Part shown: positions 1-64,000 of the stretch, one piece after another
How positions within the stretch are numbered: the stretch's first letter is position 1
Layout of the letters: the number at the start of each line of letters is the position of its first letter
Source of the DNA: Chitinophaga pinensis
Lineage (GTDB): Bacteria; Bacteroidota; Bacteroidia; Flavobacteriales_D; Crocinitomicaceae
Direction of reading: 5' to 3'
Assembly: GCA_945902745.1 (NCBI GenBank)
Contig: CAMDNE010000002.1
Location: forward strand, 186,001 to 250,000
Length of the DNA: 64,000 nt
The notes under the pieces: generated by a model
What the model was told of the DNA's origin: nothing
Databases searched by the model: none
Seen by the model: the letters and a program-made list of their open reading frames with translations, nothing else
Program-made: the position numbers and the translations under genes

Positions 1-612
1 AAATCCTCTTTTGATTAAAACAGGCTTATTTGTTTTGGAACAAGCTCTTAAAATCCCTTGATCATACATGGCTTTTGCTCCAACTTGAATGACATCAGTA
101 TATTCAATAATCTCATCAATGTGCGTTGCGTCTCGTGCTTCAGTAATAACATTCAAACCAAATTCCTCACGCATTTTCGCAAGCAATTTCAATCCATCCA
201 ATCCCATTCCTTGAAATGAATACGGACTTGTTCTTGGTTTATAACAACCTCCTCTTAGCGTTGTGAGGCCTAATTTTATTAATAACTCAGAAGATTCACG
301 AATTTGACTTTCTGATTCAACCGAACAAGGTCCACCGATTAATAGCGTATTTTTAGTGTCTCCACCAATCGTAACATTTCCAATTTTAACTTCTCGCTTT
401 GTTGGTAAATATGTTTTTGAAGCCAATTGCATATCATTTGCAAAAACCCAAAATTGATCTACTTTGTTTTCAATTTGAACAGGAACTTCTTTTACATTAG
501 AACCTGTTATTAGAACATTTGTTCCATTAGAAATTATATGAAAAGCTTGAATTGATTCCGCAATTTGAGCCGCTTCTGTTTGAGTTATAGTTTGTTTTAA
601 ATGTAATATCAT
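1..612 (-). CDS. aroF: DAHP synthase (3-deoxy-7-phosphoheptulonate synthase), type I-beta-like, 3' end beyond window
   Basis: First enzyme of the shikimate pathway, condensing phosphoenolpyruvate with erythrose 4-phosphate. Only the N-terminal 204 residues are present; the frame stays open to base 1. Residues 1-75 look like the small ferredoxin-like domain of the Bacillus/Thermotoga type enzymes. The TIM barrel then begins with GGPCSVES (93-100), followed by LRGGCYKPRTSP (119-130), SFQG and VITEARD (155-161), all hallmark family motifs. Its ATG (612-610) overlaps the TGA of the upstream epimerase-CBS gene as ATGA, so the two are probably translationally coupled. The C-terminal half, including later metal ligands, cannot be checked here. 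Family call is firm; subtype is inferred. Confidence 0.93.
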   Translation of the reverse strand, partial: MILHLKQTITQTEAAQIAESIQAFHIISNGTNVLITGSNVKEVPVQIENKVDQFWVFANDMQLASKTYLPTKREVKIGNVTIGGDTKNTLLIGGPCSVESESQIRESSELLIKLGLTTLRGGCYKPRTSPYSFQGMGLDGLKLLAKMREEFGLNVITEARDATHIDEIIEYTDVIQVGAKAMYDQGILRACSKTNKPVLIKRGF

Positions 613-1613
613 AATTCTCCTTTGATCAGGTAGGCAAAGTTAATAATTCCGCTGGCTTTTCCATCTTTATTCACAACAGGTAAATACATAATTGGGAAAG
701 CACATTTCTTTATTTTCTGCAACAAATCCACTACTGTATTGTCATCAAAAACACTTATTGGATTTAAATTTACCAAATCCATTGCTTCTATTTTGTTTAA
801 ATCAGTTAGATATCTAAGCATTGCTTTGCGAATATCTGCCGATGAAACAAGTCCTTTTAACATTCCATTTTTATCTACAACCAAACAAAATCCAAGATTT
901 CCATCTTCAATTGATTGTAATATATTTTTAAGTGAAATCGATTCATATCCAACAACTGGACATTCATTCAATGGCATCATAAAATCACCAATGTGAAATT
1001 GTGATTCAATTTCGCGTTTGGTTAAATTCATTAGAGCGTGACCAATACTTGGCGCATTAAAAAGATATGATCCAGAAACCGATGAACTCACTCCCATATT
1101 TCTTAATATGAAAGAAACTTCACCATTTACTCCCCCATCAACATGTATTGATTTTTCAGGATATTTCATTCTAAATTGACGGATTTTGGAAAAATTAATT
1201 TTATCAAACACGCCCCCACTTTGACCTGGAACGGTTGCCATGATTAAAATGAAATCAAAATCCGCATATTCATCAAATACATCTATTGAAGTAGGTGTTG
1301 TAATTGCCAAACCTTTTTTACCTGTAATTTCCTTCGGTAAATTTAGGTGACTCGGTAATTGTTCAAATTGAAATGTGATATATTCAACTGGATTTTCAAT
1401 TAATAAATCAACATATTTTTCAGGATTCTCTGTGATGATATGAAGGTCAATTGGTAAATCACACCATGAACGAATTGCTTTAATATCTTCAAAAACTGAC
1501 ACGTCATCATTACAATCTACATGCAACAAATCAACTTGATGTTGCACTAAATCATCAATCACTTCTTTTAAAGTTCTTTTTTTATCGCTGTATATAGAAG
1601 CTGAAATTTTCAT
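609..1613 (-). CDS. Ribulose-phosphate 3-epimerase-like domain fused to two CBS domains
   Basis: Residues 1-200 resemble ribulose-phosphate 3-epimerase. The four metal-binding positions appear kept: H31 and D33 in LLHVD, H58 in DLHI, D159 in HVDGG. The usual MDG after HVD is replaced by CND, and the NPGFGGQ phosphate loop reads VPGQSGG, so substrate or activity may differ. Residues about 210-334 look like a CBS pair, a domain that commonly binds adenine nucleotides. The gene is first in an operon with DAHP synthase, linked by an ATGA overlap. I infer a regulated sugar-phosphate enzyme acting near aromatic amino acid synthesis; whether it is catalytic is unknown. Confidence 0.75.
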   Translation of the reverse strand: MKISASIYSDKKRTLKEVIDDLVQHQVDLLHVDCNDDVSVFEDIKAIRSWCDLPIDLHIITENPEKYVDLLIENPVEYITFQFEQLPSHLNLPKEITGKKGLAITTPTSIDVFDEYADFDFILIMATVPGQSGGVFDKINFSKIRQFRMKYPEKSIHVDGGVNGEVSFILRNMGVSSSVSGSYLFNAPSIGHALMNLTKREIESQFHIGDFMMPLNECPVVGYESISLKNILQSIEDGNLGFCLVVDKNGMLKGLVSSADIRKAMLRYLTDLNKIEAMDLVNLNPISVFDDNTVVDLLQKIKKCAFPIMYLPVVNKDGKASGIINFAYLIKGEL

Positions 1614-1725
1614 CTATTTTTTCTTTAACAAGCCTAAAGTTAATGTTTATACTAAATACAGCTATAATTTAGTTTAAAACATTAGACCTAAAAAGGAAAA
1701 AGCAATGTTAAAAGGGATAAATTGT

Positions 1726-1733
1726 TATTTTTG
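1726..1733 (+). promoter_or_regulatory. Candidate Bacteroidota -7 box for the alpha/beta hydrolase gene
   Basis: TATTTTTG fits TAnnTTTG but ends only 7 bases before the ATG, which would make the mRNA almost leaderless. No TTG is seen 19 bases upstream. Weak. Confidence 0.3.
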
Positions 1734-1740
1734 AAACGAT

Positions 1741-2568
1741 ATGAAAAAGCAATTAATTAATCAAATATATAAAGGAGCGCAAGGTAAAGAAAGCCTAGTT
1801 GATTTGTGTATTCCAGAAAACTTCAATAATAAACTGATTGTATTTATCCATGGTTTCATGGGTTACAAGGACTGGGGAAGTTGGAATTTATTTCAAGACT
1901 TTTATACTTCTGAAGGATTCGGGTTTTGCAAATACAATGTTTCCCATAATGGAGGAACACTTGAGAATCCTATCGATTTTTCTGATTTAGAAGCGTTTTC
2001 AAAAAACAACTATTCCTATGAGTTAGAAGATTTACAATGCGTTTTAAATTGGGTTGAAAAACAGTTTGAAACGTTGCCGGAAATTTATTTAATTGGTCAC
2101 TCAAGAGGTGGTGGAATTGCTCTTTTAACGGCATCTGACAGCAGAATTAAAAAAATTGCTACACTTGCTGCGATTAGTAATATTGAAAAACGATTTCCAG
2201 AAGGAAAACAATTAGAAGTTTGGAAAACACAAGGAACTAAATACGTATTGAATTCAAGAACGAATCAAAAAATGCCGAATTCCTATTCTCAATATGAAGA
2301 TTTTATAAATCATAAAGATCAATTAAACATTGAACAAGCCTGTTTGAATTCAAAAGTACCAACGATGGTGATTCATGGAGATATGGACACATCAGTTGAT
2401 ATAGAAGAAGGAAAAGAAATATCAACTTGGCTCAAAACGCGCTTGTTTGAAATTGAAGAAGCGGAACATACTTTTGGCGCAACTCAACCATGGCTAGAAA
2501 AAGAAATGCCAGAACATCTTCAAAAAATATGTGCAATCACTCATGCTTTTTTTCATATTGATTTTTGA
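1741..2568 (+). CDS. Alpha/beta-fold hydrolase
   Basis: A 275-residue single-domain alpha/beta hydrolase. An HGFMG oxyanion-hole strand lies at residues 37-41 and the nucleophile elbow GHSRGG has its serine at 121. An acidic residue in HGDMDTSVD (near 215) and a histidine in EEAEHTFG (near 240) complete a plausible triad. No signal peptide is seen, so it is probably cytoplasmic. Substrate cannot be told; the family includes esterases, dienelactone hydrolases and peptidases. It is followed after 3 bases by a TerB-like gene, so the pair is likely co-transcribed. The ATG is preceded by stops and by a possible promoter very close to it. Confidence 0.88.
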   Translation: MKKQLINQIYKGAQGKESLVDLCIPENFNNKLIVFIHGFMGYKDWGSWNLFQDFYTSEGFGFCKYNVSHNGGTLENPIDFSDLEAFSKNNYSYELEDLQCVLNWVEKQFETLPEIYLIGHSRGGGIALLTASDSRIKKIATLAAISNIEKRFPEGKQLEVWKTQGTKYVLNSRTNQKMPNSYSQYEDFINHKDQLNIEQACLNSKVPTMVIHGDMDTSVDIEEGKEISTWLKTRLFEIEEAEHTFGATQPWLEKEMPEHLQKICAITHAFFHIDF

Positions 2569-2571
2569 TTT

Positions 2572-2979
2572 ATGGATGACAAAAAGAAAAATGAACGCTT
2601 AAGCTTGCTTTCTGATTTGATTAAAATGGCCAAAGCAGATAAGGATGATTCAACAATCGAATTTGATTTTTTGCTGAAATTAGCTATACAAATGGGCGTT
2701 TCAAAAGAAGATTTCAAACTGCTTTTTGAAGATTATATCGCTTTTCATCCTCCTGTATTTGAGCACGAAAGAATCATTCAATTTCAACGTTTAGTATTGA
2801 TGATGAACGTTGATCAACATGTTGCAAAAGAAGAATTAGATTACATTCGTGAGCTTGGCATTAAGATGGGTTTACATCCTTCTGCAACAGATGAAGTATT
2901 GAAAATAATGGGAGATTTTCCAAATAGTATTGTGCCTCCTGAAAAATTAATTACGATTTTTAAGACGTTTCATAATTAG
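2572..2979 (+). CDS. TerB-like helical protein
   Basis: A 135-residue all-helical acidic protein without signal peptide or membrane segment. The pattern with a conserved hydrophobic LVLMMNVDQHVAKEELDYI stretch and a following IRELGIKMGL helix resembles the tellurite-resistance TerB/DUF533 superfamily, whose members carry acidic metal-binding positions in DxxxxxxE turns. It starts 3 bases after the alpha/beta hydrolase stop and is likely part of the same transcript. No other ter genes are present, so a tellurite role is not implied. The superfamily call is by pattern only. Confidence 0.6.
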   Translation: MDDKKKNERLSLLSDLIKMAKADKDDSTIEFDFLLKLAIQMGVSKEDFKLLFEDYIAFHPPVFEHERIIQFQRLVLMMNVDQHVAKEELDYIRELGIKMGLHPSATDEVLKIMGDFPNSIVPPEKLITIFKTFHN

Positions 2980-3019
2980 GAGGCAGTAGTGATTCGGTTA
3001 TTTGACAGATTAGATTATT

Positions 3020-3041
3020 TGCGAATTCGCGAATTTTCGAG
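3020..3041. repeat. Left remnant of dispersed GCGAATTCGCG repeat, cut by the IS
   Basis: Contains GCGAATTCGCGAATTTTCGAG. The same sequence family recurs at 18612-18653 and 47772-47823, and continues on the other side of the IS at 4144. Joining the two remnants reproduces the arrangement of the copy at 18612. Confidence 0.75.
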
Positions 3042-3092
3042 TCTTAGATTCAAGTAATAAATGCAACTTGGAATTCAATTAAGTTTTTTCAG

Positions 3093-3121
3093 GGAGAGAG
3101 AAGATTTAGACTTCTCTCTCC
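3093..3121 (+). promoter_or_regulatory. Stem-loop upstream of the transposase start
   Basis: A perfect 11-base inverted repeat (GGAGAGAGAAG at 3093-3103, CTTCTCTCTCC at 3111-3121) with a 7-base loop ends 6 bases before the first ATG. In read-through transcripts it could occlude initiation and limit transposase, as known for stem-loops in some other IS elements. The function is inferred. Confidence 0.6.
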
Positions 3122-3127
3122 GCCGAA

Positions 3128-4135
3128 ATGGTTAAAAAACTTAAATTGGCTTCCGTCCAAAGTTGTCAATTTATGAGTCATATTACCTATCAACAAAGAT
3201 ACACTATTAGTGTAATGTTACAATCGGGTTATACCCAAAATTCAATTGCTCAAGCCTTAAATCGGAGTAAATCCGTAATTAGTAGAGAAATCGTTAGAAA
3301 TTGTGATCAAAGATCTAAAGTTTATTTAGCTCCTTTAGCACAGCGTAAATGTGAAGAAAGACACAAGCAAAAAAAGAAACAAATCAAGTTGACTTCTCAA
3401 ATGCGAGCATTTATAGTTGAAAAACTCGAAGACAAGTATAGTCCTGAACAAATTGTTGGTTGGAGTAAGAGAAACAAAAAAGAGTGCATTTCGCATCAAT
3501 GGATTTATCAGATGGTATGGGATGATAAAAAGCGAAGAGGAAAGCTTTGTAAACACTTAAGAAATAGAGGTAAGCCATATAAAAAGAGTAGTTCTAAAAA
3601 TTACGTCCCAGGTCAACCTATTAATAAACGAGATATAAGTGAACGTCCTGAAATTGTCGATCAAAGAATACAATTTGGTGATTTTGAAGTTGATACTGTT
3701 ATAGGAAAACTGCGTAAAAAGGCTTTAGTAACGATCAACGATAGAGCAACAGGACTATTAAAAATAGGATTGGTAAAAGAAAAAACAAGTGATTTAGTAA
3801 CTAAAAAAATCATACAAATATTGAATCCATGGAAGGATATTTTACACACAATAACAACTGATAATGGCGCTGAATTTGCAAAACATGAAACGATAGCAGC
3901 AGCGCTAGAAATAGATTTCTTTTTTGCAAAACCCTATCAAAGTTGGCAAAGAGGAAGTAATGAAAATTTAAATAGATTAATTAGACAATACCTACCGAAA
4001 GGGACAGATTTCAACGATATTGATGAAGAATATTTCAGTTTTATTGAAGAACAAATTAATAATAGACCAAGAAAAAGATTTAAATTTATGTCACCAAATG
4101 AAATGTTTAACCAAAAAGTTGCATTTATGGGTTGA
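3128..4135 (+). CDS. IS30-family transposase
   Basis: A 335-residue DDE transposase. From residue 20 there is the IS30 helix-turn-helix (QRYTISVMLQSGYTQNSIAQAL, then RSKSVISREI). The catalytic triad can be read as D189 (FEVDTVIG), D245 (TTDNGAEF) and E279 (RGSNENLNRLIRQYLPKG); the last is the signature region of the family. Two starts are possible: ATG 3128 directly after a hairpin, or ATG 3173 (MSHITYQQ), which fits the usual IS30 N-terminus better. The frame is intact, so the element may be active. It mobilises only itself. Confidence 0.95.
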   Translation: MVKKLKLASVQSCQFMSHITYQQRYTISVMLQSGYTQNSIAQALNRSKSVISREIVRNCDQRSKVYLAPLAQRKCEERHKQKKKQIKLTSQMRAFIVEKLEDKYSPEQIVGWSKRNKKECISHQWIYQMVWDDKKRRGKLCKHLRNRGKPYKKSSSKNYVPGQPINKRDISERPEIVDQRIQFGDFEVDTVIGKLRKKALVTINDRATGLLKIGLVKEKTSDLVTKKIIQILNPWKDILHTITTDNGAEFAKHETIAAALEIDFFFAKPYQSWQRGSNENLNRLIRQYLPKGTDFNDIDEEYFSFIEEQINNRPRKRFKFMSPNEMFNQKVAFMG

Positions 4136-4143
4136 ATCTACCA

Positions 4144-4170
4144 TTCGCGAATTCGCAATATGTCGAACAT
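4144..4170. repeat. Right remnant of dispersed GCGAATTCGCG repeat
   Basis: TTCGCGAATTCGCAATATG followed by TCGAACAT. It matches the 3' half of the copy at 47772-47823 almost exactly and abuts the right end of the IS. Confidence 0.75.
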
Positions 4171-4172
4171 CA

Positions 4173-4577
4173 TTATTCCACCAAAAACCTTTCCTTCTGT
4201 TCAACTGTAGGAACCACACAAAATCCATTCATAATTCTATGCCTTCTTTTGGCAACATAATCATAGATTTGATCTCGTTGACACACAGGAATTATTCGAA
4301 AAATTTGGAGTAGCGGATATGGGAATTTCATCAATCTCAATATCGCAAAAGCTGCATTTGATTTAGAAAAAAGCAAGAAATTAGTATAAAAATAAAAGGT
4401 GCTCAAATCTGGTTTAGGCACATTGTTTTCTTTGAAAAATTGCTGTGCAAATTCAGATTGAATAGCAGAGAAATAGATTTCTTTTCGCTTTTCATGTTTC
4501 AAAATAAATTGGACACTTTTATTACAAAAGCCACAATCTCCATCGTAAAAAACAATATTTTGATGTTTTGTATACAT
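4173..4577 (-). CDS. DCC-family (DUF393) thiol-disulfide oxidoreductase-like protein
   Basis: A 134-residue protein beginning HQNIVFYDGDCGFCN. The DGDC motif (12-15) with a CxxC-type pair C15/C18 defines the DCC family, small thioredoxin-fold-like proteins of unknown substrate. Central HEKRKEIYFSAIQSE and later AILRLMKFPYP match the typical family layout. No signal peptide. It converges on the IS30 element and its stop lies 2 bases past the repeat remnant, so its 3' end is close to the insertion but seems full length (family about 115-140 residues). Function of the family is poorly known. Confidence 0.88.
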   Translation of the reverse strand: MYTKHQNIVFYDGDCGFCNKSVQFILKHEKRKEIYFSAIQSEFAQQFFKENNVPKPDLSTFYFYTNFLLFSKSNAAFAILRLMKFPYPLLQIFRIIPVCQRDQIYDYVAKRRHRIMNGFCVVPTVEQKERFLVE

Positions 4578-4675
4578 CCTGTAAAAATAGGAAGGTTAAT
4601 TGTATTATAAGTTATTTGATTAAGCAACATTTCTGAAATCAAACTAACAATTTCACTTCGCAATTTTAATTCTCC

Positions 4676-4843
4676 TTACTTTTTGTCCAAAGCAACAAAA
4701 AGTAACAAAAAATGCTTTTTCACAAATTATCTAAGGAACTTCCCTCTTCTCCATTACATTGCGCATAGGGACCGTCGATAAAGCTCATAATTAATTCGAA
4801 TTTGCTTTTAATTCCTTCTTCTATGTCGCTTTACGAACTAGTT
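4676..4843. repeat. 168-bp dispersed intergenic repeat, copy A
   Basis: Starts with a small hairpin (ACTTTTTGT, loop, ACAAAAAGT) followed by AACAAAAAATGC, and ends at CGCTTTACGAACTAGTT. It aligns over the same length with 13512-13679, with conserved blocks (CACAAATTATC, AAGGAACTT, TCTCCATT, CCGTCGA, AAAGCTC) and scattered differences. No coding frame of note. With the promoter at 4921 it accounts for most of the 390-base gap before the dehydrogenase gene. Confidence 0.85.
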
Positions 4844-4920
4844 CTGTAGATAATTTATAGATCGATTTTTCATCGCTCTTTTCATTCCTTTATATCAAAT
4901 AAATTTTAAATAACGAATGA

Positions 4921-4951
4921 ATTGAAAACACTTTCGGTATTAGTATATTTG
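4921..4951 (+). promoter_or_regulatory. Bacteroidota sigma-A-type promoter for the hydroxyacyl-CoA dehydrogenase gene
   Basis: ATTG at 4921-4924, a 19-base spacer, then TATATTTG at 4944-4951, matching the TTTG-N19-TAnnTTTG consensus. The ATG follows 16 bases later. Confidence 0.75.
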
Positions 4952-4967
4952 TGAAAAATAAAATTAC

Positions 4968-5858
4968 ATGAAAAATATTGCAGTTATTGGTTCTGGCACA
5001 ATGGGAAATGGAATTGCCCATGTATTTGCACAATTTGGATATAAAGTTTCCTTAATTGATATTTCACAAGCTTCTTTAGATAAAGGAATGGCTACCATTT
5101 CTAAAAATTTGGACAGACAAGTTTCAAAAGAAGCAATAACTGAAGCTGACAAACAAGCTACTTTGGCGAATTTAACAACCTTTACTTCTATAGAAGAAGG
5201 AGTTAAAAATGTTGATCTAGTGGTTGAAGCAGCAACTGAAAATGTTGATTTAAAATTAAAAATATTTGCTGATTTAGATAAATTCACAGCACCAAATGTC
5301 ATTCTTGCGTCGAATACCTCTTCTATTTCAATCACAAAAATTGCTGCAGTTACTAGTCGCCCAGACAAAGTAATTGGAATGCACTTTATGAATCCAGTTC
5401 CAGTAATGAAATTGGTCGAAATAATTCGTGGTTATTCAACATCCGACGAAGTAACGAATTTAATCATGGAAACTTCTAAGAAACTAAACAAAGTTCCAGT
5501 TGAAGTGAATGATTATCCTGGATTTGTGGCAAATAGAATTTTGATGCCGATGATCAACGAAGCAATTATCACATTATTCGAAGGTGTAGCTGGTGTTGAA
5601 GAGATTGATACAGTTATGAAATTGGGAATGGCTCATCCAATGGGTCCTTTGCAATTAGCTGATTTTATTGGCCTAGATGTTTGTTTGGCAATTATGGAAG
5701 TTCTGCATGACGGTTTTGGGAATCCAAAATACGCTCCTTGTCCTCTATTGGTCAACATGGTGATGGCAGGTAAAAAAGGTGTTAAATCCGGAGAAGGTTT
5801 TTACTCTTGGACGCACGGTACAAAAGACCTTGTTGTAGCATCGAATTTTAAGAAATGA
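4968..5858 (+). CDS. hbd: 3-hydroxyacyl-CoA (3-hydroxybutyryl-CoA) dehydrogenase
   Basis: NAD-dependent oxidation of 3-hydroxyacyl-CoA to 3-ketoacyl-CoA, or the reverse. 296 residues, the usual length of the monofunctional enzyme. The N-terminal Rossmann motif GSGTMGNGIA (8-17) is followed by the acidic strand end LID. The catalytic histidine lies in GMHFMNPVPVMKLVEII, and the C-terminal domain starts with YPGFVANRILMPMINEA. GMAHPMGPLQLADFIGLD is also typical. It has its own good promoter and a terminator after the gene, so it is probably monocistronic. It could serve butyrate-type, fatty-acid or phenylacetate metabolism; context does not decide. Confidence 0.95.
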   Translation: MKNIAVIGSGTMGNGIAHVFAQFGYKVSLIDISQASLDKGMATISKNLDRQVSKEAITEADKQATLANLTTFTSIEEGVKNVDLVVEAATENVDLKLKIFADLDKFTAPNVILASNTSSISITKIAAVTSRPDKVIGMHFMNPVPVMKLVEIIRGYSTSDEVTNLIMETSKKLNKVPVEVNDYPGFVANRILMPMINEAIITLFEGVAGVEEIDTVMKLGMAHPMGPLQLADFIGLDVCLAIMEVLHDGFGNPKYAPCPLLVNMVMAGKKGVKSGEGFYSWTHGTKDLVVASNFKK

Positions 5859-5875
5859 TTTACTTGAAATAGTTG

Positions 5876-5908
5876 AAAGCCATCGGTAATTACTGATGGC
5901 TTTTTTTT
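5876..5908 (+). terminator. Rho-independent terminator after the dehydrogenase gene
   Basis: AAAGCCATC (5876-5884) pairs with GATGGCTTT (5895-5903) around GGTAATTACT and runs into eight T's. It overlaps the last bases of the convergent phosphatase gene. Confidence 0.9.
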
Positions 5909-6875
5909 ATTTAAATAACTCCGTCATCACTGCCCCACACGAAACAGGATTGTTAAAATGTAACATTTCCGAAATGGTTTTACTGATATCAATTTGCTCG
6001 TAACGGTTTGATAAGGTAATATTCGTTTTGAAATCCGGTCCTAAAGCAACTAAATATATCGCTCTGCAGCCTTCACAATTATCTCCGTGATTCACAAAAC
6101 CATTTTTATGTCCTTCGGTGTGTCGTCCATGATCGTTTGTAATAAACAAAGTCGTTTTATTCTTATAGATTGAGTCGGATTGAATGAAATTCCACAATTC
6201 TAACGCGATTTTATCCGTGTTTTTAATAGCTTCCAAATATTCTGGCCATTCATTCTGATGTCCACGAACATCAACTTCCAATAAATTAATTAACGACAAT
6301 TTAGGATGATATTGTTTCAACAATAATTGTGCATTTCTCCATGTTTTATTGTCGTTCTCATAACCAAAACCTGTTCCATCTGTTCCGCAAAATTGAGAAG
6401 GAGTATGTTGATCATGCCATGTTTTATTTTGTGTATTTGCTAGAATACTCAATTTACCTTTGCTCGTTATAACCCAAGCCTGTGTTGAATCTAAATTTTT
6501 CTCTTTCAAAAAGAATTGAAACATGGACGGTTTTTTTGGCAATTCCAATCCCATGTTATTTATCTTCTGATAATAGCCAGTTGTAATTGCGGTGTGACCA
6601 GCATTTGTGTAGGTTGGACCTTCATTTCTGAAATAAGGAACTAACACGCCTTGAGGTGCTAACACATTTGCCAAATTAGGAATATATTGATGGGTCGAAT
6701 CTCCAAATGTTTCTGTTAAACGCGGTCCATCAATAACCAATACGATTACATATTCTGTTTGATACTTTTTGTCGGTTGGTAATTCCTCATCAACTTCTTT
6801 CCGAAAGGAGAAAAACAGTGTTGAAAGAACAACTACAGAAAATAGTAGTTTATAGTTAATTTGAAATTTCTTCAT
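5907..6875 (-). CDS. Exported alkaline-phosphatase-superfamily hydrolase
   Basis: A 322-residue protein with an N-terminal hydrophobic stretch (LLFSVVVLSTLFFSF, about residues 10-24), a signal peptide or anchor. Metal ligands of the superfamily are visible: D in VLVIDGPRLTETFGD, a nucleophile Thr/Ser region in EGPTYTNAGHTAITTG, D and H in LEVDVRGHQ, DH in FITNDHGRHTEGH, and a late H in NHGDNCEGCR. The arrangement fits type I phosphodiesterase/phosphoglyceromutase-like members acting outside the cytoplasm. It follows menB by 6 bases on the same strand, probably as the tail of that transcript. Substrate unknown; sulfatase activity is unlikely because no CxPxR motif is seen. Confidence 0.82.
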   Translation of the reverse strand: MKKFQINYKLLFSVVVLSTLFFSFRKEVDEELPTDKKYQTEYVIVLVIDGPRLTETFGDSTHQYIPNLANVLAPQGVLVPYFRNEGPTYTNAGHTAITTGYYQKINNMGLELPKKPSMFQFFLKEKNLDSTQAWVITSKGKLSILANTQNKTWHDQHTPSQFCGTDGTGFGYENDNKTWRNAQLLLKQYHPKLSLINLLEVDVRGHQNEWPEYLEAIKNTDKIALELWNFIQSDSIYKNKTTLFITNDHGRHTEGHKNGFVNHGDNCEGCRAIYLVALGPDFKTNITLSNRYEQIDISKTISEMLHFNNPVSCGAVMTELFK

Positions 6876-6881
6876 ACTTAT

Positions 6882-7703
6882 TTAAGGGAATTTAGGAAAC
6901 TTTTGAAAATCCGGATTTCTTTTTTCCAAAAATGCATGTTTTCCTTCTTGTGCCTCTTCAGTTAAATAATACATCAACGTTGCATCACCAGCGAGCTCCA
7001 TGATTCCATGTTGACCATCCAATTCTGCATTTAATCCACGCTTTATCATTCTAATTGCCAACGGACTTCTTTTTAAAATAGTTTCACACCAAGAAATCGT
7101 TGTGTCTTCCAATTCATCAAAAGGAACAACTTTATTGACCATTCCCATCGTTTCAGCTTCAACCGCAGTATATTGTTCGCACAAAAACCAGATTTCACGC
7201 GCTTTTTTCTGTCCAACACAACGTGCGAGATAAGAAGAACCAAAACCTCCATCAAAACTCCCAACCTTTGGTCCAGTTTGACCAAAACGAGCATTTTCAG
7301 AAGCAATTGTTAAATCACACACCACGTGTAACACGTGTCCGCCACCAATTGCATATCCGTTCACCATTGCAATTACGGGCTTAGGCATTGAACGAATAGC
7401 CTTGTGTAAATCCAAAACATTTAAACGAGGCACTCCATTTTCTGAAATATAGCCACCAATTCCTTTTACATTTTGATCACCACCAGAACAAAATGCTTTA
7501 TCACCTGCACCGGTCAAAATAATAACACCGATATCATTTCTTTCTCGACACGTATTCATCGCTTCAAGCATCTGCATATTCGTTTCTGGGCGAAAAGCAT
7601 TGTAAACTTGAGGACGATTAATTGTAATTTTTGCTATTCCTTCGAAAAATTCAAACTTAATATCTGAATAATCTTTAATGGTAGACCAATTTCGTTTTGA
7701 CAT
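6882..7703 (-). CDS. menB: 1,4-dihydroxy-2-naphthoyl-CoA synthase
   Basis: Crotonase-fold enzyme that closes the naphthoate ring from o-succinylbenzoyl-CoA in menaquinone synthesis. 273 residues, normal length. Typical MenB features: [15 protein letters not shown] near residue 35, FCSGGDQ, the oxyanion stretch [15 protein letters not shown], and [21 protein letters not shown], which separates MenB from other enoyl-CoA hydratase relatives. C-terminal [20 protein letters not shown] is also typical. No other men genes are in the window; the gene lies between a DUF2130 gene and a phosphatase gene on the same strand. Supports a respiratory menaquinone user. Confidence 0.97.
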
Positions 7704-7805
7704 GTATTCTTTATTTTAATTCAAAATTAACAATAGAAGCTGAATTTCACTTCGTTTTTAAGATTTATCCGCTTTAAATTAAGGTTTAAATTTCTCAAAC
7801 TTTTT

Positions 7806-9080
7806 CTACCCTTCAAGTTGAGTTTCATCAATTTCAAATTCTCCAGGTAACTCCAAGGCTTTTACGGCTTGAATAGCGTTTCCAGCAATTCCTCTTATGC
7901 TTGCGTGCATATCAATCGTATTAGTAATTACTTTATCCAATTGTTTTTCACGTTCTTTCCAAATTCGTTGCATTGCTCGTTTTTCACTGTCAAGTCCGTT
8001 TTTCATCGACTCAAAACCTTCCACAATTGCTTCAACTTGCATTCTAAAATTGTTACTCGTAAGATAGTCATAGAGTAAATGCATTTTGTCTCCTTTGTTT
8101 TCTTGCGAACTAACAGCAGAACTAATTTGCACAATCGATTCTCTTAAAACGGCACACAAACTTTTAAATTCGGTGTAATTGCAAATCCAAATTCCATCTT
8201 TTAACCCCATGCGTTCCATTCCTGCAGGCATCACTTCAGTCACTAAAACTCCAATATTGGAACCTTTAACACGAATATCAGTTTTGAATTTTTCTATCCA
8301 AGAAGGCTGAAAATCCTTTGTACGCTTACTTTCATAGTAAATCGACCCACAATTTTGATTCGTTCGTGTATTCACAATTTGAATGCAATCTCCGCCCCGT
8401 TGACCTTTTTTAATCTCTTCTATAGTATCTAAAGGAAATTGTGCCGCTAACCATTCTTCAATCGCTAATTCTTGCACTTCACCTTGCATTTGCATTGAAC
8501 CTTGTTCTTGCTTGCGTTTCATTTCTTCAACCAACGCTTTTTGGTCGTCAATTTTCTTTTGAAATTCTTTAAATTTCAATTCATTTTTCTCTTCCTCAGA
8601 TTTACGAATTTTTTCCTTTTCGATTTGCAATTGATCGTTCAAACGTTTTTGAGCATCGGCTTCAGCTTGTTCTTTTAGCTCACCCTTTTCACGTTTAAGT
8701 TTTTCAATTTCTATTTTCGTTAAATTGAGTTCCTTTAATTTCTCAGATTTTTCGTTCAATTCAGTTTGAAGTGCTTGAAATTGCTCAGTTTGTTCTTCCG
8801 CTAATTTGATTTTTAACTTTTCCTCAATTGATTTCTTTTCTTCTTTTATTTTTTTGTCAAATCGATCTTGAAACAATTCATTTTCTTGCTTTTTCTTAAC
8901 TTCAAAATCGTCTTTTGCCCTATTCAATTTCTCGAATTCAGATTCAAATTTTTTCTTTTCTTCAGTTAATTTCCGATTATATTCTTGTTTAATTTCATCT
9001 TCTAACTGATGAGAAAGAATATCTTGAACATCAATTGAAGTTCCACAATTCGGACATTTAATTTGAGAGTTATTTTGCAT
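7806..9080 (-). CDS. DUF2130 protein with zinc-ribbon-like start and long coiled coil
   Basis: 424 residues. It starts with a CPNCG pair (C9, C12; only two cysteines, half a zinc ribbon), then a highly charged Lys/Glu/Gln-rich coiled coil from about 25 to 205. The C-terminal DUF2130 domain begins near EEWLAAQFPLDTIEEIKKGQRGGDC and continues with GSIYYESKRTKDFQPSWIEKFK and NIGVLVTEVMP. The YESKR/GDC pattern recalls nuclease-like folds, which makes a DNA-related role conceivable but unproven. The protein is likely cytoplasmic. It lies 88 bases after the AAC(3)-like gene on the same strand. Function unknown. Confidence 0.88.
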   Translation of the reverse strand: MQNNSQIKCPNCGTSIDVQDILSHQLEDEIKQEYNRKLTEEKKKFESEFEKLNRAKDDFEVKKKQENELFQDRFDKKIKEEKKSIEEKLKIKLAEEQTEQFQALQTELNEKSEKLKELNLTKIEIEKLKREKGELKEQAEADAQKRLNDQLQIEKEKIRKSEEEKNELKFKEFQKKIDDQKALVEEMKRKQEQGSMQMQGEVQELAIEEWLAAQFPLDTIEEIKKGQRGGDCIQIVNTRTNQNCGSIYYESKRTKDFQPSWIEKFKTDIRVKGSNIGVLVTEVMPAGMERMGLKDGIWICNYTEFKSLCAVLRESIVQISSAVSSQENKGDKMHLLYDYLTSNNFRMQVEAIVEGFESMKNGLDSEKRAMQRIWKEREKQLDKVITNTIDMHASIRGIAGNAIQAVKALELPGEFEIDETQLEG

Positions 9081-9168
9081 TCTAATTTCGATTTTTTATT
9101 TCAACTATTTTTTTTACTTCTTAAAGATCAACATTTATTGAATAGTAATTTAATTGTAATAGGTATTC

Positions 9169-10062
9169 TCAACTTCCTTTTGGTGTATACATAGTTACAC
9201 CATGCGTTTTATATTCATCCATCAAAACATTCATCATTCCTTTTGCGTCAACGAGCAACGAATCAGCATTTCCAATTTTCACTTTCACTAAAACTCCTCT
9301 TTCTTCTAAAAGAGGAATCAGTCCATCACATTTTCTTTTTTTACTTTGCTCAGGATTGTGAACCAGAGTTTTCATTTCTCCTGCAGTACCATCTTCGAAC
9401 TTGACCTTAGCAACAAATTCTGTAGGATAATAAACTGGAAATTTGAAATCTACAATTGCATCTTCAATACAATGTAAACTCGTTCCTGCATTATCCAAAG
9501 TCACACCCAAATAAAGAATTTTACCACCTTTTTCTGCTACTTTAAAAAACGGACTATTTTCATTGTAAGGCGTTAAATTCCCAAAATGATTCCCAACAAA
9601 ATAAACAGCATCAGGACCAATACAAGATACTGGTTCCGTTGGATGAGCGCTTCTTATTGCAATCGGCAGTTTTCTGAAATATTCGCTAATTGAACCTAAT
9701 TTAGAAGGAGAATTAGCAACATCAAAGCAATCTAATTGTTGAATATAATCGAGTTGATATTGAGCATTTGGCGAATTGGGCATTAATACATTTCCTGACT
9801 TACCGACTGATTCTAATAAAGCTTCAACAACATCTTTTGCTCCGTTTTCAACATACCCAATTTGTGACAAACTTGAATGTACAAGGACAGTGTCGTCCGC
9901 AACAATTCCAATATGATGAAAAGCCTTCAGTAAATCATCTTTTGAAAAAATGTTTCCTTTTGATTTGTCTAGTTGAAGTTGATTTGTTCGCTTTTCTTTC
10001 TTCGATTTCCGATAAAAATTAAGCAAAAAACCTGGAACCAATTTACGTAACAAATTTCTCAT
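9169..10062 (-). CDS. Aminoglycoside N(3)-acetyltransferase (AAC(3)) family acyltransferase
   Basis: 297 residues. After a basic N-terminus (RKSKKEKR) the AAC(3) fold begins: VLVHSSLSQIGYV, then GNVLMPNSPNAQY, then HPTEPVSCIGPDA and the conserved NENSPFFKVAEKGGKILYLGVTLDNAGTSLHCIED. This acetyl-CoA-dependent family includes antibiotic-modifying enzymes. Chromosomal homologues also act on other amino-sugars and in secondary metabolism or surface-polysaccharide loci. The start lies 1 base after the TonB-like gene stop, so it belongs to that operon. Resistance should not be assumed: there is no mobile context, and the basic amphipathic N-terminus suggests a membrane-surface substrate. Confidence 0.85.
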   Translation of the reverse strand: MRNLLRKLVPGFLLNFYRKSKKEKRTNQLQLDKSKGNIFSKDDLLKAFHHIGIVADDTVLVHSSLSQIGYVENGAKDVVEALLESVGKSGNVLMPNSPNAQYQLDYIQQLDCFDVANSPSKLGSISEYFRKLPIAIRSAHPTEPVSCIGPDAVYFVGNHFGNLTPYNENSPFFKVAEKGGKILYLGVTLDNAGTSLHCIEDAIVDFKFPVYYPTEFVAKVKFEDGTAGEMKTLVHNPEQSKKRKCDGLIPLLEERGVLVKVKIGNADSLLVDAKGMMNVLMDEYKTHGVTMYTPKGS

Positions 10063-10063
10063 T

Positions 10064-10837
10064 TCACTGTGCTTCGAAGGTGTAAATTATCGTTCCTTCT
10101 TGTGTTTTCGCTGCTGTTCCTGAATAATTGAAACGAGAAAGTTTAGCATATTTCACAGCTTGTTCAATCATGCATGAATTGGATCCAGCTGATCCTGTTG
10201 GAATTGCTTCAATTACATCACCATTTTGATTAACCTTGATCTTAACAGAAACTCGTCCTTCAGATCCATATCCGCATGTATAACCTGGATTGCGAACATA
10301 CCAATTATTATTTTGGTGTGGATTCCGACCGGACAAAGACCAATCAACCATTACATTTCCAGAAAATGCTGTATTCCCTCCGTTTTGATTAGATGATGAT
10401 TTTTCTTTAGATCCAGAATTTGTCGTTGTTTTTTGATTATTCCTTGCATCCATTTCTTTCTTGATACTTTGTCTTTTCGCATCTCCGCCAGCCTCTTGAA
10501 ATAGCTGTTTCTCGTAATCTTTAACTGATTGTTCTACCTGACTAGCAGATTTGTTTTGTGACCAATTTTGATCTGATCGTTTTCGTGTATCGTTTTGATC
10601 TCTTGCGATGTTTTTTGCTTTACCAGTATTTTGATTTTTGAAAATCTCAATGTTCTCTGGTGTAACTTCAATTAATTTTTCTTCAATCACAACTTCTGAA
10701 ACATCTGAAAAAGGAACAATTGGGAAGTATTGGTTATAGGTTTTCATCTGCAAATACATGAAAATGCCAATATAAGTAGCGAATGCAGCCAATATTCCAA
10801 ATTTATATTTGTCGAAAATGTTAAAAAACTTACTCAC
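10064..10837 (-). CDS. TonB-like single-pass membrane protein
   Basis: 257 residues. A short cytoplasmic start, one membrane helix (about 14-31, FGILAAFATYIGIFMYL), a long polar Gln/Asn/Ser/Lys-rich linker to about residue 155, and a C-terminal domain. GRVSVKIKVNQNGDVIEAIPTG...CMIEQAVKYAKLSRFNYS...GTIIYTFEAQ resembles the TonB C-terminal fold, here in the Bacteroidota form with two extra cysteines. It overlaps the preceding WG-repeat gene by 8 bases and abuts the acyltransferase gene. TonB proteins couple the proton-motive force to outer-membrane receptors; no ExbBD or receptor is nearby, so a dedicated role is inferred. Confidence 0.75.
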   Translation of the reverse strand: MSKFFNIFDKYKFGILAAFATYIGIFMYLQMKTYNQYFPIVPFSDVSEVVIEEKLIEVTPENIEIFKNQNTGKAKNIARDQNDTRKRSDQNWSQNKSASQVEQSVKDYEKQLFQEAGGDAKRQSIKKEMDARNNQKTTTNSGSKEKSSSNQNGGNTAFSGNVMVDWSLSGRNPHQNNNWYVRNPGYTCGYGSEGRVSVKIKVNQNGDVIEAIPTGSAGSNSCMIEQAVKYAKLSRFNYSGTAAKTQEGTIIYTFEAQ

Positions 10838-12947
10838 CTTTTACGCTAGATTGAATGATTCTTTTTTCGGGAACATACAAATAGTGTACCTCGTTACTAT
10901 TAATTAAAACTAATAAATCTTTGTCAATTACCCTAATTTGTTGATAATCTAATGGAATAACCATTTCGCCCTTGTTTGTAAACACACCAAATTGAGCTCC
11001 ATTTGAAACAAGAAACAGCTCTTTTGTTAGTCGATCGATTGAAGTATAGGAAATTGGAATTACAACTTTCCCTTTCACATCAATAACTCCTTGTAATGTC
11101 AATTTCTCAACAATAGCCGTTCCATCTTTAAAACTGTCAGCATAATCATACTCTGGCAGTAAAATGACTTTTCCAGTTAAGTCCATAAATCCCCATCCGT
11201 TTCCTTTTGTAAAAGCAGTCAACGAACTAATCTCACCAATTGCGTTAAAACTGATTGGAACAATTATTTTTCCCATTTGATTGATAATCCCAAATTTCTC
11301 TTTTTGACATACAACAGCAAGATTAGAAACAAATTGAGATCTTTTTAAGTAATTCGGATATGTTTCAAAAGTGGCTGGAATTACAATTTCACCAACTCCA
11401 TTAACAAAACCAATTAAATCGTTTTCAACAATTAATGCTCTATTACTTGATAATTGACCGATTTCTTGAAATTTAGCAGGTATTACAACTTGACAATTTC
11501 TCTTCATTAAGCCAATCAAATTATCGTCTTCAAAAATCAACAATGAATCACTAAAAAAAGAAATTTCTGGATAACCTGGAGGAACTACAAAAGTACCGAA
11601 TTCATCAATATATCCCTGATTACCATTTTGTTGAACCTTCGCAATTCCATCGATAAATTCAAATGCTTCTTCAAACTTTTCAGAGATTCTCAAATTGCTA
11701 TTTTTATCATAGTACGCATAAAGACTGTCTTTTGCTCCATATGTCAAATTTTCTGAAAGTTGACCGAGATCTTTAAAAACAGGTTGAAACACAAGATTCC
11801 CACTCCGATCAATCATTCCTTGTTTACCGTCAACTTCTACAACGGCTCTTCCATTTTCAAAATCAGTTCCCGATGAATATTGAAATGCAATTACCACTCT
11901 ATTTGCTTTATCAATATATCCATACAATCCATTTTTCATTGCTAAAGCCAATCCTTCCTTGAAAAAACTTAATTGTTCGTAATCTGCTGGGATAATAATT
12001 TCACCTGAATAATCCATAAAACCATAATAACTTTGGGCTTTAAAAGGAAGTAAATTGAGTTTCATGTAAATTAAATCTTCTTCTAACTCTTGAAGAAATG
12101 GATAATTCGGGTAATCTATTTTAAATTGATTGATTCTTTCATCCGAATATTCAGTCATATACAGCTGATAAATATTTCTCCATGCTATATTAGCATTTCT
12201 GTTTTTTGGATAGGTTTGAATAAACCAAAAATAGGATTCAATTAAATTTGATTCAGTTGAAATTTCATAGATCCGATCTTCCGCTTCTAAAACATAAGGA
12301 TTGTTTGGACATTTTGCTATGAATTCTAAATAAGAAAGTAAGTTGTTTGAAATTGTCATCTCGCGGTACTGAGCAAGATTAAATTCTCCTTGAACAATTA
12401 AAAGAAGTGCACTTTGAGGATAATTATCGATAAAATACTTAAAAGCTTTTGAAGTATTTTCCTTTTTCGCCAATTCAAAAGCTAATGAATCCCTTGTATT
12501 TGTCGCTTCAAAAATTTCATTCGCCCAAGGATGTAAATGAATAAAGTTTGTGTAAGATTGAATTGAGTTTTCAGTATTCGCAATTGCGTAAAATGCTGAA
12601 CTAATTTTGGCTCTTACATCCAATATCGCATTGTAATCAAAATTGAACTCTTTATAATGAACTTTTTTCTTTTCACTAATTGCGCCATATGAAAGCTCAG
12701 CTTTTAAAATAAAGTTGAATGCTGAATCTAATGAAAAAAACGGATTATCACTTCTGCTATATATAGTAGCTAATCCAAATGATGCTGGAGCAACATTTTT
12801 TTTAAATGATTTTTCAAATAATTCTTTTGCTTTGAAGTAATTATACTCTTTCAAGGCGATAAATCCTTTTTCTATTTTTCCAGCATACAAAGAAAAACCA
12901 AGGAGATTACTTGCTAGAAAAAAGAATATTAAAAGATTTTTTATCAC
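10830..12947 (-). CDS. Exported WG-repeat protein with N-terminal TPR-like region
   Basis: 705 residues with a signal peptide (LLIFFFLASNLLGFSLYA). Residues 25-280 are helical, TPR-like, with cues such as ALKEYNYFKAKELFEKSF and FIHLHPWANEIFEA. From about 305 to 690 there are many WG (beta-leucine-rich-like) repeats of roughly 40-50 residues: YGFMDYSGEIIIPADYEQLSFF, YGYIDKANRVVIAFQYS, QGYIDEFGTFVVPP, GFVNGVGEIVIPATFE, WGFMDLTGKVILLPEYD and others. The repeats form an extended beta scaffold of unknown function. First gene of the operon with the TonB-like and AAC(3)-like genes (8-base overlap), suggesting a joint envelope role. Confidence 0.9.
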   Translation of the reverse strand: MIKNLLIFFFLASNLLGFSLYAGKIEKGFIALKEYNYFKAKELFEKSFKKNVAPASFGLATIYSRSDNPFFSLDSAFNFILKAELSYGAISEKKKVHYKEFNFDYNAILDVRAKISSAFYAIANTENSIQSYTNFIHLHPWANEIFEATNTRDSLAFELAKKENTSKAFKYFIDNYPQSALLLIVQGEFNLAQYREMTISNNLLSYLEFIAKCPNNPYVLEAEDRIYEISTESNLIESYFWFIQTYPKNRNANIAWRNIYQLYMTEYSDERINQFKIDYPNYPFLQELEEDLIYMKLNLLPFKAQSYYGFMDYSGEIIIPADYEQLSFFKEGLALAMKNGLYGYIDKANRVVIAFQYSSGTDFENGRAVVEVDGKQGMIDRSGNLVFQPVFKDLGQLSENLTYGAKDSLYAYYDKNSNLRISEKFEEAFEFIDGIAKVQQNGNQGYIDEFGTFVVPPGYPEISFFSDSLLIFEDDNLIGLMKRNCQVVIPAKFQEIGQLSSNRALIVENDLIGFVNGVGEIVIPATFETYPNYLKRSQFVSNLAVVCQKEKFGIINQMGKIIVPISFNAIGEISSLTAFTKGNGWGFMDLTGKVILLPEYDYADSFKDGTAIVEKLTLQGVIDVKGKVVIPISYTSIDRLTKELFLVSNGAQFGVFTNKGEMVIPLDYQQIRVIDKDLLVLINSNEVHYLYVPEKRIIQSSVKGE

Positions 12948-12954
12948 TTAAAAA

Positions 12955-12962
12955 CAAAGATA
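12955..12962 (-). promoter_or_regulatory. Candidate -7 box for the WG-repeat operon
   Basis: Reads TATCTTTG on the minus strand, fitting TAnnTTTG, 7 bases before the ATG. A TTTG lies upstream with a short 15-base spacer. Confidence 0.4.
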
Positions 12963-13017
12963 GTTGTATTCAAAAATCAAACGAACTTTATGTTAAATTG
13001 TTTCGTTATAAAACATA

Positions 13018-13048
13018 AAAAAAGCCTCTCATCAAAAGATGAAAGGCT
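13018..13048 (-). terminator. Rho-independent terminator of the L31 gene
   Basis: On the minus strand AGCCTTTCATC, loop TTTT, GATGAGAGGCT (one mismatch) runs into T's. It lies just beyond the L31 stop codon. Confidence 0.85.
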
Positions 13049-13068
13049 CAATATTATAAATGATTGTC

Positions 13069-13323
13069 TCACTTCATGTGACGACCATAACGATTCTTAA
13101 ATTTATCAATACGTCCTGCAGTATCGATGAACTGAACGATACCAGTAAAGAACGGGTGAGATTTATGAGAAATATCCAATTTTACTAATGGATATTCGTT
13201 ACCATCTTCCCATTTAATTGTTTCACTTGTTGTTGCACAAGAAGGACAAACGAATGCGTATTCATTTGACATATCTTTAAAAACTACCAATCTGTAATCT
13301 TCTGGATGTATATCTTTTTTCAT
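13069..13323 (-). CDS. rpmE2: Ribosomal protein L31, type B
   Basis: 84 residues, a component of the large ribosomal subunit. The type-B pattern is clear: [20 protein letters not shown], then HKSHPFFTG and [16 protein letters not shown]. Unusually for type B, which normally lacks zinc cysteines, there is a CPSC pair at C26/C29; only two cysteines are present, so a complete zinc site is not obvious. Type-A L31 has four cysteines. The gene has its own terminator and a candidate promoter and appears monocistronic. Confidence 0.95.
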
Positions 13324-13365
13324 TTTTGAATGTATTATATGCTATTTAGCCCTTTAACGGGGATG

Positions 13366-13373
13366 CAAAGTTA
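13366..13373 (-). promoter_or_regulatory. Candidate -7 box for rpmE2
   Basis: TAACTTTG on the minus strand fits TAnnTTTG, 42 bases before the start codon. No clear -33 element. Confidence 0.45.
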
Positions 13374-13511
13374 AATAAACTTTTTAAAATAAAATGATTT
13401 TTTTAGTATTAATTTAATTTAAAATCTTTGCTCGTCATTCAGAGATAAAGTACTTATTAAAATAATTTCTACAATGAACGAAAAAGCACACTTCAAATTT
13501 TCAATTCTTTT

Positions 13512-13679
13512 TTACTTTTTGTCCAAAGCAACAAAAAGTAACAAAAAATGCTTTTTCACAAATTATCCAAGGAACTTTCCGATTCTCCATTGCATTTCGC
13601 ATCGGAACCGTCGACAAAGCTCCTGATTACCAAGACTTTATTTTTCTTTCTTTCTTCTGTGGCGCTTTACGAACTAGTT
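13512..13679. repeat. 168-bp dispersed intergenic repeat, copy B
   Basis: Same length and order of conserved blocks as 4676-4843, with the same opening hairpin and the same CGCTTTACGAACTAGTT end. It fills much of the 550-base gene-free stretch 13324-13873, in which I otherwise see only candidate promoters. Confidence 0.85.
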
Positions 13680-13843
13680 ATCTCCCGCTGGTCGATGAGA
13701 ACGCTATGCTAAGTACTGGGATAATTTGTAGTTCGAACTTGTATCGCATTTTCGAATTCTCTAAATCACCTAATTTTCCATTAACGAAGTCAATCATAAT
13801 AAATCCTTTTTTATTAATTAAAATAAAGATTGATTCATTTCGT

Positions 13844-13851
13844 TATTTTTG
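13844..13851 (+). promoter_or_regulatory. Candidate -7 box for the beta-helix lipoprotein gene
   Basis: TATTTTTG fits TAnnTTTG and lies 22 bases before ATG 13874. No well-spaced TTG upstream. Confidence 0.4.
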
Positions 13852-13873
13852 CGTACTAAGAATTCAAATTTAC

Positions 13874-15265
13874 ATGAAAAGAATTGCTTTTCTTTTATTC
13901 AGTCTTTTATTAATTTTTGCCGGAGTAATTTCCAGTTGTAAAAAATCGAATTTTCTTTCGAAAGGGAATCTTTCTTTCTCTGCCGACACAGTTGTTTTCG
14001 ATACTGTATTCACAACAATTGGTTCTACAACGCAACAATTTAAAATCTACAACAAAGAAAAGAAGACAGTCAATATTGAAGAAATTGAATTAATGGGTGG
14101 TGTCAATTCGCCATTTAGTATGAATATTGATGGTGACATCGGAACAACGTTAACCGATATTGAGATTGAAGGTGAAGATAGTTTATTTGCCTTTATTGAA
14201 GTAACGTTGAATGTAAATAGTCAAACCTTTCCTATGATTATTGAAGATTCCATTCGTTTCAGAACAAACGGTGTTGATCAATATGTGAAATTGGCGGTTT
14301 GGGGACAAGATGCTTATTTCCATTATAAAGACATCAATGCAGGAACTTGGGCAAATGACAAACCGCATGTAATTTATGGTTATGCGGCCGTGGATTCTGC
14401 AACTACACTTAATATTCAAGCGGGAACAGATATCTTTTTACATAAAAATGCCATTCTATATAACTACAAAGGAACGTTAAATATTAATGGCACACTGGGT
14501 AATGAAGTGACTTTCCAAGGAGATCGATTGGAAGCAATGTATGACGATGTTCCTGGTCAATATTATGGTATTTATTTTCAAGAGGCACGTCCTTCAGTGA
14601 TTGATTATGCCATTATTAAAAATGGTACTTCTGGTGTACATCTATATTCTCGTGATCAAAGTATTCCTGGTTATACCTTAACATTAACCAATACGATTAT
14701 TGAAAACAATGCGCGTTATGGTGTCTTTATTTATTCTGGTGCAAAAGTGAAAGCTGAAAATTGTCTGATAACAAAAAATGGAAATCATGCCTTATTAGTG
14801 CTCGAAGGTGGAGATTTCTTCTTTAACCATTGTAATTTATTGGGATACGGAACAGGTGATGCCGCTACTCCTGCAGTTGGAATCAGTAATTTTTACAATG
14901 ATTACACAAACAACGTTACTAATATTGGTTCTATCAACGAAGGAAAAATATACAACAGTGTCATTTATGGAAATCAAACGTCTGAGATTGTATTTGACAC
15001 CATTCCAGATGCAGCCATTACTTTAAGTTTCGACATTCGCAATTGTTTAATAAAAAGAGTTCCGGCTGCAACCGACAATTATTATCTCAACATTTTCTGG
15101 AACAACAATCCTTTATTCAATGATGTTACTGCCGATAACTATTTATTTTCAGCAAGTTCTGTGCTTAATGGCGGCGCAGATGCTGGATTTCCACCAACTC
15201 CCAATTTAGATATTAAAGGTGTAGCAAGAGGCGCTAGCCCGGATATTGGGGCGTATGAGAATTAA
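13874..15265 (+). CDS. Right-handed beta-helix lipoprotein (choice-of-anchor-Q type)
   Basis: I start at ATG 13874, which opens a lipoprotein signal (AFLLFSLLLIFAGVISSC, lipidated Cys about residue 22). The frame is open further upstream, but that part is not signal-like. The N-terminal half (about 30-150) looks like a beta-sandwich (TVFDTVFTTIGSTTQQFKIYN). From about 160 a parallel beta-helix follows, with repeats such as VIDYAIIKNGTSGVHLYS, TNTIIENNARYGVFIYSGAKVKAENCLITKNGNHALLV. The end, GVARGASPDIGAYE, is the signature C-terminus of choice-anchor-Q polysaccharide-lyase-like proteins. Probably an outer-membrane surface lipoprotein, possibly polysaccharide-binding; catalysis cannot be judged. 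Confidence 0.87.
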   Translation: MKRIAFLLFSLLLIFAGVISSCKKSNFLSKGNLSFSADTVVFDTVFTTIGSTTQQFKIYNKEKKTVNIEEIELMGGVNSPFSMNIDGDIGTTLTDIEIEGEDSLFAFIEVTLNVNSQTFPMIIEDSIRFRTNGVDQYVKLAVWGQDAYFHYKDINAGTWANDKPHVIYGYAAVDSATTLNIQAGTDIFLHKNAILYNYKGTLNINGTLGNEVTFQGDRLEAMYDDVPGQYYGIYFQEARPSVIDYAIIKNGTSGVHLYSRDQSIPGYTLTLTNTIIENNARYGVFIYSGAKVKAENCLITKNGNHALLVLEGGDFFFNHCNLLGYGTGDAATPAVGISNFYNDYTNNVTNIGSINEGKIYNSVIYGNQTSEIVFDTIPDAAITLSFDIRNCLIKRVPAATDNYYLNIFWNNNPLFNDVTADNYLFSASSVLNGGADAGFPPTPNLDIKGVARGASPDIGAYEN

Positions 15266-15279
15266 TTTGGCACTTCGCA

Positions 15280-15301
15280 TCTCGACTATCGCTCGATGTC
15301 C
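15280..15301. repeat. Copy of the TCTCGACTAYCGCTCGATGTCC repeat
   Basis: A 22-base motif that recurs as tandem copies at 43205-43255. It sits between the lipoprotein stop and the mdh terminator. Confidence 0.7.
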
Positions 15302-15320
15302 TCATTTTTCGGAACTTCTC

Positions 15321-15352
15321 AAAAAAAAAAGCCCAACCTTTCGATTGAGCTT
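15321..15352 (-). terminator. Rho-independent terminator of mdh
   Basis: On the minus strand AAGCTCAA...TTGGGCTT forms a stem (one G-T pair) with an 8-base loop followed by ten T's, 22 bases past the mdh stop. Confidence 0.85.
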
Positions 15353-15373
15353 TTCAATAATTTATAGTATTAA

Positions 15374-16315
15374 TTATGCGTTTGTAACATTCATGTTATC
15401 TAGCACATCCATTACACCTTTAACAGCCACAGCAGATTCTTTTAACAATTCTTTTTCAGCAGCATTTAAGTCAAGTTCGATGATTTTTTCGATACCATTT
15501 TTACCTAAAACAACTGGTACACCTAAATAGATATCATTGAATCCATATTCACCTTGTAACCAAGCGCAAACTGGAAAAATACGTTTTTGGTCACGTACAA
15601 TTGCTTCAACCATTTGAGCAGCTGCAGCACCTGGAGCATACCAAGCAGATGTACCTAATAATTTAACGATTTCCCCACCACCAAACTTCGTGCGTTCGAT
15701 AATTTCATCCAATTTCTCAGCTGAAATCAATTCAGTAACTGGAATACCCGAAACAGTTGTATAACGTGGAAGTGGAACCATTGTATCTCCATGTCCACCC
15801 ATTAAAATTGCTTGAATATCTTTTGGAGAAACATTTAATTCAGTTGCTAAGAAAGCACGGTAACGAGCAGTATCTAAAACTCCAGCCATTCCAAAAACTT
15901 TCTTTGAATCAAATTTCGCAGATAAATATGCACAATATGTCATCACGTCTAATGGATTAGAAACAATAATGATAATTGCATTTGGAGAATATTTTGCAAT
16001 ATTTTCAGTAACTGTTTTTACAATTCCAGCATTTGTAGCGATTAAGTCATCACGAGACATTCCTGGCTTACGTGGAAGTCCAGAAGTAATAACAACAACA
16101 TCAGAATCTGCAGTTTTTGAATAATCGTTTGTTGATCCAGTTGTGCGTGAATCGTACAAATTAATTGGAGCTGTTTGCCAAATATCTAAAGCTTTTCCTT
16201 CTGCAAAACCTTCTTTGATATCCAATAAAACGATCTCATTTGCAATTTCTCTTTGAGCTAATACATCTGCACAAGTTGCACCGACATTCCCTGCTCCTAC
16301 TACTGTTACTTTCAT
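15374..16315 (-). CDS. mdh: Malate dehydrogenase (LDH-like type)
   Basis: Interconverts malate and oxaloacetate with NAD in the TCA cycle. 313 residues, normal for the tetrameric LDH-like class. It has GAGNVGATCA at 7-16, the acidic NAD-binding strand end LLDIKEG, the substrate loop GLPRKPGMSRDDL (two arginines; the first favours malate over lactate), VSNPLDVMTY, DTARYRAFLA and the catalytic His in MGGHGDTMVPLPRY. It stands alone with its own terminator and a candidate -7 box. Confidence 0.97.
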   Translation of the reverse strand: MKVTVVGAGNVGATCADVLAQREIANEIVLLDIKEGFAEGKALDIWQTAPINLYDSRTTGSTNDYSKTADSDVVVITSGLPRKPGMSRDDLIATNAGIVKTVTENIAKYSPNAIIIIVSNPLDVMTYCAYLSAKFDSKKVFGMAGVLDTARYRAFLATELNVSPKDIQAILMGGHGDTMVPLPRYTTVSGIPVTELISAEKLDEIIERTKFGGGEIVKLLGTSAWYAPGAAAAQMVEAIVRDQKRIFPVCAWLQGEYGFNDIYLGVPVVLGKNGIEKIIELDLNAAEKELLKESAVAVKGVMDVLDNMNVTNA

Positions 16316-16353
16316 TGTTTATATTTAGGATTTATATTCTAATTTATCGCTTG

Positions 16354-16361
16354 CAAAAATA
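16354..16361 (-). promoter_or_regulatory. Candidate -7 box for mdh
   Basis: TATTTTTG on the minus strand, 38 bases before the ATG; no convincing -33 element. Confidence 0.4.
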
Positions 16362-16474
16362 ACACTTATTGATAAATATTTCTGTTATTTTGTAGGAAAA
16401 TTGGTTCATCGTCAAAAAATATTTTCAAAAAGGCAACCGAATTATAACTAAAGCGTCTACCAAACGATAAGATT

Positions 16475-17044
16475 GTGGAGAACAAAGAAAAACTGAAAGA
16501 GATTATAGAAGGATGCTTGCGAAACAATCGAAGGTCGCAAGAGGAATTGTTTAAGCTTTTTTATGGGAAGATGTTATCGGTTTGTATGCGTTATAATTCA
16601 GATCGAGACACAGCTCAAGAAGTTCTTCAGGAAGGTTTTATTAAGGTCTTTGAAAAACTGGGTGCATTTGATTACAAAGGTTCGTTTGAAGGTTGGATAA
16701 GGAGGATTATTGCAAATACTGCAATTGACGCTATTAGAAAATCGAAAAAAGATCCTTATTTGACAGACAATGATAATGACTTTAAACTAGGTGCTTCTGA
16801 TCCAATGGTGGAAAAAGAAGAATTGGAGTTTATGGATTTGAAAGCTGAAGTAGCAATGGAAGCGATTCAAAAATTATCACCTGCCTATCGAACGGTGTTC
16901 AACTTATTTGTCTTGGAAGATTATTCTCATAAAGAAATTGGAGCGCTTTTAGGAATAAGTGAAGGGACATCGAAATCAAACCTGGCCAAAGCAAAAATGA
17001 ATTTGCAAAAAATATTGAGTGAGAAATTCATGAATATTAAATAA
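16475..17044 (+). CDS. ECF-type RNA polymerase sigma factor
   Basis: 189 residues. Region 2 covers about 22-90 (ELFKLFYGKMLSVCMRY, DTAQEVLQEGFIKVFEKL, FEGWIRRIIANTAIDAIRK). Region 4 covers about 130-180 (LSPAYRTVFNLFVLEDYSHKEIGALLGISEGTSKSNLAKAK). The start is GTG 16475; ATT just upstream is possible but less likely. The next gene begins 2 bases after its last sense codon plus stop (TAAcATG), so the pair is tightly coupled. The partner has a cytoplasmic start, one membrane helix and an extracytoplasmic part, as expected for a sigma-regulator pair. Confidence 0.93.
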   Translation: MENKEKLKEIIEGCLRNNRRSQEELFKLFYGKMLSVCMRYNSDRDTAQEVLQEGFIKVFEKLGAFDYKGSFEGWIRRIIANTAIDAIRKSKKDPYLTDNDNDFKLGASDPMVEKEELEFMDLKAEVAMEAIQKLSPAYRTVFNLFVLEDYSHKEIGALLGISEGTSKSNLAKAKMNLQKILSEKFMNIK

Positions 17045-17045
17045 C

Positions 17046-18308
17046 ATGAAAAACAATTTAGAAAATAGTATTAAGGAAAGTGTAAAAGGGTACGAATTAC
17101 CGTACGACCCTTCTGCATGGAAAGCAATGAGCAAAAAACTTGATCAAGTTATGCCTGTTTCTCCTAAATCAAATCTGAAGTGGTACCTAGGCGGTGCTGC
17201 AACTATTGCTGTTATTGTTACTACAATAGCACTTTGGCCATCTGACAAATCTACTTCAAATGAAAGTGTTAAAACTGCTCAAAATGAAGTAAGTAACACA
17301 AATAACACTATCAATACAGAGAATACTTCAACAACAACATCTAAAAATAATTCTGACAATACTAATACAACAACAAATGATGCTTCAACAAATGATGTTG
17401 AGGTTGTTAACGATGTCAATCCTGTTAAACAAATCTTGAATGAGGTGAATGTTATTACTCTACTGAAGGTTAACAATTCGAATCAAAACACAAATCAAGC
17501 TGTAAATCCTATTAGTTATACTGGAATTTCTCCAATCACGTCTAAAAAGATTGAAATTGCTGATATCAATAATATCTGTTTAGGAGAATCGATTTCAATT
17601 GTAAATAAGAATGATGTTAATTTGACTGTTTTTGATCCAAATGGAACAAAAACAATTATCAAATCAAATAAAACAACTTCTATCACTCCTGAAATTGATG
17701 GTAAATATACAATTGGATATACTGAAAATGGTCAACTTACAAGTAAATCATTTAATGTTGTTCCTCTTCCGAAACCAGATTTTTCAATTGATGATCAAAA
17801 TTCTTATGAAAATGGATTGCCTTCTATTAACGTTTCAGCGACAACTTCAGGTTATTCTTACACGTGGGATTTAGAAAATCAAAAAGGAAGTGTTTTTGGA
17901 AAAGATATCAGTGTACACTATTTCAACAAAGGAAGTTATAAAGTATCATTGACTATTCAAGGTGTAAATGGCTGTAAAGGAACAGAAACTAAAACGATAC
18001 AGATTGCCGATGATTACAATTTATTAGCAGTCAATGCATTCGATCCTTCATCAAATGACAACAGATTGAATAGTTTTATGCCTTTTGCGCTAACTCAAAG
18101 AAATGTTGATTTTAGCATGATCATTATTGATCCAAAAGATGGAGCAGTAATTTTCGAAACAAATGACGCAACAAATCATTGGACAGGAACTGACAAACGC
18201 AATGGTCAAATGGTTCCGGCAAATAAAGCTTACATTTGGAAAGTTGTTATTCAAAATCCTGTTAAAGGAGAAAAATCAGAATATAAATCAACGATTATAA
18301 GATTATAA
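17046..18308 (+). CDS. Putative sigma-factor partner: single-pass membrane protein with PKD-like and CHU_C-like domains
   Basis: 420 residues. A cytoplasmic N-terminus (1-45) resembles anti-sigma-type starts (SAWKAMSKKLDQ), then one membrane helix near 47-64 (YLGGAATIAVIVTTIALW). A Ser/Thr/Asn-rich linker covers about 65-140. Around 245-320 lies a PKD-like fold (FSIDDQNSYENG, YTWDLENQKGSVFGKD, NGCKGTETKTIQI). The C-terminal 80 residues (FMPFALTQRNVDFSMIIIDPKDGAVIFETND...WTGTDKRNGQMVPANKAYIWKV) match the gliding/type-B C-terminal domain pattern. It lies 1 base after the ECF sigma stop. I infer an anti-sigma-like sensor; the domain mix is unusual. Confidence 0.7.
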   Translation: MKNNLENSIKESVKGYELPYDPSAWKAMSKKLDQVMPVSPKSNLKWYLGGAATIAVIVTTIALWPSDKSTSNESVKTAQNEVSNTNNTINTENTSTTTSKNNSDNTNTTTNDASTNDVEVVNDVNPVKQILNEVNVITLLKVNNSNQNTNQAVNPISYTGISPITSKKIEIADINNICLGESISIVNKNDVNLTVFDPNGTKTIIKSNKTTSITPEIDGKYTIGYTENGQLTSKSFNVVPLPKPDFSIDDQNSYENGLPSINVSATTSGYSYTWDLENQKGSVFGKDISVHYFNKGSYKVSLTIQGVNGCKGTETKTIQIADDYNLLAVNAFDPSSNDNRLNSFMPFALTQRNVDFSMIIIDPKDGAVIFETNDATNHWTGTDKRNGQMVPANKAYIWKVVIQNPVKGEKSEYKSTIIRL

Positions 18309-18335
18309 AAAAAAAGGCTTCGGCCTTTTTTTTTT
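18306..18335 (+). terminator. Rho-independent terminator, UUCG tetraloop
   Basis: AAAAAGGC, loop TTCG, GCCTTTTT with A- and T-tracts on both sides; a strong symmetric hairpin ending the sigma operon and possibly working in both directions. It overlaps the stop codon of the preceding gene. Confidence 0.93.
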
Positions 18336-18411
18336 GCATAACATTTCATCCAATTTATTTGTCAATAGTTAAACATGTATTATGTATGTTTACTTTTCAG
18401 TTCAAAAAAAG

Positions 18412-18552
18412 GCCACAGATGCACAGATTTTTTTTTGTGAAAATTCGTGTCGTTTTCTTAAAATAAAATTTATCACAGAAAATATATCTCAATTATTCAA
18501 ATTTCTACAAAATATTATATTTGAGATACAAAAAAATCTGTGAATCTGTGGC
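18412..18552. repeat. MITE-like element with 23-bp inverted ends
   Basis: GCCACAGATGCACAG plus eight T's at 18412-18434 is the inverted match (22 of 23) of 18530-18552. Inside lies a second inverted pair, TATCTCAA (18485-18492) and TTGAGATA (18521-18528). There is no coding frame. It fills much of the gap 18336-18689 and could fold as one long hairpin. Confidence 0.7.
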
Positions 18553-18611
18553 AATGATTAACTATTTAACCTATAAGTATTCTAAATCTAATGTGCTCTA
18601 TTTTTTGAAAG

Positions 18612-18653
18612 TTCGCGAATTTTCAAGTTCGCGAATTCGCAATATATCGAACC
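18612..18653. repeat. Dispersed GCGAATTCGCG repeat, copy 2
   Basis: TTCGCGAATTTTCAAG followed by TTCGCGAATTCGCAATATATCGAACC. An uninterrupted version of the site split by the IS at 3045-4140. Confidence 0.75.
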
Positions 18654-18689
18654 ATATTTGAATTGGTCTGAATACTTTGGTTTTCGAAA

Positions 18690-19640
18690 TTATTCTAAAA
18701 CAACTAAAGGAAATTGTTTCAATAAATTCTCTCGCTTTTCTTTTAGCTTCTTGATTTGTAAAACAGAAGCTTCACTTGTTGGAGTAAGACTTTTATGCAC
18801 TTCTTCATTTCTGATTTTTAGAACTTCTTTACTTATTTCAATTGTTTCATTTGAGAAATAACAATTCGAAAAGCGCTGCCAAACATAATTAATGGCTAAT
18901 TCGTTTGGATGGACATGATCAATTTTAAAAAACCGATAATCCCTTAATTCATCAATGACAATTTCATATGATGGAAAATATGAACAATTCATTTCTTTTT
19001 CAAGAATTCTTATTGAATCTAATAAAATTGCCTTGCTCCTATTGTTTTCAATTAAACCATCTTTAATGTGTCGAACAGGACTTACTGTAAATATTATTTT
19101 TAGTGAAGGATTCAATTCAAGTAGAAGGGTAATTGTTTCTTTCCATTCTTTAACAATATCAATTTGGGAAGAAAGCTCCTTTGTAAAATCTGTTCCAGGA
19201 AATTTATGGCAATTAGCAACTAACAAATTATTTTCAGTTAAACAATATCCCCAACTTGTTCCAAATGTCACAAAAAGATGCGTTGCACTTAAAAGCTTTT
19301 CTTTCCAATCTGATCGGGCTTTTTGAATATTTGCAATTAATTCGTTGGGAGAAAATCCAACGATAGAGCTACTAGCATCCCAGGAGAAAAACAAATCATT
19401 TCGTTGGATTATTCTTTCTGAAAGAACTTGTGCTGATAAAGTTTCCTTAATAAATCGACTTAAAGCTAAAGGATGAAAGATTGTTCCAAAAGGATTAGAA
19501 TCCACCTTAAAACCTTGATCTTTTGCTTTAACTGCAATTTCATCTGAAAAACAACTTCCTAGAAATAGAATATTTTTTCCATATTCAATTTTTGTTGAGA
19601 ATTCTGGAATATCAAAGGAAAGTTTAAATTGATCCGTCAT
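18690..19640 (-). CDS. GSCFA-domain protein
   Basis: 316 residues. Named for its GSCFS motif (28-32, in FLGSCFSDEIAVKAKDQGF). Later blocks include NPFGTIFHPLAL, FVTFGTSWGY, CHKFPGTDF and FFKIDHVHPNELAINYVW. The serine in GSCFS and the DHVH motif resemble a GDSL/SGNH hydrolase arrangement, so an esterase-type activity is possible, but the family is uncharacterised. No signal peptide. It starts directly after the recN stop (adjacent bases) and is probably the last gene of the bamD-recN transcript. Confidence 0.9.
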   Translation of the reverse strand: MTDQFKLSFDIPEFSTKIEYGKNILFLGSCFSDEIAVKAKDQGFKVDSNPFGTIFHPLALSRFIKETLSAQVLSERIIQRNDLFFSWDASSSIVGFSPNELIANIQKARSDWKEKLLSATHLFVTFGTSWGYCLTENNLLVANCHKFPGTDFTKELSSQIDIVKEWKETITLLLELNPSLKIIFTVSPVRHIKDGLIENNRSKAILLDSIRILEKEMNCSYFPSYEIVIDELRDYRFFKIDHVHPNELAINYVWQRFSNCYFSNETIEISKEVLKIRNEEVHKSLTPTSEASVLQIKKLKEKRENLLKQFPLVVLE

Positions 19641-21290
19641 TTAGTTCATTAACGCTTTCGCTGTTTCGATGGCAGCATCGGTTATTTGTTCTCCACTCAT
19701 TAAGCGTGCAATCTCTTCCACCTGCTCATTTTTTGTCAAAATGCGTACTTTAGAAATCGTTCTATCTCCTAAAATTGACTTCTCAACCTTCATATGATGT
19801 TGCGCTTTTGCTGCCACTTGCGGTAAATGTGAAATTGCTATTAATTGAAAATGGTTTCCCATTTTTTGCAGAAGTAATCCAATTTTTTGGGCAACATCAC
19901 CTGATACTCCTGTGTCAATTTCATCAAAAAGCACGGTTGGTAATAGTTTTCTTTCAGAAATCATTTTTTGCAACGCAAGCATTACCCGAGATAATTCACC
20001 TCCGCTTGCCGCTTTTTCAATAGGAATAGCTTCTATACCAACATTTGCCGAAAAAAGAATGTTCACATCTGTCTTTCCAAATTGATTCATTTCATCTTTA
20101 AGTGACAATTTAAATTCCAATTTGGTCTGTGGCAGTTTTAATTCTTCTAAACTTTTTTGTAATTCTGTTGAAATAGATTGGACAGCTTTCTCACGCTCGT
20201 TATGCAACGTAATCGCTTCTTTATTTAACTCATTGTTTAATAAATCCCACTCAATTTCCAGTTTATTAATTTGATTTTGAGTTTCTTCTGAATCAAGTAA
20301 ATCAGTTTCCAAATTGTTTCTAAAGTGAACTAAATCTTCTTGATTTTGAAGGTTATGTTTCTTTAGAACATGTAAAAAACGATTCATCGATTCAGTCAGA
20401 GCTTCAATTTTACCAGGATTAACTTCAAATGAATCGATTGAATTATTTGCTTCTGCAGAAATGTCAATTAATTCAATTGCTACAGAATTTATTCGTTCAT
20501 AAAGATTATTAATGTTCTCATCAACGTTCTTAATTCGATCCAAACTAGAAAGAAGTGCACGTATTTGGTCCGCAACTTTATTGTCTCCACCAATAATTTC
20601 TGCAATAGAATTAAGAGCAGTTATAATGCTTTCACTGTTTTCAGCTTTTTTTAAATCGATTTCAATCTGTTCAAAATTCGTTTGATCAAGATTCAAGATT
20701 TCCAATTCTTCTAATTGAAATTTATTGTAATCGCTTTGTTGCAGTGATTTTGACAAATTCTGTTTTAATAATTCTAATTTATTTCTTTTATCATTTAGAA
20801 TTTTATATTTCTTTGAAAATTCATTTCTCGTTACATTCAAATTTGCCAAAGTATCAACGATATCTAATTGATATTCTTTACTTTTTAATTCAAGCGTATT
20901 ATATTGAGAATGAATATTCACTAAATGACTTGTCAATTCTTTCAAAATAGTCAAAGAAACGGGTGTATCATTTATAAAAGCGCGCGATTTTCCATTGATA
21001 TTTATTTCTCTTCTAATAAAAGTTTGGGAAGAATAGTCGAGATCATTTTCGGTGAAATATTCTTCAAGATGATATAAACCCAATTCGAAATCAGCTTCAA
21101 CAACCGCTTTATCTGAAATTGGTCCTATTACAGAAAAGTCTGCCCTCTCCCCTAAAATTAAATTTAAAGCACCTAACAGAATGGATTTTCCAGACCCAGT
21201 TTCACCTGTAATGACTGTATAACCAGAATTAAAAGATAATTCAACGTGATCAATCAACGCAAAATTTTGTATGCGTAAGGATTTAAGCAT
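19641..21290 (-). CDS. recN: DNA repair protein RecN
   Basis: 549-residue SMC-like ATPase acting in double-strand-break repair. Walker A GETGSGKS lies at residues 30-37, the long coiled coil in the middle (about 150-370), the ABC signature region in KAASGGELSRVMLALQ, and Walker B in TVLFDEIDTGVSG. C-terminal QLIAISHLPQVAAKAQHH is typical. Its ATG overlaps the porD stop by one base (TAATG), consistent with the conserved Bacteroidota gene order porD-recN. Confidence 0.97.
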   Translation of the reverse strand: MLKSLRIQNFALIDHVELSFNSGYTVITGETGSGKSILLGALNLILGERADFSVIGPISDKAVVEADFELGLYHLEEYFTENDLDYSSQTFIRREININGKSRAFINDTPVSLTILKELTSHLVNIHSQYNTLELKSKEYQLDIVDTLANLNVTRNEFSKKYKILNDKRNKLELLKQNLSKSLQQSDYNKFQLEELEILNLDQTNFEQIEIDLKKAENSESIITALNSIAEIIGGDNKVADQIRALLSSLDRIKNVDENINNLYERINSVAIELIDISAEANNSIDSFEVNPGKIEALTESMNRFLHVLKKHNLQNQEDLVHFRNNLETDLLDSEETQNQINKLEIEWDLLNNELNKEAITLHNEREKAVQSISTELQKSLEELKLPQTKLEFKLSLKDEMNQFGKTDVNILFSANVGIEAIPIEKAASGGELSRVMLALQKMISERKLLPTVLFDEIDTGVSGDVAQKIGLLLQKMGNHFQLIAISHLPQVAAKAQHHMKVEKSILGDRTISKVRILTKNEQVEEIARLMSGEQITDAAIETAKALMN

Positions 21291-22195
21291 TATTCTAGAA
21301 TTGTCTGGTATTTTGAAGAATTAGCAGGATCTAATCGTTTCAATAAGGCAACGACATCTGTTTTGTCTTTAACCTCCGCGTCAGCATATAAGTTCTTTAA
21401 TTCAACTAATTTAGCTTGAACAAAATTCAAAAGGTTTATAGAATTTGGACGAGTAGCAACTACTTTATTTAATTTATTTAAAGCCTCATAAATCGCCTTT
21501 CTACCTGCAATCTTATCGTCATATAATTTATCAATCCCTTTACGGTGATATTCATAATTACATTCTCTTAATGGCTCAAATAATTGATGGAGGATATTAT
21601 CTACTAAATAAAATCTATTTCTTTTACCTGATTCATTAGAACGCCAACCTGGAGCAGAAGAAGATTGTGCATTTGAAACAATTGATTGTGCCTCTGTAAA
21701 ATAAGGAGTACCACCTTTTAAAGCGAAAGAATCGTAATCCATTCCAATAATAAAGTATGCATAAAAAGCCAATATTGACGTTAAATTATCTCTAAATTGA
21801 TTAGGAGCATATATTAAGACAGAATTTCTAGAATAAGCAAAAGAAATATCATCATCTTGAAAATTAAAAATTGTCGTATTGTAAGAAGAGCTAAAGGCTG
21901 GTCGCGAGGATTGAATCTGCATTGATCCAGCATAAGTACCAGTTGAAGGAATTGAATTTATTTGAAGTTGAATTTGACAGTTGATGCGCTCTTCCACTTT
22001 GAACTTATCTTTTGTCCATTGTGTTGTATTCATCATGTCATAAATTGTTTGTTTCAATTGCTCAAAAATTTCCTTTTCAACAGTTGTTACTTCCAAACGA
22101 GCATCTGTGATAATACTCACTTGACAATTTAATTCTTGCGCTTTAATTGACGGTGTTAAAGCAATAAGAAGGATTATAGCAACTATAAATTTCAT
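21290..22195 (-). CDS. porD: DUF4835 protein, PorD-like type IX secretion component
   Basis: 301 residues with a signal peptide (VAIILLIALTPSIKAQ). The DUF4835 pattern is clear: ELNCQVSI at the mature start, EQLKQTIYDMMNTTQW, IFNFQDDDISFAYSRN, LAFYAYFIIGMDYDSF and LREC. Porphyromonas PorD, required for type IX secretion, belongs to this family; its mechanism is not well known. Its ATG overlaps the coaBC stop as ATGA. Probably periplasmic or outer-membrane associated. Confidence 0.87.
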   Translation of the reverse strand: MKFIVAIILLIALTPSIKAQELNCQVSIITDARLEVTTVEKEIFEQLKQTIYDMMNTTQWTKDKFKVEERINCQIQLQINSIPSTGTYAGSMQIQSSRPAFSSSYNTTIFNFQDDDISFAYSRNSVLIYAPNQFRDNLTSILAFYAYFIIGMDYDSFALKGGTPYFTEAQSIVSNAQSSSAPGWRSNESGKRNRFYLVDNILHQLFEPLRECNYEYHRKGIDKLYDDKIAGRKAIYEALNKLNKVVATRPNSINLLNFVQAKLVELKNLYADAEVKDKTDVVALLKRLDPANSSKYQTILE

Positions 22196-23397
22196 TTTTT
22201 GAGATTGATCAAATATTCAACAATATCTTTTGCCACTTCGGACTTAGACTTTAACTCAAAATTAGTTAAATTATTGTGATTGTCCAATAGACTGATTTTA
22301 TTCGTATCACCTGCAAAACCAGCACCTTCATCTGATAAATTGTTCATCACAATCAAATCCAAATTTTTTCTTTCCAATTTAGACTTTCCATTCGGTAACA
22401 TGTCATTGGTTTCTAGGGCAAATCCAACCAAAATTTGGTTTTCTTTTTTCACAGAACCTGCCCATCCTAATACATCGGGATTTTTCACAAACTCAACAAC
22501 AAGCGAATCATCGTTCTTTTTAATTTTCTCGTGTACTACATTTTTTGGTCGATAATCTGCCACAGCAGCGGAGAAAATACCAATATCCATATTATCCCAA
22601 ACAGATTGAACTGCATCTAACATTTCAACAGCTGTTTTTATAGGTATTAATGTTAAATTTTCGTTTTTTAGATTCATAGCTGTTGGACCACAAATCAGTG
22701 TGACTTTTGCACCTTGATTTAAACAGTATTCAGCTATTGCAAAACCCATTTTTCCAGAAGAGTGATTTCCAATAAATCTCACTGGATCAAGCGCTTCGTA
22801 GGTTGGTCCAGCAGTTATTAAAATCTTTTTTTTAAATAATGATTTCTTAGATAATTGCTCTAAAAAATGGTTCTTTATGGCGTTAACTATAGTTTCTGGT
22901 TCAGCCATTCTGCCTTCTCCTTCTAATCCACTAGCTAATTCTCCACTTTCAGCTGGAATTACAACAACACCATCTTTTTCTATTTGAGCAATATTCCGCT
23001 TCGTTGTTGGATGGGCATACATATCCAAGTCCATTGCTGGCGCTACAATTACTGGAGCTTTCATCGAAAGATATGTTGCTAAAACAAGATTATCACAACT
23101 TCCGCTAGCCATTTTTGCCAACGAATTTGCCGTTAATGGAGCAAGAACAAATAGATCCGCCCAAAGGCCATATTCAACATGATTGGTCCAAACACCGGAA
23201 TCTTTGTTCCAAAATTCAATTCCAACTGGATTTCCGGAAAGTGTTGCTAAAACGAGGGGACTTATAAAATCAGAAGAGGCAGGAGTCATAATACATTTGA
23301 CTTCTGCCCCTGATTTTTTTAATATACGAACAAGGAATGCGATTTTGTATGCAGCAATACCTCCGGTTATCCCAAGAAGAATGCGTTTTCCTTGCAT
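22192..23397 (-). CDS. coaBC: Bifunctional phosphopantothenoylcysteine decarboxylase / phosphopantothenate-cysteine ligase
   Basis: Two steps of coenzyme A synthesis in one 401-residue protein. The FMN-binding CoaC half begins GITGGIAAYK and has SGSCDNL and the PAMDLDMYAHP block that contains key catalytic residues. The CoaB half begins near residue 190 with ITAGPTYEALDPVRFIGNHSSGKMGFAIAE and has KKNDD, the lysine-rich CTP loop region, and GFALETND. Sits between rpoZ (3-base gap) and porD (4-base overlap), a conserved Bacteroidota cluster. Confidence 0.97.
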   Translation of the reverse strand: MQGKRILLGITGGIAAYKIAFLVRILKKSGAEVKCIMTPASSDFISPLVLATLSGNPVGIEFWNKDSGVWTNHVEYGLWADLFVLAPLTANSLAKMASGSCDNLVLATYLSMKAPVIVAPAMDLDMYAHPTTKRNIAQIEKDGVVVIPAESGELASGLEGEGRMAEPETIVNAIKNHFLEQLSKKSLFKKKILITAGPTYEALDPVRFIGNHSSGKMGFAIAEYCLNQGAKVTLICGPTAMNLKNENLTLIPIKTAVEMLDAVQSVWDNMDIGIFSAAVADYRPKNVVHEKIKKNDDSLVVEFVKNPDVLGWAGSVKKENQILVGFALETNDMLPNGKSKLERKNLDLIVMNNLSDEGAGFAGDTNKISLLDNHNNLTNFELKSKSEVAKDIVEYLINLKK

Positions 23398-23400
23398 GAT

Positions 23401-23721
23401 TTATTTTTCTTCTGGCATTCTTACGAACATCTTATCTTCCAATAATTCTTGCATTGCCATAGCAACTGGCTTTGGCAATTTCTCATAGAACTTTGAAATT
23501 TCGATTTGCTCTCGATTTTCAAAAATCTCTTCCAAATTGTCAGTCGTAGATGCAAATTCTTGCAATTTCTGAGTCAATTCTTCTTTTAGCTCAACACTAA
23601 TTTGGTTAGATCTTTTTGACATTGCTACGATAGATTCATAGATGTTCGCCGTATTCTTCTCCATTTCAACCGTATCTCTTGTTACTGTTGAACGTTCTGC
23701 TGTACTGTTTTTAAAATTCAT
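23401..23721 (-). CDS. rpoZ: RNA polymerase omega subunit (Bacteroidota type)
   Basis: 106 residues. The core NIYESIVAMSKRSNQI is the omega/Rpb6 helix that contacts the beta-prime subunit; the C-terminal extension (KFYEKLPKPVAMAMQELLEDKMFVRM) is typical of Bacteroidota omega. Located between bamD and coaBC with 3-6 base spacing. Sequence divergence from proteobacterial omega is normal for this phylum. Confidence 0.88.
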   Translation of the reverse strand: MNFKNSTAERSTVTRDTVEMEKNTANIYESIVAMSKRSNQISVELKEELTQKLQEFASTTDNLEEIFENREQIEISKFYEKLPKPVAMAMQELLEDKMFVRMPEEK

Positions 23722-23727
23722 TTTAAT

Positions 23728-24537
23728 TTATTTTCCGTAATTAAAATTTTGAAGCTCCTTATTCATTTCATCACTGATGTCGTTGACTTCACTTTTGTAT
23801 TTTGAATTGGGGAATTCGTTGACAAAAGTACGATATCTTTCAATAGTTTCCTCAATTCGATCTCTTTTTTTATTCTCAATACTGTTGATTGCAAGAAAAC
23901 GTGAATTTTTTAATAAAATATAAAATACTTCTTCCTTGTAAATTGAACGAGGATAATCTTCCATAAAAGTTAACGCAGTCGTTACAGCAGCCCTATAATT
24001 TTCAGTTTTTGAATACAATTTGACTGCATCATAATTCTTCCCTTCAATTTTAAATCTCAACTTATCCATGATTTGATTACAAGAATCAATCAAATTTGAA
24101 GTTGGATATTTATCGATAAATTGCTGTAAATTATTTATTGCTAATTCAGTTTCGTTTTGATCCAATGATTGTTCAGGAGAATTATTAACCGAGCACATGG
24201 CTGATAGAAATAGACATTCTTGCGCTTTTGGACTAAAAGGAAAACGCTGTGTGAAAGCTCCTAAATAATAACCAGCCATATAATAGTCTTCTACCTCATA
24301 ATAAGATTTACCAATTCTAAAGTATGACAATTCTCCTTCACCTGTTTTTGGCATTCTCTGATAGACTTGTTCATAAAGGGTTACAGACCTTAAATATTGT
24401 TTATCCGTAAATAATTCATTCGCCAATTGAAATTTACGTTCATAATCATCTCCTTTTACAACTTTATTGTAATCAGCACATGAACTCAACATCACGTGAA
24501 AAAAGGAAATGATTAATATGTTTTTAACTAATGTCAT
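23728..24537 (-). CDS. bamD: Outer-membrane assembly lipoprotein BamD
   Basis: 269 residues with a lipoprotein signal ending in LSSC (Cys about 19). TPR repeats follow: YERKFQLANELFTDKQYLRSVTLYEQVYQRMP, ELSYFRIGKSYYEVEDYYMAGYYLGAFTQRFPFSPKAQECLFL and AINNLQQFIDKYPTSNLIDSC. It is the periplasmic, inner-leaflet lipoprotein of the BAM complex that folds outer-membrane proteins. The order bamD-rpoZ-coaBC-porD-recN supports the call. Confidence 0.93.
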   Translation of the reverse strand: MTLVKNILIISFFHVMLSSCADYNKVVKGDDYERKFQLANELFTDKQYLRSVTLYEQVYQRMPKTGEGELSYFRIGKSYYEVEDYYMAGYYLGAFTQRFPFSPKAQECLFLSAMCSVNNSPEQSLDQNETELAINNLQQFIDKYPTSNLIDSCNQIMDKLRFKIEGKNYDAVKLYSKTENYRAAVTTALTFMEDYPRSIYKEEVFYILLKNSRFLAINSIENKKRDRIEETIERYRTFVNEFPNSKYKSEVNDISDEMNKELQNFNYGK

Positions 24538-24573
24538 TCAATTTTATAATTATTTTATATCAAAATGTACTTT

Positions 24574-25530
24574 TTATTTCACCCGTAAGCTTCTACCAAT
24601 TTGTAAGGTTGTTGTTGGTCTAATGCCATTTAATTGACAAATTTTAGATATTGAAGTGTTGTTTCTTGAAGCAATATTTGAAAGCGTATCACCTGACTTA
24701 ACTTTGTGGTATTTCTTTTGGGCAGTTTGAACAGCTGGAATTGCTTGTACAGGACTTTCACCTTCATCCAACGTGTCAGTTGGTTTTGCTCCTGGTCTAA
24801 ATAAACCTTTGTGAATAAATAAATTATCATCCTTACAAACCCTTTTTTCAAAATCAATTACTTCTTCAGGATTCATGGCAGCATCATAGAATCGAACTTC
24901 AAAATGCAAATGGGAACCAAATGAATGCCCTGTATTACCTCCTAATCCCAATATGTCACCCGCTTTAACATCCTGATCTGGTACTACCAATAATTTACTT
25001 AAGTGCGCATAAAATGTCTCTAAACCGTTGTAATGTCTAACAATTACTAAATTCCCAAAACCACCATCGTTGTATTTCGCATATCGTACTTTTCCAGACC
25101 AACAACTTCTGACAGTATCTCCTGTTTCTAAATCTAAATCAATACCACTATGATGTTTTCCACTTCTATAACCATATCTAGATGTTACAATACCATCCAC
25201 TGGTGATCTAAATTCACTGTGAACATCCTCTAAAACACACAACCACAATGTATCTTTTAAACGGGAAAGATCATTTTTTCTAGCCGAGGTATAACATGTA
25301 TTATTGTCCCACGTCTGAATATAATTTAATGTCGAATCCTTTGTTAACAATGAATGCATTCGAGGATTCAATACACCATCAAAACCTTTGTCTTTCTCAT
25401 ATTCCCAAGTTCTATTGGCATAAATAAACATTCGACCATTAGCAGTTTCTACAGTATCAATTATCTGCTGAGCATGCGTTGAGAAAATGGCAACAAAAAA
25501 GAAAAGAATGGAGAATAACTTTTTTATCAT
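24574..25530 (-). CDS. M23 metallopeptidase with C-terminal LysM domain
   Basis: 318 residues with a signal peptide ending near THAQ (residue 21). The LytM/M23 domain (about 108-220) has zinc ligands H127 and D131 in HHSGIDLD and H209 in GSHLHFEV; YGYRSGKHH and NGLETFYAHLSKL are typical. A LysM peptidoglycan-binding domain covers about 275-318 (YHKVKSGDTLSNIASRNNTS...ICQLNGI). Active-site residues are all present, so it is probably an active periplasmic endopeptidase cutting cross-links. It lies 36 bases before bamD and has a candidate promoter in the gap behind the FKBP gene. Confidence 0.93.
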   Translation of the reverse strand: MIKKLFSILFFFVAIFSTHAQQIIDTVETANGRMFIYANRTWEYEKDKGFDGVLNPRMHSLLTKDSTLNYIQTWDNNTCYTSARKNDLSRLKDTLWLCVLEDVHSEFRSPVDGIVTSRYGYRSGKHHSGIDLDLETGDTVRSCWSGKVRYAKYNDGGFGNLVIVRHYNGLETFYAHLSKLLVVPDQDVKAGDILGLGGNTGHSFGSHLHFEVRFYDAAMNPEEVIDFEKRVCKDDNLFIHKGLFRPGAKPTDTLDEGESPVQAIPAVQTAQKKYHKVKSGDTLSNIASRNNTSISKICQLNGIRPTTTLQIGRSLRVK

Positions 25531-25589
25531 AACAAAAATCTTCGTGGTAATTTCAAATGAAACACCCTTATTTATCTAGTTTTACTCCC

Positions 25590-25597
25590 CAAATATA
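25590..25597 (-). promoter_or_regulatory. Candidate -7 box for the M23 peptidase-bamD transcript
   Basis: TATATTTG on the minus strand fits TAnnTTTG, 60 bases before the peptidase ATG, between it and the FKBP stop. No spaced TTG seen. Confidence 0.4.
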
Positions 25598-25610
25598 AGG
25601 AAAACAATAA

Positions 25611-26504
25611 TTATTTCACTACATCCATCACTAAGACATTGTAAAAAACACTTTCGTTTGGCTTAACAAAATCTAAATATCCTTCGTTACCATAGGCTTC
25701 CGAAGGAGGAACTACGATGTACAACCTGTCTGACTTTTTAGCATTAATTAACGCTTTTCGCAAACCAGGCACAAGTCCGTGATCTGCTAAACGATACGTA
25801 AATGGCTTATTTGTTCGGAACGTATTTACATACATTGCATTAGAAGGAGTGCTTGCCATCCCATGAAAAACAACACTCGTTTTATCACTGAATTTCAACT
25901 TATTATCCTTATTCTCTTCAAGTATCCATACTTTAGTACCATCAATTATTCTATCCGGCTTTTCTTTCTTCAATATTCTAATATATAATAGATTATCTGC
26001 ATTTGGAGGAATCAATCCTTCAACACCTTTACTCCCACGAGCTAATTTACTAGGAATTAATACCCGTGCAAAATCGCCAACTTTCATTTCTTTTAAAGCT
26101 ATTTCCCAACCTGGAGTTTGTAGTCCAAATCCAACTAAAAAAGGCAAAGATTCTTTTTTTAACAAGTGATTTCCGTCTACTACCGTTCCATCCTTTATTT
26201 TAACTTTGTAATCAATCGAAATTAGATCACCTTCTTCTAGATTCTCCCCAATACCTTGCTCATACCATTGAATTGAAATGCCATTAGATAGTTTTTTAGT
26301 TGCAACAACTTTATGCTCTTCATCTAAAATATTTTTTGATTTCAAAGTCTTCTTAACTAATGGTTTATCAGAAGTCTTAACGCCAGAAGCATCGCAACCT
26401 AAAAGTAAAAAGTAAAAAGTAAAAAGCGTTGCACTCAGCTTACCGAGGTGTAAAAAGCGATGCATTGAGCTTGTCGAAGTGTAAAAATTAATTCCTAATC
26501 TCAT
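25611..26504 (-). CDS. Two-domain FKBP-type peptidyl-prolyl isomerase lipoprotein
   Basis: 297 residues. The start ATG (26504) overlaps the stop of the upstream FKBP gene as ATGA, so the N-terminus MRLGINFYTSTSSMHRFLHLGK is probably real; ATG at residue 14 is an alternative. A lipobox LLLGC puts the lipidated Cys near 37. Two FKBP domains follow: about 85-165 (GDLISIDYKVKIKDGTVVDG, GWEIALKEMKVGDFARVLIP) and 195-297 (HGLVPGLRKALINAKKSDRLYIVVPPSEAYGNEG). Remarkably, the signal peptide is encoded by REP-like tandem repeats (26401-26487). Likely a periplasm-facing folding factor. Confidence 0.88.
   Translation of the reverse strand: MRLGINFYTSTSSMHRFLHLGKLSATLFTFYFLLLGCDASGVKTSDKPLVKKTLKSKNILDEEHKVVATKKLSNGISIQWYEQGIGENLEEGDLISIDYKVKIKDGTVVDGNHLLKKESLPFLVGFGLQTPGWEIALKEMKVGDFARVLIPSKLARGSKGVEGLIPPNADNLLYIRILKKEKPDRIIDGTKVWILEENKDNKLKFSDKTSVVFHGMASTPSNAMYVNTFRTNKPFTYRLADHGLVPGLRKALINAKKSDRLYIVVPPSEAYGNEGYLDFVKPNESVFYNVLVMDVVK
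26401..26487. repeat. REP-like tandem repeat inside a signal-peptide coding region
   Basis: Two 31-base units (26426-26456 and 26457-26487, 25 of 31 matching) share the GCTTGTCGAAGTGTAAAAA theme. They are followed by a 7-base tandem (AAAAGTA) at 26401-26425. Related sequence lies in the intergenic hairpin at 28057-28102. The whole block is read through in frame by the FKBP gene. Confidence 0.8.
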
Positions 26505-27019
26505 TTTATTAATCCAATTAAATGTAAATCAACAACAATTGTCGAAAGCGGTGGGATTTTGTCTAAATCGCCAACTAATCCATGTGCTAAATGACTTGGG
26601 ATAATCATTTTAACTCGATCCCCTATTCTCATTTTCTTTATCCCTTCCTGAATTCCTGTTTCAATATCGCTTTTATCAATAACAAATTCTTGATATTCGT
26701 CTTTTTCAGTTTTATAACATTCCGTTCCATCGAGCAGTGAAATTACCATTTCAACTTCTGCTGTTAAGCCAACCTGTGCAAAATCTCCCGTTCCTTTTTC
26801 AATATACACATATTGCAAACCGGAACCTGTTTTAATCATTTCCCAATCTTTATGCTGTTCAAGAAAAAGGTTTATTTCAATTTCTTGCTCTAATGCTAAA
26901 TCTTTGTTTAATTCCAACGACTTTTCTTTGTTCCATTCGATTTCTTTTGGCCCTTCCTCAGTGGATTCGCCGCATGAACCCAGAACAACAAGTAATATAT
27001 AGATTAAAATTCTTTTCAT
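26501..27019 (-). CDS. FKBP-type peptidyl-prolyl isomerase lipoprotein, GldI-like
   Basis: 172 residues. Lipoprotein signal with LLVVLGSC (Cys 16). One FKBP domain in the C-terminal half: GSGLQYVYIEKGTG, VEMVISLLDGTECY, GIQEGIKKMRIGDRVKMIIPSHLAHGLVGDLDKIPPLSTIVVDLHLI. GldI of gliding flavobacteria is such a lipoprotein; the similarity is by type and context, not proven orthology. Overlaps nrnA (4 bases) and the next FKBP gene (ATGA), so three genes form one translationally coupled unit. Confidence 0.85.
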   Translation of the reverse strand: MKRILIYILLVVLGSCGESTEEGPKEIEWNKEKSLELNKDLALEQEIEINLFLEQHKDWEMIKTGSGLQYVYIEKGTGDFAQVGLTAEVEMVISLLDGTECYKTEKDEYQEFVIDKSDIETGIQEGIKKMRIGDRVKMIIPSHLAHGLVGDLDKIPPLSTIVVDLHLIGLIK

Positions 27020-28014
27020 TTGAAGTATTCAGGAATTAATGCTTTAAATCGCTCAATTGTTGGCTGAATTGGTTCAAAACTAATTCCACCTGCAGCGTAT
27101 TTATGTCCACCTCCTTCAAAATTATCTCCTGCTAAAACATTCACATAATAATCTCCTTTTGATCGAAAAGAAATTTTCACTTGACCATCTTTTTCAGCGA
27201 AGAAAGCTGCAACTTGAATTCCTTCAAGCGACAAAGCTACATTTACCAAACCGTCCGTATCACCTTTTTGATAGTTGTAACGATTCAATTCATCTTCTGT
27301 CAATGACATGATCGCAACTGGAAAATCTTTTATCAATTCCAATTTCTCACTGATTACAAAACCACGTAATTGCAAGCGGTCAACTGTATTTGTGTCCATC
27401 ACTTTTTCATGAATTTCATGGTGTTTGATTCCTGCTCGAATCAAATCAGCTAAAATATCATGCGTGCGAGCTTGGACAGAAGGAAAACGGAAAGAACCAG
27501 TATCTGTCATAATTCCCAAATAGATTGGAACACCGATATGTTCATTCAATAAATTCAAATTCCCAGATTGATCGATAAGTTCAAAAATCAATTGTGAAGT
27601 AGAACAAACTGTAGTTTCTGAAACAATAATATCACAAAAATCAGAAGGATTCATGTGGTGATCTATCATAACTTTTTTTGCTTTTGAAGCAATTAACAGC
27701 GGTTCTAAATCCTTTCCTACTCTATCTGCGGAATTATAGTCAAGGCAAAATATTAAATCGGAATTTTTAAATAGCGCTGTTGCTTTTTCTGGATTTTCTT
27801 CGAATAAAACAATATCATGCGCACCAGCAACCCAGTTAATATAATTTGCAGCTTTATCAGCATGACAAACAACTGGATTTTTTCCTAAACTGATTATAAA
27901 ATGGTACAAAGCCAATGAACTTCCAATAGAATCTCCATCAGGTGACTTATGAGAAGAAATTAAAATGTTCTCTGATTTTTTTATTAATTCAACAATCGCT
28001 TTGTATTTTTCCAT
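27016..28014 (-). CDS. nrnA: DHH-family phosphoesterase NrnA (oligoribonuclease/pAp phosphatase)
   Basis: 332 residues. DHH-family motifs in order: SSHKSPDGDSIGSSLAL (18-34), LIFCLDYNSADR, and MIDHHMNPSDF, the defining DHH. The C-terminal DHHA1 region has FRSKGDYYVNVLAGDNFEGGGHKYAAGG. NrnA enzymes degrade very short RNAs and dephosphorylate pAp, a by-product linked to sulfate assimilation in organisms that use PAPS. The enzyme heads the nrnA-FKBP-FKBP unit with 4-base overlaps. Confidence 0.93.
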   Translation of the reverse strand: MEKYKAIVELIKKSENILISSHKSPDGDSIGSSLALYHFIISLGKNPVVCHADKAANYINWVAGAHDIVLFEENPEKATALFKNSDLIFCLDYNSADRVGKDLEPLLIASKAKKVMIDHHMNPSDFCDIIVSETTVCSTSQLIFELIDQSGNLNLLNEHIGVPIYLGIMTDTGSFRFPSVQARTHDILADLIRAGIKHHEIHEKVMDTNTVDRLQLRGFVISEKLELIKDFPVAIMSLTEDELNRYNYQKGDTDGLVNVALSLEGIQVAAFFAEKDGQVKISFRSKGDYYVNVLAGDNFEGGGHKYAAGGISFEPIQPTIERFKALIPEYFK

Positions 28015-28056
28015 TGAGGATATAAATTCGTTTTGTTTTAAATGTTACACGTAATA

Positions 28057-28102
28057 AAAAAGTAAAAGGTTCCTGAGCCTGTCGTAGGACCTTTTACTTT
28101 TT
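28057..28102. terminator. Long hairpin with REP-like loop between dapA and nrnA
   Basis: Perfect 14-base arms (28057-28070 and 28089-28102; AAAAAGTAAAAGGT type) enclose TCCTGAGCCTGTCGTAGG. It covers the dapA stop codon and A/T tracts on both sides suit termination. The inner sequence belongs to the same family as the repeat at 26426-26487. Confidence 0.65.
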
Positions 28103-28978
28103 ACTTATAATTTTATTCGTCTCAGCTGTAATTCGAGAGCGTAAACCTTCAGAAACAGGATAAAGCGGCAAACGCATGTTTTCATCCATAATTCCTAAAA
28201 CTTTCAATGACACCTTCACTCCTCCTGGATTTCCTTCTTCGAAGAACATTTTAGTAATCGGCAATAAATCGTAATGAGATTTTCTTGCATTTTCAAAATC
28301 ACCAGAAAGCGAATCAGTAACCATTTTTGAAAATTGTTTTGGAAAAGCATTTGCTACAACAGAAATAACACCATCCGCACCAGCGGCAATTAAGGGCAAC
28401 GTTATTGCGTCATCACCACTCAAAATACCAAATCCTTCCGGCCGAAATTGAATCAATTCCATTATTTGCTCCATGCTTCCTGAAGCTTCTTTCATCGCAA
28501 CAATGTTGTCAATTTTAGAAAGTTCAAGTGTTGTTGCTGCTGTCATATTTGATCCCGTTCTGCCAGGAACATTGTATAAAATAATCGGCAATTTTGTGCA
28601 CGATGCGATGTATTTATAATGTTCAATTATTCCATTTTGGATTGGTTTATTGTAATACGGACTAACAGAAAGAATTCCATCAACTCCTGCAGGTATTTTC
28701 TTGAATAATTCGCCTATTTCGATTGTATTACTTCCACCACAACCATAAACTACTTTCAATTCCCCCTTATTTTCGTCCATTACAGTAGCTAAAATTTCCA
28801 TTTTTTCCGCTTGACTTAACGTTGGTGATTCACCAGTTGTACCTTGAACCACAAGAAAATCAATTCCGCCATCAATTTGATACCGAACCAATTTGCGAAG
28901 TGCATCAAAATCAATGGATTTATCCTGTTTAAATGGAGTAACTAGCGCAACTCCAGAGCCTGTAAATGGATTATTCAT
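28094..28978 (-). CDS. dapA: 4-hydroxy-tetrahydrodipicolinate synthase
   Basis: First committed step of lysine/diaminopimelate synthesis, condensing pyruvate with aspartate semialdehyde. 294 residues from ATG 28978 (MNNPFTGSGVALVTPF), the usual start of the family; an upstream ATG 11 codons earlier would overlap the preceding gene and is less likely. Schiff-base lysine K163 in AMKEASGS, Y135 in ILYNVPGRTG, and GTTGESPTLS (46-55) are present. It starts 1 base after the stop of the DUF6913-like gene. Confidence 0.96.
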   Translation of the reverse strand: MNNPFTGSGVALVTPFKQDKSIDFDALRKLVRYQIDGGIDFLVVQGTTGESPTLSQAEKMEILATVMDENKGELKVVYGCGGSNTIEIGELFKKIPAGVDGILSVSPYYNKPIQNGIIEHYKYIASCTKLPIILYNVPGRTGSNMTAATTLELSKIDNIVAMKEASGSMEQIMELIQFRPEGFGILSGDDAITLPLIAAGADGVISVVANAFPKQFSKMVTDSLSGDFENARKSHYDLLPITKMFFEEGNPGGVKVSLKVLGIMDENMRLPLYPVSEGLRSRITAETNKIISKK

Positions 28979-28979
28979 A

Positions 28980-29444
28980 TTAAGAAATTTTTTCGAGTAT
29001 ATTTTGTGCAAAGTTAACTATTTCTGATGGGTTATTCGAATTGGAGTTTACTTGAATTGAGAAAAAATCAAAAGAAGTATTCACTCCTATTTTCCATTTA
29101 GCACGCAGAGGAGAAAGTATTTTTGCTATTTTCTTATCTTCCACTTCCAACCATAAGAGGGCTTCATATTTTTCTGATAGAATTGTTTTAAGGTATTTAT
29201 CTTTAATTTTTCCTAAAAAGTTCATGTCTTTCGGAGATAGAAAATGGATCAATACATGGGGCCTAAGTGTATCTCTATTCAACGTTTCTGGAATTACCAC
29301 TATCAATTTCACTTCCTTTACATTGCTCTTATTCAATAATTTATCTAACGCGGAACGATATTCCTTATAATTCTCTTCACTTCGATAAGGGAAGACGACA
29401 ACCAATTTCTTTATTTCTGACCAAATAGTTGATTTATCGCTCAT
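28980..29444 (-). CDS. Small conserved protein, DUF6913-like
   Basis: 154 residues, mixed alpha/beta, no signal peptide. Recognisable stretches are VVVFPYRSEENY near the start, VIPETLNRDTL and a central FLSPKDMNFLGKIKDKYLKTIL, LLWLEVEDKK and GVNTSFDFFSIQV. Similar small proteins are often found next to ligA and dapA in flavobacteria, which is why I suggest DUF6913, but I cannot verify the family. Gaps of 6 and 1 bases to ligA and dapA put it in their operon. Function unknown. Confidence 0.7.
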   Translation of the reverse strand: MSDKSTIWSEIKKLVVVFPYRSEENYKEYRSALDKLLNKSNVKEVKLIVVIPETLNRDTLRPHVLIHFLSPKDMNFLGKIKDKYLKTILSEKYEALLWLEVEDKKIAKILSPLRAKWKIGVNTSFDFFSIQVNSNSNNPSEIVNFAQNILEKIS

Positions 29445-29450
29445 TTTAAC

Positions 29451-31469
<2,019 letters not shown>

Positions 31470-32345
31470 TTACGGCTTTTGTCCCTGTAACATTCTATCC
31501 CTACCCTGTAAATCTTTCCTCAATTGAATGTTAACAAACCCCAAACCCTCTAAAACAGCCATTGTTTCTATAGCAAAACGTTCATGGATTTCAAAAAATA
31601 ATTTCCCTCCTGACTTTAAATAAAACAAGGCATTTTCACATATTTTTCTATAAAAAATCAATGGATCGTTATTTTCAACAAATAAGGCCATGTGAGGCTC
31701 ATATTTCAAAACATTGTCAGCCATTTCTCGTTGATCTGAATAAGGAATATATGGAGGATTAGAAACCCAACAATCGAAAGAATTCTCTTTTTTTCCTGGA
31801 ATTGGATTATTTGTAGTTGCGTCTAAAAGCACCGTTTCAATTTCTAAACCAACTAATTTGGCGTTTTCGTTCGCTAAGTCGATTGCAGATTGTGAGAAAT
31901 CTGTCGCCAAAACGGAAGCATTTTTAAAATGTGATTTTAATGCTAATGCTATGCAGCCAGATCCAGTGCAGATATCAGCTATTTGAATAAATTTAGAAAT
32001 ATCATATTCTTCAGAAATCCATTGAACCAACTCTTCTGTTTCAGGCCGTGGAATTAAGGCACGTGAATCTGTTATTAATTCCAATCCGTAAAATTCAGTA
32101 GTTCCGATTATATATTGAAATGGTTCTTGATTCAATAATCGCTTAACGACACTTCTGAAAAACAATAAATCTGATTCTGAAAGCAATTGTTCATCACACA
32201 ATAAATAGTCAGCTCTAGAAATTTTCAAGCGTTGAATAATCGCTTCTTTAAGCATGAGGTTAAGTTCACTTTCTGTAAATTGACTGTTTAGTCTATTTTT
32301 GAAATATGCCTTTACAGCTTGGATTGTATTTGTTTGAACGAACAC
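31470..32345 (-). CDS. prmC: Peptide-chain-release-factor glutamine N5-methyltransferase
   Basis: Methylates the glutamine of the GGQ motif in release factors. 291 residues. The N-terminal helical domain is followed by IPRPETEELVQW (98-109), the SAM-binding ICTGSGCIALAL (125-136), ATDFSQSAIDLA and the catalytic NPPYIPY (196-202). C-terminal SGGKLFFEIHERFA is typical. Adjacent to ligA with a 9-base gap, same strand. Confidence 0.95.
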   Translation of the reverse strand: MFVQTNTIQAVKAYFKNRLNSQFTESELNLMLKEAIIQRLKISRADYLLCDEQLLSESDLLFFRSVVKRLLNQEPFQYIIGTTEFYGLELITDSRALIPRPETEELVQWISEEYDISKFIQIADICTGSGCIALALKSHFKNASVLATDFSQSAIDLANENAKLVGLEIETVLLDATTNNPIPGKKENSFDCWVSNPPYIPYSDQREMADNVLKYEPHMALFVENNDPLIFYRKICENALFYLKSGGKLFFEIHERFAIETMAVLEGLGFVNIQLRKDLQGRDRMLQGQKP

Positions 32346-32403
32346 CCTATTTTTTTTTTCAAAGATACTCGAATCAAAAAAAAATAACCTTTATCCTGAA
32401 ATA

Positions 32404-32892
32404 TTATTTCAGCAAATCTTTCTCCATCCAAATATCACAAGCAAAATGGCCTGAATCGCCAAGTGGTTCTTTCAAAAACTCAAATCCTAATCGCTGATAC
32501 AAACTAACAGCTTTATTTAATTCTGGTAACGTTTCTAAATAGAGTTTTTTATATCCCATTTTTCTTGCTGATTCAAAACAAATTTCCATCAGTTGATAAC
32601 CTATCCCTTTTCCTCTTGCTGAAGAAGCGACATATAATTTAACTAATTCCGCATAACCTTCAGGCAATCCTGCAGTTGGAAAAATACCGCATCCACCAAT
32701 GATCTCATCATCCTGTTTCGCTATCCAATAAATACTTCCTGGTGTTTGGAAAAGCTGAAATAATGCATCCGTTGTAGGGTCAGTATAAACAGTTCCAGGC
32801 TTGTCTACTCCATGTTCTTTTAGAACTGAACGGATAACTTTTGCAATTTGAATATTATCCTGTAAACAAATTTGATGGAATGTTAAACTCAT
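32404..32892 (-). CDS. GNAT-family N-acetyltransferase
   Basis: 162 residues, single GNAT domain. Beta-4 reads ELVKLYVASSARGKGIGYQLMEICFESARK with the acetyl-CoA loop RGKGIG. GCGIFPTAGLPEGYAEL precedes it and AVSLYQRLGFEFLKEPLG closes the fold. Substrate not deducible. It lies 58 bases before prmC and 12 after an outer-membrane-protein gene; a shared transcript is possible. Confidence 0.9.
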   Translation of the reverse strand: MSLTFHQICLQDNIQIAKVIRSVLKEHGVDKPGTVYTDPTTDALFQLFQTPGSIYWIAKQDDEIIGGCGIFPTAGLPEGYAELVKLYVASSARGKGIGYQLMEICFESARKMGYKKLYLETLPELNKAVSLYQRLGFEFLKEPLGDSGHFACDIWMEKDLLK

Positions 32893-32904
32893 CCGAAGGA
32901 GTTA

Positions 32905-33546
32905 CTAGTTTTTAGGTTTGAAATAATAAGTGTATCCAAATCCAACTATTAAAAAAGAAGTTACTTTATTAAACTCGCTCGGATCATAACCTCCCAAGGT
33001 TTGAAGTCCAATTAAATCTGGGCGAAAACCAAATCCTTGAAAAGCATAAGAAACTACTAATCGGTAAGAAGATTGTTCGTCAGCAGTTAAAATCAGACCA
33101 ATTGATGGTTCCAAATAGGTTGAGTTAACAATTCGTGGATTCATTCCTAAAGAATCATTTCTATCAGACACAAAATAATTTTGAGTATAGCCCAATTTCA
33201 AACCAATTTCAGTTGCAAAATGGTCGGTATGAAATTTCTCCCAACCAGCTTTTAAAAAAATCCCACCAGTATGCATGCCGCCATAAGTTGGCTCTGAAAC
33301 TTTAAATTCATTAATGGCAAAATATGAATATCTAATTCCTAATCCTACAACAAGTTGCTTATTAAATTTATATTGATAGTAGGGCGCAACATTTACTAGT
33401 CCTTGCATGATATTTTTGAATGGCTTGTTTACCAAACCATTTGGCAAACCAAGTTCAATATTGAAAGTATGTTTTGGATCAATAACCTGCGCCTTCAACA
33501 AAAAAGTTGAACAAGAAATTGTTATTATAAGAATGTACTTTAGCAT
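32905..33546 (-). CDS. Outer-membrane beta-barrel-like protein
   Basis: 213 residues with a signal peptide (LIITISCSTFLLKAQ, cleavage about residue 20). The mature part alternates hydrophobic and polar residues in strands: FNIELGLPNGLV, VGLGIRYSYFAI, ATEIGLKLGYTQNYFV, SYRLVVSYAFQGFGF and a final FLIVGFGYTYYFKPKN. The last strand has the aromatic end that BAM recognises in many barrels. I infer an 8-stranded-type outer-membrane protein; no specific function is recognisable. Confidence 0.7.
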   Translation of the reverse strand: MLKYILIITISCSTFLLKAQVIDPKHTFNIELGLPNGLVNKPFKNIMQGLVNVAPYYQYKFNKQLVVGLGIRYSYFAINEFKVSEPTYGGMHTGGIFLKAGWEKFHTDHFATEIGLKLGYTQNYFVSDRNDSLGMNPRIVNSTYLEPSIGLILTADEQSSYRLVVSYAFQGFGFRPDLIGLQTLGGYDPSEFNKVTSFLIVGFGYTYYFKPKN

Positions 33547-33610
33547 ATCAATAGAACGTGAAATTAATGAAAAAATTGAGAGAACAAAAAAGAACGCTTA
33601 TCGTCTAATT

Positions 33611-35374
33611 TCAATCAACTAATTTCATTTGTTTCAAAAGAAAAGAAGCGTTCATATTTTGGCAAATTCCAGGTCGTATTTTATAATCAAAAGAAAGTAC
33701 ATCTCCAGTAATTGTTGAGTCGAAAAACATATTTTTAAACGCCTTATTATCGTTCGATAAATTACATAATGACAGGTCGTGCGTTGCAATTACTCCTTTT
33801 GCATTTAACCTTTGTAATTTCTGAAGGAATTTTGCAGATCCAATTTCCTTATCCTTTGAATTCGTTCCTTTTAATATTTCATCCAAAATAATGAATACAT
33901 TTTCTCCTCGTTCAATTGCGTCCATGATGAAACGAAGTCGAGTTAATTCAGCGTGAAAATAAGAACTCTCAACCGTTAAATCATCTGAAGTTCTCATGCT
34001 CGAATACAATTTCAATTTGACCATATCAAATGATTTAGCAAGAACAGGAAAACCAGCATTGGCACAAATATTGGCAAGCCCCAAACTTCTCAAATAGGTA
34101 CTTTTACCTGCCATATTGGGGCCTGTGATAATCATGAAATTTTCATCGCTATTCAAAGAAACATCATTCAAAACTCTTTTTTCTTTAATAACGAAAGGAT
34201 GTCCTAATCCACTAATTTTCATTTCTTGATTCTCATTGAATTTGGCAAAAATAGTTTCTGGAAAATTGATCTTATAAATTGCACCCGATATCCATACTTC
34301 TAATTGTGCCAATTGAGATTCCCATGCCCCAAGTTGACTTTCGTTTCCAACTCGCCATTTTTCCCATTGATAAAGCACTTGATAATCCCATGCTAAAAAG
34401 AAATTCAAAACTGTTCCAACAATTAAATTCATTCGAACATCCATTCTGCCTTGAATTTTTTCTAATTGTGTCAATGAATTTAGAAGATTAACTTGATCAG
34501 AAAAAAGTGCGTCGCGCGTTTTCTTAAATTGTTCTGAATCAATTGTGACTTGACTATATAAAAGCAACTGTCGTTGAAACATTTTAACTTGATTTGAAAA
34601 TGATGTGACCTTGGTCGAAATGCTATTTGCAATTTTCAAGTTTCTCCCAATTAAACCAAAAACAAGCATTAGATAAACGCCAAAAACCGAATTGGAGATA
34701 ACATCAAATGAAAACAATATTGTTGCTGTTACTGAAGAAACAGGAATTAAAAATCTTAACAATTTTGAATACAATCTTTCGATGACCTTATTTGTTTTTA
34801 TGTTTTGGAACTCTTTTTCAAGATTTTCTGATTTGAAAACCATTCCTTCGACTAAAAATTCTTGACACCAATCTGGTTGTGTAGATAAATCCAATATAGC
34901 GTCATTCGTCAATTCCACAAATTCACTTCCATCCATTAATTGGGAAGCTAATAAAACAGAGCCCTTTTTGGATACAGTGCGATTTATTAATTGAAAAAAA
35001 CTCTTTTTTCCAAAAATATCCATGTCAAACGCAAATGGATGTTGAGGATTCTTATATTCACTCCCATCATCAAACATTGACCAATTCCCTTCCAAAACGT
35101 GAAGTTCATTTTGATTAAATTCAATTAAAAGTTTGAATTTATCACGCACATATTTAGCATTTACAGAAAGATGAACTAAAAACAAAAAAAACACTAAAAA
35201 AACTACAATGGGAATAATTACAATAACATTCCCCCAAAAGAAATAACCGGAGAAAACACCAAAAATAAATGCTGTCAATCGCAACGTTCCTATCAACTGA
35301 TAGCGTCTTTTCGCTTTAACATACTCTACTTGATTGTTTTCAATTCGTTGCTCGTAATACGTCTTATTGTTCAA
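33611..35374 (-). CDS. MutS-related ATPase with N-terminal membrane segments
   Basis: 587 residues. Two hydrophobic helices near 28-70 (TAFIFGVFSGYFFWG, IPIVVFLVFFLFLVHL) and another pair around 210-250 suggest membrane attachment. The C-terminal third is the MutS/ABC ATPase domain: Walker A TGPNMAGKSTYLRS (about 415-428), SMRTSDDLTVESSYFHAEL with the signature loop, Walker B NVFIILDEILKGTNSKD and IATHDLSLC. The mismatch-recognition domain is missing. Such proteins occur through the Bacteroidota; a role in mismatch repair is not established. It is not mutS or mutS2. Confidence 0.85.
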   Translation of the reverse strand: MNNKTYYEQRIENNQVEYVKAKRRYQLIGTLRLTAFIFGVFSGYFFWGNVIVIIPIVVFLVFFLFLVHLSVNAKYVRDKFKLLIEFNQNELHVLEGNWSMFDDGSEYKNPQHPFAFDMDIFGKKSFFQLINRTVSKKGSVLLASQLMDGSEFVELTNDAILDLSTQPDWCQEFLVEGMVFKSENLEKEFQNIKTNKVIERLYSKLLRFLIPVSSVTATILFSFDVISNSVFGVYLMLVFGLIGRNLKIANSISTKVTSFSNQVKMFQRQLLLYSQVTIDSEQFKKTRDALFSDQVNLLNSLTQLEKIQGRMDVRMNLIVGTVLNFFLAWDYQVLYQWEKWRVGNESQLGAWESQLAQLEVWISGAIYKINFPETIFAKFNENQEMKISGLGHPFVIKEKRVLNDVSLNSDENFMIITGPNMAGKSTYLRSLGLANICANAGFPVLAKSFDMVKLKLYSSMRTSDDLTVESSYFHAELTRLRFIMDAIERGENVFIILDEILKGTNSKDKEIGSAKFLQKLQRLNAKGVIATHDLSLCNLSNDNKAFKNMFFDSTITGDVLSFDYKIRPGICQNMNASFLLKQMKLVD

Positions 35375-35476
35375 AATAATAATTTTCTTTGGGTAAATTT
35401 AATTAGAAATCACACAATTAAAGTTAAGTTTCATTGGCAAATCACAACAAACAATAAATTTCACTAATTTTAAGTC

Positions 35477-36397
35477 GTGAACGGAAAAATAGACAGATTA
35501 AAATTAGCCCATTTTGGAAATCTAGAGCTTCTCGCAAAACAAGTTGTAGAAGGATTTATAACAGGTTTACATAAAAGCCCGTTTCATGGATTCTCTGTTG
35601 AGTTTGCAGAACACAGATTATACAACAAAGGAGAATCAACTCGCCATATTGATTGGAAATTATATGCCCGAAGTGGGAAATTGTTTACAAAAAAATATGA
35701 GGAAGAAACAAATTTACGTTGTCAAATAGTAATTGACTGTTCAAGCTCCATGTTATTTCCAAAGGATGCGGAATTGAATAAATTTGAATTTTCGGTTTAT
35801 GCAGCAGCATCTTTGATTGAGTTATTAAAGCGACAACGAGATGCTGTTGGACTTTCGTTGTTTACAGATAAACTCGAACTACATACCGCTGCAAAATCGT
35901 CAATGACTCATCACCGTTATCTATATAGTGAATTAGAAAAACGGATGACGAATTACTCCGAAACTTCAAAAAAGGACACGAATGCTATTCAAGCAATTCA
36001 CGATGTTGCTGAACTTTGTCATCAGAGAAGTTTAGTTATCATTTTCTCCGATTTATTGGACGACCCTGATAAATTAGACGAGCTTTTTCAAGCATTACAG
36101 CACTTAAAACACAATAAGCACGAGGTAATATTGTTTCATGTTGTCAATCAAAAATTAGAAGTAGATTTTAATTTAGATAATCGACCTTATAATCTGGTAG
36201 ACATGGAAACAGGTGAAAATTTAAAATTACAACCTGCTGAAATAAAAGAATATTATGTAAACTCAATTACAAAATATTTCAATGAATTAAAAATGCGCTG
36301 TGCAAATTATCAAATTGATTTCATGCCAGCTGACATTGACAAAGGAGTTGATCAGATCTTATTGCAATACATGTTGAAGCGACAAAAATTATTTTAA
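35477..36397 (+). CDS. DUF58 domain protein (vWA-like)
   Basis: 306 residues, starting at GTG 35477. The DUF58 part has KSPFHGFSVEFAEHRLYNKGESTRHIDWKLYARSGKLFTKKYEEE. The vWA fold with MIDAS motif DCSSSM (87-92) follows, with FSDLLDDPDKLDELF further on. These proteins usually work with MoxR AAA+ ATPases and membrane vWA proteins, which are not in the window. Located upstream of the Rrf2 gene on the same strand but 89 bases away. No membrane segment is seen, so cytoplasmic. Confidence 0.92.
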   Translation: MNGKIDRLKLAHFGNLELLAKQVVEGFITGLHKSPFHGFSVEFAEHRLYNKGESTRHIDWKLYARSGKLFTKKYEEETNLRCQIVIDCSSSMLFPKDAELNKFEFSVYAAASLIELLKRQRDAVGLSLFTDKLELHTAAKSSMTHHRYLYSELEKRMTNYSETSKKDTNAIQAIHDVAELCHQRSLVIIFSDLLDDPDKLDELFQALQHLKHNKHEVILFHVVNQKLEVDFNLDNRPYNLVDMETGENLKLQPAEIKEYYVNSITKYFNELKMRCANYQIDFMPADIDKGVDQILLQYMLKRQKLF

Positions 36398-36416
36398 TTT
36401 CGCTATAGACAAACTA

Positions 36417-36434
36417 ATCCTACTAATTCAATAG
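36417..36434 (+). promoter_or_regulatory. Candidate Rrf2 operator, site 1 (before the regulator gene)
   Basis: ATCCTACTAATTCAATAG matches the leader site at 37053-37070 in 15 of 18 positions. It lies 53 bases before the regulator ATG. Confidence 0.45.
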
Positions 36435-36486
36435 AATAAATTTCATATTTTTACATTTAATTTTAATCTAAACTTTCAATACTCCT

Positions 36487-36936
36487 ATGTTGTCAAAAAA
36501 ATCGAAATATGCTATAAAGGCTTTGATTTCTCTAGCAAAAAGATATGAGAATAAAGTGCCAGTTAAAATTTCAGAAATTTCAGAAGAAGAAAAAATACCT
36601 CGAAAATTTCTAGAGGCAATATTGGTAGAATTAAGAAATAACGGATTACTTCATAGTAAAATGGGCGCCAATGGTGGCTATTTATTGGCAAAACATCCAG
36701 AAGAAATTGTATTAAGTCATATTATACGAATATCAGGTGGCCCTATAGCAATGTTGCCTTGCGTGAGTTTAAACTTCTATGAACCTTGCGAAGAATGTGT
36801 CAATGAATCAACATGTGGATTAAGGGATGTAATTCTTGAGGTCAGGGAAGCCACAATTCGGATATTATCTAAGACTTCTTTATCAGACATTCTTCAGAGA
36901 GAAGAAGGTTTAAAGAAGAAGTTTAATCTCATATAA
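36487..36936 (+). CDS. Rrf2-family transcriptional regulator with four cysteines
   Basis: 149 residues. An N-terminal winged helix (KSKYAIKALISLAKRYENKVPVKISEISEEEKIPRKFLEAILVELRNNGLLHSKMGANGGYLLAK) fits Rrf2. The sensor part has C92, C101, C104 and C110 (PCVSLNFYEPCEECVNESTCGL), similar in position to the Fe-S ligands of IscR-like members. In other bacteria CymR/IscR-type Rrf2 proteins control cysteine and Fe-S metabolism. Located just before the sulfite reductase gene on the same strand. I infer control of the sulfur operon; the ligand (cluster or metabolite) is not known. Confidence 0.9.
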   Translation: MLSKKSKYAIKALISLAKRYENKVPVKISEISEEEKIPRKFLEAILVELRNNGLLHSKMGANGGYLLAKHPEEIVLSHIIRISGGPIAMLPCVSLNFYEPCEECVNESTCGLRDVILEVREATIRILSKTSLSDILQREEGLKKKFNLI

Positions 36937-36941
36937 TTTCT

Positions 36942-36962
36942 ATCCTATCTAATTAGTAGATA
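36942..36962 (+). promoter_or_regulatory. Candidate Rrf2 operator, site 2, partly palindromic
   Basis: ATCCTATCTAATTAGTAGATA shares ATCCTA with the other two sites and contains the palindrome CTAATTAG and TATCTA/TAGATA arms. It ends 18 bases before the promoter -33 element. Confidence 0.4.
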
Positions 36963-36980
36963 TAATTTTTTTATTTTTCT

Positions 36981-37011
36981 TTTGTATTTTCGAATTATAC
37001 AATTACATTTG
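36981..37011 (+). promoter_or_regulatory. Bacteroidota promoter of the sulfate-assimilation operon
   Basis: TTTG (36981-36984), 19-base spacer, TACATTTG (37004-37011): an exact match to TTTG-N19-TAnnTTTG. It leaves a leader of about 70 bases before ATG 37088. Confidence 0.8.
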
Positions 37012-37052
37012 CACAAATAATTTTGAGTTTTGGTGTTTGATCGTCTTACTAT

Positions 37053-37070
37053 ATCCTACTAAAACTATAG
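37053..37070 (+). promoter_or_regulatory. Candidate Rrf2 operator, site 3 (in the leader)
   Basis: ATCCTACTAAAACTATAG repeats site 1 almost exactly and lies about 45 bases after the -7 box, where bound protein could block elongation. A start at TTG 37037 in the coding frame is judged unlikely. Confidence 0.45.
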
Positions 37071-37087
37071 ATTTAAGAGTATATGAA

Positions 37088-39235
37088 ATGACATTATTCA
37101 GAGAAGGTATTGAAAATTTAAAATCAGTCGCAACGAAAGTCTTGATTGAAAAGGACATAATTGAACTTGGCGAGAAAATTCAAGCTTTTAAGTTTGGATT
37201 AATTCACGAAGACAAATTCAAAGCACTTCGATTAGCTCGAGGGGTTTATGGTCAACGTCAAACAGGTGTTCAAATGATTAGAATAAAACTTCCTTTTGGG
37301 AAAGTTACTACTCAGCAATTAAGACGAATTGCAGAAGTTTCTGATGAATATTCAACAGGGATTCTACACATCACAACAAGACAGGATATTCAAATTCATT
37401 ATGTTAACCTTGACCGAACACCAGAGCTTTGGGCAGAATTAGAAAAAGATGAAATTACTTTAAGAGAAGCTTGTGGAAATACAGTAAGAAATGTAACAGC
37501 AAGTGCTTTGGCTGGAATTGATAAAAATGAACTTTTCGATGTTTCTCCATACGCTGATCAAGTTTTTCGTTATTTTCTTAGAAAACCATTTGGACAGGAA
37601 CTTGGTCGAAAAATAAAGATTGCTTTCAGTAGTAGCGAAGAAGATGACGCGTTTACATTTATTCATGATTTCGGCTTTATTCCAAAATTACATATTGATG
37701 AAAATGGAAAACTCATCAGAGGATTTAAAGTTGTTGTTGGAGGAGGACTTGGGGCTCAACCATTTTTAGCAAAAACAGCATATGAATTTATAGAAGCAAC
37801 AGAAATTCTTGGTTTTATAGAAGCTGCAATTCGTGTTTTTGACAGATATGGTGAAAGGAACAATAGGAATAAAGCAAGATTAAAATACATTATTGGCAAA
37901 TTGGGAGTTGATCAATTTATTGAATTAGTTGAAAAAGAAAAAACTGCCATCCAATTCAACGAATCAATTGACAATGAACTTTATGATCATGAAGTACAGT
38001 TTCAGGAATTGTATAAAACCGTTTCAATAGAAAACTTAATTTCAAAAACAACTAATTCTTCATTTATTGAATGGGTAAAAACAAACGTTATTCCTCAAAA
38101 ACAAAATGGCTATTATGCTGCATTCGTGAAAATTTCTTTGGGAAATTTCACCACAGATCAAGCTCGTTTATTGACAGAGATTATCTCCAAATATGCCGCA
38201 AATGACGCCCGATTCACAATTGATCAGAGTGTTTTATTGAAATACATTTTACCTGAAAATCTTGAAAAACTGTATACAGAATTAAGTGAAATTGGTCTTG
38301 GCGAATCAGGATATAATAGTTTAGCTGACGTAACTGCTTGTCCAGGTACAGACACATGTAATCTTGGGATTTCTAACAGTACCAATGTTTCGACTGAGAT
38401 AGAACATTTAATTCGAGCTGAATTTCCTGAGTTAATCTATGAACAAAATATCAAAATCAAAATTAGTGGCTGTATGAATTCTTGTGGTCAACATGGTTTG
38501 GCACAAATTGGTTTTCACGGTAGCTCAATCAAAGTTGACAAAGGGACTCTTCCTGCATTGCAAGTATTGTTAGGTGGTGGAAAATTGGGAAATGGTGAAG
38601 GCTTAATTGCAGAAAAGGTAATTAAGCTTCCAAGCAAACGAGTGTTGGATATTATTCGCTTTTTAATAACTGATTTTCTAAGCCTGAAGGATGAAAATGA
38701 AACGTTCAATGAATACTATACACGTCAAGGAAATAGATATTTCTACGATTTGCTAAAACCATTAGCTGATACCAGCAACTTAGTTGATTCAGATTTTATT
38801 GATTGGGGAAATGACGAAAAATTTAAAACTGCCATTGGCATTGGAGAATGTGCTGGAGTTATGATAGATTTAGTTGGGACATTGTTTTATGATGCAGAAG
38901 AAAAGATGATGCTTGCAAATGAAAGTTTAGCTGAACAAAGATATGGCGATTCGATTTATCAAGCCTATTCTGGAGGAATTCATGCTGCAAAAGCTTTATT
39001 ACTTCAAAATAATATTCGATGTAATACGCATATTGGAATCATCAATGATTTTGATATCAATCTTGGAAAGGACTTTAATTTCAATAAGGAATATACCTTC
39101 TCCGATTTGATAACGCAAATAAATAAAGAGGTTCCCAACGGGAGTTTCGCTAAAAAATATTTAAAAGATATTAGTGAACTAATCAGCACTATTAAATTGT
39201 CTCTTGACAAAAAAAATAACACAAATGAAAAATAA
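37088..39235 (+). CDS. Siroheme sulfite (nitrite) reductase with C-terminal HEPN-like extension
   Basis: 715 residues from ATG 37088. Two ferredoxin-like/siroheme half-domains: GVYGQRQTGVQMIRIKLPFGKVT and THTRQ-type ILHITTRQDIQIHYVNL near residue 95, then RNVTASALAG. The 4Fe-4S/siroheme cysteines are C418 and C424 (TACPGTDTC) and C462 and C466 (SGCMNSCGQ). A tail from about 590 (AIGIGECAGVMIDLVG, QAYSGGIHAAKALLL) looks like a helical HEPN-type domain. Reduces sulfite to sulfide with ferredoxin; the cys context favours sulfite over nitrite. Overlaps cobA by 11 bases. Confidence 0.9.
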   Translation: MTLFREGIENLKSVATKVLIEKDIIELGEKIQAFKFGLIHEDKFKALRLARGVYGQRQTGVQMIRIKLPFGKVTTQQLRRIAEVSDEYSTGILHITTRQDIQIHYVNLDRTPELWAELEKDEITLREACGNTVRNVTASALAGIDKNELFDVSPYADQVFRYFLRKPFGQELGRKIKIAFSSSEEDDAFTFIHDFGFIPKLHIDENGKLIRGFKVVVGGGLGAQPFLAKTAYEFIEATEILGFIEAAIRVFDRYGERNNRNKARLKYIIGKLGVDQFIELVEKEKTAIQFNESIDNELYDHEVQFQELYKTVSIENLISKTTNSSFIEWVKTNVIPQKQNGYYAAFVKISLGNFTTDQARLLTEIISKYAANDARFTIDQSVLLKYILPENLEKLYTELSEIGLGESGYNSLADVTACPGTDTCNLGISNSTNVSTEIEHLIRAEFPELIYEQNIKIKISGCMNSCGQHGLAQIGFHGSSIKVDKGTLPALQVLLGGGKLGNGEGLIAEKVIKLPSKRVLDIIRFLITDFLSLKDENETFNEYYTRQGNRYFYDLLKPLADTSNLVDSDFIDWGNDEKFKTAIGIGECAGVMIDLVGTLFYDAEEKMMLANESLAEQRYGDSIYQAYSGGIHAAKALLLQNNIRCNTHIGIINDFDINLGKDFNFNKEYTFSDLITQINKEVPNGSFAKKYLKDISELISTIKLSLDKKNNTNEK

Positions 39236-39989
39236 AAACATACAACCAAAACTAACGCTCGTTGGAGCTGGACCTGGTGATTTAGAATTAATTACGATAA
39301 AAGGAATTAAAGCAATTGAAAAAGCAGACGTGATACTTTATGACGCATTAGTAAATACTGAACTTCTTGAATTTGCTCCAAATGCCAAAATTATTTTTGT
39401 CGGTAAACGGAAAGGATTCAAAGCTTTTTTACAAAACGAAATTAATTCTTTAATCGTTAAAGAAGCTATTAATAATGGTCACGTTGTTCGCTTAAAAGGT
39501 GGAGACCCTTTCGTTTTCGGAAGAGGTTTTGAAGAATCAGAGCATGCTAAATTATACAATATCCCTGTTGAAGTAGTTCCTGGAATTTCAAGTTCAATTT
39601 CTGTTCCTGCATTATCTGGCATTCCTGTAACACATAGAGGCACTAGCAATGGCTTTTTTGTATTAACGGGAACGCTTTCAGATGGATCTTTGAATCCAGA
39701 AATACATTTGGCTGCTAGAACGAATGCAACCGTTGTCATTTTAATGGGTCTATCCAAATTAGATGAAATCTCGAACATTTACGCGCAAATTGGCAAATCA
39801 AATCAAGCCTTTAGCGTAATAAGTAATGGATCATTACCAAGTCAAAAAACTGTTTTTGGAACAAGTGCAACGATAATTAAAAAAGTTAAAGATTCAACGT
39901 TAAAATCCCCTGCTTTAATTGTTATAGGTGATGTTGTCTCGCTTCCACAAACGACTTTAACAAATTTGGTGAATTACAACCTAAATTAA
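39225..39989 (+). CDS. cobA: Uroporphyrinogen-III C-methyltransferase
   Basis: 254 residues from ATG 39225, which overlaps the reductase stop; a TTG 21 bases upstream is possible. Makes precorrin-2, the siroheme precursor. Family motifs: TLVGAGPGDLELITIKGIKAI, ADVILYDALVN, FVGKRKG, VVRLKGGDPFVFGRGFEE, VVPGISSSISVPALSGIPVTHRG and LMGLSKLD. C-terminal ALIVIGDVV is typical. Supplies cofactor for the reductase it is coupled to. Confidence 0.97.
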   Translation: MKNKNIQPKLTLVGAGPGDLELITIKGIKAIEKADVILYDALVNTELLEFAPNAKIIFVGKRKGFKAFLQNEINSLIVKEAINNGHVVRLKGGDPFVFGRGFEESEHAKLYNIPVEVVPGISSSISVPALSGIPVTHRGTSNGFFVLTGTLSDGSLNPEIHLAARTNATVVILMGLSKLDEISNIYAQIGKSNQAFSVISNGSLPSQKTVFGTSATIIKKVKDSTLKSPALIVIGDVVSLPQTTLTNLVNYNLN

Positions 39990-40001
39990 TATTCAAGATC
40001 G

Positions 40002-41477
40002 ATGCAAACTGCCGAAAATAATTTACTTCCAATTTTTCTAAAATTAGAGAATTTGCTGACTTTAATTGTTGGCGGAGGAAACGTGGCATTTGAAAAATTG
40101 AATGCGATATTAATGAATTCTCCAAAGGCAAAAATCCGACTCGTTTCTGCTGATATTTCGCAGGAAATAGAATCGTTGGTAAATGGAAATCCTAGAGTGG
40201 AAATAATCAATTCAGAATTTCAACCCTCCCATTTTGAAGGAGTTCAAATTGTGATAACAGCTTTAAATAATATTGAATTATCAGCTAAAATAAAAGCATT
40301 GGCTAATGAAAAAAACTTGCTCTATAATGCGGCAGACAAGCCTGATATTTGTGATTTTTATTTAGGTTCAGTTGTTACAAAAGGGAATTTAAAAATCGGC
40401 ATTTCAACGAATGGAAAATCTCCTACAATGGCAAAACGGATTAAAGAAGTCTTAAATGATTCCATTCCGAAAGAGATCACCGACAGCATTGAAAACATGA
40501 GTCGTTTAAGAGGTCATATAAAAGGTAATCTAGGAGATAAAATCAAAAAATTAAATCGTGTAACAGCAACTTTGATTAAAGACAAAGAATCGAAATGGTA
40601 TGAATTCAATATTCTTAAAATTACATTAAGAGTATTTGGAGTGCTAGCAATTCTAATTTCGGGACATGTGATTTTCACTTTGCTTCCACCCTCTTCTATA
40701 TGGGAAACTACAAATACTGTTATCAGTCAATTGGATGTTACATTCCTCTATTTCATGTTGGGTGGATTTATTGCTCAAATGATTGATGGTGCATTAGGAA
40801 TGGCATATGGCGTAAGTGCAACTACCTTTTTATTGTCATTTGGTATTTCTCCAGCGGTCGCTAGTATGAGTGTCCATTTTTCTGAAATATTTACCAGTGG
40901 TGTTTCAGGCTTAATGCATTTGAAATTTGGAAATGTGCACAGTCGTCTGTTCAAAGCTATTGTCGTTCCTGGTGTTATAGGAGCAATTATAGGAGCATAT
41001 TTATTGTCAGAATTTGAGCAATATAGCCCTTATATAAAGCCGATTATTGGAATTTACACCTTGTTTTTGGGAACACTTATTATTTATAAAGTAATAAGAA
41101 AAAAACAAAACAGGCAAAAGGTTAAAAATGCTGGTTTGTTAGCAGTGGTAGGTGGTTTTTTGGATTCAATTGGTGGTGGTGGCTGGGGGCCAGTTGTTTC
41201 GTCAACATTAATCGCACGTGGAAAAAACCCAAGATTGGTTGTTGGATCTGTGAACTTGGCTGAATTTTTTGTTTCATTAGCAAGTTCATTTACCTTTTTC
41301 ACCTTAATTGGAATCGGGCAATGGCAAACAATCTTAGGTCTAATTTTAGGAGGAGTTTGTGCCGCACCTATTGCAGCTAATTTATCAAAACGACTCAACA
41401 TAAAAGTGATGATGTTAATGGTTGGAATAGTGGTTGTTATAGTGAGTTTGAGAATTATTTTATTAGCCATATTTTAA
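40002..41477 (+). CDS. Precorrin-2 dehydrogenase (siroheme synthase) domain fused to TSUP/TauE-type anion exporter
   Basis: 491 residues. Residues 1-200 are the CysG N-terminal type domain: LPIFLKLENLLTLIVGGGNVAFEKL, VITALNN, VVTKGNLKIGISTNGKSPTMAKRIKEVL. From about 212 the protein is membrane-embedded, with about eight helices. The TSUP hallmarks are FMLGGFIAQMIDGALGMAYGVS, SVHFSEIFTSGVSGLMHLKFGNV, GFLDSIGGGGWGPVVSSTLIARGKNPRLVVGSVNLAEF and a second half-repeat. It thus joins oxidation of precorrin-2 (and probably iron insertion) to transport of sulfite or a related anion. Transport direction is not known. Twelve bases after cobA. Confidence 0.9.
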   Translation: MQTAENNLLPIFLKLENLLTLIVGGGNVAFEKLNAILMNSPKAKIRLVSADISQEIESLVNGNPRVEIINSEFQPSHFEGVQIVITALNNIELSAKIKALANEKNLLYNAADKPDICDFYLGSVVTKGNLKIGISTNGKSPTMAKRIKEVLNDSIPKEITDSIENMSRLRGHIKGNLGDKIKKLNRVTATLIKDKESKWYEFNILKITLRVFGVLAILISGHVIFTLLPPSSIWETTNTVISQLDVTFLYFMLGGFIAQMIDGALGMAYGVSATTFLLSFGISPAVASMSVHFSEIFTSGVSGLMHLKFGNVHSRLFKAIVVPGVIGAIIGAYLLSEFEQYSPYIKPIIGIYTLFLGTLIIYKVIRKKQNRQKVKNAGLLAVVGGFLDSIGGGGWGPVVSSTLIARGKNPRLVVGSVNLAEFFVSLASSFTFFTLIGIGQWQTILGLILGGVCAAPIAANLSKRLNIKVMMLMVGIVVVIVSLRIILLAIF

Positions 41478-41534
41478 TCAAAATAGCATGGCGAAAATAG
41501 TTTTTCAATTCAATAATATCATTCTGAATGAACG

Positions 41535-41542
41535 TATCTTTG
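41535..41542 (+). promoter_or_regulatory. Candidate internal -7 box before cysH
   Basis: TATCTTTG fits TAnnTTTG, 24 bases before the cysH ATG within an 89-base gap; no clear -33 element. It could give cysHDN extra transcription. Confidence 0.4.
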
Positions 41543-41566
41543 TTAAATCATTAAACAGTTAAATTA

Positions 41567-42250
41567 ATGAGTGAATTAAAACATATTGAACAATTGAATC
41601 TTGTTGATCTTCTGAAGGAAATCGCAGGAAAGTATGGAGTAAATGCAGTATTTTCAACGAGCTTAAGTTGGGAAGACCAAATAATTACTCACCATATTTT
41701 TTCGTTGAATTTGCCAATCAGAATTTTCACATTAGATACTGGAAGGTTATTTCCTGAAACATATAGTTTATTAAATAGCACACGTGAACGGTACCATAAG
41801 GAAATTGAAGTTTATTTCCCAAACCATGTTAACCTCCAAGAAATGTTAACTCAAAAAGGACCAATAAGTTTTTATGAAACAATAGAAAATAGAAAAGAAT
41901 GTTGTTTTTTAAGAAAAGTTGAACCTTTAAACAGAGCCTTAGAAGGTGTTGATTGCTGGATAACAGGATTAAGAAGCGAACATTCAGAAAACAGAAAAGA
42001 ATTGCCAATTTCAGAATGGGATGAACAACGAAAACTATATAAAGTAAACCCTCTATCAAATTGGACACTCACAGAAGTAAAAAAAGAAATAGAAAAATAC
42101 AATATCCCATATAATGTCCTACATGACAAAGGTTTTGTTAGCATAGGATGCCAGCCTTGTACCAGAGCAATTAAAGAAGGTGAAGATTTCAGAGCTGGAA
42201 GATGGTGGTGGGAATCAAATGACAAAAAAGAATGTGGATTGCACAACTAA
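41567..42250 (+). CDS. cysH: Adenylyl-sulfate (APS) reductase, CysH family
   Basis: 227 residues. The PP-loop-like start FSTSLSWEDQIITHHIF, then FTLDTGRLFPET and GLRSEHSENRKE. C112-C113 (KECCFLRK) and C195-x2-C198 (GCQPCTRAI) form the 4Fe-4S motif that marks APS-specific reductases; the catalytic cysteine is C223 near the end (ECGLHN). It therefore should use APS directly, consistent with the lack of a cysC kinase here. Gap of 42 bases to cysD. Confidence 0.95.
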   Translation: MSELKHIEQLNLVDLLKEIAGKYGVNAVFSTSLSWEDQIITHHIFSLNLPIRIFTLDTGRLFPETYSLLNSTRERYHKEIEVYFPNHVNLQEMLTQKGPISFYETIENRKECCFLRKVEPLNRALEGVDCWITGLRSEHSENRKELPISEWDEQRKLYKVNPLSNWTLTEVKKEIEKYNIPYNVLHDKGFVSIGCQPCTRAIKEGEDFRAGRWWWESNDKKECGLHN

Positions 42251-42287
42251 ATGAATTATGAATTATGAATTGCTAATTACAAATTAG
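42251..42287. repeat. Short AT-rich REP-like repeat before cysD
   Basis: Three ATGAATT units in tandem (42251-42271), then a small hairpin CTAATT/AATTAG (42273-42287). Related ATGAATT/TAATTCAT pieces occur at 51304-51340. Nothing else is seen in the cysH-cysD gap. Confidence 0.55.
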
Positions 42288-42292
42288 AAAGA

Positions 42293-43189
42293 ATGGATTA
42301 TTTAGATCAATTAGAAGCAGAAGCAATATATATTTTGAGAGAAGTGGCTGGTCAATTTGACAGACCAGCATTACTTTTTAGTGGAGGAAAAGATAGTATT
42401 TGCTTAGTTCATTTAGCTTTGAAAGCTTTTCGCCCAGGTAAATTCCCCTTCCCGTTAGTACACGTCGATACAGGCCATAATTTTCAGGAAGTATTAGATT
42501 ACCGTGACCAACTTGCAAGTGAAATTGGAGAACAGTTAATTGTTAGAAAAGTAGAAGATACTATTACTATAAGAAATCTACAGGATGGAAAAGGAAAGTT
42601 CCCCAGTAGAAATGGACTACAAACTTATACTTTATTAGACGTAATATCAGAGTTTGAATTTGATGCTTGTATTGGAGGAGCCAGAAGAGACGAAGAAAAA
42701 GCGAGAGCAAAAGAAAGAATTTTCTCAGTACGTGATGAATTTGGCCAATGGGATCCAAAGAAACAACGTCCAGAAATTTGGGATATTTATAACGGAAAAG
42801 TTGACAAAGGAGAAAATGTGAGAGTTTTTCCAATTTCAAACTGGACAGAACTAGATGTTTGGAACTATATCAAAAGAGAAAATATTGTTCTTCCATCAAT
42901 CTATTTCACGCATAAACGTGATTGTATAGTAACTGAAAACGGACAACTAATGAATATTAATGAGTTTGTTCAATTAGAAGAATCTGACACTATTGTGAAC
43001 AGGAATGTCCGTTACAGAACTGTTGGCGATATGACTTGTACCGCTGCCGTTGAAAGTGAAGCCTATACTGTTGATGACATAATTTCTGAAATAAAGGACA
43101 CTAAAATTTCGGAAAGAGGCGCAACGAGAATGGATGACAGAGTGAGTGAAGCGGCAATGGAAGACAGGAAAAAAGGAGGTTATTTCTAA
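42293..43189 (+). CDS. cysD: Sulfate adenylyltransferase subunit 2
   Basis: 298 residues, normal length. ATP-pyrophosphatase PP-loop FSGGKDSICLVHLA (29-42), VHVDTGHNFQE, IGGARRDEEKARAKERIFS, and C-terminal DDRVSEAAMEDRKKGGYF are family signatures. With CysN it activates sulfate to APS using ATP and GTP. Lies between cysH and cysN on the same strand; a 100-base gap with tandem repeats precedes cysN. Confidence 0.98.
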   Translation: MDYLDQLEAEAIYILREVAGQFDRPALLFSGGKDSICLVHLALKAFRPGKFPFPLVHVDTGHNFQEVLDYRDQLASEIGEQLIVRKVEDTITIRNLQDGKGKFPSRNGLQTYTLLDVISEFEFDACIGGARRDEEKARAKERIFSVRDEFGQWDPKKQRPEIWDIYNGKVDKGENVRVFPISNWTELDVWNYIKRENIVLPSIYFTHKRDCIVTENGQLMNINEFVQLEESDTIVNRNVRYRTVGDMTCTAAVESEAYTVDDIISEIKDTKISERGATRMDDRVSEAAMEDRKKGGYF

Positions 43190-43204
43190 GTATGAACTCC
43201 CATC

Positions 43205-43255
43205 TCGACTACCGCTCGATGTCCGTTCGACTACCGCTCGATGTCCGTTCGACTA
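43205..43255. repeat. Tandem 22-bp repeat between cysD and cysN
   Basis: Two full units (43205-43226 and 43227-43248) of TCGACTACCGCTCGATGTCCGT and a partial third. The same sequence with one change occurs once at 15280-15301, so it is a dispersed element. Confidence 0.8.
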
Positions 43256-43289
43256 TTTTTAAACAATAATAAATGAAATTACAAAACAA

Positions 43290-44534
43290 ATGAAACTTTT
43301 AAGATTTTTTACAGCTGGAAACGTTGACGACGGAAAAAGCACATTGATTGGACGATTATTATATGATAGTAAATCAATCTCTACAGATATAATTGAGACT
43401 TTAACAAAACAAAGTAAATCTACTGGTGTAGATACTGACATCGATTTGGCATTACTTACAGATGGATTAAGAGCTGAAAGAGAGCAAGGAATAACGATAG
43501 ATGTCGCCTATAAATATTTCACAACTGACAAACGGAAATTTATAATTGCGGACACCCCTGGGCATGCTCAATATACTAGAAACATGTTTACAGGTGCATC
43601 TAATACAGATTTGGCAATTATTCTAATTGATGCTCGAAATGGAATCACAGAACAAACTAAACGACACAGTATCATTACTGGAACTTTGGCTATTCCGCAC
43701 ATTTTAATTTGTGTGAATAAAATGGATTTAGTTGATTTTGATGAGAATGTTTTTGAAAACATAAAAGCTGAATATTTAAAATTTGCGGAACCTCTTGGGC
43801 TTAAAAAAGTTTCATTTATTCCTGTAAGTGCTTTGGCTGGAGATAACGTTGTGAATAAATCAGAAAAGTTAGAATGGTACAAGGGTACTACCCTATTCGA
43901 TTTTCTAGAAAACGTTGAAATTGAGCATGAAGAAACTACCAAAAAAAGTCGTTTTCAAGTTCAATATGTAATTCGTCCACAGACAGATGAACTTCATGAT
44001 TACAGAGGATATGCAGGAAGTGTATTGAGCGGTAGTTTTGAAAAAGGTGATAAAATTTTTATTTATCCATTAGACAGCCAAACTACTATTGAAAAAATTG
44101 AAAAGAATGGCATTGAAGTAACTGAAGCTCACGCTGGAGAGCCAATAATAATTCATTTATCTGATGATTTAGATGTAAGTCGTGGAAGTACAATGGTACA
44201 GATAAATGACAGTATTCAAAACGATAATAATCTAGAAGCCACTATTTGTTGGATGGACAATAAATCATTTCAAGAAGGTCAAAAATTAATCTTTCAACAA
44301 AATAGTTTTACGAGTAAAGCTGTGATAAAAGAAGTAATTGGAAAGATAAATATTCACAGTTACCTAAATGAGGAAAGTGATGGACATATACAATTAAATG
44401 AGTTATGTAAGGTTCATATAAAAACAGCAGAAAATGTGAGCTACGATTCCTATAAAACCAATAGAAAAACAGGCGCATTTATTTTAATTAATGAAAATAC
44501 AAACAACACAGTTGCGGCTGGAGTTATAATATAA
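43290..44534 (+). CDS. cysN: Sulfate adenylyltransferase subunit 1 (GTPase)
   Basis: 414 residues. EF-Tu-like GTPase: G1 GNVDDGKST (10-18), G2 region EREQGITIDVAYKYF, G3 DTPGHAQYTRNM, G4 VNKMDLV, G5 VSALAG. Beta-barrel domains follow (FQVQYVIRPQTDELHDYRGYAGSVLSG). It lacks a fused APS kinase domain, fitting the APS-reducing CysH. GTP hydrolysis drives APS formation by CysD. Confidence 0.97.
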   Translation: MKLLRFFTAGNVDDGKSTLIGRLLYDSKSISTDIIETLTKQSKSTGVDTDIDLALLTDGLRAEREQGITIDVAYKYFTTDKRKFIIADTPGHAQYTRNMFTGASNTDLAIILIDARNGITEQTKRHSIITGTLAIPHILICVNKMDLVDFDENVFENIKAEYLKFAEPLGLKKVSFIPVSALAGDNVVNKSEKLEWYKGTTLFDFLENVEIEHEETTKKSRFQVQYVIRPQTDELHDYRGYAGSVLSGSFEKGDKIFIYPLDSQTTIEKIEKNGIEVTEAHAGEPIIIHLSDDLDVSRGSTMVQINDSIQNDNNLEATICWMDNKSFQEGQKLIFQQNSFTSKAVIKEVIGKINIHSYLNEESDGHIQLNELCKVHIKTAENVSYDSYKTNRKTGAFILINENTNNTVAAGVII

Positions 44535-44542
44535 TAAAAGAA

Positions 44543-45553
44543 ATGATTGAAACAGATATAATAATAATTGGTGCAGGTCCAGTTGGGCTCTTCACAGTAT
44601 TTGAAGCAGGATTGTTAAAATTAAAGTGTCACTTGATTGATTCACTTCCACTACCAGGAGGACAATGTTCTGAAATTTATCCTAAAAAACCCATTTACGA
44701 TATCCCAGGTTTTCCAAGTGTCTTAGCAGGAGAATTGATCGACAATTTAATGGAACAAGCTGCTCCTTTCAAACCTAATTTCACTTTAGGAGAAGCCGCA
44801 ACTGAAATTGACAAACTGGATGACGGTTCTTTTATTGTGACTACAATCAAAGGTACAAAACATCATGCACCGACTGTTATAATTGCTGGAGGATTGGGTG
44901 TATTTGAACCTCGTAAACCACCAATTGAACAACTTGAATCATTTGAAGACAAGGGAATTGAATACATTATTAAAGACCCGAATTTCTATCAGAACAAGCG
45001 ATGTGTTATTGCTGGAGGAGGTGATTCAGCCCTAGACTGGTCAATCTATTTAGTCGAAAATGAAATTGCAAAAGAGGTTGTACTTGTACATAGAAGTAGT
45101 TCTTTTAGAGGGCATTTAGATTCGGTTCAAAAAGTAATCGACATGGCTGAAACGGGAAAAATAAAATTGATTACTGAAGCTGAAGTTATCGGCGTACAAG
45201 GAGATGAGCGCTTAGAGCAAGTTGTAATAAAACATGCTACGAATGGTGAGATTATAACAGAAACCGATCATTTCATTCCATTATTTGGATTAAAACCAAG
45301 CCTCGGTCCTATTGCCGATTGGGGACTTGAATTGGATAAAAACGCAATCAAGGTTGATACATTAGATTATTCAACTAATATTCCTGGTATATATGCAATT
45401 GGCGATGTAAATACTTATGAAAATAAGTTAAAATTAATTCTTTGTGGATTTCATGAAGGAACCATGGCTGTTCAATCAGCTTTCGCTCGGATTCATCCAG
45501 ACAAAAAAAATATTTTAAAATATACAACTGTAAATGGAGTACAAGGGTTTTAA
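44543..45553 (+). CDS. Thioredoxin-reductase-like ferredoxin-NADP+ reductase
   Basis: 336 residues. FAD-binding IIGAGPVGLFTVFEAG (8-23), then PGGQCSEIYPKKPIYDIPGFP, and a second Rossmann motif IAGGGDSALDWSIYL near 153. The CxxC dithiol of thioredoxin reductase is missing, and the end GVQGF plus AIGDVNTYENKLKLILCGFHEGTMA match the YumC-type FNR. It begins 8 bases after cysN. I infer it reduces ferredoxin for the sulfite reductase. Its stop shares TTAA with the converging DUF4301 gene. Confidence 0.9.
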   Translation: MIETDIIIIGAGPVGLFTVFEAGLLKLKCHLIDSLPLPGGQCSEIYPKKPIYDIPGFPSVLAGELIDNLMEQAAPFKPNFTLGEAATEIDKLDDGSFIVTTIKGTKHHAPTVIIAGGLGVFEPRKPPIEQLESFEDKGIEYIIKDPNFYQNKRCVIAGGGDSALDWSIYLVENEIAKEVVLVHRSSSFRGHLDSVQKVIDMAETGKIKLITEAEVIGVQGDERLEQVVIKHATNGEIITETDHFIPLFGLKPSLGPIADWGLELDKNAIKVDTLDYSTNIPGIYAIGDVNTYENKLKLILCGFHEGTMAVQSAFARIHPDKKNILKYTTVNGVQGF

Positions 45554-46938
45554 TCTACGTGTGCTTCATCCAGCAGATCTAAAACTGTTTTTACAGGGCT
45601 AAATGTGGCATTTGGAACTTCAACAAAAATTGTATTCCAATTAGCCATTCCACCATTCCATAAACCAGGAAGTTCGATAAAACGAATTTTCTGGCCATGG
45701 TGTTTTTTGTGAACAATAAAGTATTTTTTGTCATCACAAAATTCATTTAACTCAAGCTTTTTTCCTTCTAATGAAAATGGTGAAGCCGCAATCAATACAG
45801 GATTGAAATGTGTACTTTGAATCAATATTTTGTTTTGTTCAACATTGTTTGAAATCTGAGATTTTTCTACAATTTGCTTTGAAACAATCCCGTTATCATT
45901 AATCCAAAAAGGTCCTCCTCCAGGCTGTCCTATATTTTTAACCATTCCACAAACTCTCGTTGGACGATTCAATAACGTTCGAATTTCTTCACTTGTTTTG
46001 CATTTTTCAATTTGAGAATTGGAAAATAATTGGTAGTTATCATTTAACTCAATTAATGATTCTTTCGTTGGATTTAAAAATACTTTTGAAGCGTCTTCTT
46101 TAAATTTCAATAACACACCTCCCAAAACCTGCCATGAATATGATGCCTCTGTACTGTTTTTTGGATGCTGAACATTGTCAATATTTTTTATAAAAACAAT
46201 TTCCTTTTCAATTTGATTCAAATGAGACAATAAAGCTCCATGACCTGAAGGTCTAGATATGATTTCATTCTCACTATTTAAACAAACTTCTCCATCTTCT
46301 TTGAAAGCAATAGAATTAGTTTCAATTGATTGCTCAGAAAAAGTTGTTTTAGAAGTTTTAATTGACTGAATTGCATGTTGAATTTCATTTTCATAAGCCA
46401 ATTGAATGGTAAAATGAAACGACAATTCAGTATTACCCAATTCAGTCCCATGAATTACTTGTTCTTGAAAAGGGTTTAAAATATCAGTTTCATTATTATG
46501 GAATGGAATTAATCCTTTTGGTAAATGCCCGAAATTCAAACCGTCTTGATCTAACAAATAAGCAACTATTTCTTCGAACGAAATGGATTGATTTTGAAGA
46601 ACAGTTTGCATTTCACTCGGAATTTGTTTGAAAAATGCAAAATCAGAAATTGAATTTAAAAACCGTTCAACTTGGCTTCTATTTTCGTCATTCGGTTCAT
46701 CTAAAAAATCATATAAAAATTGAAACATTCTAGAACCTGAACCAGAAGCTGGAATAAAAAAGCTAATTGGTGTCTGATGTTTTCTATATATTTCTGAATA
46801 TTTATCCTTTTCAGTACTAGTTAGTCGCAAAATACCTTCACTAATTTTACACGGCGCAATCAGTTCTAATTCAGGGTTTTCACTGAATACTTTAAGCTTT
46901 TGATCGTGAATTTCTTCATCTGTGAACTGATATTTCAT
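45550..46938 (-). CDS. DUF4301 family protein
   Basis: 462 residues from ATG 46938 (MKYQFTDEEIHDQKLKVFSENPEL). The frame is open for 25 further codons upstream, but those lie inside the divergent gene. Signatures are ISFFIPASGSGSRMFQFLYDFL, HLPKGLIPFHN, GHGALLSHLNQIEKEIVFIKNIDNVQHP and RVCGMVKNIGQPGGGPFW. The SGSGSRM and KNIDNV pieces recall nucleotidyltransferase (sugar-phosphate uridylyl/adenylyltransferase) folds; activity is unknown. No signal peptide. Stop overlaps the FNR gene's stop. Confidence 0.87.
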   Translation of the reverse strand: MKYQFTDEEIHDQKLKVFSENPELELIAPCKISEGILRLTSTEKDKYSEIYRKHQTPISFFIPASGSGSRMFQFLYDFLDEPNDENRSQVERFLNSISDFAFFKQIPSEMQTVLQNQSISFEEIVAYLLDQDGLNFGHLPKGLIPFHNNETDILNPFQEQVIHGTELGNTELSFHFTIQLAYENEIQHAIQSIKTSKTTFSEQSIETNSIAFKEDGEVCLNSENEIISRPSGHGALLSHLNQIEKEIVFIKNIDNVQHPKNSTEASYSWQVLGGVLLKFKEDASKVFLNPTKESLIELNDNYQLFSNSQIEKCKTSEEIRTLLNRPTRVCGMVKNIGQPGGGPFWINDNGIVSKQIVEKSQISNNVEQNKILIQSTHFNPVLIAASPFSLEGKKLELNEFCDDKKYFIVHKKHHGQKIRFIELPGLWNGGMANWNTIFVEVPNATFSPVKTVLDLLDEAHVD

Positions 46939-47737
46939 GAATTGGAGAAAGTTTTCTTTATTTTGTAATGTGAATTTAGCTTTCGAATATATAAAATATC
47001 GGTGGAATGCCAAGGGAAGACATGGGACACATTCTCCTTTTGTATATGATTTTGTAGATCAGTGTATGCAAATTCCACTCGATGAAAACTTTATTGTAGA
47101 GCGGGAAAAATTGTTCAAATCGTTAAAAGCAGATAATCGAACAATTATGATTGAAGATTTTGGCGTAGGTTCGAAAAAACTGAATAATGAACGACAGATT
47201 TCTCAACTATTTAAGACAAGCTCTTCAAAAGGAAAATATGGTGATCTACTATACCGACTTTCAGCATTTTATAAACCAAAACGTATCTTAGAATTTGGAA
47301 CATCATTGGGAATTGGTACAATCCATTTTAGCAAAGGAAATTCAGATGCAAAGATTGTAACCGTTGAAGCTTGTCAAGCAACAAGGAATGAAGCATTAGG
47401 AAATTTTAGGAAATTAAACTGTATGAATATTGAAAGTATTCTTACAACATTCAGTTCTTTTTTAGAATCATATTCCGGAGAAAAATTCGATATCGTTTTT
47501 ATTGATGGACATCACGATGGTGTTGCATTAAAAAACTATTTAGAATTATTAAATCCACACACTCATAATGACACTCTATTTATTCTCGACGATATTCGTT
47601 GGAGTAATTCTATGTTTGAGGCATGGACAGAACTTTGTGCATCACAAGATTATCATGTGACAATGGATTTATTTAGAATGGGGATAATTCTAAAGCGCAC
47701 ACAACAAGTGAAAGAACATTTTGTAGTGGCAATTTAA
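46937..47737 (+). CDS. Class I SAM-dependent methyltransferase
   Basis: 266 residues. The core AKGRHGTHSPFVYDFV (about 25-40) is typical of a Bacteroidota O-methyltransferase-like group. A SAM motif RILEFGTSLGIGTIHFSKGN follows, then VTVEACQATRNEA and FDIVFIDGHHDGVALKNYLELL. Start is ATG 46937, or GTG 46970 (VNLAFEYIKY), which would fit homologues as well. The ATG shares a CATG palindrome with the start of the divergent DUF4301 gene, so neither has a separate intergenic promoter. Substrate unknown. Confidence 0.85.
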   Translation: MNWRKFSLFCNVNLAFEYIKYRWNAKGRHGTHSPFVYDFVDQCMQIPLDENFIVEREKLFKSLKADNRTIMIEDFGVGSKKLNNERQISQLFKTSSSKGKYGDLLYRLSAFYKPKRILEFGTSLGIGTIHFSKGNSDAKIVTVEACQATRNEALGNFRKLNCMNIESILTTFSSFLESYSGEKFDIVFIDGHHDGVALKNYLELLNPHTHNDTLFILDDIRWSNSMFEAWTELCASQDYHVTMDLFRMGIILKRTQQVKEHFVVAI

Positions 47738-47771
47738 AGTGGATTCATTATTTTGATTTTAACAATCACTT

Positions 47772-47823
47772 TTCGCGAATTTTCGAATTCGCGAATTCGC
47801 GAATTCGCAATATGTCGAACATT
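47772..47823. repeat. Dispersed GCGAATTCGCG repeat, copy 3 (longest)
   Basis: TTCGCGAATTTTCGAATTC and two more GCGAATTC units, then GCAATATGTCGAACATT. Self-complementary GCGAATTCGC units could cruciform. TCGAACATTA (47815-47824) also pairs with TAATGTTCGA at 47874-47883. The rest of the 193-base gap 47738-47930 holds nothing I recognise. Confidence 0.75.
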
Positions 47824-47930
47824 ATTAATTACTTAGTTGAAATCTATCTATTATATTTCTAACTAATGTTCGATTGCTCATTACACTCCCCTTTTCGCTT
47901 TGGATATTTAGGGTTTACAATTCGAATAAT

Positions 47931-48677
47931 TTAAAACGTCGCTGTCAACAAATCAAAAACTGCTGGCTGCGAACTCGCAGCTTGTGAAAATGAGTTTGTT
48001 GAACTCCCAATAAATATTCCATCTGGATGATCTGAAACAGCTCCTGTTAAACTTGAGGCAGCATCAACTCTTGAATCTGTCGACCAAGAATAAGTAGCAG
48101 ATGCAACTGCCGGTTCTGGACTTGAAAATGTCAAACCTTCGACTCCAGGACTCATTTCAATAGTACTTTCCTCCAATCTTGTCACAGGTGATTCCGTTAT
48201 GTTTTCATCTAAATTCTCAACAATCGTTTTATCTTTTTCAGTAGACAAAACCTTTAATTCTTCTTTGACAGCTGGCTCCTCAACTTTTGCTAATTGGGGA
48301 GTTGTTTCAATTAATTTATTATTTGAAACAAAAGGATAAACTAACAAAAAGAGTAATCCTATCGCCGCAATTTGCATCAACGGTCTTCTTTGAATTGGTT
48401 TGTCAGTTGGATACAAAACCGTAAAAACTGTATTGTACCAAAATACAGGTGGAATCTTGCTATGTTTTTGAGCAAAAATAGCGTCCAACGAATTTTTCGT
48501 TTCAGCTCTTGGAGTCATAATATGAGCCGTTTTCATTTCCTCAACTCCCAAAAACACCATTTTCAATTGATCAAATTCATCTTCTGTCGAGCACCATTCT
48601 TTCAATGATTCCCTTTCAGAAGAAGTCAATTCAATAAACTTTTTATCTTCAATTATATCTACTAATTCCTTTTCCAT
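47931..48677 (-). CDS. Putative membrane anti-sigma-like protein
   Basis: 248 residues. A cytoplasmic acidic helical start (LTSSERESLKEWCSTEDEFDQLK), one membrane helix near 100-118 (LMQIAAIGLLFLLVYPFV), then a low-complexity, extracytoplasmic tail rich in Glu/Thr/Ser. It directly follows (2-base gap) the ECF sigma gene, which is the usual place for the anti-sigma factor. No zinc-binding HxxxCxxC motif is visible. Function is inferred from position and topology. Confidence 0.65.
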   Translation of the reverse strand: MEKELVDIIEDKKFIELTSSERESLKEWCSTEDEFDQLKMVFLGVEEMKTAHIMTPRAETKNSLDAIFAQKHSKIPPVFWYNTVFTVLYPTDKPIQRRPLMQIAAIGLLFLLVYPFVSNNKLIETTPQLAKVEEPAVKEELKVLSTEKDKTIVENLDENITESPVTRLEESTIEMSPGVEGLTFSSPEPAVASATYSWSTDSRVDAASSLTGAVSDHPDGIFIGSSTNSFSQAASSQPAVFDLLTATF

Positions 48678-48679
48678 CT

Positions 48680-49270
48680 TTATCGATTTTCTACAGGATT
48701 AAACTCTTTTAAACTTTCTGCCAAATATTTCGTTGCATAAAACAAACGGGATTTTACAGTCCCATCACTAATATCCAACACTTCAGCAATTTCTTTTATC
48801 GATAAACCTTCTAAATGTCTTAACGAGAAGACTTCTTTGTGTTTATCATCTAGTATTGTCAAACTCTTTTGAAATGCTTCTTGAAAAAATTTATCTTGCA
48901 CTTCATTCATTACGTTCGAATTTTTATCAGAAAGTGAAAAATGATTGTCTAAACCATTCGACATTCCTTTTCGAACTTCAGCTTTTTTGTATTCATTTTT
49001 ACACATGTTGTTTGCAACCGAATAAACCCAAGTTTTAAACGAACGTGTAACATCAAAATATTCTGGTTTATTTACAATTTTCGCAAACAAATCATGAACA
49101 AAATCCTCGGACTTTTCACGGTCACGCCAAAGCATTTTCATGAAATACCCTAACAAAGGTCCAGCATAACGAGCATACAACTCATCAAACGCTCGCTTAT
49201 CTCCAGTTGAGATTGCTTGCATCAAAGACTCGTCGGTCATCGTTTTATGTTGGGATTTAAAAAGGCGCAT
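48680..49270 (-). CDS. ECF-type RNA polymerase sigma factor
   Basis: 196 residues from ATG 49270 (MRLFKSQHKTMTDESLM). Region 2: AFDELYARYAGPLLGYFMKMLW, EKSEDFVHDLFAKIVNKPEYF, FKTWVYSVANNMCKNEYKK. Region 4: LDDKHKEVFSLRHLEGLSIKEIAEVLDISDGTVKSRLFYATKYL. The stop of the upstream TPR-type gene and this ATG overlap (TGATG). Middle gene of a three-gene operon ending in a putative anti-sigma protein. Confidence 0.95.
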   Translation of the reverse strand: MRLFKSQHKTMTDESLMQAISTGDKRAFDELYARYAGPLLGYFMKMLWRDREKSEDFVHDLFAKIVNKPEYFDVTRSFKTWVYSVANNMCKNEYKKAEVRKGMSNGLDNHFSLSDKNSNVMNEVQDKFFQEAFQKSLTILDDKHKEVFSLRHLEGLSIKEIAEVLDISDGTVKSRLFYATKYLAESLKEFNPVENR

Positions 49271-50484
49271 CAATAAGAACTTTTCAATTTTTGAACTTGA
49301 TCATACTTCTTACATTGAACAGCTACCTTATCCAACGATTTATCAATTTCAATTACTTTTTGCTTCTCCCCTGTTTCAACATACACTTTTCTAAGATGCA
49401 ACAACATTGGAAGATAATTGGATGACAATGTTTTTGCCTTTTCATTAATTGAATTGTCAATCAATTTTTTAGTCAAAACCTCATTCCACAAATAGTCGTT
49501 TTTGTAAAAATTATTGAATGTTAAATCCGTGTGGTATTCAAAACCTAGACCAACAACAAATAGATTCTGCTGGATTCCAGTCAAATATTCTTTTGGAACA
49601 GTCATCGAAATGCTTAGATTTTTCAATGTATTTTTAAAACAAAAATCTTGAAAATAAGCTACGTCTATAATTGTTCGACTTGGTAAATTGAAACCTTCTG
49701 ATTTTAATACTTGCTGATATTTTTCACTCTGAAGAAAATCAAGTGAAATTAGTTTAACATCGGATCTTATTTTTTTTGACAATTGAACATACGCTGTAGC
49801 AAATGAATCATCGAATCCATGTGTTATTAACGTTCCATTTTCAGGAGCAGATTGTATTAAATCTTCTGCATAATCAATAACATCTTTGCTTAAACGTGTT
49901 GATGCAATTATTTTATCCATATAAATCAGCGCATTTTTTGAATCTTTCATGATCAAATAATAAGCTGCCATTTGTATTTGAACATCAGAATTTGCTGGTC
50001 TTAAAGCTTCAGCCTTTTTCAAATGTTCTATTAAATCAACATTATAATTTCCAGCAACATATTTGAAATAATGAAACTCAAATGATTCAGGTGAATTTTC
50101 TTCAAGTTGTAAAACAACATTATTCATTTGTTCTTGCTGAATCGAATTAGGAGTGCGCTGTGTTCTTTGTGTTGCAGCTTGTTGTTTTGATAATGAAAAT
50201 GAACTTGAAATAGTTGCTGAATTTTCTGCTGCTGGCACTTCGTCTTTTGCAGATTCATTTACGTTTTTTTCAGAAACTTTTTTTGATGATCTATATTTAT
50301 CTTGCGTATTAATTGTTTTTATCTCTAAATCAAGTTCCTCCTTCGATTGAATAGTGTCACTTTGTTGGATAGATGGAACCGTTATTGAATTAGTATTGGA
50401 ATTTGTTGCCTCTTGTGGTTCGTTATTCTGTCCAAAGCAATTGAACGCAATAAGTGACAGAAAAATAAATATAAAGTTTCGCAT
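49270..50484 (-). CDS. Exported TPR-like protein heading the ECF operon
   Basis: 404 residues with a signal peptide (FIFIFLSLIAFNCFGQ). A polar, Ser/Thr/Gln-rich region to about 115, then a helical TPR-like segment (LIEHLKKAEALRPANSDVQIQMAAYYLIMKDSKNALIYM). Next TLITHGFDDSFATAYVQLSKKIRSDVKLISLDFL recalls the C-terminal part of DUF2723-type membrane proteins. Exact family not recognised. Overlaps the sigma gene by one base (TGATG), so it is translated with the sigma factor; it may be part of the sensed or regulated envelope process. Confidence 0.7.
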   Translation of the reverse strand: MRNFIFIFLSLIAFNCFGQNNEPQEATNSNTNSITVPSIQQSDTIQSKEELDLEIKTINTQDKYRSSKKVSEKNVNESAKDEVPAAENSATISSSFSLSKQQAATQRTQRTPNSIQQEQMNNVVLQLEENSPESFEFHYFKYVAGNYNVDLIEHLKKAEALRPANSDVQIQMAAYYLIMKDSKNALIYMDKIIASTRLSKDVIDYAEDLIQSAPENGTLITHGFDDSFATAYVQLSKKIRSDVKLISLDFLQSEKYQQVLKSEGFNLPSRTIIDVAYFQDFCFKNTLKNLSISMTVPKEYLTGIQQNLFVVGLGFEYHTDLTFNNFYKNDYLWNEVLTKKLIDNSINEKAKTLSSNYLPMLLHLRKVYVETGEKQKVIEIDKSLDKVAVQCKKYDQVQKLKSSY

Positions 50485-50512
50485 TTTACGATAATTTGAG
50501 CGCTGTACATCT

Positions 50513-50520
50513 CAAATATA
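50513..50520 (-). promoter_or_regulatory. Candidate promoter of the second ECF operon
   Basis: TATATTTG on the minus strand with TTTC (50540-50543) 19 bases upstream; close to TTTG-N19-TAnnTTTG, 28 bases before the ATG. Confidence 0.5.
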
Positions 50521-50569
50521 CAATGGTTCAATGACTATTGAAAATAAGTTTGAAATTCTTTAAAGATTC

Positions 50570-51247
50570 TTAATTTAGTTCTGCGGCAAAGAGAAATTTA
50601 TTCGGAGAAACCAAATTTGTTTTAACAGCATACATTACAATTCCAGCGGTATTTTTAACACCTAATTTTGCCATAATATTTTTACGATGCGTATTGATTG
50701 TGTGATTGCTTAAAAATAATTGTTCAGCAATTTGACCATTTGTTAGACCTTCTGAAATCAATGTAATTATTTCATTCTCTCTTTCTGAGACCACGACAGG
50801 TTCACATGAAAAAGATTCGAAATCAATATCGTTAACATCAATTGAAGCTCGTTGAATTGTTTCAAGAATTTGGCCACAAAAGAATTTATTTCCTCTTTCA
50901 GTTTCAACTACGGCATCAATTATTTCAGCTAAATCACAATCTTTTTTGACATAGCTTGTAATTCCAGATCGCAATGCATTGACAAGGGTTGAAGCAGATT
51001 GTTCAGTTGTAATTGCTAAGAATTTCACTCCTTTTTTCATTGATAATATTTTAGGAATAATATCAATATCAAAACCTGGAGAAGTATAATCAATTAATAC
51101 AACTGATACTCCAAAGTTTTTTACTTGTTCAATTAATTCTTCCTTGTCTTTTGCTTCTCCAACGATTTTAAATCCACCGTGAGAAGTGAGAATTGTTCTC
51201 AATCCAATACGAACTAAATCATTACTATCAGCTAAAATGACATGCAT
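50570..51247 (-). CDS. LuxR/NarL-type response regulator
   Basis: 225 residues from ATG 51247 (MHVILADSNDLVRIGL). Receiver domain 1-125: the phosphorylated Asp is likely in VVLIDYTSPG and the conserved Lys in GITSYVKKD. The N-terminal acidic pocket reads ADSND instead of ADD, so one metal-binding acid is missing. The helix-turn-helix domain (about 155-215) is VSERENEIITLISEGLTNGQIAEQLFLSNHTINTHRKNIMAKLGVKN. No kinase gene is adjacent. Regulated genes unknown. Confidence 0.92.
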   Translation of the reverse strand: MHVILADSNDLVRIGLRTILTSHGGFKIVGEAKDKEELIEQVKNFGVSVVLIDYTSPGFDIDIIPKILSMKKGVKFLAITTEQSASTLVNALRSGITSYVKKDCDLAEIIDAVVETERGNKFFCGQILETIQRASIDVNDIDFESFSCEPVVVSERENEIITLISEGLTNGQIAEQLFLSNHTINTHRKNIMAKLGVKNTAGIVMYAVKTNLVSPNKFLFAAELN

Positions 51248-51273
51248 CTTATTTAGAATTATTTTAAACAAGA

Positions 51274-51281
51274 CAAATGTA
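51274..51281 (-). promoter_or_regulatory. Candidate -7 box for the response-regulator gene
   Basis: TACATTTG on the minus strand fits TAnnTTTG, 26 bases before the ATG. No spaced TTG seen. Confidence 0.4.
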
Positions 51282-51303
51282 TGCAAAAAAAGTGATGAGT
51301 GAT

Positions 51304-51340
51304 AAGTTATGAATTAGAAATATTCTCCTAATTCATAACT
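51304..51340. repeat. AT-rich inverted repeat after glnN
   Basis: AGTTATGAATTAG (51304-51316) pairs perfectly with CTAATTCATAACT (51328-51340) around an 11-base loop. It lies between the glnN stop and the regulator gene and may end glnN transcription, though the T-tract on the minus strand is 14 bases further on. Confidence 0.6.
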
Positions 51341-51357
51341 CAACAAACTTTAACATT

Positions 51358-53544
51358 TTATCTTGTAAAAAGCATCTCACGGAATTTTGGTAATGGCCAT
51401 AATTCATCATCCACCAATAATTCTAATTTGTCAGCATGATATCTTATTTCATCAAAATGAATTTTGACTTTATCACAATAAGCAATTGCTTTTTCTTCAG
51501 CATGATTAATTTTATTCGCAGCTTTTCGGCTCATCAACATTGCATCCGATGAAGCTTTCATTTTATTTAAATGAACAGCAATTCGTTGAATTAATTCTAT
51601 TTGAGATTTACCTGCTTCTTTACCTGCTTTATCTCCAAGAACTGAAAACAATCCTTCAACATTTTTAATTAATTTATTTTGATAATCAATAACAGCAGGA
51701 ATAATCATTGATTGCACAACATCACTCATGATTCGTGCTTCAATTTGAATTTTCAAGATGTAGCTATCAAACTCAATCTCTTGACGTGCTTCCAATTCTC
51801 TTGGAGTTAAAACTCCCATTTCGTTGAACAAATCAGTAACATGTTTATCGCTCCAAACTTTCAATGCACGAGGTGTATCCTTTAGATTCTTTAATCCTCT
51901 TTTTGTAGCTTCCACAACCCATTCATCTCCGTAACCGTTTCCTTCAAAACGAATTTTCTTCGATTCTTTGATTAATTTCTGTAATTCCTTTAAAATTGCT
52001 TCATCTTTCGCTTCACCTTTATCGATACGCGTATCAACAGAAACTTTAAAGTCTTTCAATTGTTTCGCCATAATTGTATTCAAAACAATCATTGCAGAAG
52101 CGCAATTTGCAGTTGAACCAACTGCGCGGAATTCAAATTTATTTCCAGTAAAAGCAAAAGGAGATGTTCTATTTCTATCTGTATTATCCAACATGATTTG
52201 AGGGATTTTACCAATATTCATTTTCAATTCAGTTTTGTCTTCCGGAGTCATTTTTCCTGCTTTCACATTCAGTTCAATATCATCCAATAGTGTTGATAAT
52301 TGTGAACCGATAAATGCAGAAATAATTGCTGGTGGCGCCTCATTTGCACCCAAACGATGGTCATTTCCAGCAGAAGCTATACAAGCTCTTAATATATCTG
52401 AATGATCGTGAATCGCTTTGATAATATTCACGAAAAAGGTTAAGAACTGAAGGTTTGATTTAGGATTTTTTCCTGGTGCCAAAAGATTCACTCCAGTATT
52501 TGTACTTAATGACCAGTTATTATGTTTACCTGATCCATTTACTCCAGCAAATGGTTTTTCATGCAACAACACACGGAAATTATGTTTGCGAGCAATTTTC
52601 TCCATTAAATCCATTAATAATAGATTGTGGTCATTTGCAAGATTGCACTCTTCAAACATTGGAGCACATTCAAACTGATTTGGAGCAACTTCATTATGTC
52701 GTGTTGTAACTGGAATTCCTAATAAAATTGCTTCCATTTCATATTCACGCATAAATTCAGTTACACGATCTGGAATTGAACCAAAATAATGATCTTCTAA
52801 TTGTTGTCCTTTTGCAGCAGCATGACCAAATAAAGCACGGCCTGTCATCATTAAATCTGGACGAGCATTAAACAATGCTTGATCGATTAAGAAATATTCT
52901 TGTTCCCAACCTAATGTTGCAATTACTTTTGTCACATTTTTATCAAAATACTGACACACTTCTGTTGCGGCTTGATCAACAGCATTTAATGCTTTCAATA
53001 ATGGCATTTTATAATCCAAAGATTCACCTGTATAAGAGATAAAAATTGTTGGAATACATAATGTTTTACCAATTACAAATGCAGGCGAAGAAGGATCCCA
53101 AGCAGTATATCCTCTTGCTTCAAACGTATTTCTAATCCCACCATTCGGAAAAGAAGATGCATCCGGTTCTTGTTGAACTAGTAATTCTCCTTCAAATCGT
53201 TCAATTGCTTTTCCTGGTCCAACTGGTTTAAAAAATGAATCATGCTTTTCAGCAGTAGAACCTGTTAATGGTTGAAACCAGTGTGTATAATGTGTTGCAC
53301 CTTTTGTCAGTGCCCAATCTTTCATTGCTGAAGCAACTTGATCAGCCATTTTACGATCTAGACGAGTTCCATTTTGAATAGATTCCGTCATTGATTTAAA
53401 TGCATCAGAAGGCAAATACTCGCGCATTACTTCGATGTGAAAAACATTTTTACCAAATAAATCAGAAATTCTCCCATCGTACTCATTGTTTTTTGGGGTT
53501 CTATTCAATACATCTTGATACGCTTGCTGTCTTTTTGTTGCCAT
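51358..53544 (-). CDS. glnN: Glutamine synthetase type III
   Basis: Makes glutamine from glutamate, ammonia and ATP. 728 residues, the usual size of GSIII (about 700-730) and much larger than GSI. GSIII-specific pieces: FGKNVFHIEVMREYLP near the start, THYTHWFQPLTGSTAEKHDSF and SSFPNGGIRNTFEARGYTAWDP. Catalytic region: LGWEQEYFLID, RHNEVAPNQFECAP, KPFAGVNGSGKHNNWSLST and NDHRLGANEAPPAI, with NRTSPFAFTGNKFEFRAVGS. Common in Bacteroidota. A promoter-like box lies just upstream; no GlnB-type gene is near. Confidence 0.98.
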   Translation of the reverse strand: MATKRQQAYQDVLNRTPKNNEYDGRISDLFGKNVFHIEVMREYLPSDAFKSMTESIQNGTRLDRKMADQVASAMKDWALTKGATHYTHWFQPLTGSTAEKHDSFFKPVGPGKAIERFEGELLVQQEPDASSFPNGGIRNTFEARGYTAWDPSSPAFVIGKTLCIPTIFISYTGESLDYKMPLLKALNAVDQAATEVCQYFDKNVTKVIATLGWEQEYFLIDQALFNARPDLMMTGRALFGHAAAKGQQLEDHYFGSIPDRVTEFMREYEMEAILLGIPVTTRHNEVAPNQFECAPMFEECNLANDHNLLLMDLMEKIARKHNFRVLLHEKPFAGVNGSGKHNNWSLSTNTGVNLLAPGKNPKSNLQFLTFFVNIIKAIHDHSDILRACIASAGNDHRLGANEAPPAIISAFIGSQLSTLLDDIELNVKAGKMTPEDKTELKMNIGKIPQIMLDNTDRNRTSPFAFTGNKFEFRAVGSTANCASAMIVLNTIMAKQLKDFKVSVDTRIDKGEAKDEAILKELQKLIKESKKIRFEGNGYGDEWVVEATKRGLKNLKDTPRALKVWSDKHVTDLFNEMGVLTPRELEARQEIEFDSYILKIQIEARIMSDVVQSMIIPAVIDYQNKLIKNVEGLFSVLGDKAGKEAGKSQIELIQRIAVHLNKMKASSDAMLMSRKAANKINHAEEKAIAYCDKVKIHFDEIRYHADKLELLVDDELWPLPKFREMLFTR

Positions 53545-53560
53545 AAATTTATTTTTTTGA

Positions 53561-53588
53561 CAAATTTAGCACTTTTTTAAGGGGTCAA
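53561..53588 (-). promoter_or_regulatory. Candidate promoter of glnN
   Basis: TAAATTTG on the minus strand (53561-53568) with TTG (53586-53588) 17 bases upstream, close to consensus; 16 bases before the ATG. Confidence 0.5.
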
Positions 53589-53724
53589 GCTCAAAAAAAC
53601 ATACTTTTTTATCAACAACCCCCTCTTAAAATTAAAAATTCAGAGTTTTTAATTAGTTTTTTAATCAAATCATTAAATTTCTACTATTTGAAAAATTAAT
53701 CTAACTTTATATAAATCATTCTTC

Positions 53725-54279
53725 ATGAAGTTAATTTTAAAGTTTCTTTTCATCCTATTTATCCATTCAAGTTTTGCTCAACAAGACACAATAGTGATTC
53801 TTTATCCGAAGAATCCTGAATTAATGGATGTTAGAGAAAATGACACACTTTTTATTCAAAGCCCGATGGATGGTCAAATTCTTTTTGGAACAATGGCTTT
53901 GCCACTCACATCATCGCAAACTGCTCTTTGGAGTTATTCTGGTTTAAGACTTGAATCCATGGTTGGTTCTGACTGTAATAACCATGATGAAGATAAAATG
54001 TCATCGGATAAAATAGAATCTGTCTGGAAGAATGACTCAACCTGGATATTTTCAACTCAAATCACTTCCAATTGTTGTCACAAATTTTTAGGCGATGCTT
54101 CACTCGAAAAAGATTCTATCATTAACTTGTCTTTTATCGGATACGGTGGTGTTTGCGCATGCAATTGTTGTTTCGGTCTTACTTATACGTTTACAAAGGA
54201 AAATGAAGAATATTTTCAAAATTACAAATGGGTGATGTTAAATGGAGATGAGCAAACTCTTTTTAGGATTAAAGATTAA
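53725..54279 (+). CDS. Exported cysteine-containing protein of unknown function
   Basis: 184 residues with a signal peptide (LKFLFILFIHSSFAQQ). The mature part is beta-rich with several cysteines: SDCNNHDED, SNCCHKFLGD and a GGVCACNCCFGLTYTF cluster. The dense C-x-C-x-CC cluster could form disulfides or bind metal; I do not recognise the family. Its stop TAA shares the TTAA palindrome with the stop of the converging M16 peptidase gene, so no terminator separates them. Confidence 0.7.
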   Translation: MKLILKFLFILFIHSSFAQQDTIVILYPKNPELMDVRENDTLFIQSPMDGQILFGTMALPLTSSQTALWSYSGLRLESMVGSDCNNHDEDKMSSDKIESVWKNDSTWIFSTQITSNCCHKFLGDASLEKDSIINLSFIGYGGVCACNCCFGLTYTFTKENEEYFQNYKWVMLNGDEQTLFRIKD

Positions 54280-55517
54280 TTTTCAATTAAATCAAAAATC
54301 AATTCTGAACAGTTTTCTGGGGCGAAATAAATGTTTGCAATTTCTAATAAATCCTCTGCCGTCAATTTGTCTATTCCATCAAAAATTTCTTGAATGGTAT
54401 CAATTTGATTGAACAACAATAAACTTTTTCCTAAACCTAGCATTAAACCAGAATTACTATCCAAACCTAATGCAAATTGCCCTTTTAATTGCTCCTTTGC
54501 TCTATTTAATTGTAAAACACCCAATTTCTTGGTACGAAGGATTTTAAGTTCTTTATGAATGAGTGCAATTGATCTATTGATGTATTTTTGATCTGTTCCT
54601 AAATAAACACTCCAAAATCCCGTATCAGCATAAGAAGTATAATTTGCTTCTACATTATAGGAATAGCCATACTTCTCTCGGATAGAAAGAGTCAACCTCG
54701 AGTTCAAAGCAGGTCCACCAAGAATATTTGCTAAAAGCACCATTCCTTTTCGATGTTCATCCTTATAATTGGGCGCAATTCCACCAACAATTGCATGAAC
54801 TTGATAATTGGCTTCTTTTGATCTTATTTTAAATGCAGGTAATTTCTGGTATTTTTCAATTAATGGTTGATGATTTCCAATTGGGCAATTTTTAAAATCT
54901 TCTTCTAATATTTTTTCCAATTTATTTTTAGAGATATCCCCTACAAATGAAATCACCATATTATCTGCCGTAAAAAACCGATTGACATAATCAATCAAAT
55001 TTTCCCTTGTAAATCCTTGAACATTTTCTTTTGTGCCTAGAATATTATTACCTAAAGTATGTCCTTTAAATAAATGTGCTTCGAAATCATCAAATATTTT
55101 GTCGCTGGTGCTATCCAAATAGGAATTTATTTCATCGATGATAATATCCTTTTCTTTTTGAATTTCTTTTTGCGGAAAGGTTGAATTCAAGGTAATATCT
55201 GCTAATAATTCAGAAGCCCTTCGAATGTGTTCTTTCGTAAAGGAAGCGTAAACACAGATTTCTTCTTTGGCAGTATAGGCATTTAATTCACCACCTACAG
55301 AATCAAGTCGTGACAAAACGTGAAATGCTTTTCGTTTTTTTGTTCCTTTAAAAATGCAATGTTCTAAAAAATGAGCCAAACCATCTTCTTTGTTTTTTTC
55401 AAAACGAGCACCACCTAAAACCGTTATTCCTAAATGTGCAACTTGCGATGGCGCATGCAAATACACCACACGAATTCCGTTTGAAAGGTTAAAAATAACT
55501 GGTTTTATTTCATACAT
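54276..55517 (-). CDS. M16-family zinc peptidase
   Basis: 413 residues without signal peptide, the length of a two-domain half-unit. Inverted zinc motif HFLEH (H49, E52, H53) and the downstream glutamate in KEKDIIIDEINSYLD are both present, so it should be active. Further family marks: LFKGHTLGNNILGTKENVQGFTREN and GGPALNSRLTLSIREKYGYSYNVEANYTSYADTGFWSVYLGT. Related to mitochondrial processing peptidase/PqqL types; probably cytoplasmic. It lies 3 bases after pdxH in the same transcript. Confidence 0.92.
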   Translation of the reverse strand: MYEIKPVIFNLSNGIRVVYLHAPSQVAHLGITVLGGARFEKNKEDGLAHFLEHCIFKGTKKRKAFHVLSRLDSVGGELNAYTAKEEICVYASFTKEHIRRASELLADITLNSTFPQKEIQKEKDIIIDEINSYLDSTSDKIFDDFEAHLFKGHTLGNNILGTKENVQGFTRENLIDYVNRFFTADNMVISFVGDISKNKLEKILEEDFKNCPIGNHQPLIEKYQKLPAFKIRSKEANYQVHAIVGGIAPNYKDEHRKGMVLLANILGGPALNSRLTLSIREKYGYSYNVEANYTSYADTGFWSVYLGTDQKYINRSIALIHKELKILRTKKLGVLQLNRAKEQLKGQFALGLDSNSGLMLGLGKSLLLFNQIDTIQEIFDGIDKLTAEDLLEIANIYFAPENCSELIFDLIEN

Positions 55518-55520
55518 GGA

Positions 55521-56165
55521 TTAAGGATTCTTTCTGTAGATTTTCCAACTTGAGCCACTCAGTTCAAAAACAATTCTATCATGTAAACGAGAAGGTCTTC
55601 CTTGCCAAAATTCAATTTCTATTGGCCGAATCAAATATCCACCCCAATGTGGTGGTCGTGGAACATCATTTGGATATTTCAAAGCCAACTCATGAACACG
55701 ATCTTCCAATTCTTTTCTAGAAGATAATTTTTCACTTTGATGCGATGCCCAAGCACCAATTTTACTTCCCCACGGACGAGACTGAAAATAAGTATCACTC
55801 ATTTCTTCTGGAACTTTTTCAACGTCACCAATAATTCGAATTTGTCGTTCCAATCCAGGCCAAAAAATCATCGCTTGAACTTTAGGATTTGCCTCAATAT
55901 CTTTTCCTTTAGAACTCGAGTAATTGGTGTAAAAAACTATTCCCTCTGCAATTAATTCTTTTAAATAAACGATTCTAGAATGCGGATAACCATTTAAACC
56001 GATTGTTGAAATTGACATTGCATTGGGTTCAGAAACCTGGCGTTCAATTGCTTCACGCAACCATTTCGAGAGTAAAGAAAAAGGTTCATTCCCAACATGA
56101 TCTTCCAATTTTCCTTGGTCAAATTGATGGTGATCATTTCTAAGAAGATCAAGAAAATTATCCAT
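55521..56165 (-). CDS. pdxH: Pyridoxamine/pyridoxine 5'-phosphate oxidase
   Basis: FMN enzyme that makes pyridoxal 5'-phosphate. 214 residues, normal. Motifs: NAMSISTIGLNGYPHSRIVYLKE, FYTNYSSSKGKDIEANP, SRPWGSKIGAWAS, WGGYLIRPIEIEFWQGRPSRLHDRIVF. It ends NP after SSWKIYRK as usual. Located between DUF4494 (9-base gap) and M16 peptidase (3-base gap). Confidence 0.98.
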   Translation of the reverse strand: MDNFLDLLRNDHHQFDQGKLEDHVGNEPFSLLSKWLREAIERQVSEPNAMSISTIGLNGYPHSRIVYLKELIAEGIVFYTNYSSSKGKDIEANPKVQAMIFWPGLERQIRIIGDVEKVPEEMSDTYFQSRPWGSKIGAWASHQSEKLSSRKELEDRVHELALKYPNDVPRPPHWGGYLIRPIEIEFWQGRPSRLHDRIVFELSGSSWKIYRKNP

Positions 56166-56174
56166 TCTTATTAT

Positions 56175-56795
56175 TTAATCTTCGTCTGAAAAATCGTCTT
56201 CCAATTCTGAATCAGCTTCTTCTGTTTCTTCTTCATCGTTAGCTTCATCTTCAAAATCATCATCTAAATCAGAACCTGGTGCTGAAAAAACTTTTCCTTT
56301 TGGAGCAACATCATCGTTAAAAGCTGTTACATTTTCAATTGGACGTCTTTCAATTTCTCTATCCAAATTTTCCGTGTAAGGAAATATTTCAACAATTGGA
56401 GAAACGATAATCGAAGGAATTTGAAAATCAACCATTAATGTTGATAAACTTTCTTTGATTCGATCAAATGCATCTTTTACCGAGTGTGCAGAAACAAGGA
56501 AATTTTGAGCTACTTTTTTTGCTTTTTCATCATCTGCTGCTTCACTGTCATAAGTGATTTTAACCTTATACCAAACGTCAGCATCGTCGTAAGCAAAAAT
56601 ATCGTGAATTTCTGTTCTTGTAATACCAATGACATTGAATTCACCTTTGATAATACTCCCAAGCTCCTCATAGATGCGTGCTTCTGCATCTGTAAAGGTC
56701 ATTGCTGCTAATAAATATGGTTCAGAAACGCGCTTAAATTGGCCGTTATCTAATTGTTTTGTGTACTTAACTTTTACTGTAAACCAGTTATTCAT
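56175..56795 (-). CDS. DUF4494 protein with acidic tail
   Basis: 206 residues. The DUF4494 domain spans 1-145 (WFTVKVKYTKQLDNGQFKRVSEPYLLAAMTFTDAEARIYEELG, IFAYDDADVWYKVKITYDSE, IIVSPIVEIFPY). The last 40 residues are almost all Asp/Glu with some Ala and Ser, a disordered acidic tail. Cytoplasmic. Found in Bacteroidota with unknown function. It heads a transcript with pdxH and the M16 peptidase. Confidence 0.9.
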   Translation of the reverse strand: MNNWFTVKVKYTKQLDNGQFKRVSEPYLLAAMTFTDAEARIYEELGSIIKGEFNVIGITRTEIHDIFAYDDADVWYKVKITYDSEAADDEKAKKVAQNFLVSAHSVKDAFDRIKESLSTLMVDFQIPSIIVSPIVEIFPYTENLDREIERRPIENVTAFNDDVAPKGKVFSAPGSDLDDDFEDEANDEEETEEADSELEDDFSDED

Positions 56796-56827
56796 AATTC
56801 AATTTTTTGTTGATTCAAAATAGGAAA

Positions 56828-56835
56828 CAAAGATA
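56828..56835 (-). promoter_or_regulatory. Candidate -7 box for the DUF4494-pdxH operon
   Basis: TATCTTTG on the minus strand fits TAnnTTTG, 32 bases before the ATG. Confidence 0.4.
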
Positions 56836-56945
56836 AGCATGAATAATGAAATTCAGATTGAGAATACTCGCAATAAACAGCTATTTTTCAACAGTTTTTC
56901 AAAAGTAATTAAGACCATTACAAAACCCATTACTCTTCGTTACTT

Positions 56946-56990
56946 TAAAAATTCAATGCACTCACTCACAAGTGATTGAGTGAATTTTTA
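56946..56990 (-). terminator. Hairpin terminator of the propeller-like protein gene
   Basis: Arms TAAAAATTCA (56946-56955) and TGAATTTTTA (56981-56990) pair perfectly; inner CTCACTCA/TGATTGAG adds stem with one mismatch and a bulge. The stop codon is within the arm and a T-rich stretch follows on the minus strand. Confidence 0.6.
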
Positions 56991-58067
56991 GTTCTCGAAT
57001 TTTCGTCCATTTTTAAAAACGATATATGAACTATTGAATAACTTAACCAAAACAAGATTCCCATATATTTCATATTCAGAATCCATTTGATTTGTTATTT
57101 CATGAACTTTACCATCAATCAAAGCGCTAACGCCGCCCATAATATTGCGAAAGGCGAATACATTGTTTTTTAGTAAATAATCCTTCGGCGTAAAGTTACA
57201 CACCTGTATTTTAGCATCATTCTGATAGGCATAAACATATGAGTTTTCTCCCCAAATAACGATATCATCCTTCACTTCCCAAAAATTAGCTGAAAAATTT
57301 GAAAGTTGAATTTTTGATCCGTTTTTATACATCATTAAGTTACCATTCAAATCTTCGTAGACAACAAATCCTCGTCCTGCTTTATACTTTTTAATATAGA
57401 ATTGTTCAACATCGAAAAATTGACCATTTTCAAAAACAGCAAAAGTTCTTGTTGTTGGATCATTTAAACATAAAATATCTGTTCCCGCTTGAAATTCAAT
57501 TGCACCGTTCCAAACCCCTAAGTCATAAGTGTCACCATTCCAAAAAACTTTGTAAAAATTCCCATTATCTTTAAATGCAAGTATGTTTTCCCCAATCGCA
57601 ACAGGCATATAAATTCCTTCTATAATGGTGTAAAGTGGATATGTCTTTTTATTCCAATAAACATTTAATGAATTAAATCGGGTATCTTCATAAACAATGA
57701 TACTATCTTTAACTTCATAATTTTGAGCATAATATGTTAAGGTTTGTAATTTCCCAGCGTCCCACATATTTAAGGTGCTGCCAATATTATAACCTAGTAA
57801 ATGATCTGAAACCTGATACTGTAAGTTCATATTGGAAATATCTTTTCTCTCTTTTCCATCATATACTCGAAGATTTCCTTTCGTATCGATATAAGCCACA
57901 AGTTCATCTCCCGCTTTATATTCTTTAATACGCTGAAATTCAATTTGACGAAAATTATCGTTTTCAAAAGACTTGAAATAATAATTAAAATCAATAAAAG
58001 GAACAACATTCTGCCCAAAGAAAAAGGTTGAAATAAAAAGGCTAAAGAAAAGTATCGCGTTTTTCAT
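56988..58067 (-). CDS. Exported repeat protein, propeller-like
   Basis: 359 residues with a signal peptide (AILFFSLFISTFFFGQ). The mature chain consists of about eight repeats of roughly 40 residues with the theme YKAGDELVAYIDTKGNLRVYDGKER, VKDSIIVYEDTRFNSLNVYWNKKTYPL, VGDNILAFKDNGNFYKVFWNGDTYDL and YKAGRGFVVYEDLNGNLMMYKNGSKIQL. The alternation of short strands with G-N-hydrophobic turns suggests a beta-propeller. No catalytic motif. Probably periplasmic or outer membrane; similar proteins are common but uncharacterised in Bacteroidota. Confidence 0.7.
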   Translation of the reverse strand: MKNAILFFSLFISTFFFGQNVVPFIDFNYYFKSFENDNFRQIEFQRIKEYKAGDELVAYIDTKGNLRVYDGKERKDISNMNLQYQVSDHLLGYNIGSTLNMWDAGKLQTLTYYAQNYEVKDSIIVYEDTRFNSLNVYWNKKTYPLYTIIEGIYMPVAIGENILAFKDNGNFYKVFWNGDTYDLGVWNGAIEFQAGTDILCLNDPTTRTFAVFENGQFFDVEQFYIKKYKAGRGFVVYEDLNGNLMMYKNGSKIQLSNFSANFWEVKDDIVIWGENSYVYAYQNDAKIQVCNFTPKDYLLKNNVFAFRNIMGGVSALIDGKVHEITNQMDSEYEIYGNLVLVKLFNSSYIVFKNGRKFEN

Positions 58068-58071
58068 TATT

Positions 58072-58079
58072 CAAAGATA
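58072..58079 (-). promoter_or_regulatory. Candidate -7 box for the propeller-like protein gene
   Basis: TATCTTTG on the minus strand, only 4 bases before the ATG, so the mRNA would be nearly leaderless. A TTTG lies upstream with a 14-base spacer, shorter than usual. Confidence 0.35.
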
Positions 58080-58210
58080 GACAATTTTCAAGCCAAACCG
58101 ATGTACTTGCAAATCAACCCCTAGAACGATTATTAATCCGTACATCCTTTAAGCAACACATATTCAATAAAACTGATTTACTTTGTAATCGATATAAACT
58201 GAAATCATCA

Positions 58211-59677
58211 ATGAAAAAAATCATCGTTACTGGGATATTGGCTTTTGTGGCCCTTGCTACCCAAGCACAAAAAAAGATCGAATATATTGAATACGATCTT
58301 CCAAACGGAATCCATGTAATTATACATGAAGAACATGCAACACCAATTGTTGCTGTTTCGATACTTTACCATGTTGGATCTAAAAATGAGATTGCAGAAA
58401 GAACTGGATTCGCTCACTTTTTTGAACATTTATTATTTGAAGGTTCTACTAATATTGGTCGAGGTGAATACAGTGAACTTGTTGAGAAAAACGGTGGTAC
58501 GTTAAATGCCAACACATCTCAAGATAGAACGTATTATTATGAAATTTTGCCTTCAAATCAATTGGAATTAGGAATTTGGTTGGAAAGTGAAAGATTATTG
58601 CATGCTAAAGTTGACAACACTGGTATTGAAACTCAAAGAAGTGTTGTAAAAGAAGAGAAACGCCAGCGCGTTGACAACCAACCTTACGCTTCATTTATTA
58701 CTGAAATGTTTAAAAGAATGTTTACAGTTCACCCATACAATTGGGTGCCAATCGGAAGTATGGAGCATTTAGATGCTGCGCAAGAAGAAGATTATGTAAA
58801 TTTCTATAAGACATTTTATGTCCCAAGTAATGCTACACTTTCAATTGCTGGAGATTTAAATGTTGAAGAAACAAAAAAATGGATTGAAAAGTATTTTGCT
58901 TCAATGCCTAAAGGTCAAGCAATCAATTTATTTAGAGATTTTGAAAATTTATCTGATGATGATTTCTTTAAACGTTACAGTGTTGCAAAATCAAAATTTG
59001 ATGCGAAAGACTTCATGAATTCAAAAAGTCCAGAAGCGAAAAGATTAATTACTTCTTTTTCTAATAAATCGATTGAAATTCCTCGTCCACAAAAAGATAC
59101 AGAAAAATTAACGGGTGTGATTAAAGATATTGTTTACGATAACATTCAACTACCAGCTATTTTCATGGGTTACAAATTTCCTTCACAAACACATCCTGAT
59201 ACGTATGCTTTGGAAATGATGAATGAAGTTTTGTCTGGTGGAACAAGTTCTAGAATCAATAAAACAATTGTTGAGAAAAAAGAGATGGCAACATTTGCCT
59301 TTTCATTTAATTATGGTCTTGAAGATGCTGGAGTTGGAATTATGGCCGCAGTTGCTGCACAAGGAATCAATTTAGATGATATTCAAAAAGAATTTGACAT
59401 ACAAATTGATATGATGAAAAACGAATTAATTTCTCAAGAAGAATTTGAAAAAGTGCGTAATCAATTTGAAAACAACCTTGTTTCTTCTAATGCATCAATT
59501 GCTGGAGTAGCGGAAAATTTAGCTGATAATCATGTTTATTATGGAACAGCAAGTCGTGTGAATACACAATTGGAGAATTATATGAAAGTTACTCGTGAAG
59601 ACATTCAACGTGTTGCAAAATTGTATTTCACACAAGATGCGCGTGTAATTTTACATTATTTACCAAAAGAGAAATAA
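58211..59677 (+). CDS. Exported M16-family zinc peptidase, active subunit
   Basis: 488 residues with a signal peptide ending near TQAQ (20). The zinc motif HFFEH has H69, E72 and H73, and the third ligand is in the QRSVVKEEKRQRVD region. LVEKNGGTLNANTSQDRTYYYEILP and HPYNWVPIGSMEHLDAA are typical of this Bacteroidota group. The chain carries both halves of an M16 subunit. Directly followed by a second M16-like gene without zinc ligands; the two probably form a heterodimer in the periplasm. Confidence 0.93.
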   Translation: MKKIIVTGILAFVALATQAQKKIEYIEYDLPNGIHVIIHEEHATPIVAVSILYHVGSKNEIAERTGFAHFFEHLLFEGSTNIGRGEYSELVEKNGGTLNANTSQDRTYYYEILPSNQLELGIWLESERLLHAKVDNTGIETQRSVVKEEKRQRVDNQPYASFITEMFKRMFTVHPYNWVPIGSMEHLDAAQEEDYVNFYKTFYVPSNATLSIAGDLNVEETKKWIEKYFASMPKGQAINLFRDFENLSDDDFFKRYSVAKSKFDAKDFMNSKSPEAKRLITSFSNKSIEIPRPQKDTEKLTGVIKDIVYDNIQLPAIFMGYKFPSQTHPDTYALEMMNEVLSGGTSSRINKTIVEKKEMATFAFSFNYGLEDAGVGIMAAVAAQGINLDDIQKEFDIQIDMMKNELISQEEFEKVRNQFENNLVSSNASIAGVAENLADNHVYYGTASRVNTQLENYMKVTREDIQRVAKLYFTQDARVILHYLPKEK

Positions 59678-59722
59678 ACTTGACTTCAAAAAAACAATTT
59701 GACAGTTAATAAATTAAGAAAT

Positions 59723-61804
59723 ATGAAAAAGTTAATTATAATAGCAGGGCTTATTTTACCATCATTATTGTTTGGTCAATTAGATCGTTCAATTAGGCCG
59801 ACACCTGCAAAGGCTCCAACAATTAATATCAAAGATTCAGAAGTTTTTACAACAGCAAATGGAATTACAGTAATTCTTTCTGAAAATCATAAATTACCGC
59901 GTGTATCTTTCGCTTTATCAATGGGTTCAGATCCACGAATTGAAGGAACAAAAGCTGGAATGTCTGATATGTCAGGTTCATTGATTCTTTCGGGAACAAC
60001 AAACAGAACAAAAGATCAATTGGACAATGAGAAAGATTACATCGGTGCTTCAATCAATGCAAGTAAATCTGCTATCTCACTTTCATGTTTAACAAAACAC
60101 ATCGACAAAGGTTTAACATTAATGTCAGATGTTTTGATGAATGCGAACTTTCCTGAATCGGAATTTGAACGAATTAAAAAACAAAATGAGTCAGGATTAT
60201 TATCTGCAAAGTCAGATCCTGGAACAATGGCTCAAAATGCTGAATCAAAAGTAAACTTTCCAAATCATCCATATGGTGAAGTGATGACAGAAGCTACTTT
60301 AGCAAATATCACGAGAGAGGATGTTGTTAATTACTACAAATCAACGTTTACGCCAAAAGGAAGTTATTTAGTTATTGTTGGAGATATTTCAAAAGCGCAA
60401 GCTACTAAACTTGTTGAGCAATATTTTTCAAAATGGACAGGCGTTGAACCATACAAAATGGAAAGTGGTGACGGAGAATTTAACAAAGGAAATCGTGTGA
60501 TTTTCGTTAAGAAACCAGGAGCTGTTCAATCTGTTGTTCAAGTCTCATTCCCAATGAAAATTAGAACTGGCGAACCAAATCAACTTCCATTAAACGTTTT
60601 AAATGGAATTCTTGGTGGCGGTGGTTTTGGAACACGTTTGATGCAAAACTTGCGTGAGGATAAAGCATATACATATGGATGTTATTCATCATTAAATGTT
60701 ACAGAAGATGGTTCTTGGATGTCTATAGGCGGGAACTTTAGAAACGACATTACAGATTCTGCCATCACTCAAATTTTATTTGAAGTTGATAATATCGCCA
60801 ATGGTTATGTGAAAGATGATGAAATAAATTTGACTAAGTCTTCAATGGCTGGTGGTTTTGCACGTTCTCTAGAAAGTCCACAAACAATTGCACGATTTGC
60901 ATTGAACATTATCAAAAACAACCTTGCTAAGGATTATTATCAAACTTATTTAAAACGATTGGAAGCAATCAACAAAGAAGATGTCCTTACGATGGCACAA
61001 ACATATTTTACAGCAAAGAACTGTAATATCGTTGTTGTTGGAAATGAAGAAATCGTTGAAAGATTGAAACAATTTGATGCTGACGGAAAGATTGACTTCT
61101 TGGATGCGTACGGCGAACCAGTGAAAGACGTGAAAAAAGCGGATATAACAAAAGAGGAATTAATCACAAAATATGTTCTTGCTGTTACGCAAACAACTTC
61201 TATAAAGGCTGCTCAAAAGAAAATGAAGAAAATCAAATCGTATGAGGAAAAAACAGATTTATCAATGTCACAGGTTCCTTTCCCTTTGAAATCAACTAAA
61301 GTTTGGGTTTCTCCAAGTACCGAAGCACAAAAATTGGAAGGACAAGGCATGGTTTTTCAAAAGTCATTTTTTGATGGAACAGCAGGTTCATCAACCAATA
61401 TGCAAACTGGAAAAAAAGATCTTTCTGCTGAAGAAATAGCTTCAAAGAAAAAAGCATTTGGACTTTTTCCTGAGATGAATTATGCAACATCAGGCATGAC
61501 TTATGAAATCGTAGGAATTGAATCGTTAAATGGAACAGATGTTTATGTTTTAAAATTGAACGATGGGTCAACAGAATCTTTTGATTATTATGACACGAAA
61601 ACTTTTATGAAAGTGAAATCACTATCCATCAATAAAGATGGTGAAGAAGTTACAGAATCAACTTCGTTATTCAGTGAATATAAAGATGTTAATGGTTTAT
61701 TATTCCCACATACTGTAACAATTTCTATGGGAGAAATGGCTTTCTCAGGTGTTGTTACTTCAATTGTAGTAAATGGTAAAATAGATTTGAGTATTTACAA
61801 ATAA
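59723..61804 (+). CDS. Exported M16-like partner subunit with extra C-terminal domain, zinc ligands absent
   Basis: 693 residues from ATG 59723, which opens a signal peptide (LIIIAGLILPSLLFGQ); a TTG 24 bases earlier is less likely. The M16 fold is clear (FTTANGITVILSENHKLPRVSFALSMGSDPRIEG, ILGGGGFGTRLMQNLREDKAYTYGCYSSL), but the HxxEH site reads AGMSDMSG, so it is not a protease by itself. The C-terminal 200 residues add a beta-rich LolA/outer-membrane-sorting-like domain (ATSGMTYEIVGIESLNGTDVYVLKL). It lies 45 bases after the active subunit. Substrates unknown. Confidence 0.92.
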   Translation: MKKLIIIAGLILPSLLFGQLDRSIRPTPAKAPTINIKDSEVFTTANGITVILSENHKLPRVSFALSMGSDPRIEGTKAGMSDMSGSLILSGTTNRTKDQLDNEKDYIGASINASKSAISLSCLTKHIDKGLTLMSDVLMNANFPESEFERIKKQNESGLLSAKSDPGTMAQNAESKVNFPNHPYGEVMTEATLANITREDVVNYYKSTFTPKGSYLVIVGDISKAQATKLVEQYFSKWTGVEPYKMESGDGEFNKGNRVIFVKKPGAVQSVVQVSFPMKIRTGEPNQLPLNVLNGILGGGGFGTRLMQNLREDKAYTYGCYSSLNVTEDGSWMSIGGNFRNDITDSAITQILFEVDNIANGYVKDDEINLTKSSMAGGFARSLESPQTIARFALNIIKNNLAKDYYQTYLKRLEAINKEDVLTMAQTYFTAKNCNIVVVGNEEIVERLKQFDADGKIDFLDAYGEPVKDVKKADITKEELITKYVLAVTQTTSIKAAQKKMKKIKSYEEKTDLSMSQVPFPLKSTKVWVSPSTEAQKLEGQGMVFQKSFFDGTAGSSTNMQTGKKDLSAEEIASKKKAFGLFPEMNYATSGMTYEIVGIESLNGTDVYVLKLNDGSTESFDYYDTKTFMKVKSLSINKDGEEVTESTSLFSEYKDVNGLLFPHTVTISMGEMAFSGVVTSIVVNGKIDLSIYK

Positions 61805-61824
61805 TACGAGCTTAAATATTTTTA

Positions 61825-61856
61825 AAAGCGTTCATTTTTTATGAACGCTTTTTTTT
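61825..61856 (+). terminator. Rho-independent terminator after the M16 pair
   Basis: AAAGCGTTCAT (61825-61835), a short T loop, ATGAACGCTTT and a T-run; ends the two-gene M16 transcript. Confidence 0.93.
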
Positions 61857-61890
61857 GTAACCTACACTTGATAATACCGTATTATTAAAT

Positions 61891-62697
61891 GTGAAAAAGG
61901 TTTTTTTATTTTATTTTATTTTGACTTTACCAATTGCGATTTTCTCTCAAACGAAAATCAAATCATTTTATTTTGAAAATGATCAAAGCATTCCTACACC
62001 CTATTCTCAAAATCAACTTGAATTGTTTAAACAATCCTTAATCAAGGAAGAGGTTGTTATTTTAGAAATTTATTCCTACACTGATTCTCTTGGTTCAAAT
62101 TCATACAATAGTGTCCTAGCGGAAAAAAGATTAACATATATTGCAACTCAACTTAATTTAATCGATAATTCTTTCATACAATTAAAACCGTATGGTCTTA
62201 CTTATAAATATGATGTTAAAGATTTTAAAAGTTGGAGACGAGTAGATATTTATTATGAACTTTTAGTTTATCAAGATTCAGTTGTAACTGAAAATCAGGT
62301 TGAAGAAGTGAGTCCGATGAATGACTACAATCCAATTGACGAAGCGATTAAAGATGCATTACCATTTATTCTTAACATTTCTTTTAAAGAAGGAACGGCT
62401 AAAATTGAGTTGAATAGTTTTGTCGAAATAAAAAAATTAGCAGATTATCTAAACACTCATCCAGCTGCTCGAAACATTGTTATTCGTGGTCATGTATGCT
62501 GTGGTAACAATATGTACATCTCAAGAAACCGAGCAAAAGCCGTATACAAGGAATTACGGAAAATGGGGGTTGAAAAATCAAGATTAAGTTATAAAGGAAT
62601 GTCGAATAAAGATCCTTTGGTTTTTCCAGAGAAAACAAATGCCGACAGACAAAAAAACAGACGCGTTGATATTGTTTTCAACACAATAAATTTATAG
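61891..62697 (+). CDS. Exported protein with two OmpA-like domains (paralogue 1)
   Basis: 268 residues from GTG 61891, with a signal peptide (VFLFYFILTLPIAIFSQ). Residues 25-125 look like a first OmpA/peptidoglycan-binding-like fold (FYFENDQSIPTPYSQNQLELF, IYSYTDSLGSNSYNSVLAEKRL, YDVKDFKSWRRVDIYYE). The second, 155-268, is a clearer OmpA domain (FKEGTAKIELNSFVEIKKLADYLNTHP, VIRGHVCC, SRNRAKAVYKELRKMGVEKSRLSYKGMSN, DRQKNRRVDIVF). No barrel precedes, so it is probably periplasmic. A paralogue follows after 4 bases. Confidence 0.85.
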   Translation: MKKVFLFYFILTLPIAIFSQTKIKSFYFENDQSIPTPYSQNQLELFKQSLIKEEVVILEIYSYTDSLGSNSYNSVLAEKRLTYIATQLNLIDNSFIQLKPYGLTYKYDVKDFKSWRRVDIYYELLVYQDSVVTENQVEEVSPMNDYNPIDEAIKDALPFILNISFKEGTAKIELNSFVEIKKLADYLNTHPAARNIVIRGHVCCGNNMYISRNRAKAVYKELRKMGVEKSRLSYKGMSNKDPLVFPEKTNADRQKNRRVDIVFNTINL

Positions 62698-62701
62698 TTC
62701 A

Positions 62702-63502
62702 ATGAAAATTCTAATAGGATTATTTTTTTTATTTTCATTGAGTTCAATGTTAAGTCAAGAAAATAGAAATACACTCATAATCTATTATGGTTTCAATGAA
62801 TTTGAACTTTCAAATACTGCTCAAAAACAACTTAAAACACTTTTGGAAACTGCACAAAAAGGTGAGTTTTATATTGAGAACGTAACAGCCTACACAGATT
62901 TAAATGGAGATTTTCAATACAACAAAAACTTGGCGGAGAAACGAATAAAATCAGTTGAAAAGATTATTAAATCGTATAATTTTGAAATAATCAAAAAAAA
63001 TGCAGCTGGAGAAAATTATCCTAAAAATGCGCAAAACACAGAAGACTATAAATATTGGAGACGAGTAGAAATTCAATACCTTATTGTCCCACCAACGATA
63101 GTTATTCCCGATGAACCTCAAAGTCAACCCGAAACTGATTTTAATATTGAAAAAATATCCTCTTTAAATAAAAATTCGATTGTCTTAAATATTGAATTTA
63201 TCCCGGGAGAAGATGTTTTGATTGGAAACTCATTTGAAGAAATAAATAAATTATATACGTTCCTTTCCGATAACCCTCAGGTATATGCTTTTCTTAGAGG
63301 TCATGTTTGTTGTGCCGATGATTTTGCACTTTCTTCTGCAAGAGCTCATGCTGTATTCATGAAATTAGTTCAAAAAGGAATCGATGCTAAACGATTGAGG
63401 TACGATGGATTTAGTAATTACATTCCTGTCGTTACTCCAGAGTTAACAGATGAAGACAGACAAAAAAACCGAAGAGTTGATGTGATTTTCACAATAAATT
63501 AA
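62702..63502 (+). CDS. Exported protein with two OmpA-like domains (paralogue 2)
   Basis: 266 residues with a signal peptide (ILIGLFFLFSLSSMLSQ). The layout matches its neighbour: a first OmpA-like fold (YYGFNEFELSNTAQKQLKTLLE, TAYTDLNGDFQYNKNLAEKRI, EDYKYWRRVEIQYL) and a second one (VLNIEFIPGEDVLIGNSFEEINKLY, LRGHVCCADDFALSSARAHAVFMKLVQKGIDAKRLRYDGFSN, DRQKNRRVDVIF). The HVCC and DRQKNRRVD motifs are shared with paralogue 1, indicating a tandem duplication. Probably binds peptidoglycan or another envelope polymer. Confidence 0.85.
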   Translation: MKILIGLFFLFSLSSMLSQENRNTLIIYYGFNEFELSNTAQKQLKTLLETAQKGEFYIENVTAYTDLNGDFQYNKNLAEKRIKSVEKIIKSYNFEIIKKNAAGENYPKNAQNTEDYKYWRRVEIQYLIVPPTIVIPDEPQSQPETDFNIEKISSLNKNSIVLNIEFIPGEDVLIGNSFEEINKLYTFLSDNPQVYAFLRGHVCCADDFALSSARAHAVFMKLVQKGIDAKRLRYDGFSNYIPVVTPELTDEDRQKNRRVDVIFTIN

Positions 63503-63552
63503 AAACTCATTATATAATACTTTACTTTTGTATAGTTTAAATATTACTATAC

Positions 63553-64000
63553 ATGAAAATTCTACTTTTAATCATTGGTTTTCTCCTTTTACACGATATT
63601 TCATTTTCTCAAAATCAAAACATTTCAAACGGTGCATATTTCGATGGAGAACCCTATTTAGTTATTGACCCATTAAATCCTCAACATTTAGTTGCAGCAT
63701 GGATGGGTTTTCAATTAAGCAACAAAATAACGATCAAAACTTCTTATTCAAATAATGGCGGAACAACTTGGTCTACTCCTATTTGGCAACCCCATCAAGT
63801 TATCGACAACTCTTCTGCAGATGTATCATTAGCCTATGATTTAAATGGCAACTTATATATGAGCTATATTGATCACGATAATATAAATTTCTTAAATGGT
63901 GCAATTTATGTTCGTAAATCAGTTGACGGCGGATCCTCTTGGGGACCTGCTGTAGAAGCCACTTCAATAAGTGATTGCCCAAATCAAGCTTGCATTGATC
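63553..64000 (+). CDS. Exported sialidase/BNR-repeat-like protein, 3' end beyond window
   Basis: The first 149 residues of a larger protein are visible. A signal peptide (LLLIIGFLLLHDISFSQ) is followed by a beta-propeller-like start: GEPYLVIDPLNPQHLVAAWMGF, then SYSNNGGTTWSTPIW and YVRKSVDGGSSWGPA, which are the Asp-box (SxDxGxxW) turns of sialidase/BNR and VPS10-type propellers. Enzyme activity cannot be judged from this part. Starts 50 bases after the second OmpA-like gene. A type IX sorting tail would be expected at the missing C-terminus. Confidence 0.75.
   Translation, partial: MKILLLIIGFLLLHDISFSQNQNISNGAYFDGEPYLVIDPLNPQHLVAAWMGFQLSNKITIKTSYSNNGGTTWSTPIWQPHQVIDNSSADVSLAYDLNGNLYMSYIDHDNINFLNGAIYVRKSVDGGSSWGPAVEATSISDCPNQACID

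Follow-up and report, generated by a model that had tools for sequence, protein, structure and literature searches.

In the window, which is the whole stretch of 64,000 nucleotides analysed, we detected a sulfate-assimilation cluster on the (+) strand with the same-strand gene order rrf2-sir-cobA-fusion-cysH-cysD-cysN-reductase. According to Pfam and NCBIfam matches, it encodes an Rrf2-family regulator (36487..36936), a siroheme-type sulfite reductase of 717 aa (37082..39235), the uroporphyrinogen-III C-methyltransferase (cobA/SUMT, 39210..39989), which catalyses the preceding siroheme step, the fusion gene in fourth position (40002..41477), the APS/PAPS reductase (cysH, 41567..42250), the small and large subunits of ATP sulfurylase (cysD, 42293..43189; cysN, 43290..44534) and a thioredoxin-reductase-like pyridine-nucleotide-disulfide oxidoreductase (44543..45553), probably a ferredoxin-NADP reductase serving sir. 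The fusion gene is separated by 12 bases from cobA and by 89 bases from cysH. Together these genes make up an APS route by which sulfate is reduced to sulfide, cofactor genes included, and no second transporter gene was found among its eight proteins scanned with Pfam and NCBIfam. NIR_SIR matches in the window genome were confined to one protein, the sulfite reductase. This reductase exceeds the CysI/Sir models in length, and its residues 601-680 are weakly HEPN-like (E 0.0012, 19.5 bits, below the cut-off of 22).

The fusion gene is a single intact frame with an ATG start, 491 codons (491 aa) and zero internal stops, as the first-pass annotation had read it, and joins a precorrin-2 dehydrogenase of the CysG/SirC/Met8 type, probably also a ferrochelatase (residues 9 to about 190), to a TSUP/TauE transporter (residues 252-484). 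This domain pair, proposed earlier from the letters, was borne out by Pfam and NCBIfam matches, the three Pfam domains each scoring above the curated cut-off: the NAD(P)-binding Rossmann domain (PF13241, NAD_binding_7; residues 11-123, 40032..40370, 2.7e-21) with GGGNVA at residues 24-29, the central siroheme-synthase domain (PF14824, Sirohm_synth_M; residues 128-149, 40383..40448, 1e-8) with ISTNGKSP, and the TSUP/TauE transporter domain (PF01925; residues 252-484, 40755..41453, 3.3e-35). The PF01925 match spans profile positions 2-236 of 237 at 122 bits (cut-off 32.6), and TIGR01470 (cysG_Nterm) matches residues 9-178 at 107 bits (cut-off 62.3). The enzyme's helical segment (to about residue 189) and a low-confidence hinge (pLDDT <50 at residues 192-198) occupy 40449..40610; a predicted membrane helix (residues 204-227, 40611..40682) then precedes the Pfam TauE domain.

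The AF2 model of the protein has a mean pLDDT of 79.6 and a whole-model pTM of 0.50; the transporter half is built of helices, with blocks of pLDDT 61-88. The eight-helix transporter described previously stands as a TSUP membrane part and not in its helix count, the long predicted helix 204-227 being additional. In many unfused TSUP relatives, similarity to the window protein starts at about residue 176-214. The predicted TSUP fold (residues 245-490) also matched the undecaprenyl-pyrophosphate phosphatase BacA (Z 12.9 over 229 residues, another match at Z 12.2), which is near the level reachable by chance among helical proteins, and the comparison with solved structures covered chiefly residues 6-192.

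The phmmer alignment to CysG places D112 (codon 40335..40337), P114 and P141 at CysG D104, P106 and P133, and Thr136 at the position of CysG S128. A study of CysG describes the D104A substitution as abolishing both dehydrogenase and chelatase activity and P133G/H as lowering both (PMC7018833). D112 and P141 are kept in 71/73 one-frame rows (all that were read, copies more than 90% alike dropped), the exceptions being L057 and L068. This figure is fairer than that of an alignment of 55 hand-chosen fusions, L057 and L068 not among them, where D112, P114 and P141 are invariant in 55/55. The model fold matches CysG 1-187 (Z 18.9 over 184 residues), SirC (Z 16.8) and Met8p (Z 15.7). The C-terminal helical dimer domain gave no PF10414 match at E 0.01, yet the model aligns to CysG up to residue 192.

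In the window genome, one siroheme-type protein scored 80 bits, and two others reached 24.6 and 22.9 bits, barely above the cut-off. In the class sample, no second dehydrogenase match appeared among the best five candidates per genome in the 34 fused genomes. A CbiX-type chelatase, searched for in 35 genomes (the 34 fused and the unfused G203), was detected in 5/34 fused genomes, three of the matches being weak, and the window genome had no CbiX/SirB match. Since the catalytic residues are kept in nearly all one-frame rows, the enzyme half of the window protein very likely works, and a pseudo-enzyme in the window protein itself was rejected. The rarity of CbiX and its absence from the window genome suggest that the fused domain may also insert iron; with the residue conservation, we regard it as probably an iron chelatase too.

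The enzyme part resembles the N-terminal module of CysG, SirC and Met8p in its Rossmann and central domains, in the equivalents of D104 and P133 and in its fold, and its gene likewise adjoins a SUMT gene in a cluster with sulfite reductase. Unlike CysG, it precedes a membrane transporter and not the methyltransferase half, lacks a PF10414 match at the threshold used and has threonine in place of S128. CysG of enterobacteria also has siroheme steps built into one polypeptide, but its two parts are both siroheme enzymes, whereas here an enzyme is joined to a transporter and SUMT has a gene of its own. The transporter part is a full-length member of the TSUP/TauE/SafE family by its above-cut-off match, and differs from that family in carrying an enzyme domain, which is predicted to be cytosolic.

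The public-genome scan found 184 relatives, from which 80 loci were kept as named loci, and 52/80 have both halves in one open frame. At least one of sir, cobA, cysH, cysD and cysN lies in the locus sequence examined in 50 of these 52 (exceptions L081 and L084); six of the 52 frames reach the edge of that sequence (L054, L056, L058, L066, L075, L081), and in L111 the frame breaks within the TSUP part. The carriers belong to groups including Fluviicola, Pedobacter, Desertivirga, Solitalea, Adhaeribacter and one Ignavibacteria MAG (L069), and those that are not MAGs include Fluviicola chungangensis MAH-3, Pedobacter sp. SYSU D00535, Solitalea longa HR-AV and Adhaeribacter aquaticus DSM 16391. 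When genomes were sampled evenly from the window's class, 34/296 carried the one-frame fusion, the window genome included, a count that omits G203 and G270 (match 3-312 only). In G203 (L127) a stop codon separates the neighbouring dehydrogenase and TSUP parts, which share a frame; this is a split counterpart of the fusion. All both-half matches listed in a phylum sample of 345 genomes (best four candidates per genome) fell in the window's class, and L069 from the public-genome scan is the sole fusion seen outside it. The same domain pair therefore recurs across many Bacteroidota, and its parts are not always independent genes in homologues. We found no published description of a dehydrogenase-TSUP fusion in the open-licence literature, most subscription papers being outside that scope; domain databases presumably list this architecture already.

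The sulfite-reductase query was matched in 33/34 fused genomes (29 strong, 4 distant CysI-like) vs 51/262 other genomes of the class, which, together with the position of the fusion inside a full sulfate-assimilation cluster, agrees with the tie to sulfate and sulfite metabolism suggested by the first-pass annotation. In G055 the fusion keeps its catalytic residues, yet the NIR_SIR search found no match. Fused and unfused forms alternate along the unrooted transporter tree, in which L057 and L068 carried the label "fused", so that the fusion is not essential; the own genome's other TSUPs, used as outgroup, were too distant to root the tree and the order of fusion gain and loss is not polarised.

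Several loci share further neighbours: in L043, L047, L080 and L035 a TonB-dependent receptor gene separates cobA from the fusion, joined there by a peroxiredoxin gene in the first three, and the gene after the fusion encodes an aldo/keto reductase; these domains were assigned by Pfam for L043 and by likeness for the other loci. The MAGs of L035, L041 and L051 are recorded as Chitinophaga pinensis or Actinomyces viscosus; their fusions group with Flavobacteriales and Fluviicola, and the names look wrong.

The unfused members of the same TSUP group often sit in sulfate-assimilation operons. The order TSUP-cysH-cysD-cysN-sir-cobA-dehydrogenase-reductase, with an rrf2 gene nearby, was detected in G062, G095 and G196, and TSUP-sir-cobA-dehydrogenase in G083. 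The TSUP gene was also found in the orders cysH-cysD-TSUP-cysN (G199), cysH-cysD-cysN-TSUP (G254) and cysD-cysN-TSUP (G020), and together with cysH-cysD-cysN in G213 and G250. The NIR_SIR search in 24 chosen genomes gave a match in 13 and none in G199, G254, G020, G547, G596, G003, G115, G043, G543, G574 and G055. Five of the genomes with no NIR_SIR match (the first five named; L149, L151, L152, L175, L176) hold cysHDN or cysDN together with TSUP, and two of them, G547 and G596, have a stripped dehydrogenase still attached to the TSUP part. The retention of TSUP and cys genes in these genomes suggests that the transporter goes with sulfate activation and the dehydrogenase with sulfite reductase. 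The two halves have separable partners, sulfite reductase for the dehydrogenase and cysH/cysD/cysN for the transporter; G055 runs counter to this, as do 21/28 unfused or remnant named loci, which have no cys gene in the locus sequence examined.

The Pfam TauE/SafE family is named after exporters, found in sulfonate-degradation settings. The window cluster, rrf2-sir-cobA-fusion-cysHDN, is assimilatory and has no sulfonate-degradation operon. The TSUP relatives are linked not to cysH alone but also to cysD/cysN, and the stripped fusion L177 (G536) has three sulfatase genes nearby, both on the side of import. The occurrence of TSUP with cysH/cysD/cysN even where sulfite reductase and a working dehydrogenase are missing is explained by sulfate uptake no less well than by sulfite export, and the protection from sulfite toxicity that the first-pass annotation had considered is unsupported as stated. 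One characterised TSUP protein, CysZ of Corynebacterium glutamicum, is a sulfate importer encoded in a cys operon (PMC5840216), and its likeness to the window gene lies in the gene setting, a TSUP gene within an assimilatory sulfate-reduction operon. Judged from these gene neighbourhoods, the TSUP half may import sulfate, a direction to which we give about even weight.

We consider it doubtful, although a serious alternative, that the TSUP half exports sulfite or another sulfur anion as a safety valve for the sulfite made by CysH when siroheme or the reductase is limiting. The fusion would then place the valve beside the enzyme whose shortage lets sulfite accumulate, which is near the idea proposed earlier. 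The family takes its name from sulfite exporters, and the five genomes that retain cysHDN or cysDN and TSUP without an NIR_SIR match also suit export: with cysH and no sulfite reductase, sulfite cannot be reduced by that route, which is compatible with export as well as with import. In cells without sulfite reductase, sulfite may feed sulfonolipid synthesis. Against export, the linkage to cysD/cysN as well as cysH and the sulfatase genes near one stripped fusion point to sulfate, the assimilatory route needs an importer while the cluster has no other transporter gene, and the sulfonate-degradation setting of the named exporters is absent at this cluster.

Other candidate sulfate importers, SulP and DASS proteins, would leave the fusion free for export. 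The single full SulP of the window genome adjoins a beta-carbonic anhydrase and reaches 160 bits vs the TIGR00815 cut-off of 380, which speaks for import by the TSUP half; the genome also has a DASS carrier (PF00939, 191 bits), which speaks against it. Among 80 genomes (G065 and G270 left out; G218 and G243, with a distant CysI-like reductase, included), SulP (PF00916) was matched in 75/80 and DASS (PF00939) in 47/80; G203 was counted as fused in the PF00916, TIGR00815 and DASS searches. Strict SulP was found in 4/34 fused vs 11/46 other genomes (p=0.25, corrected figures), and in a wider grouping, made post hoc and uncorrected for kinship, in 4/45 vs 11/35 (p=0.019). The replacement of strict SulP by the fusion is unsupported by the 4/34 vs 11/46 comparison and by the wide presence of PF00916, and there is no clear case for replacement of DASS. 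The SulP and DASS counts leave import vs export undecided.

The enzyme half is disabled or worn down in several relatives. By the transporter half, no relative is closer to the window gene than L057 (5027-6502; 81% identity over 289 columns). Its dehydrogenase domain is full-length and gapless, 31% identical to that of the window over 192 residues, but neither the glycine motif nor D112, P114 or P141 is kept. It adjoins cysH, cysD and cysN; neither sir nor cobA lies within the 14 kb examined, and the same MAG also has L035, with catalytic residues kept and sir and cobA adjacent. In L068 (7986-9308), from a Fluviicola MAG, D112 and P141 are gone along with about 50 residues; the gene adjoins cysH-cysD-cysN, and sir and cobA are absent from the 17 kb examined. 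Because both have lost catalytic residues, the one-frame join alone is no proof of a working enzyme. L175 (G547) and L176 (G596), both in cysH-cysD-cysN operons, keep the Rossmann part and the glycine motif, the central catalytic segment being gone. L177 (5557-6873) and L159 have lost both the central catalytic part and the glycine motif; the genome of L177 also has the intact fusion L179, and that of L159 the free dehydrogenase L126. On the transporter tree, an unrooted quick-method tree with long branches, four label changes are needed to account for the four rows labelled degenerate, three of them forced by starred branches.

In Spirosomataceae, about 100 residues precede the transporter in seven loci (six Dyadobacter, one Telluribacter; L086-L090, L094, L096). 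This remnant descends from dehydrogenase positions ~71-133 according to hhalign (probability 89.5, score 41.7; best of 200 column shuffles 22.0); single-sequence hmmsearch was less clear, with scores of no more than 4-10 bits compared with 9.0 for one of 1400 shuffles. A separate full dehydrogenase is present in all 7/7 of these genomes. The pooled pN/pS was 0.27 in the 41-codon remnant core, 0.76 in the linker, 0.83 in the tail and 0.13 in the transporter, for seven related sequences with synonymous sites near saturation in distant pairs; close pairs gave 0.04-0.17. The remnant core is under purifying selection.

These retained pieces bear on a further explanation, which we consider unlikely: that regulating or assembling the transporter is an additional or even the chief task of the dehydrogenase domain or its remnant, with catalysis secondary or lost. 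An NAD(H)- or tetrapyrrole-sensing Rossmann domain would tune anion flux, as RCK domains tune potassium transporters. Tentatively, and at a low probability, the siroheme enzyme domain may double as the TSUP regulator, sensing NAD(H) or bound tetrapyrrole and matching anion flux to siroheme supply, and the pseudo-enzyme piece may be retained after active-site decay where sulfite reductase is missing or elsewhere or a free dehydrogenase exists. L057, which keeps a full-length gapless domain with its key residues changed, is in favour of such a role, as are the domains without the central catalytic part that are still attached in L068, L159, L175, L176, L177 and Spirosomataceae, where the hhalign score exceeds all shuffles and the pN/pS of the core is low. 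The preservation of catalytic residues in nearly all one-frame rows argues against it, together with the fused genomes having no second dehydrogenase among their best five candidates, so that a working enzyme is most likely in those genomes; such a domain is absent from many TSUP relatives, and the evidence for selection comes from seven related sequences and 41 codons. Disabled yet retained domains are expected if the enzyme domain tunes the transporter, and could also serve stability or membrane insertion, or be on the way to loss. The coupling of siroheme supply to sulfur traffic that had been suggested earlier holds as far as the one-frame pair stands in a sulfate cluster, and does not hold as an obligatory link, many relatives having separate genes or a degenerate dehydrogenase.

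That an assembly or frameshift artefact, or chance, joined two genes is hardly credible and was rejected, since the one-frame pair recurs in 52/80 named loci and 34/296 sampled genomes, even though the parts in G203 stand in one frame with an intervening stop and the TSUP part of L111 is broken.

The explanation that we favour, at about even confidence as a whole, is a bifunctional membrane protein of an assimilatory sulfate-reduction operon that joins siroheme supply to sulfate import. The N-terminal domain, presumably on the cytosolic side, would be the cell's precorrin-2 dehydrogenase and probably its iron chelatase, would receive precorrin-2 from the product of the neighbouring cobA and would finish the siroheme used by the sulfite reductase, whose gene lies two places upstream. 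The C-terminal TSUP domain would most likely import sulfate, which would then be activated by the products of cysD and cysN, a role akin to that of CysZ of Corynebacterium glutamicum. CysZ is not known to be fused to an enzyme. With the fusion, cofactor supply and anion supply would always be produced together and sit at the membrane. In the plain reading, two neighbouring functions of the operon were fused, and the fusion keeps siroheme supply and anion transport together.

If this is true, a single protein would physically unite siroheme supply and sulfur-anion transport in a considerable share of the sulfate-assimilating Bacteroidota, and the fusion would offer direct access to what the poorly characterised TSUP transporters carry and in which direction. 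Relatives in which the enzyme half decayed, as happened repeatedly, would be a natural experiment on the reuse of an enzyme domain as a transporter regulator.
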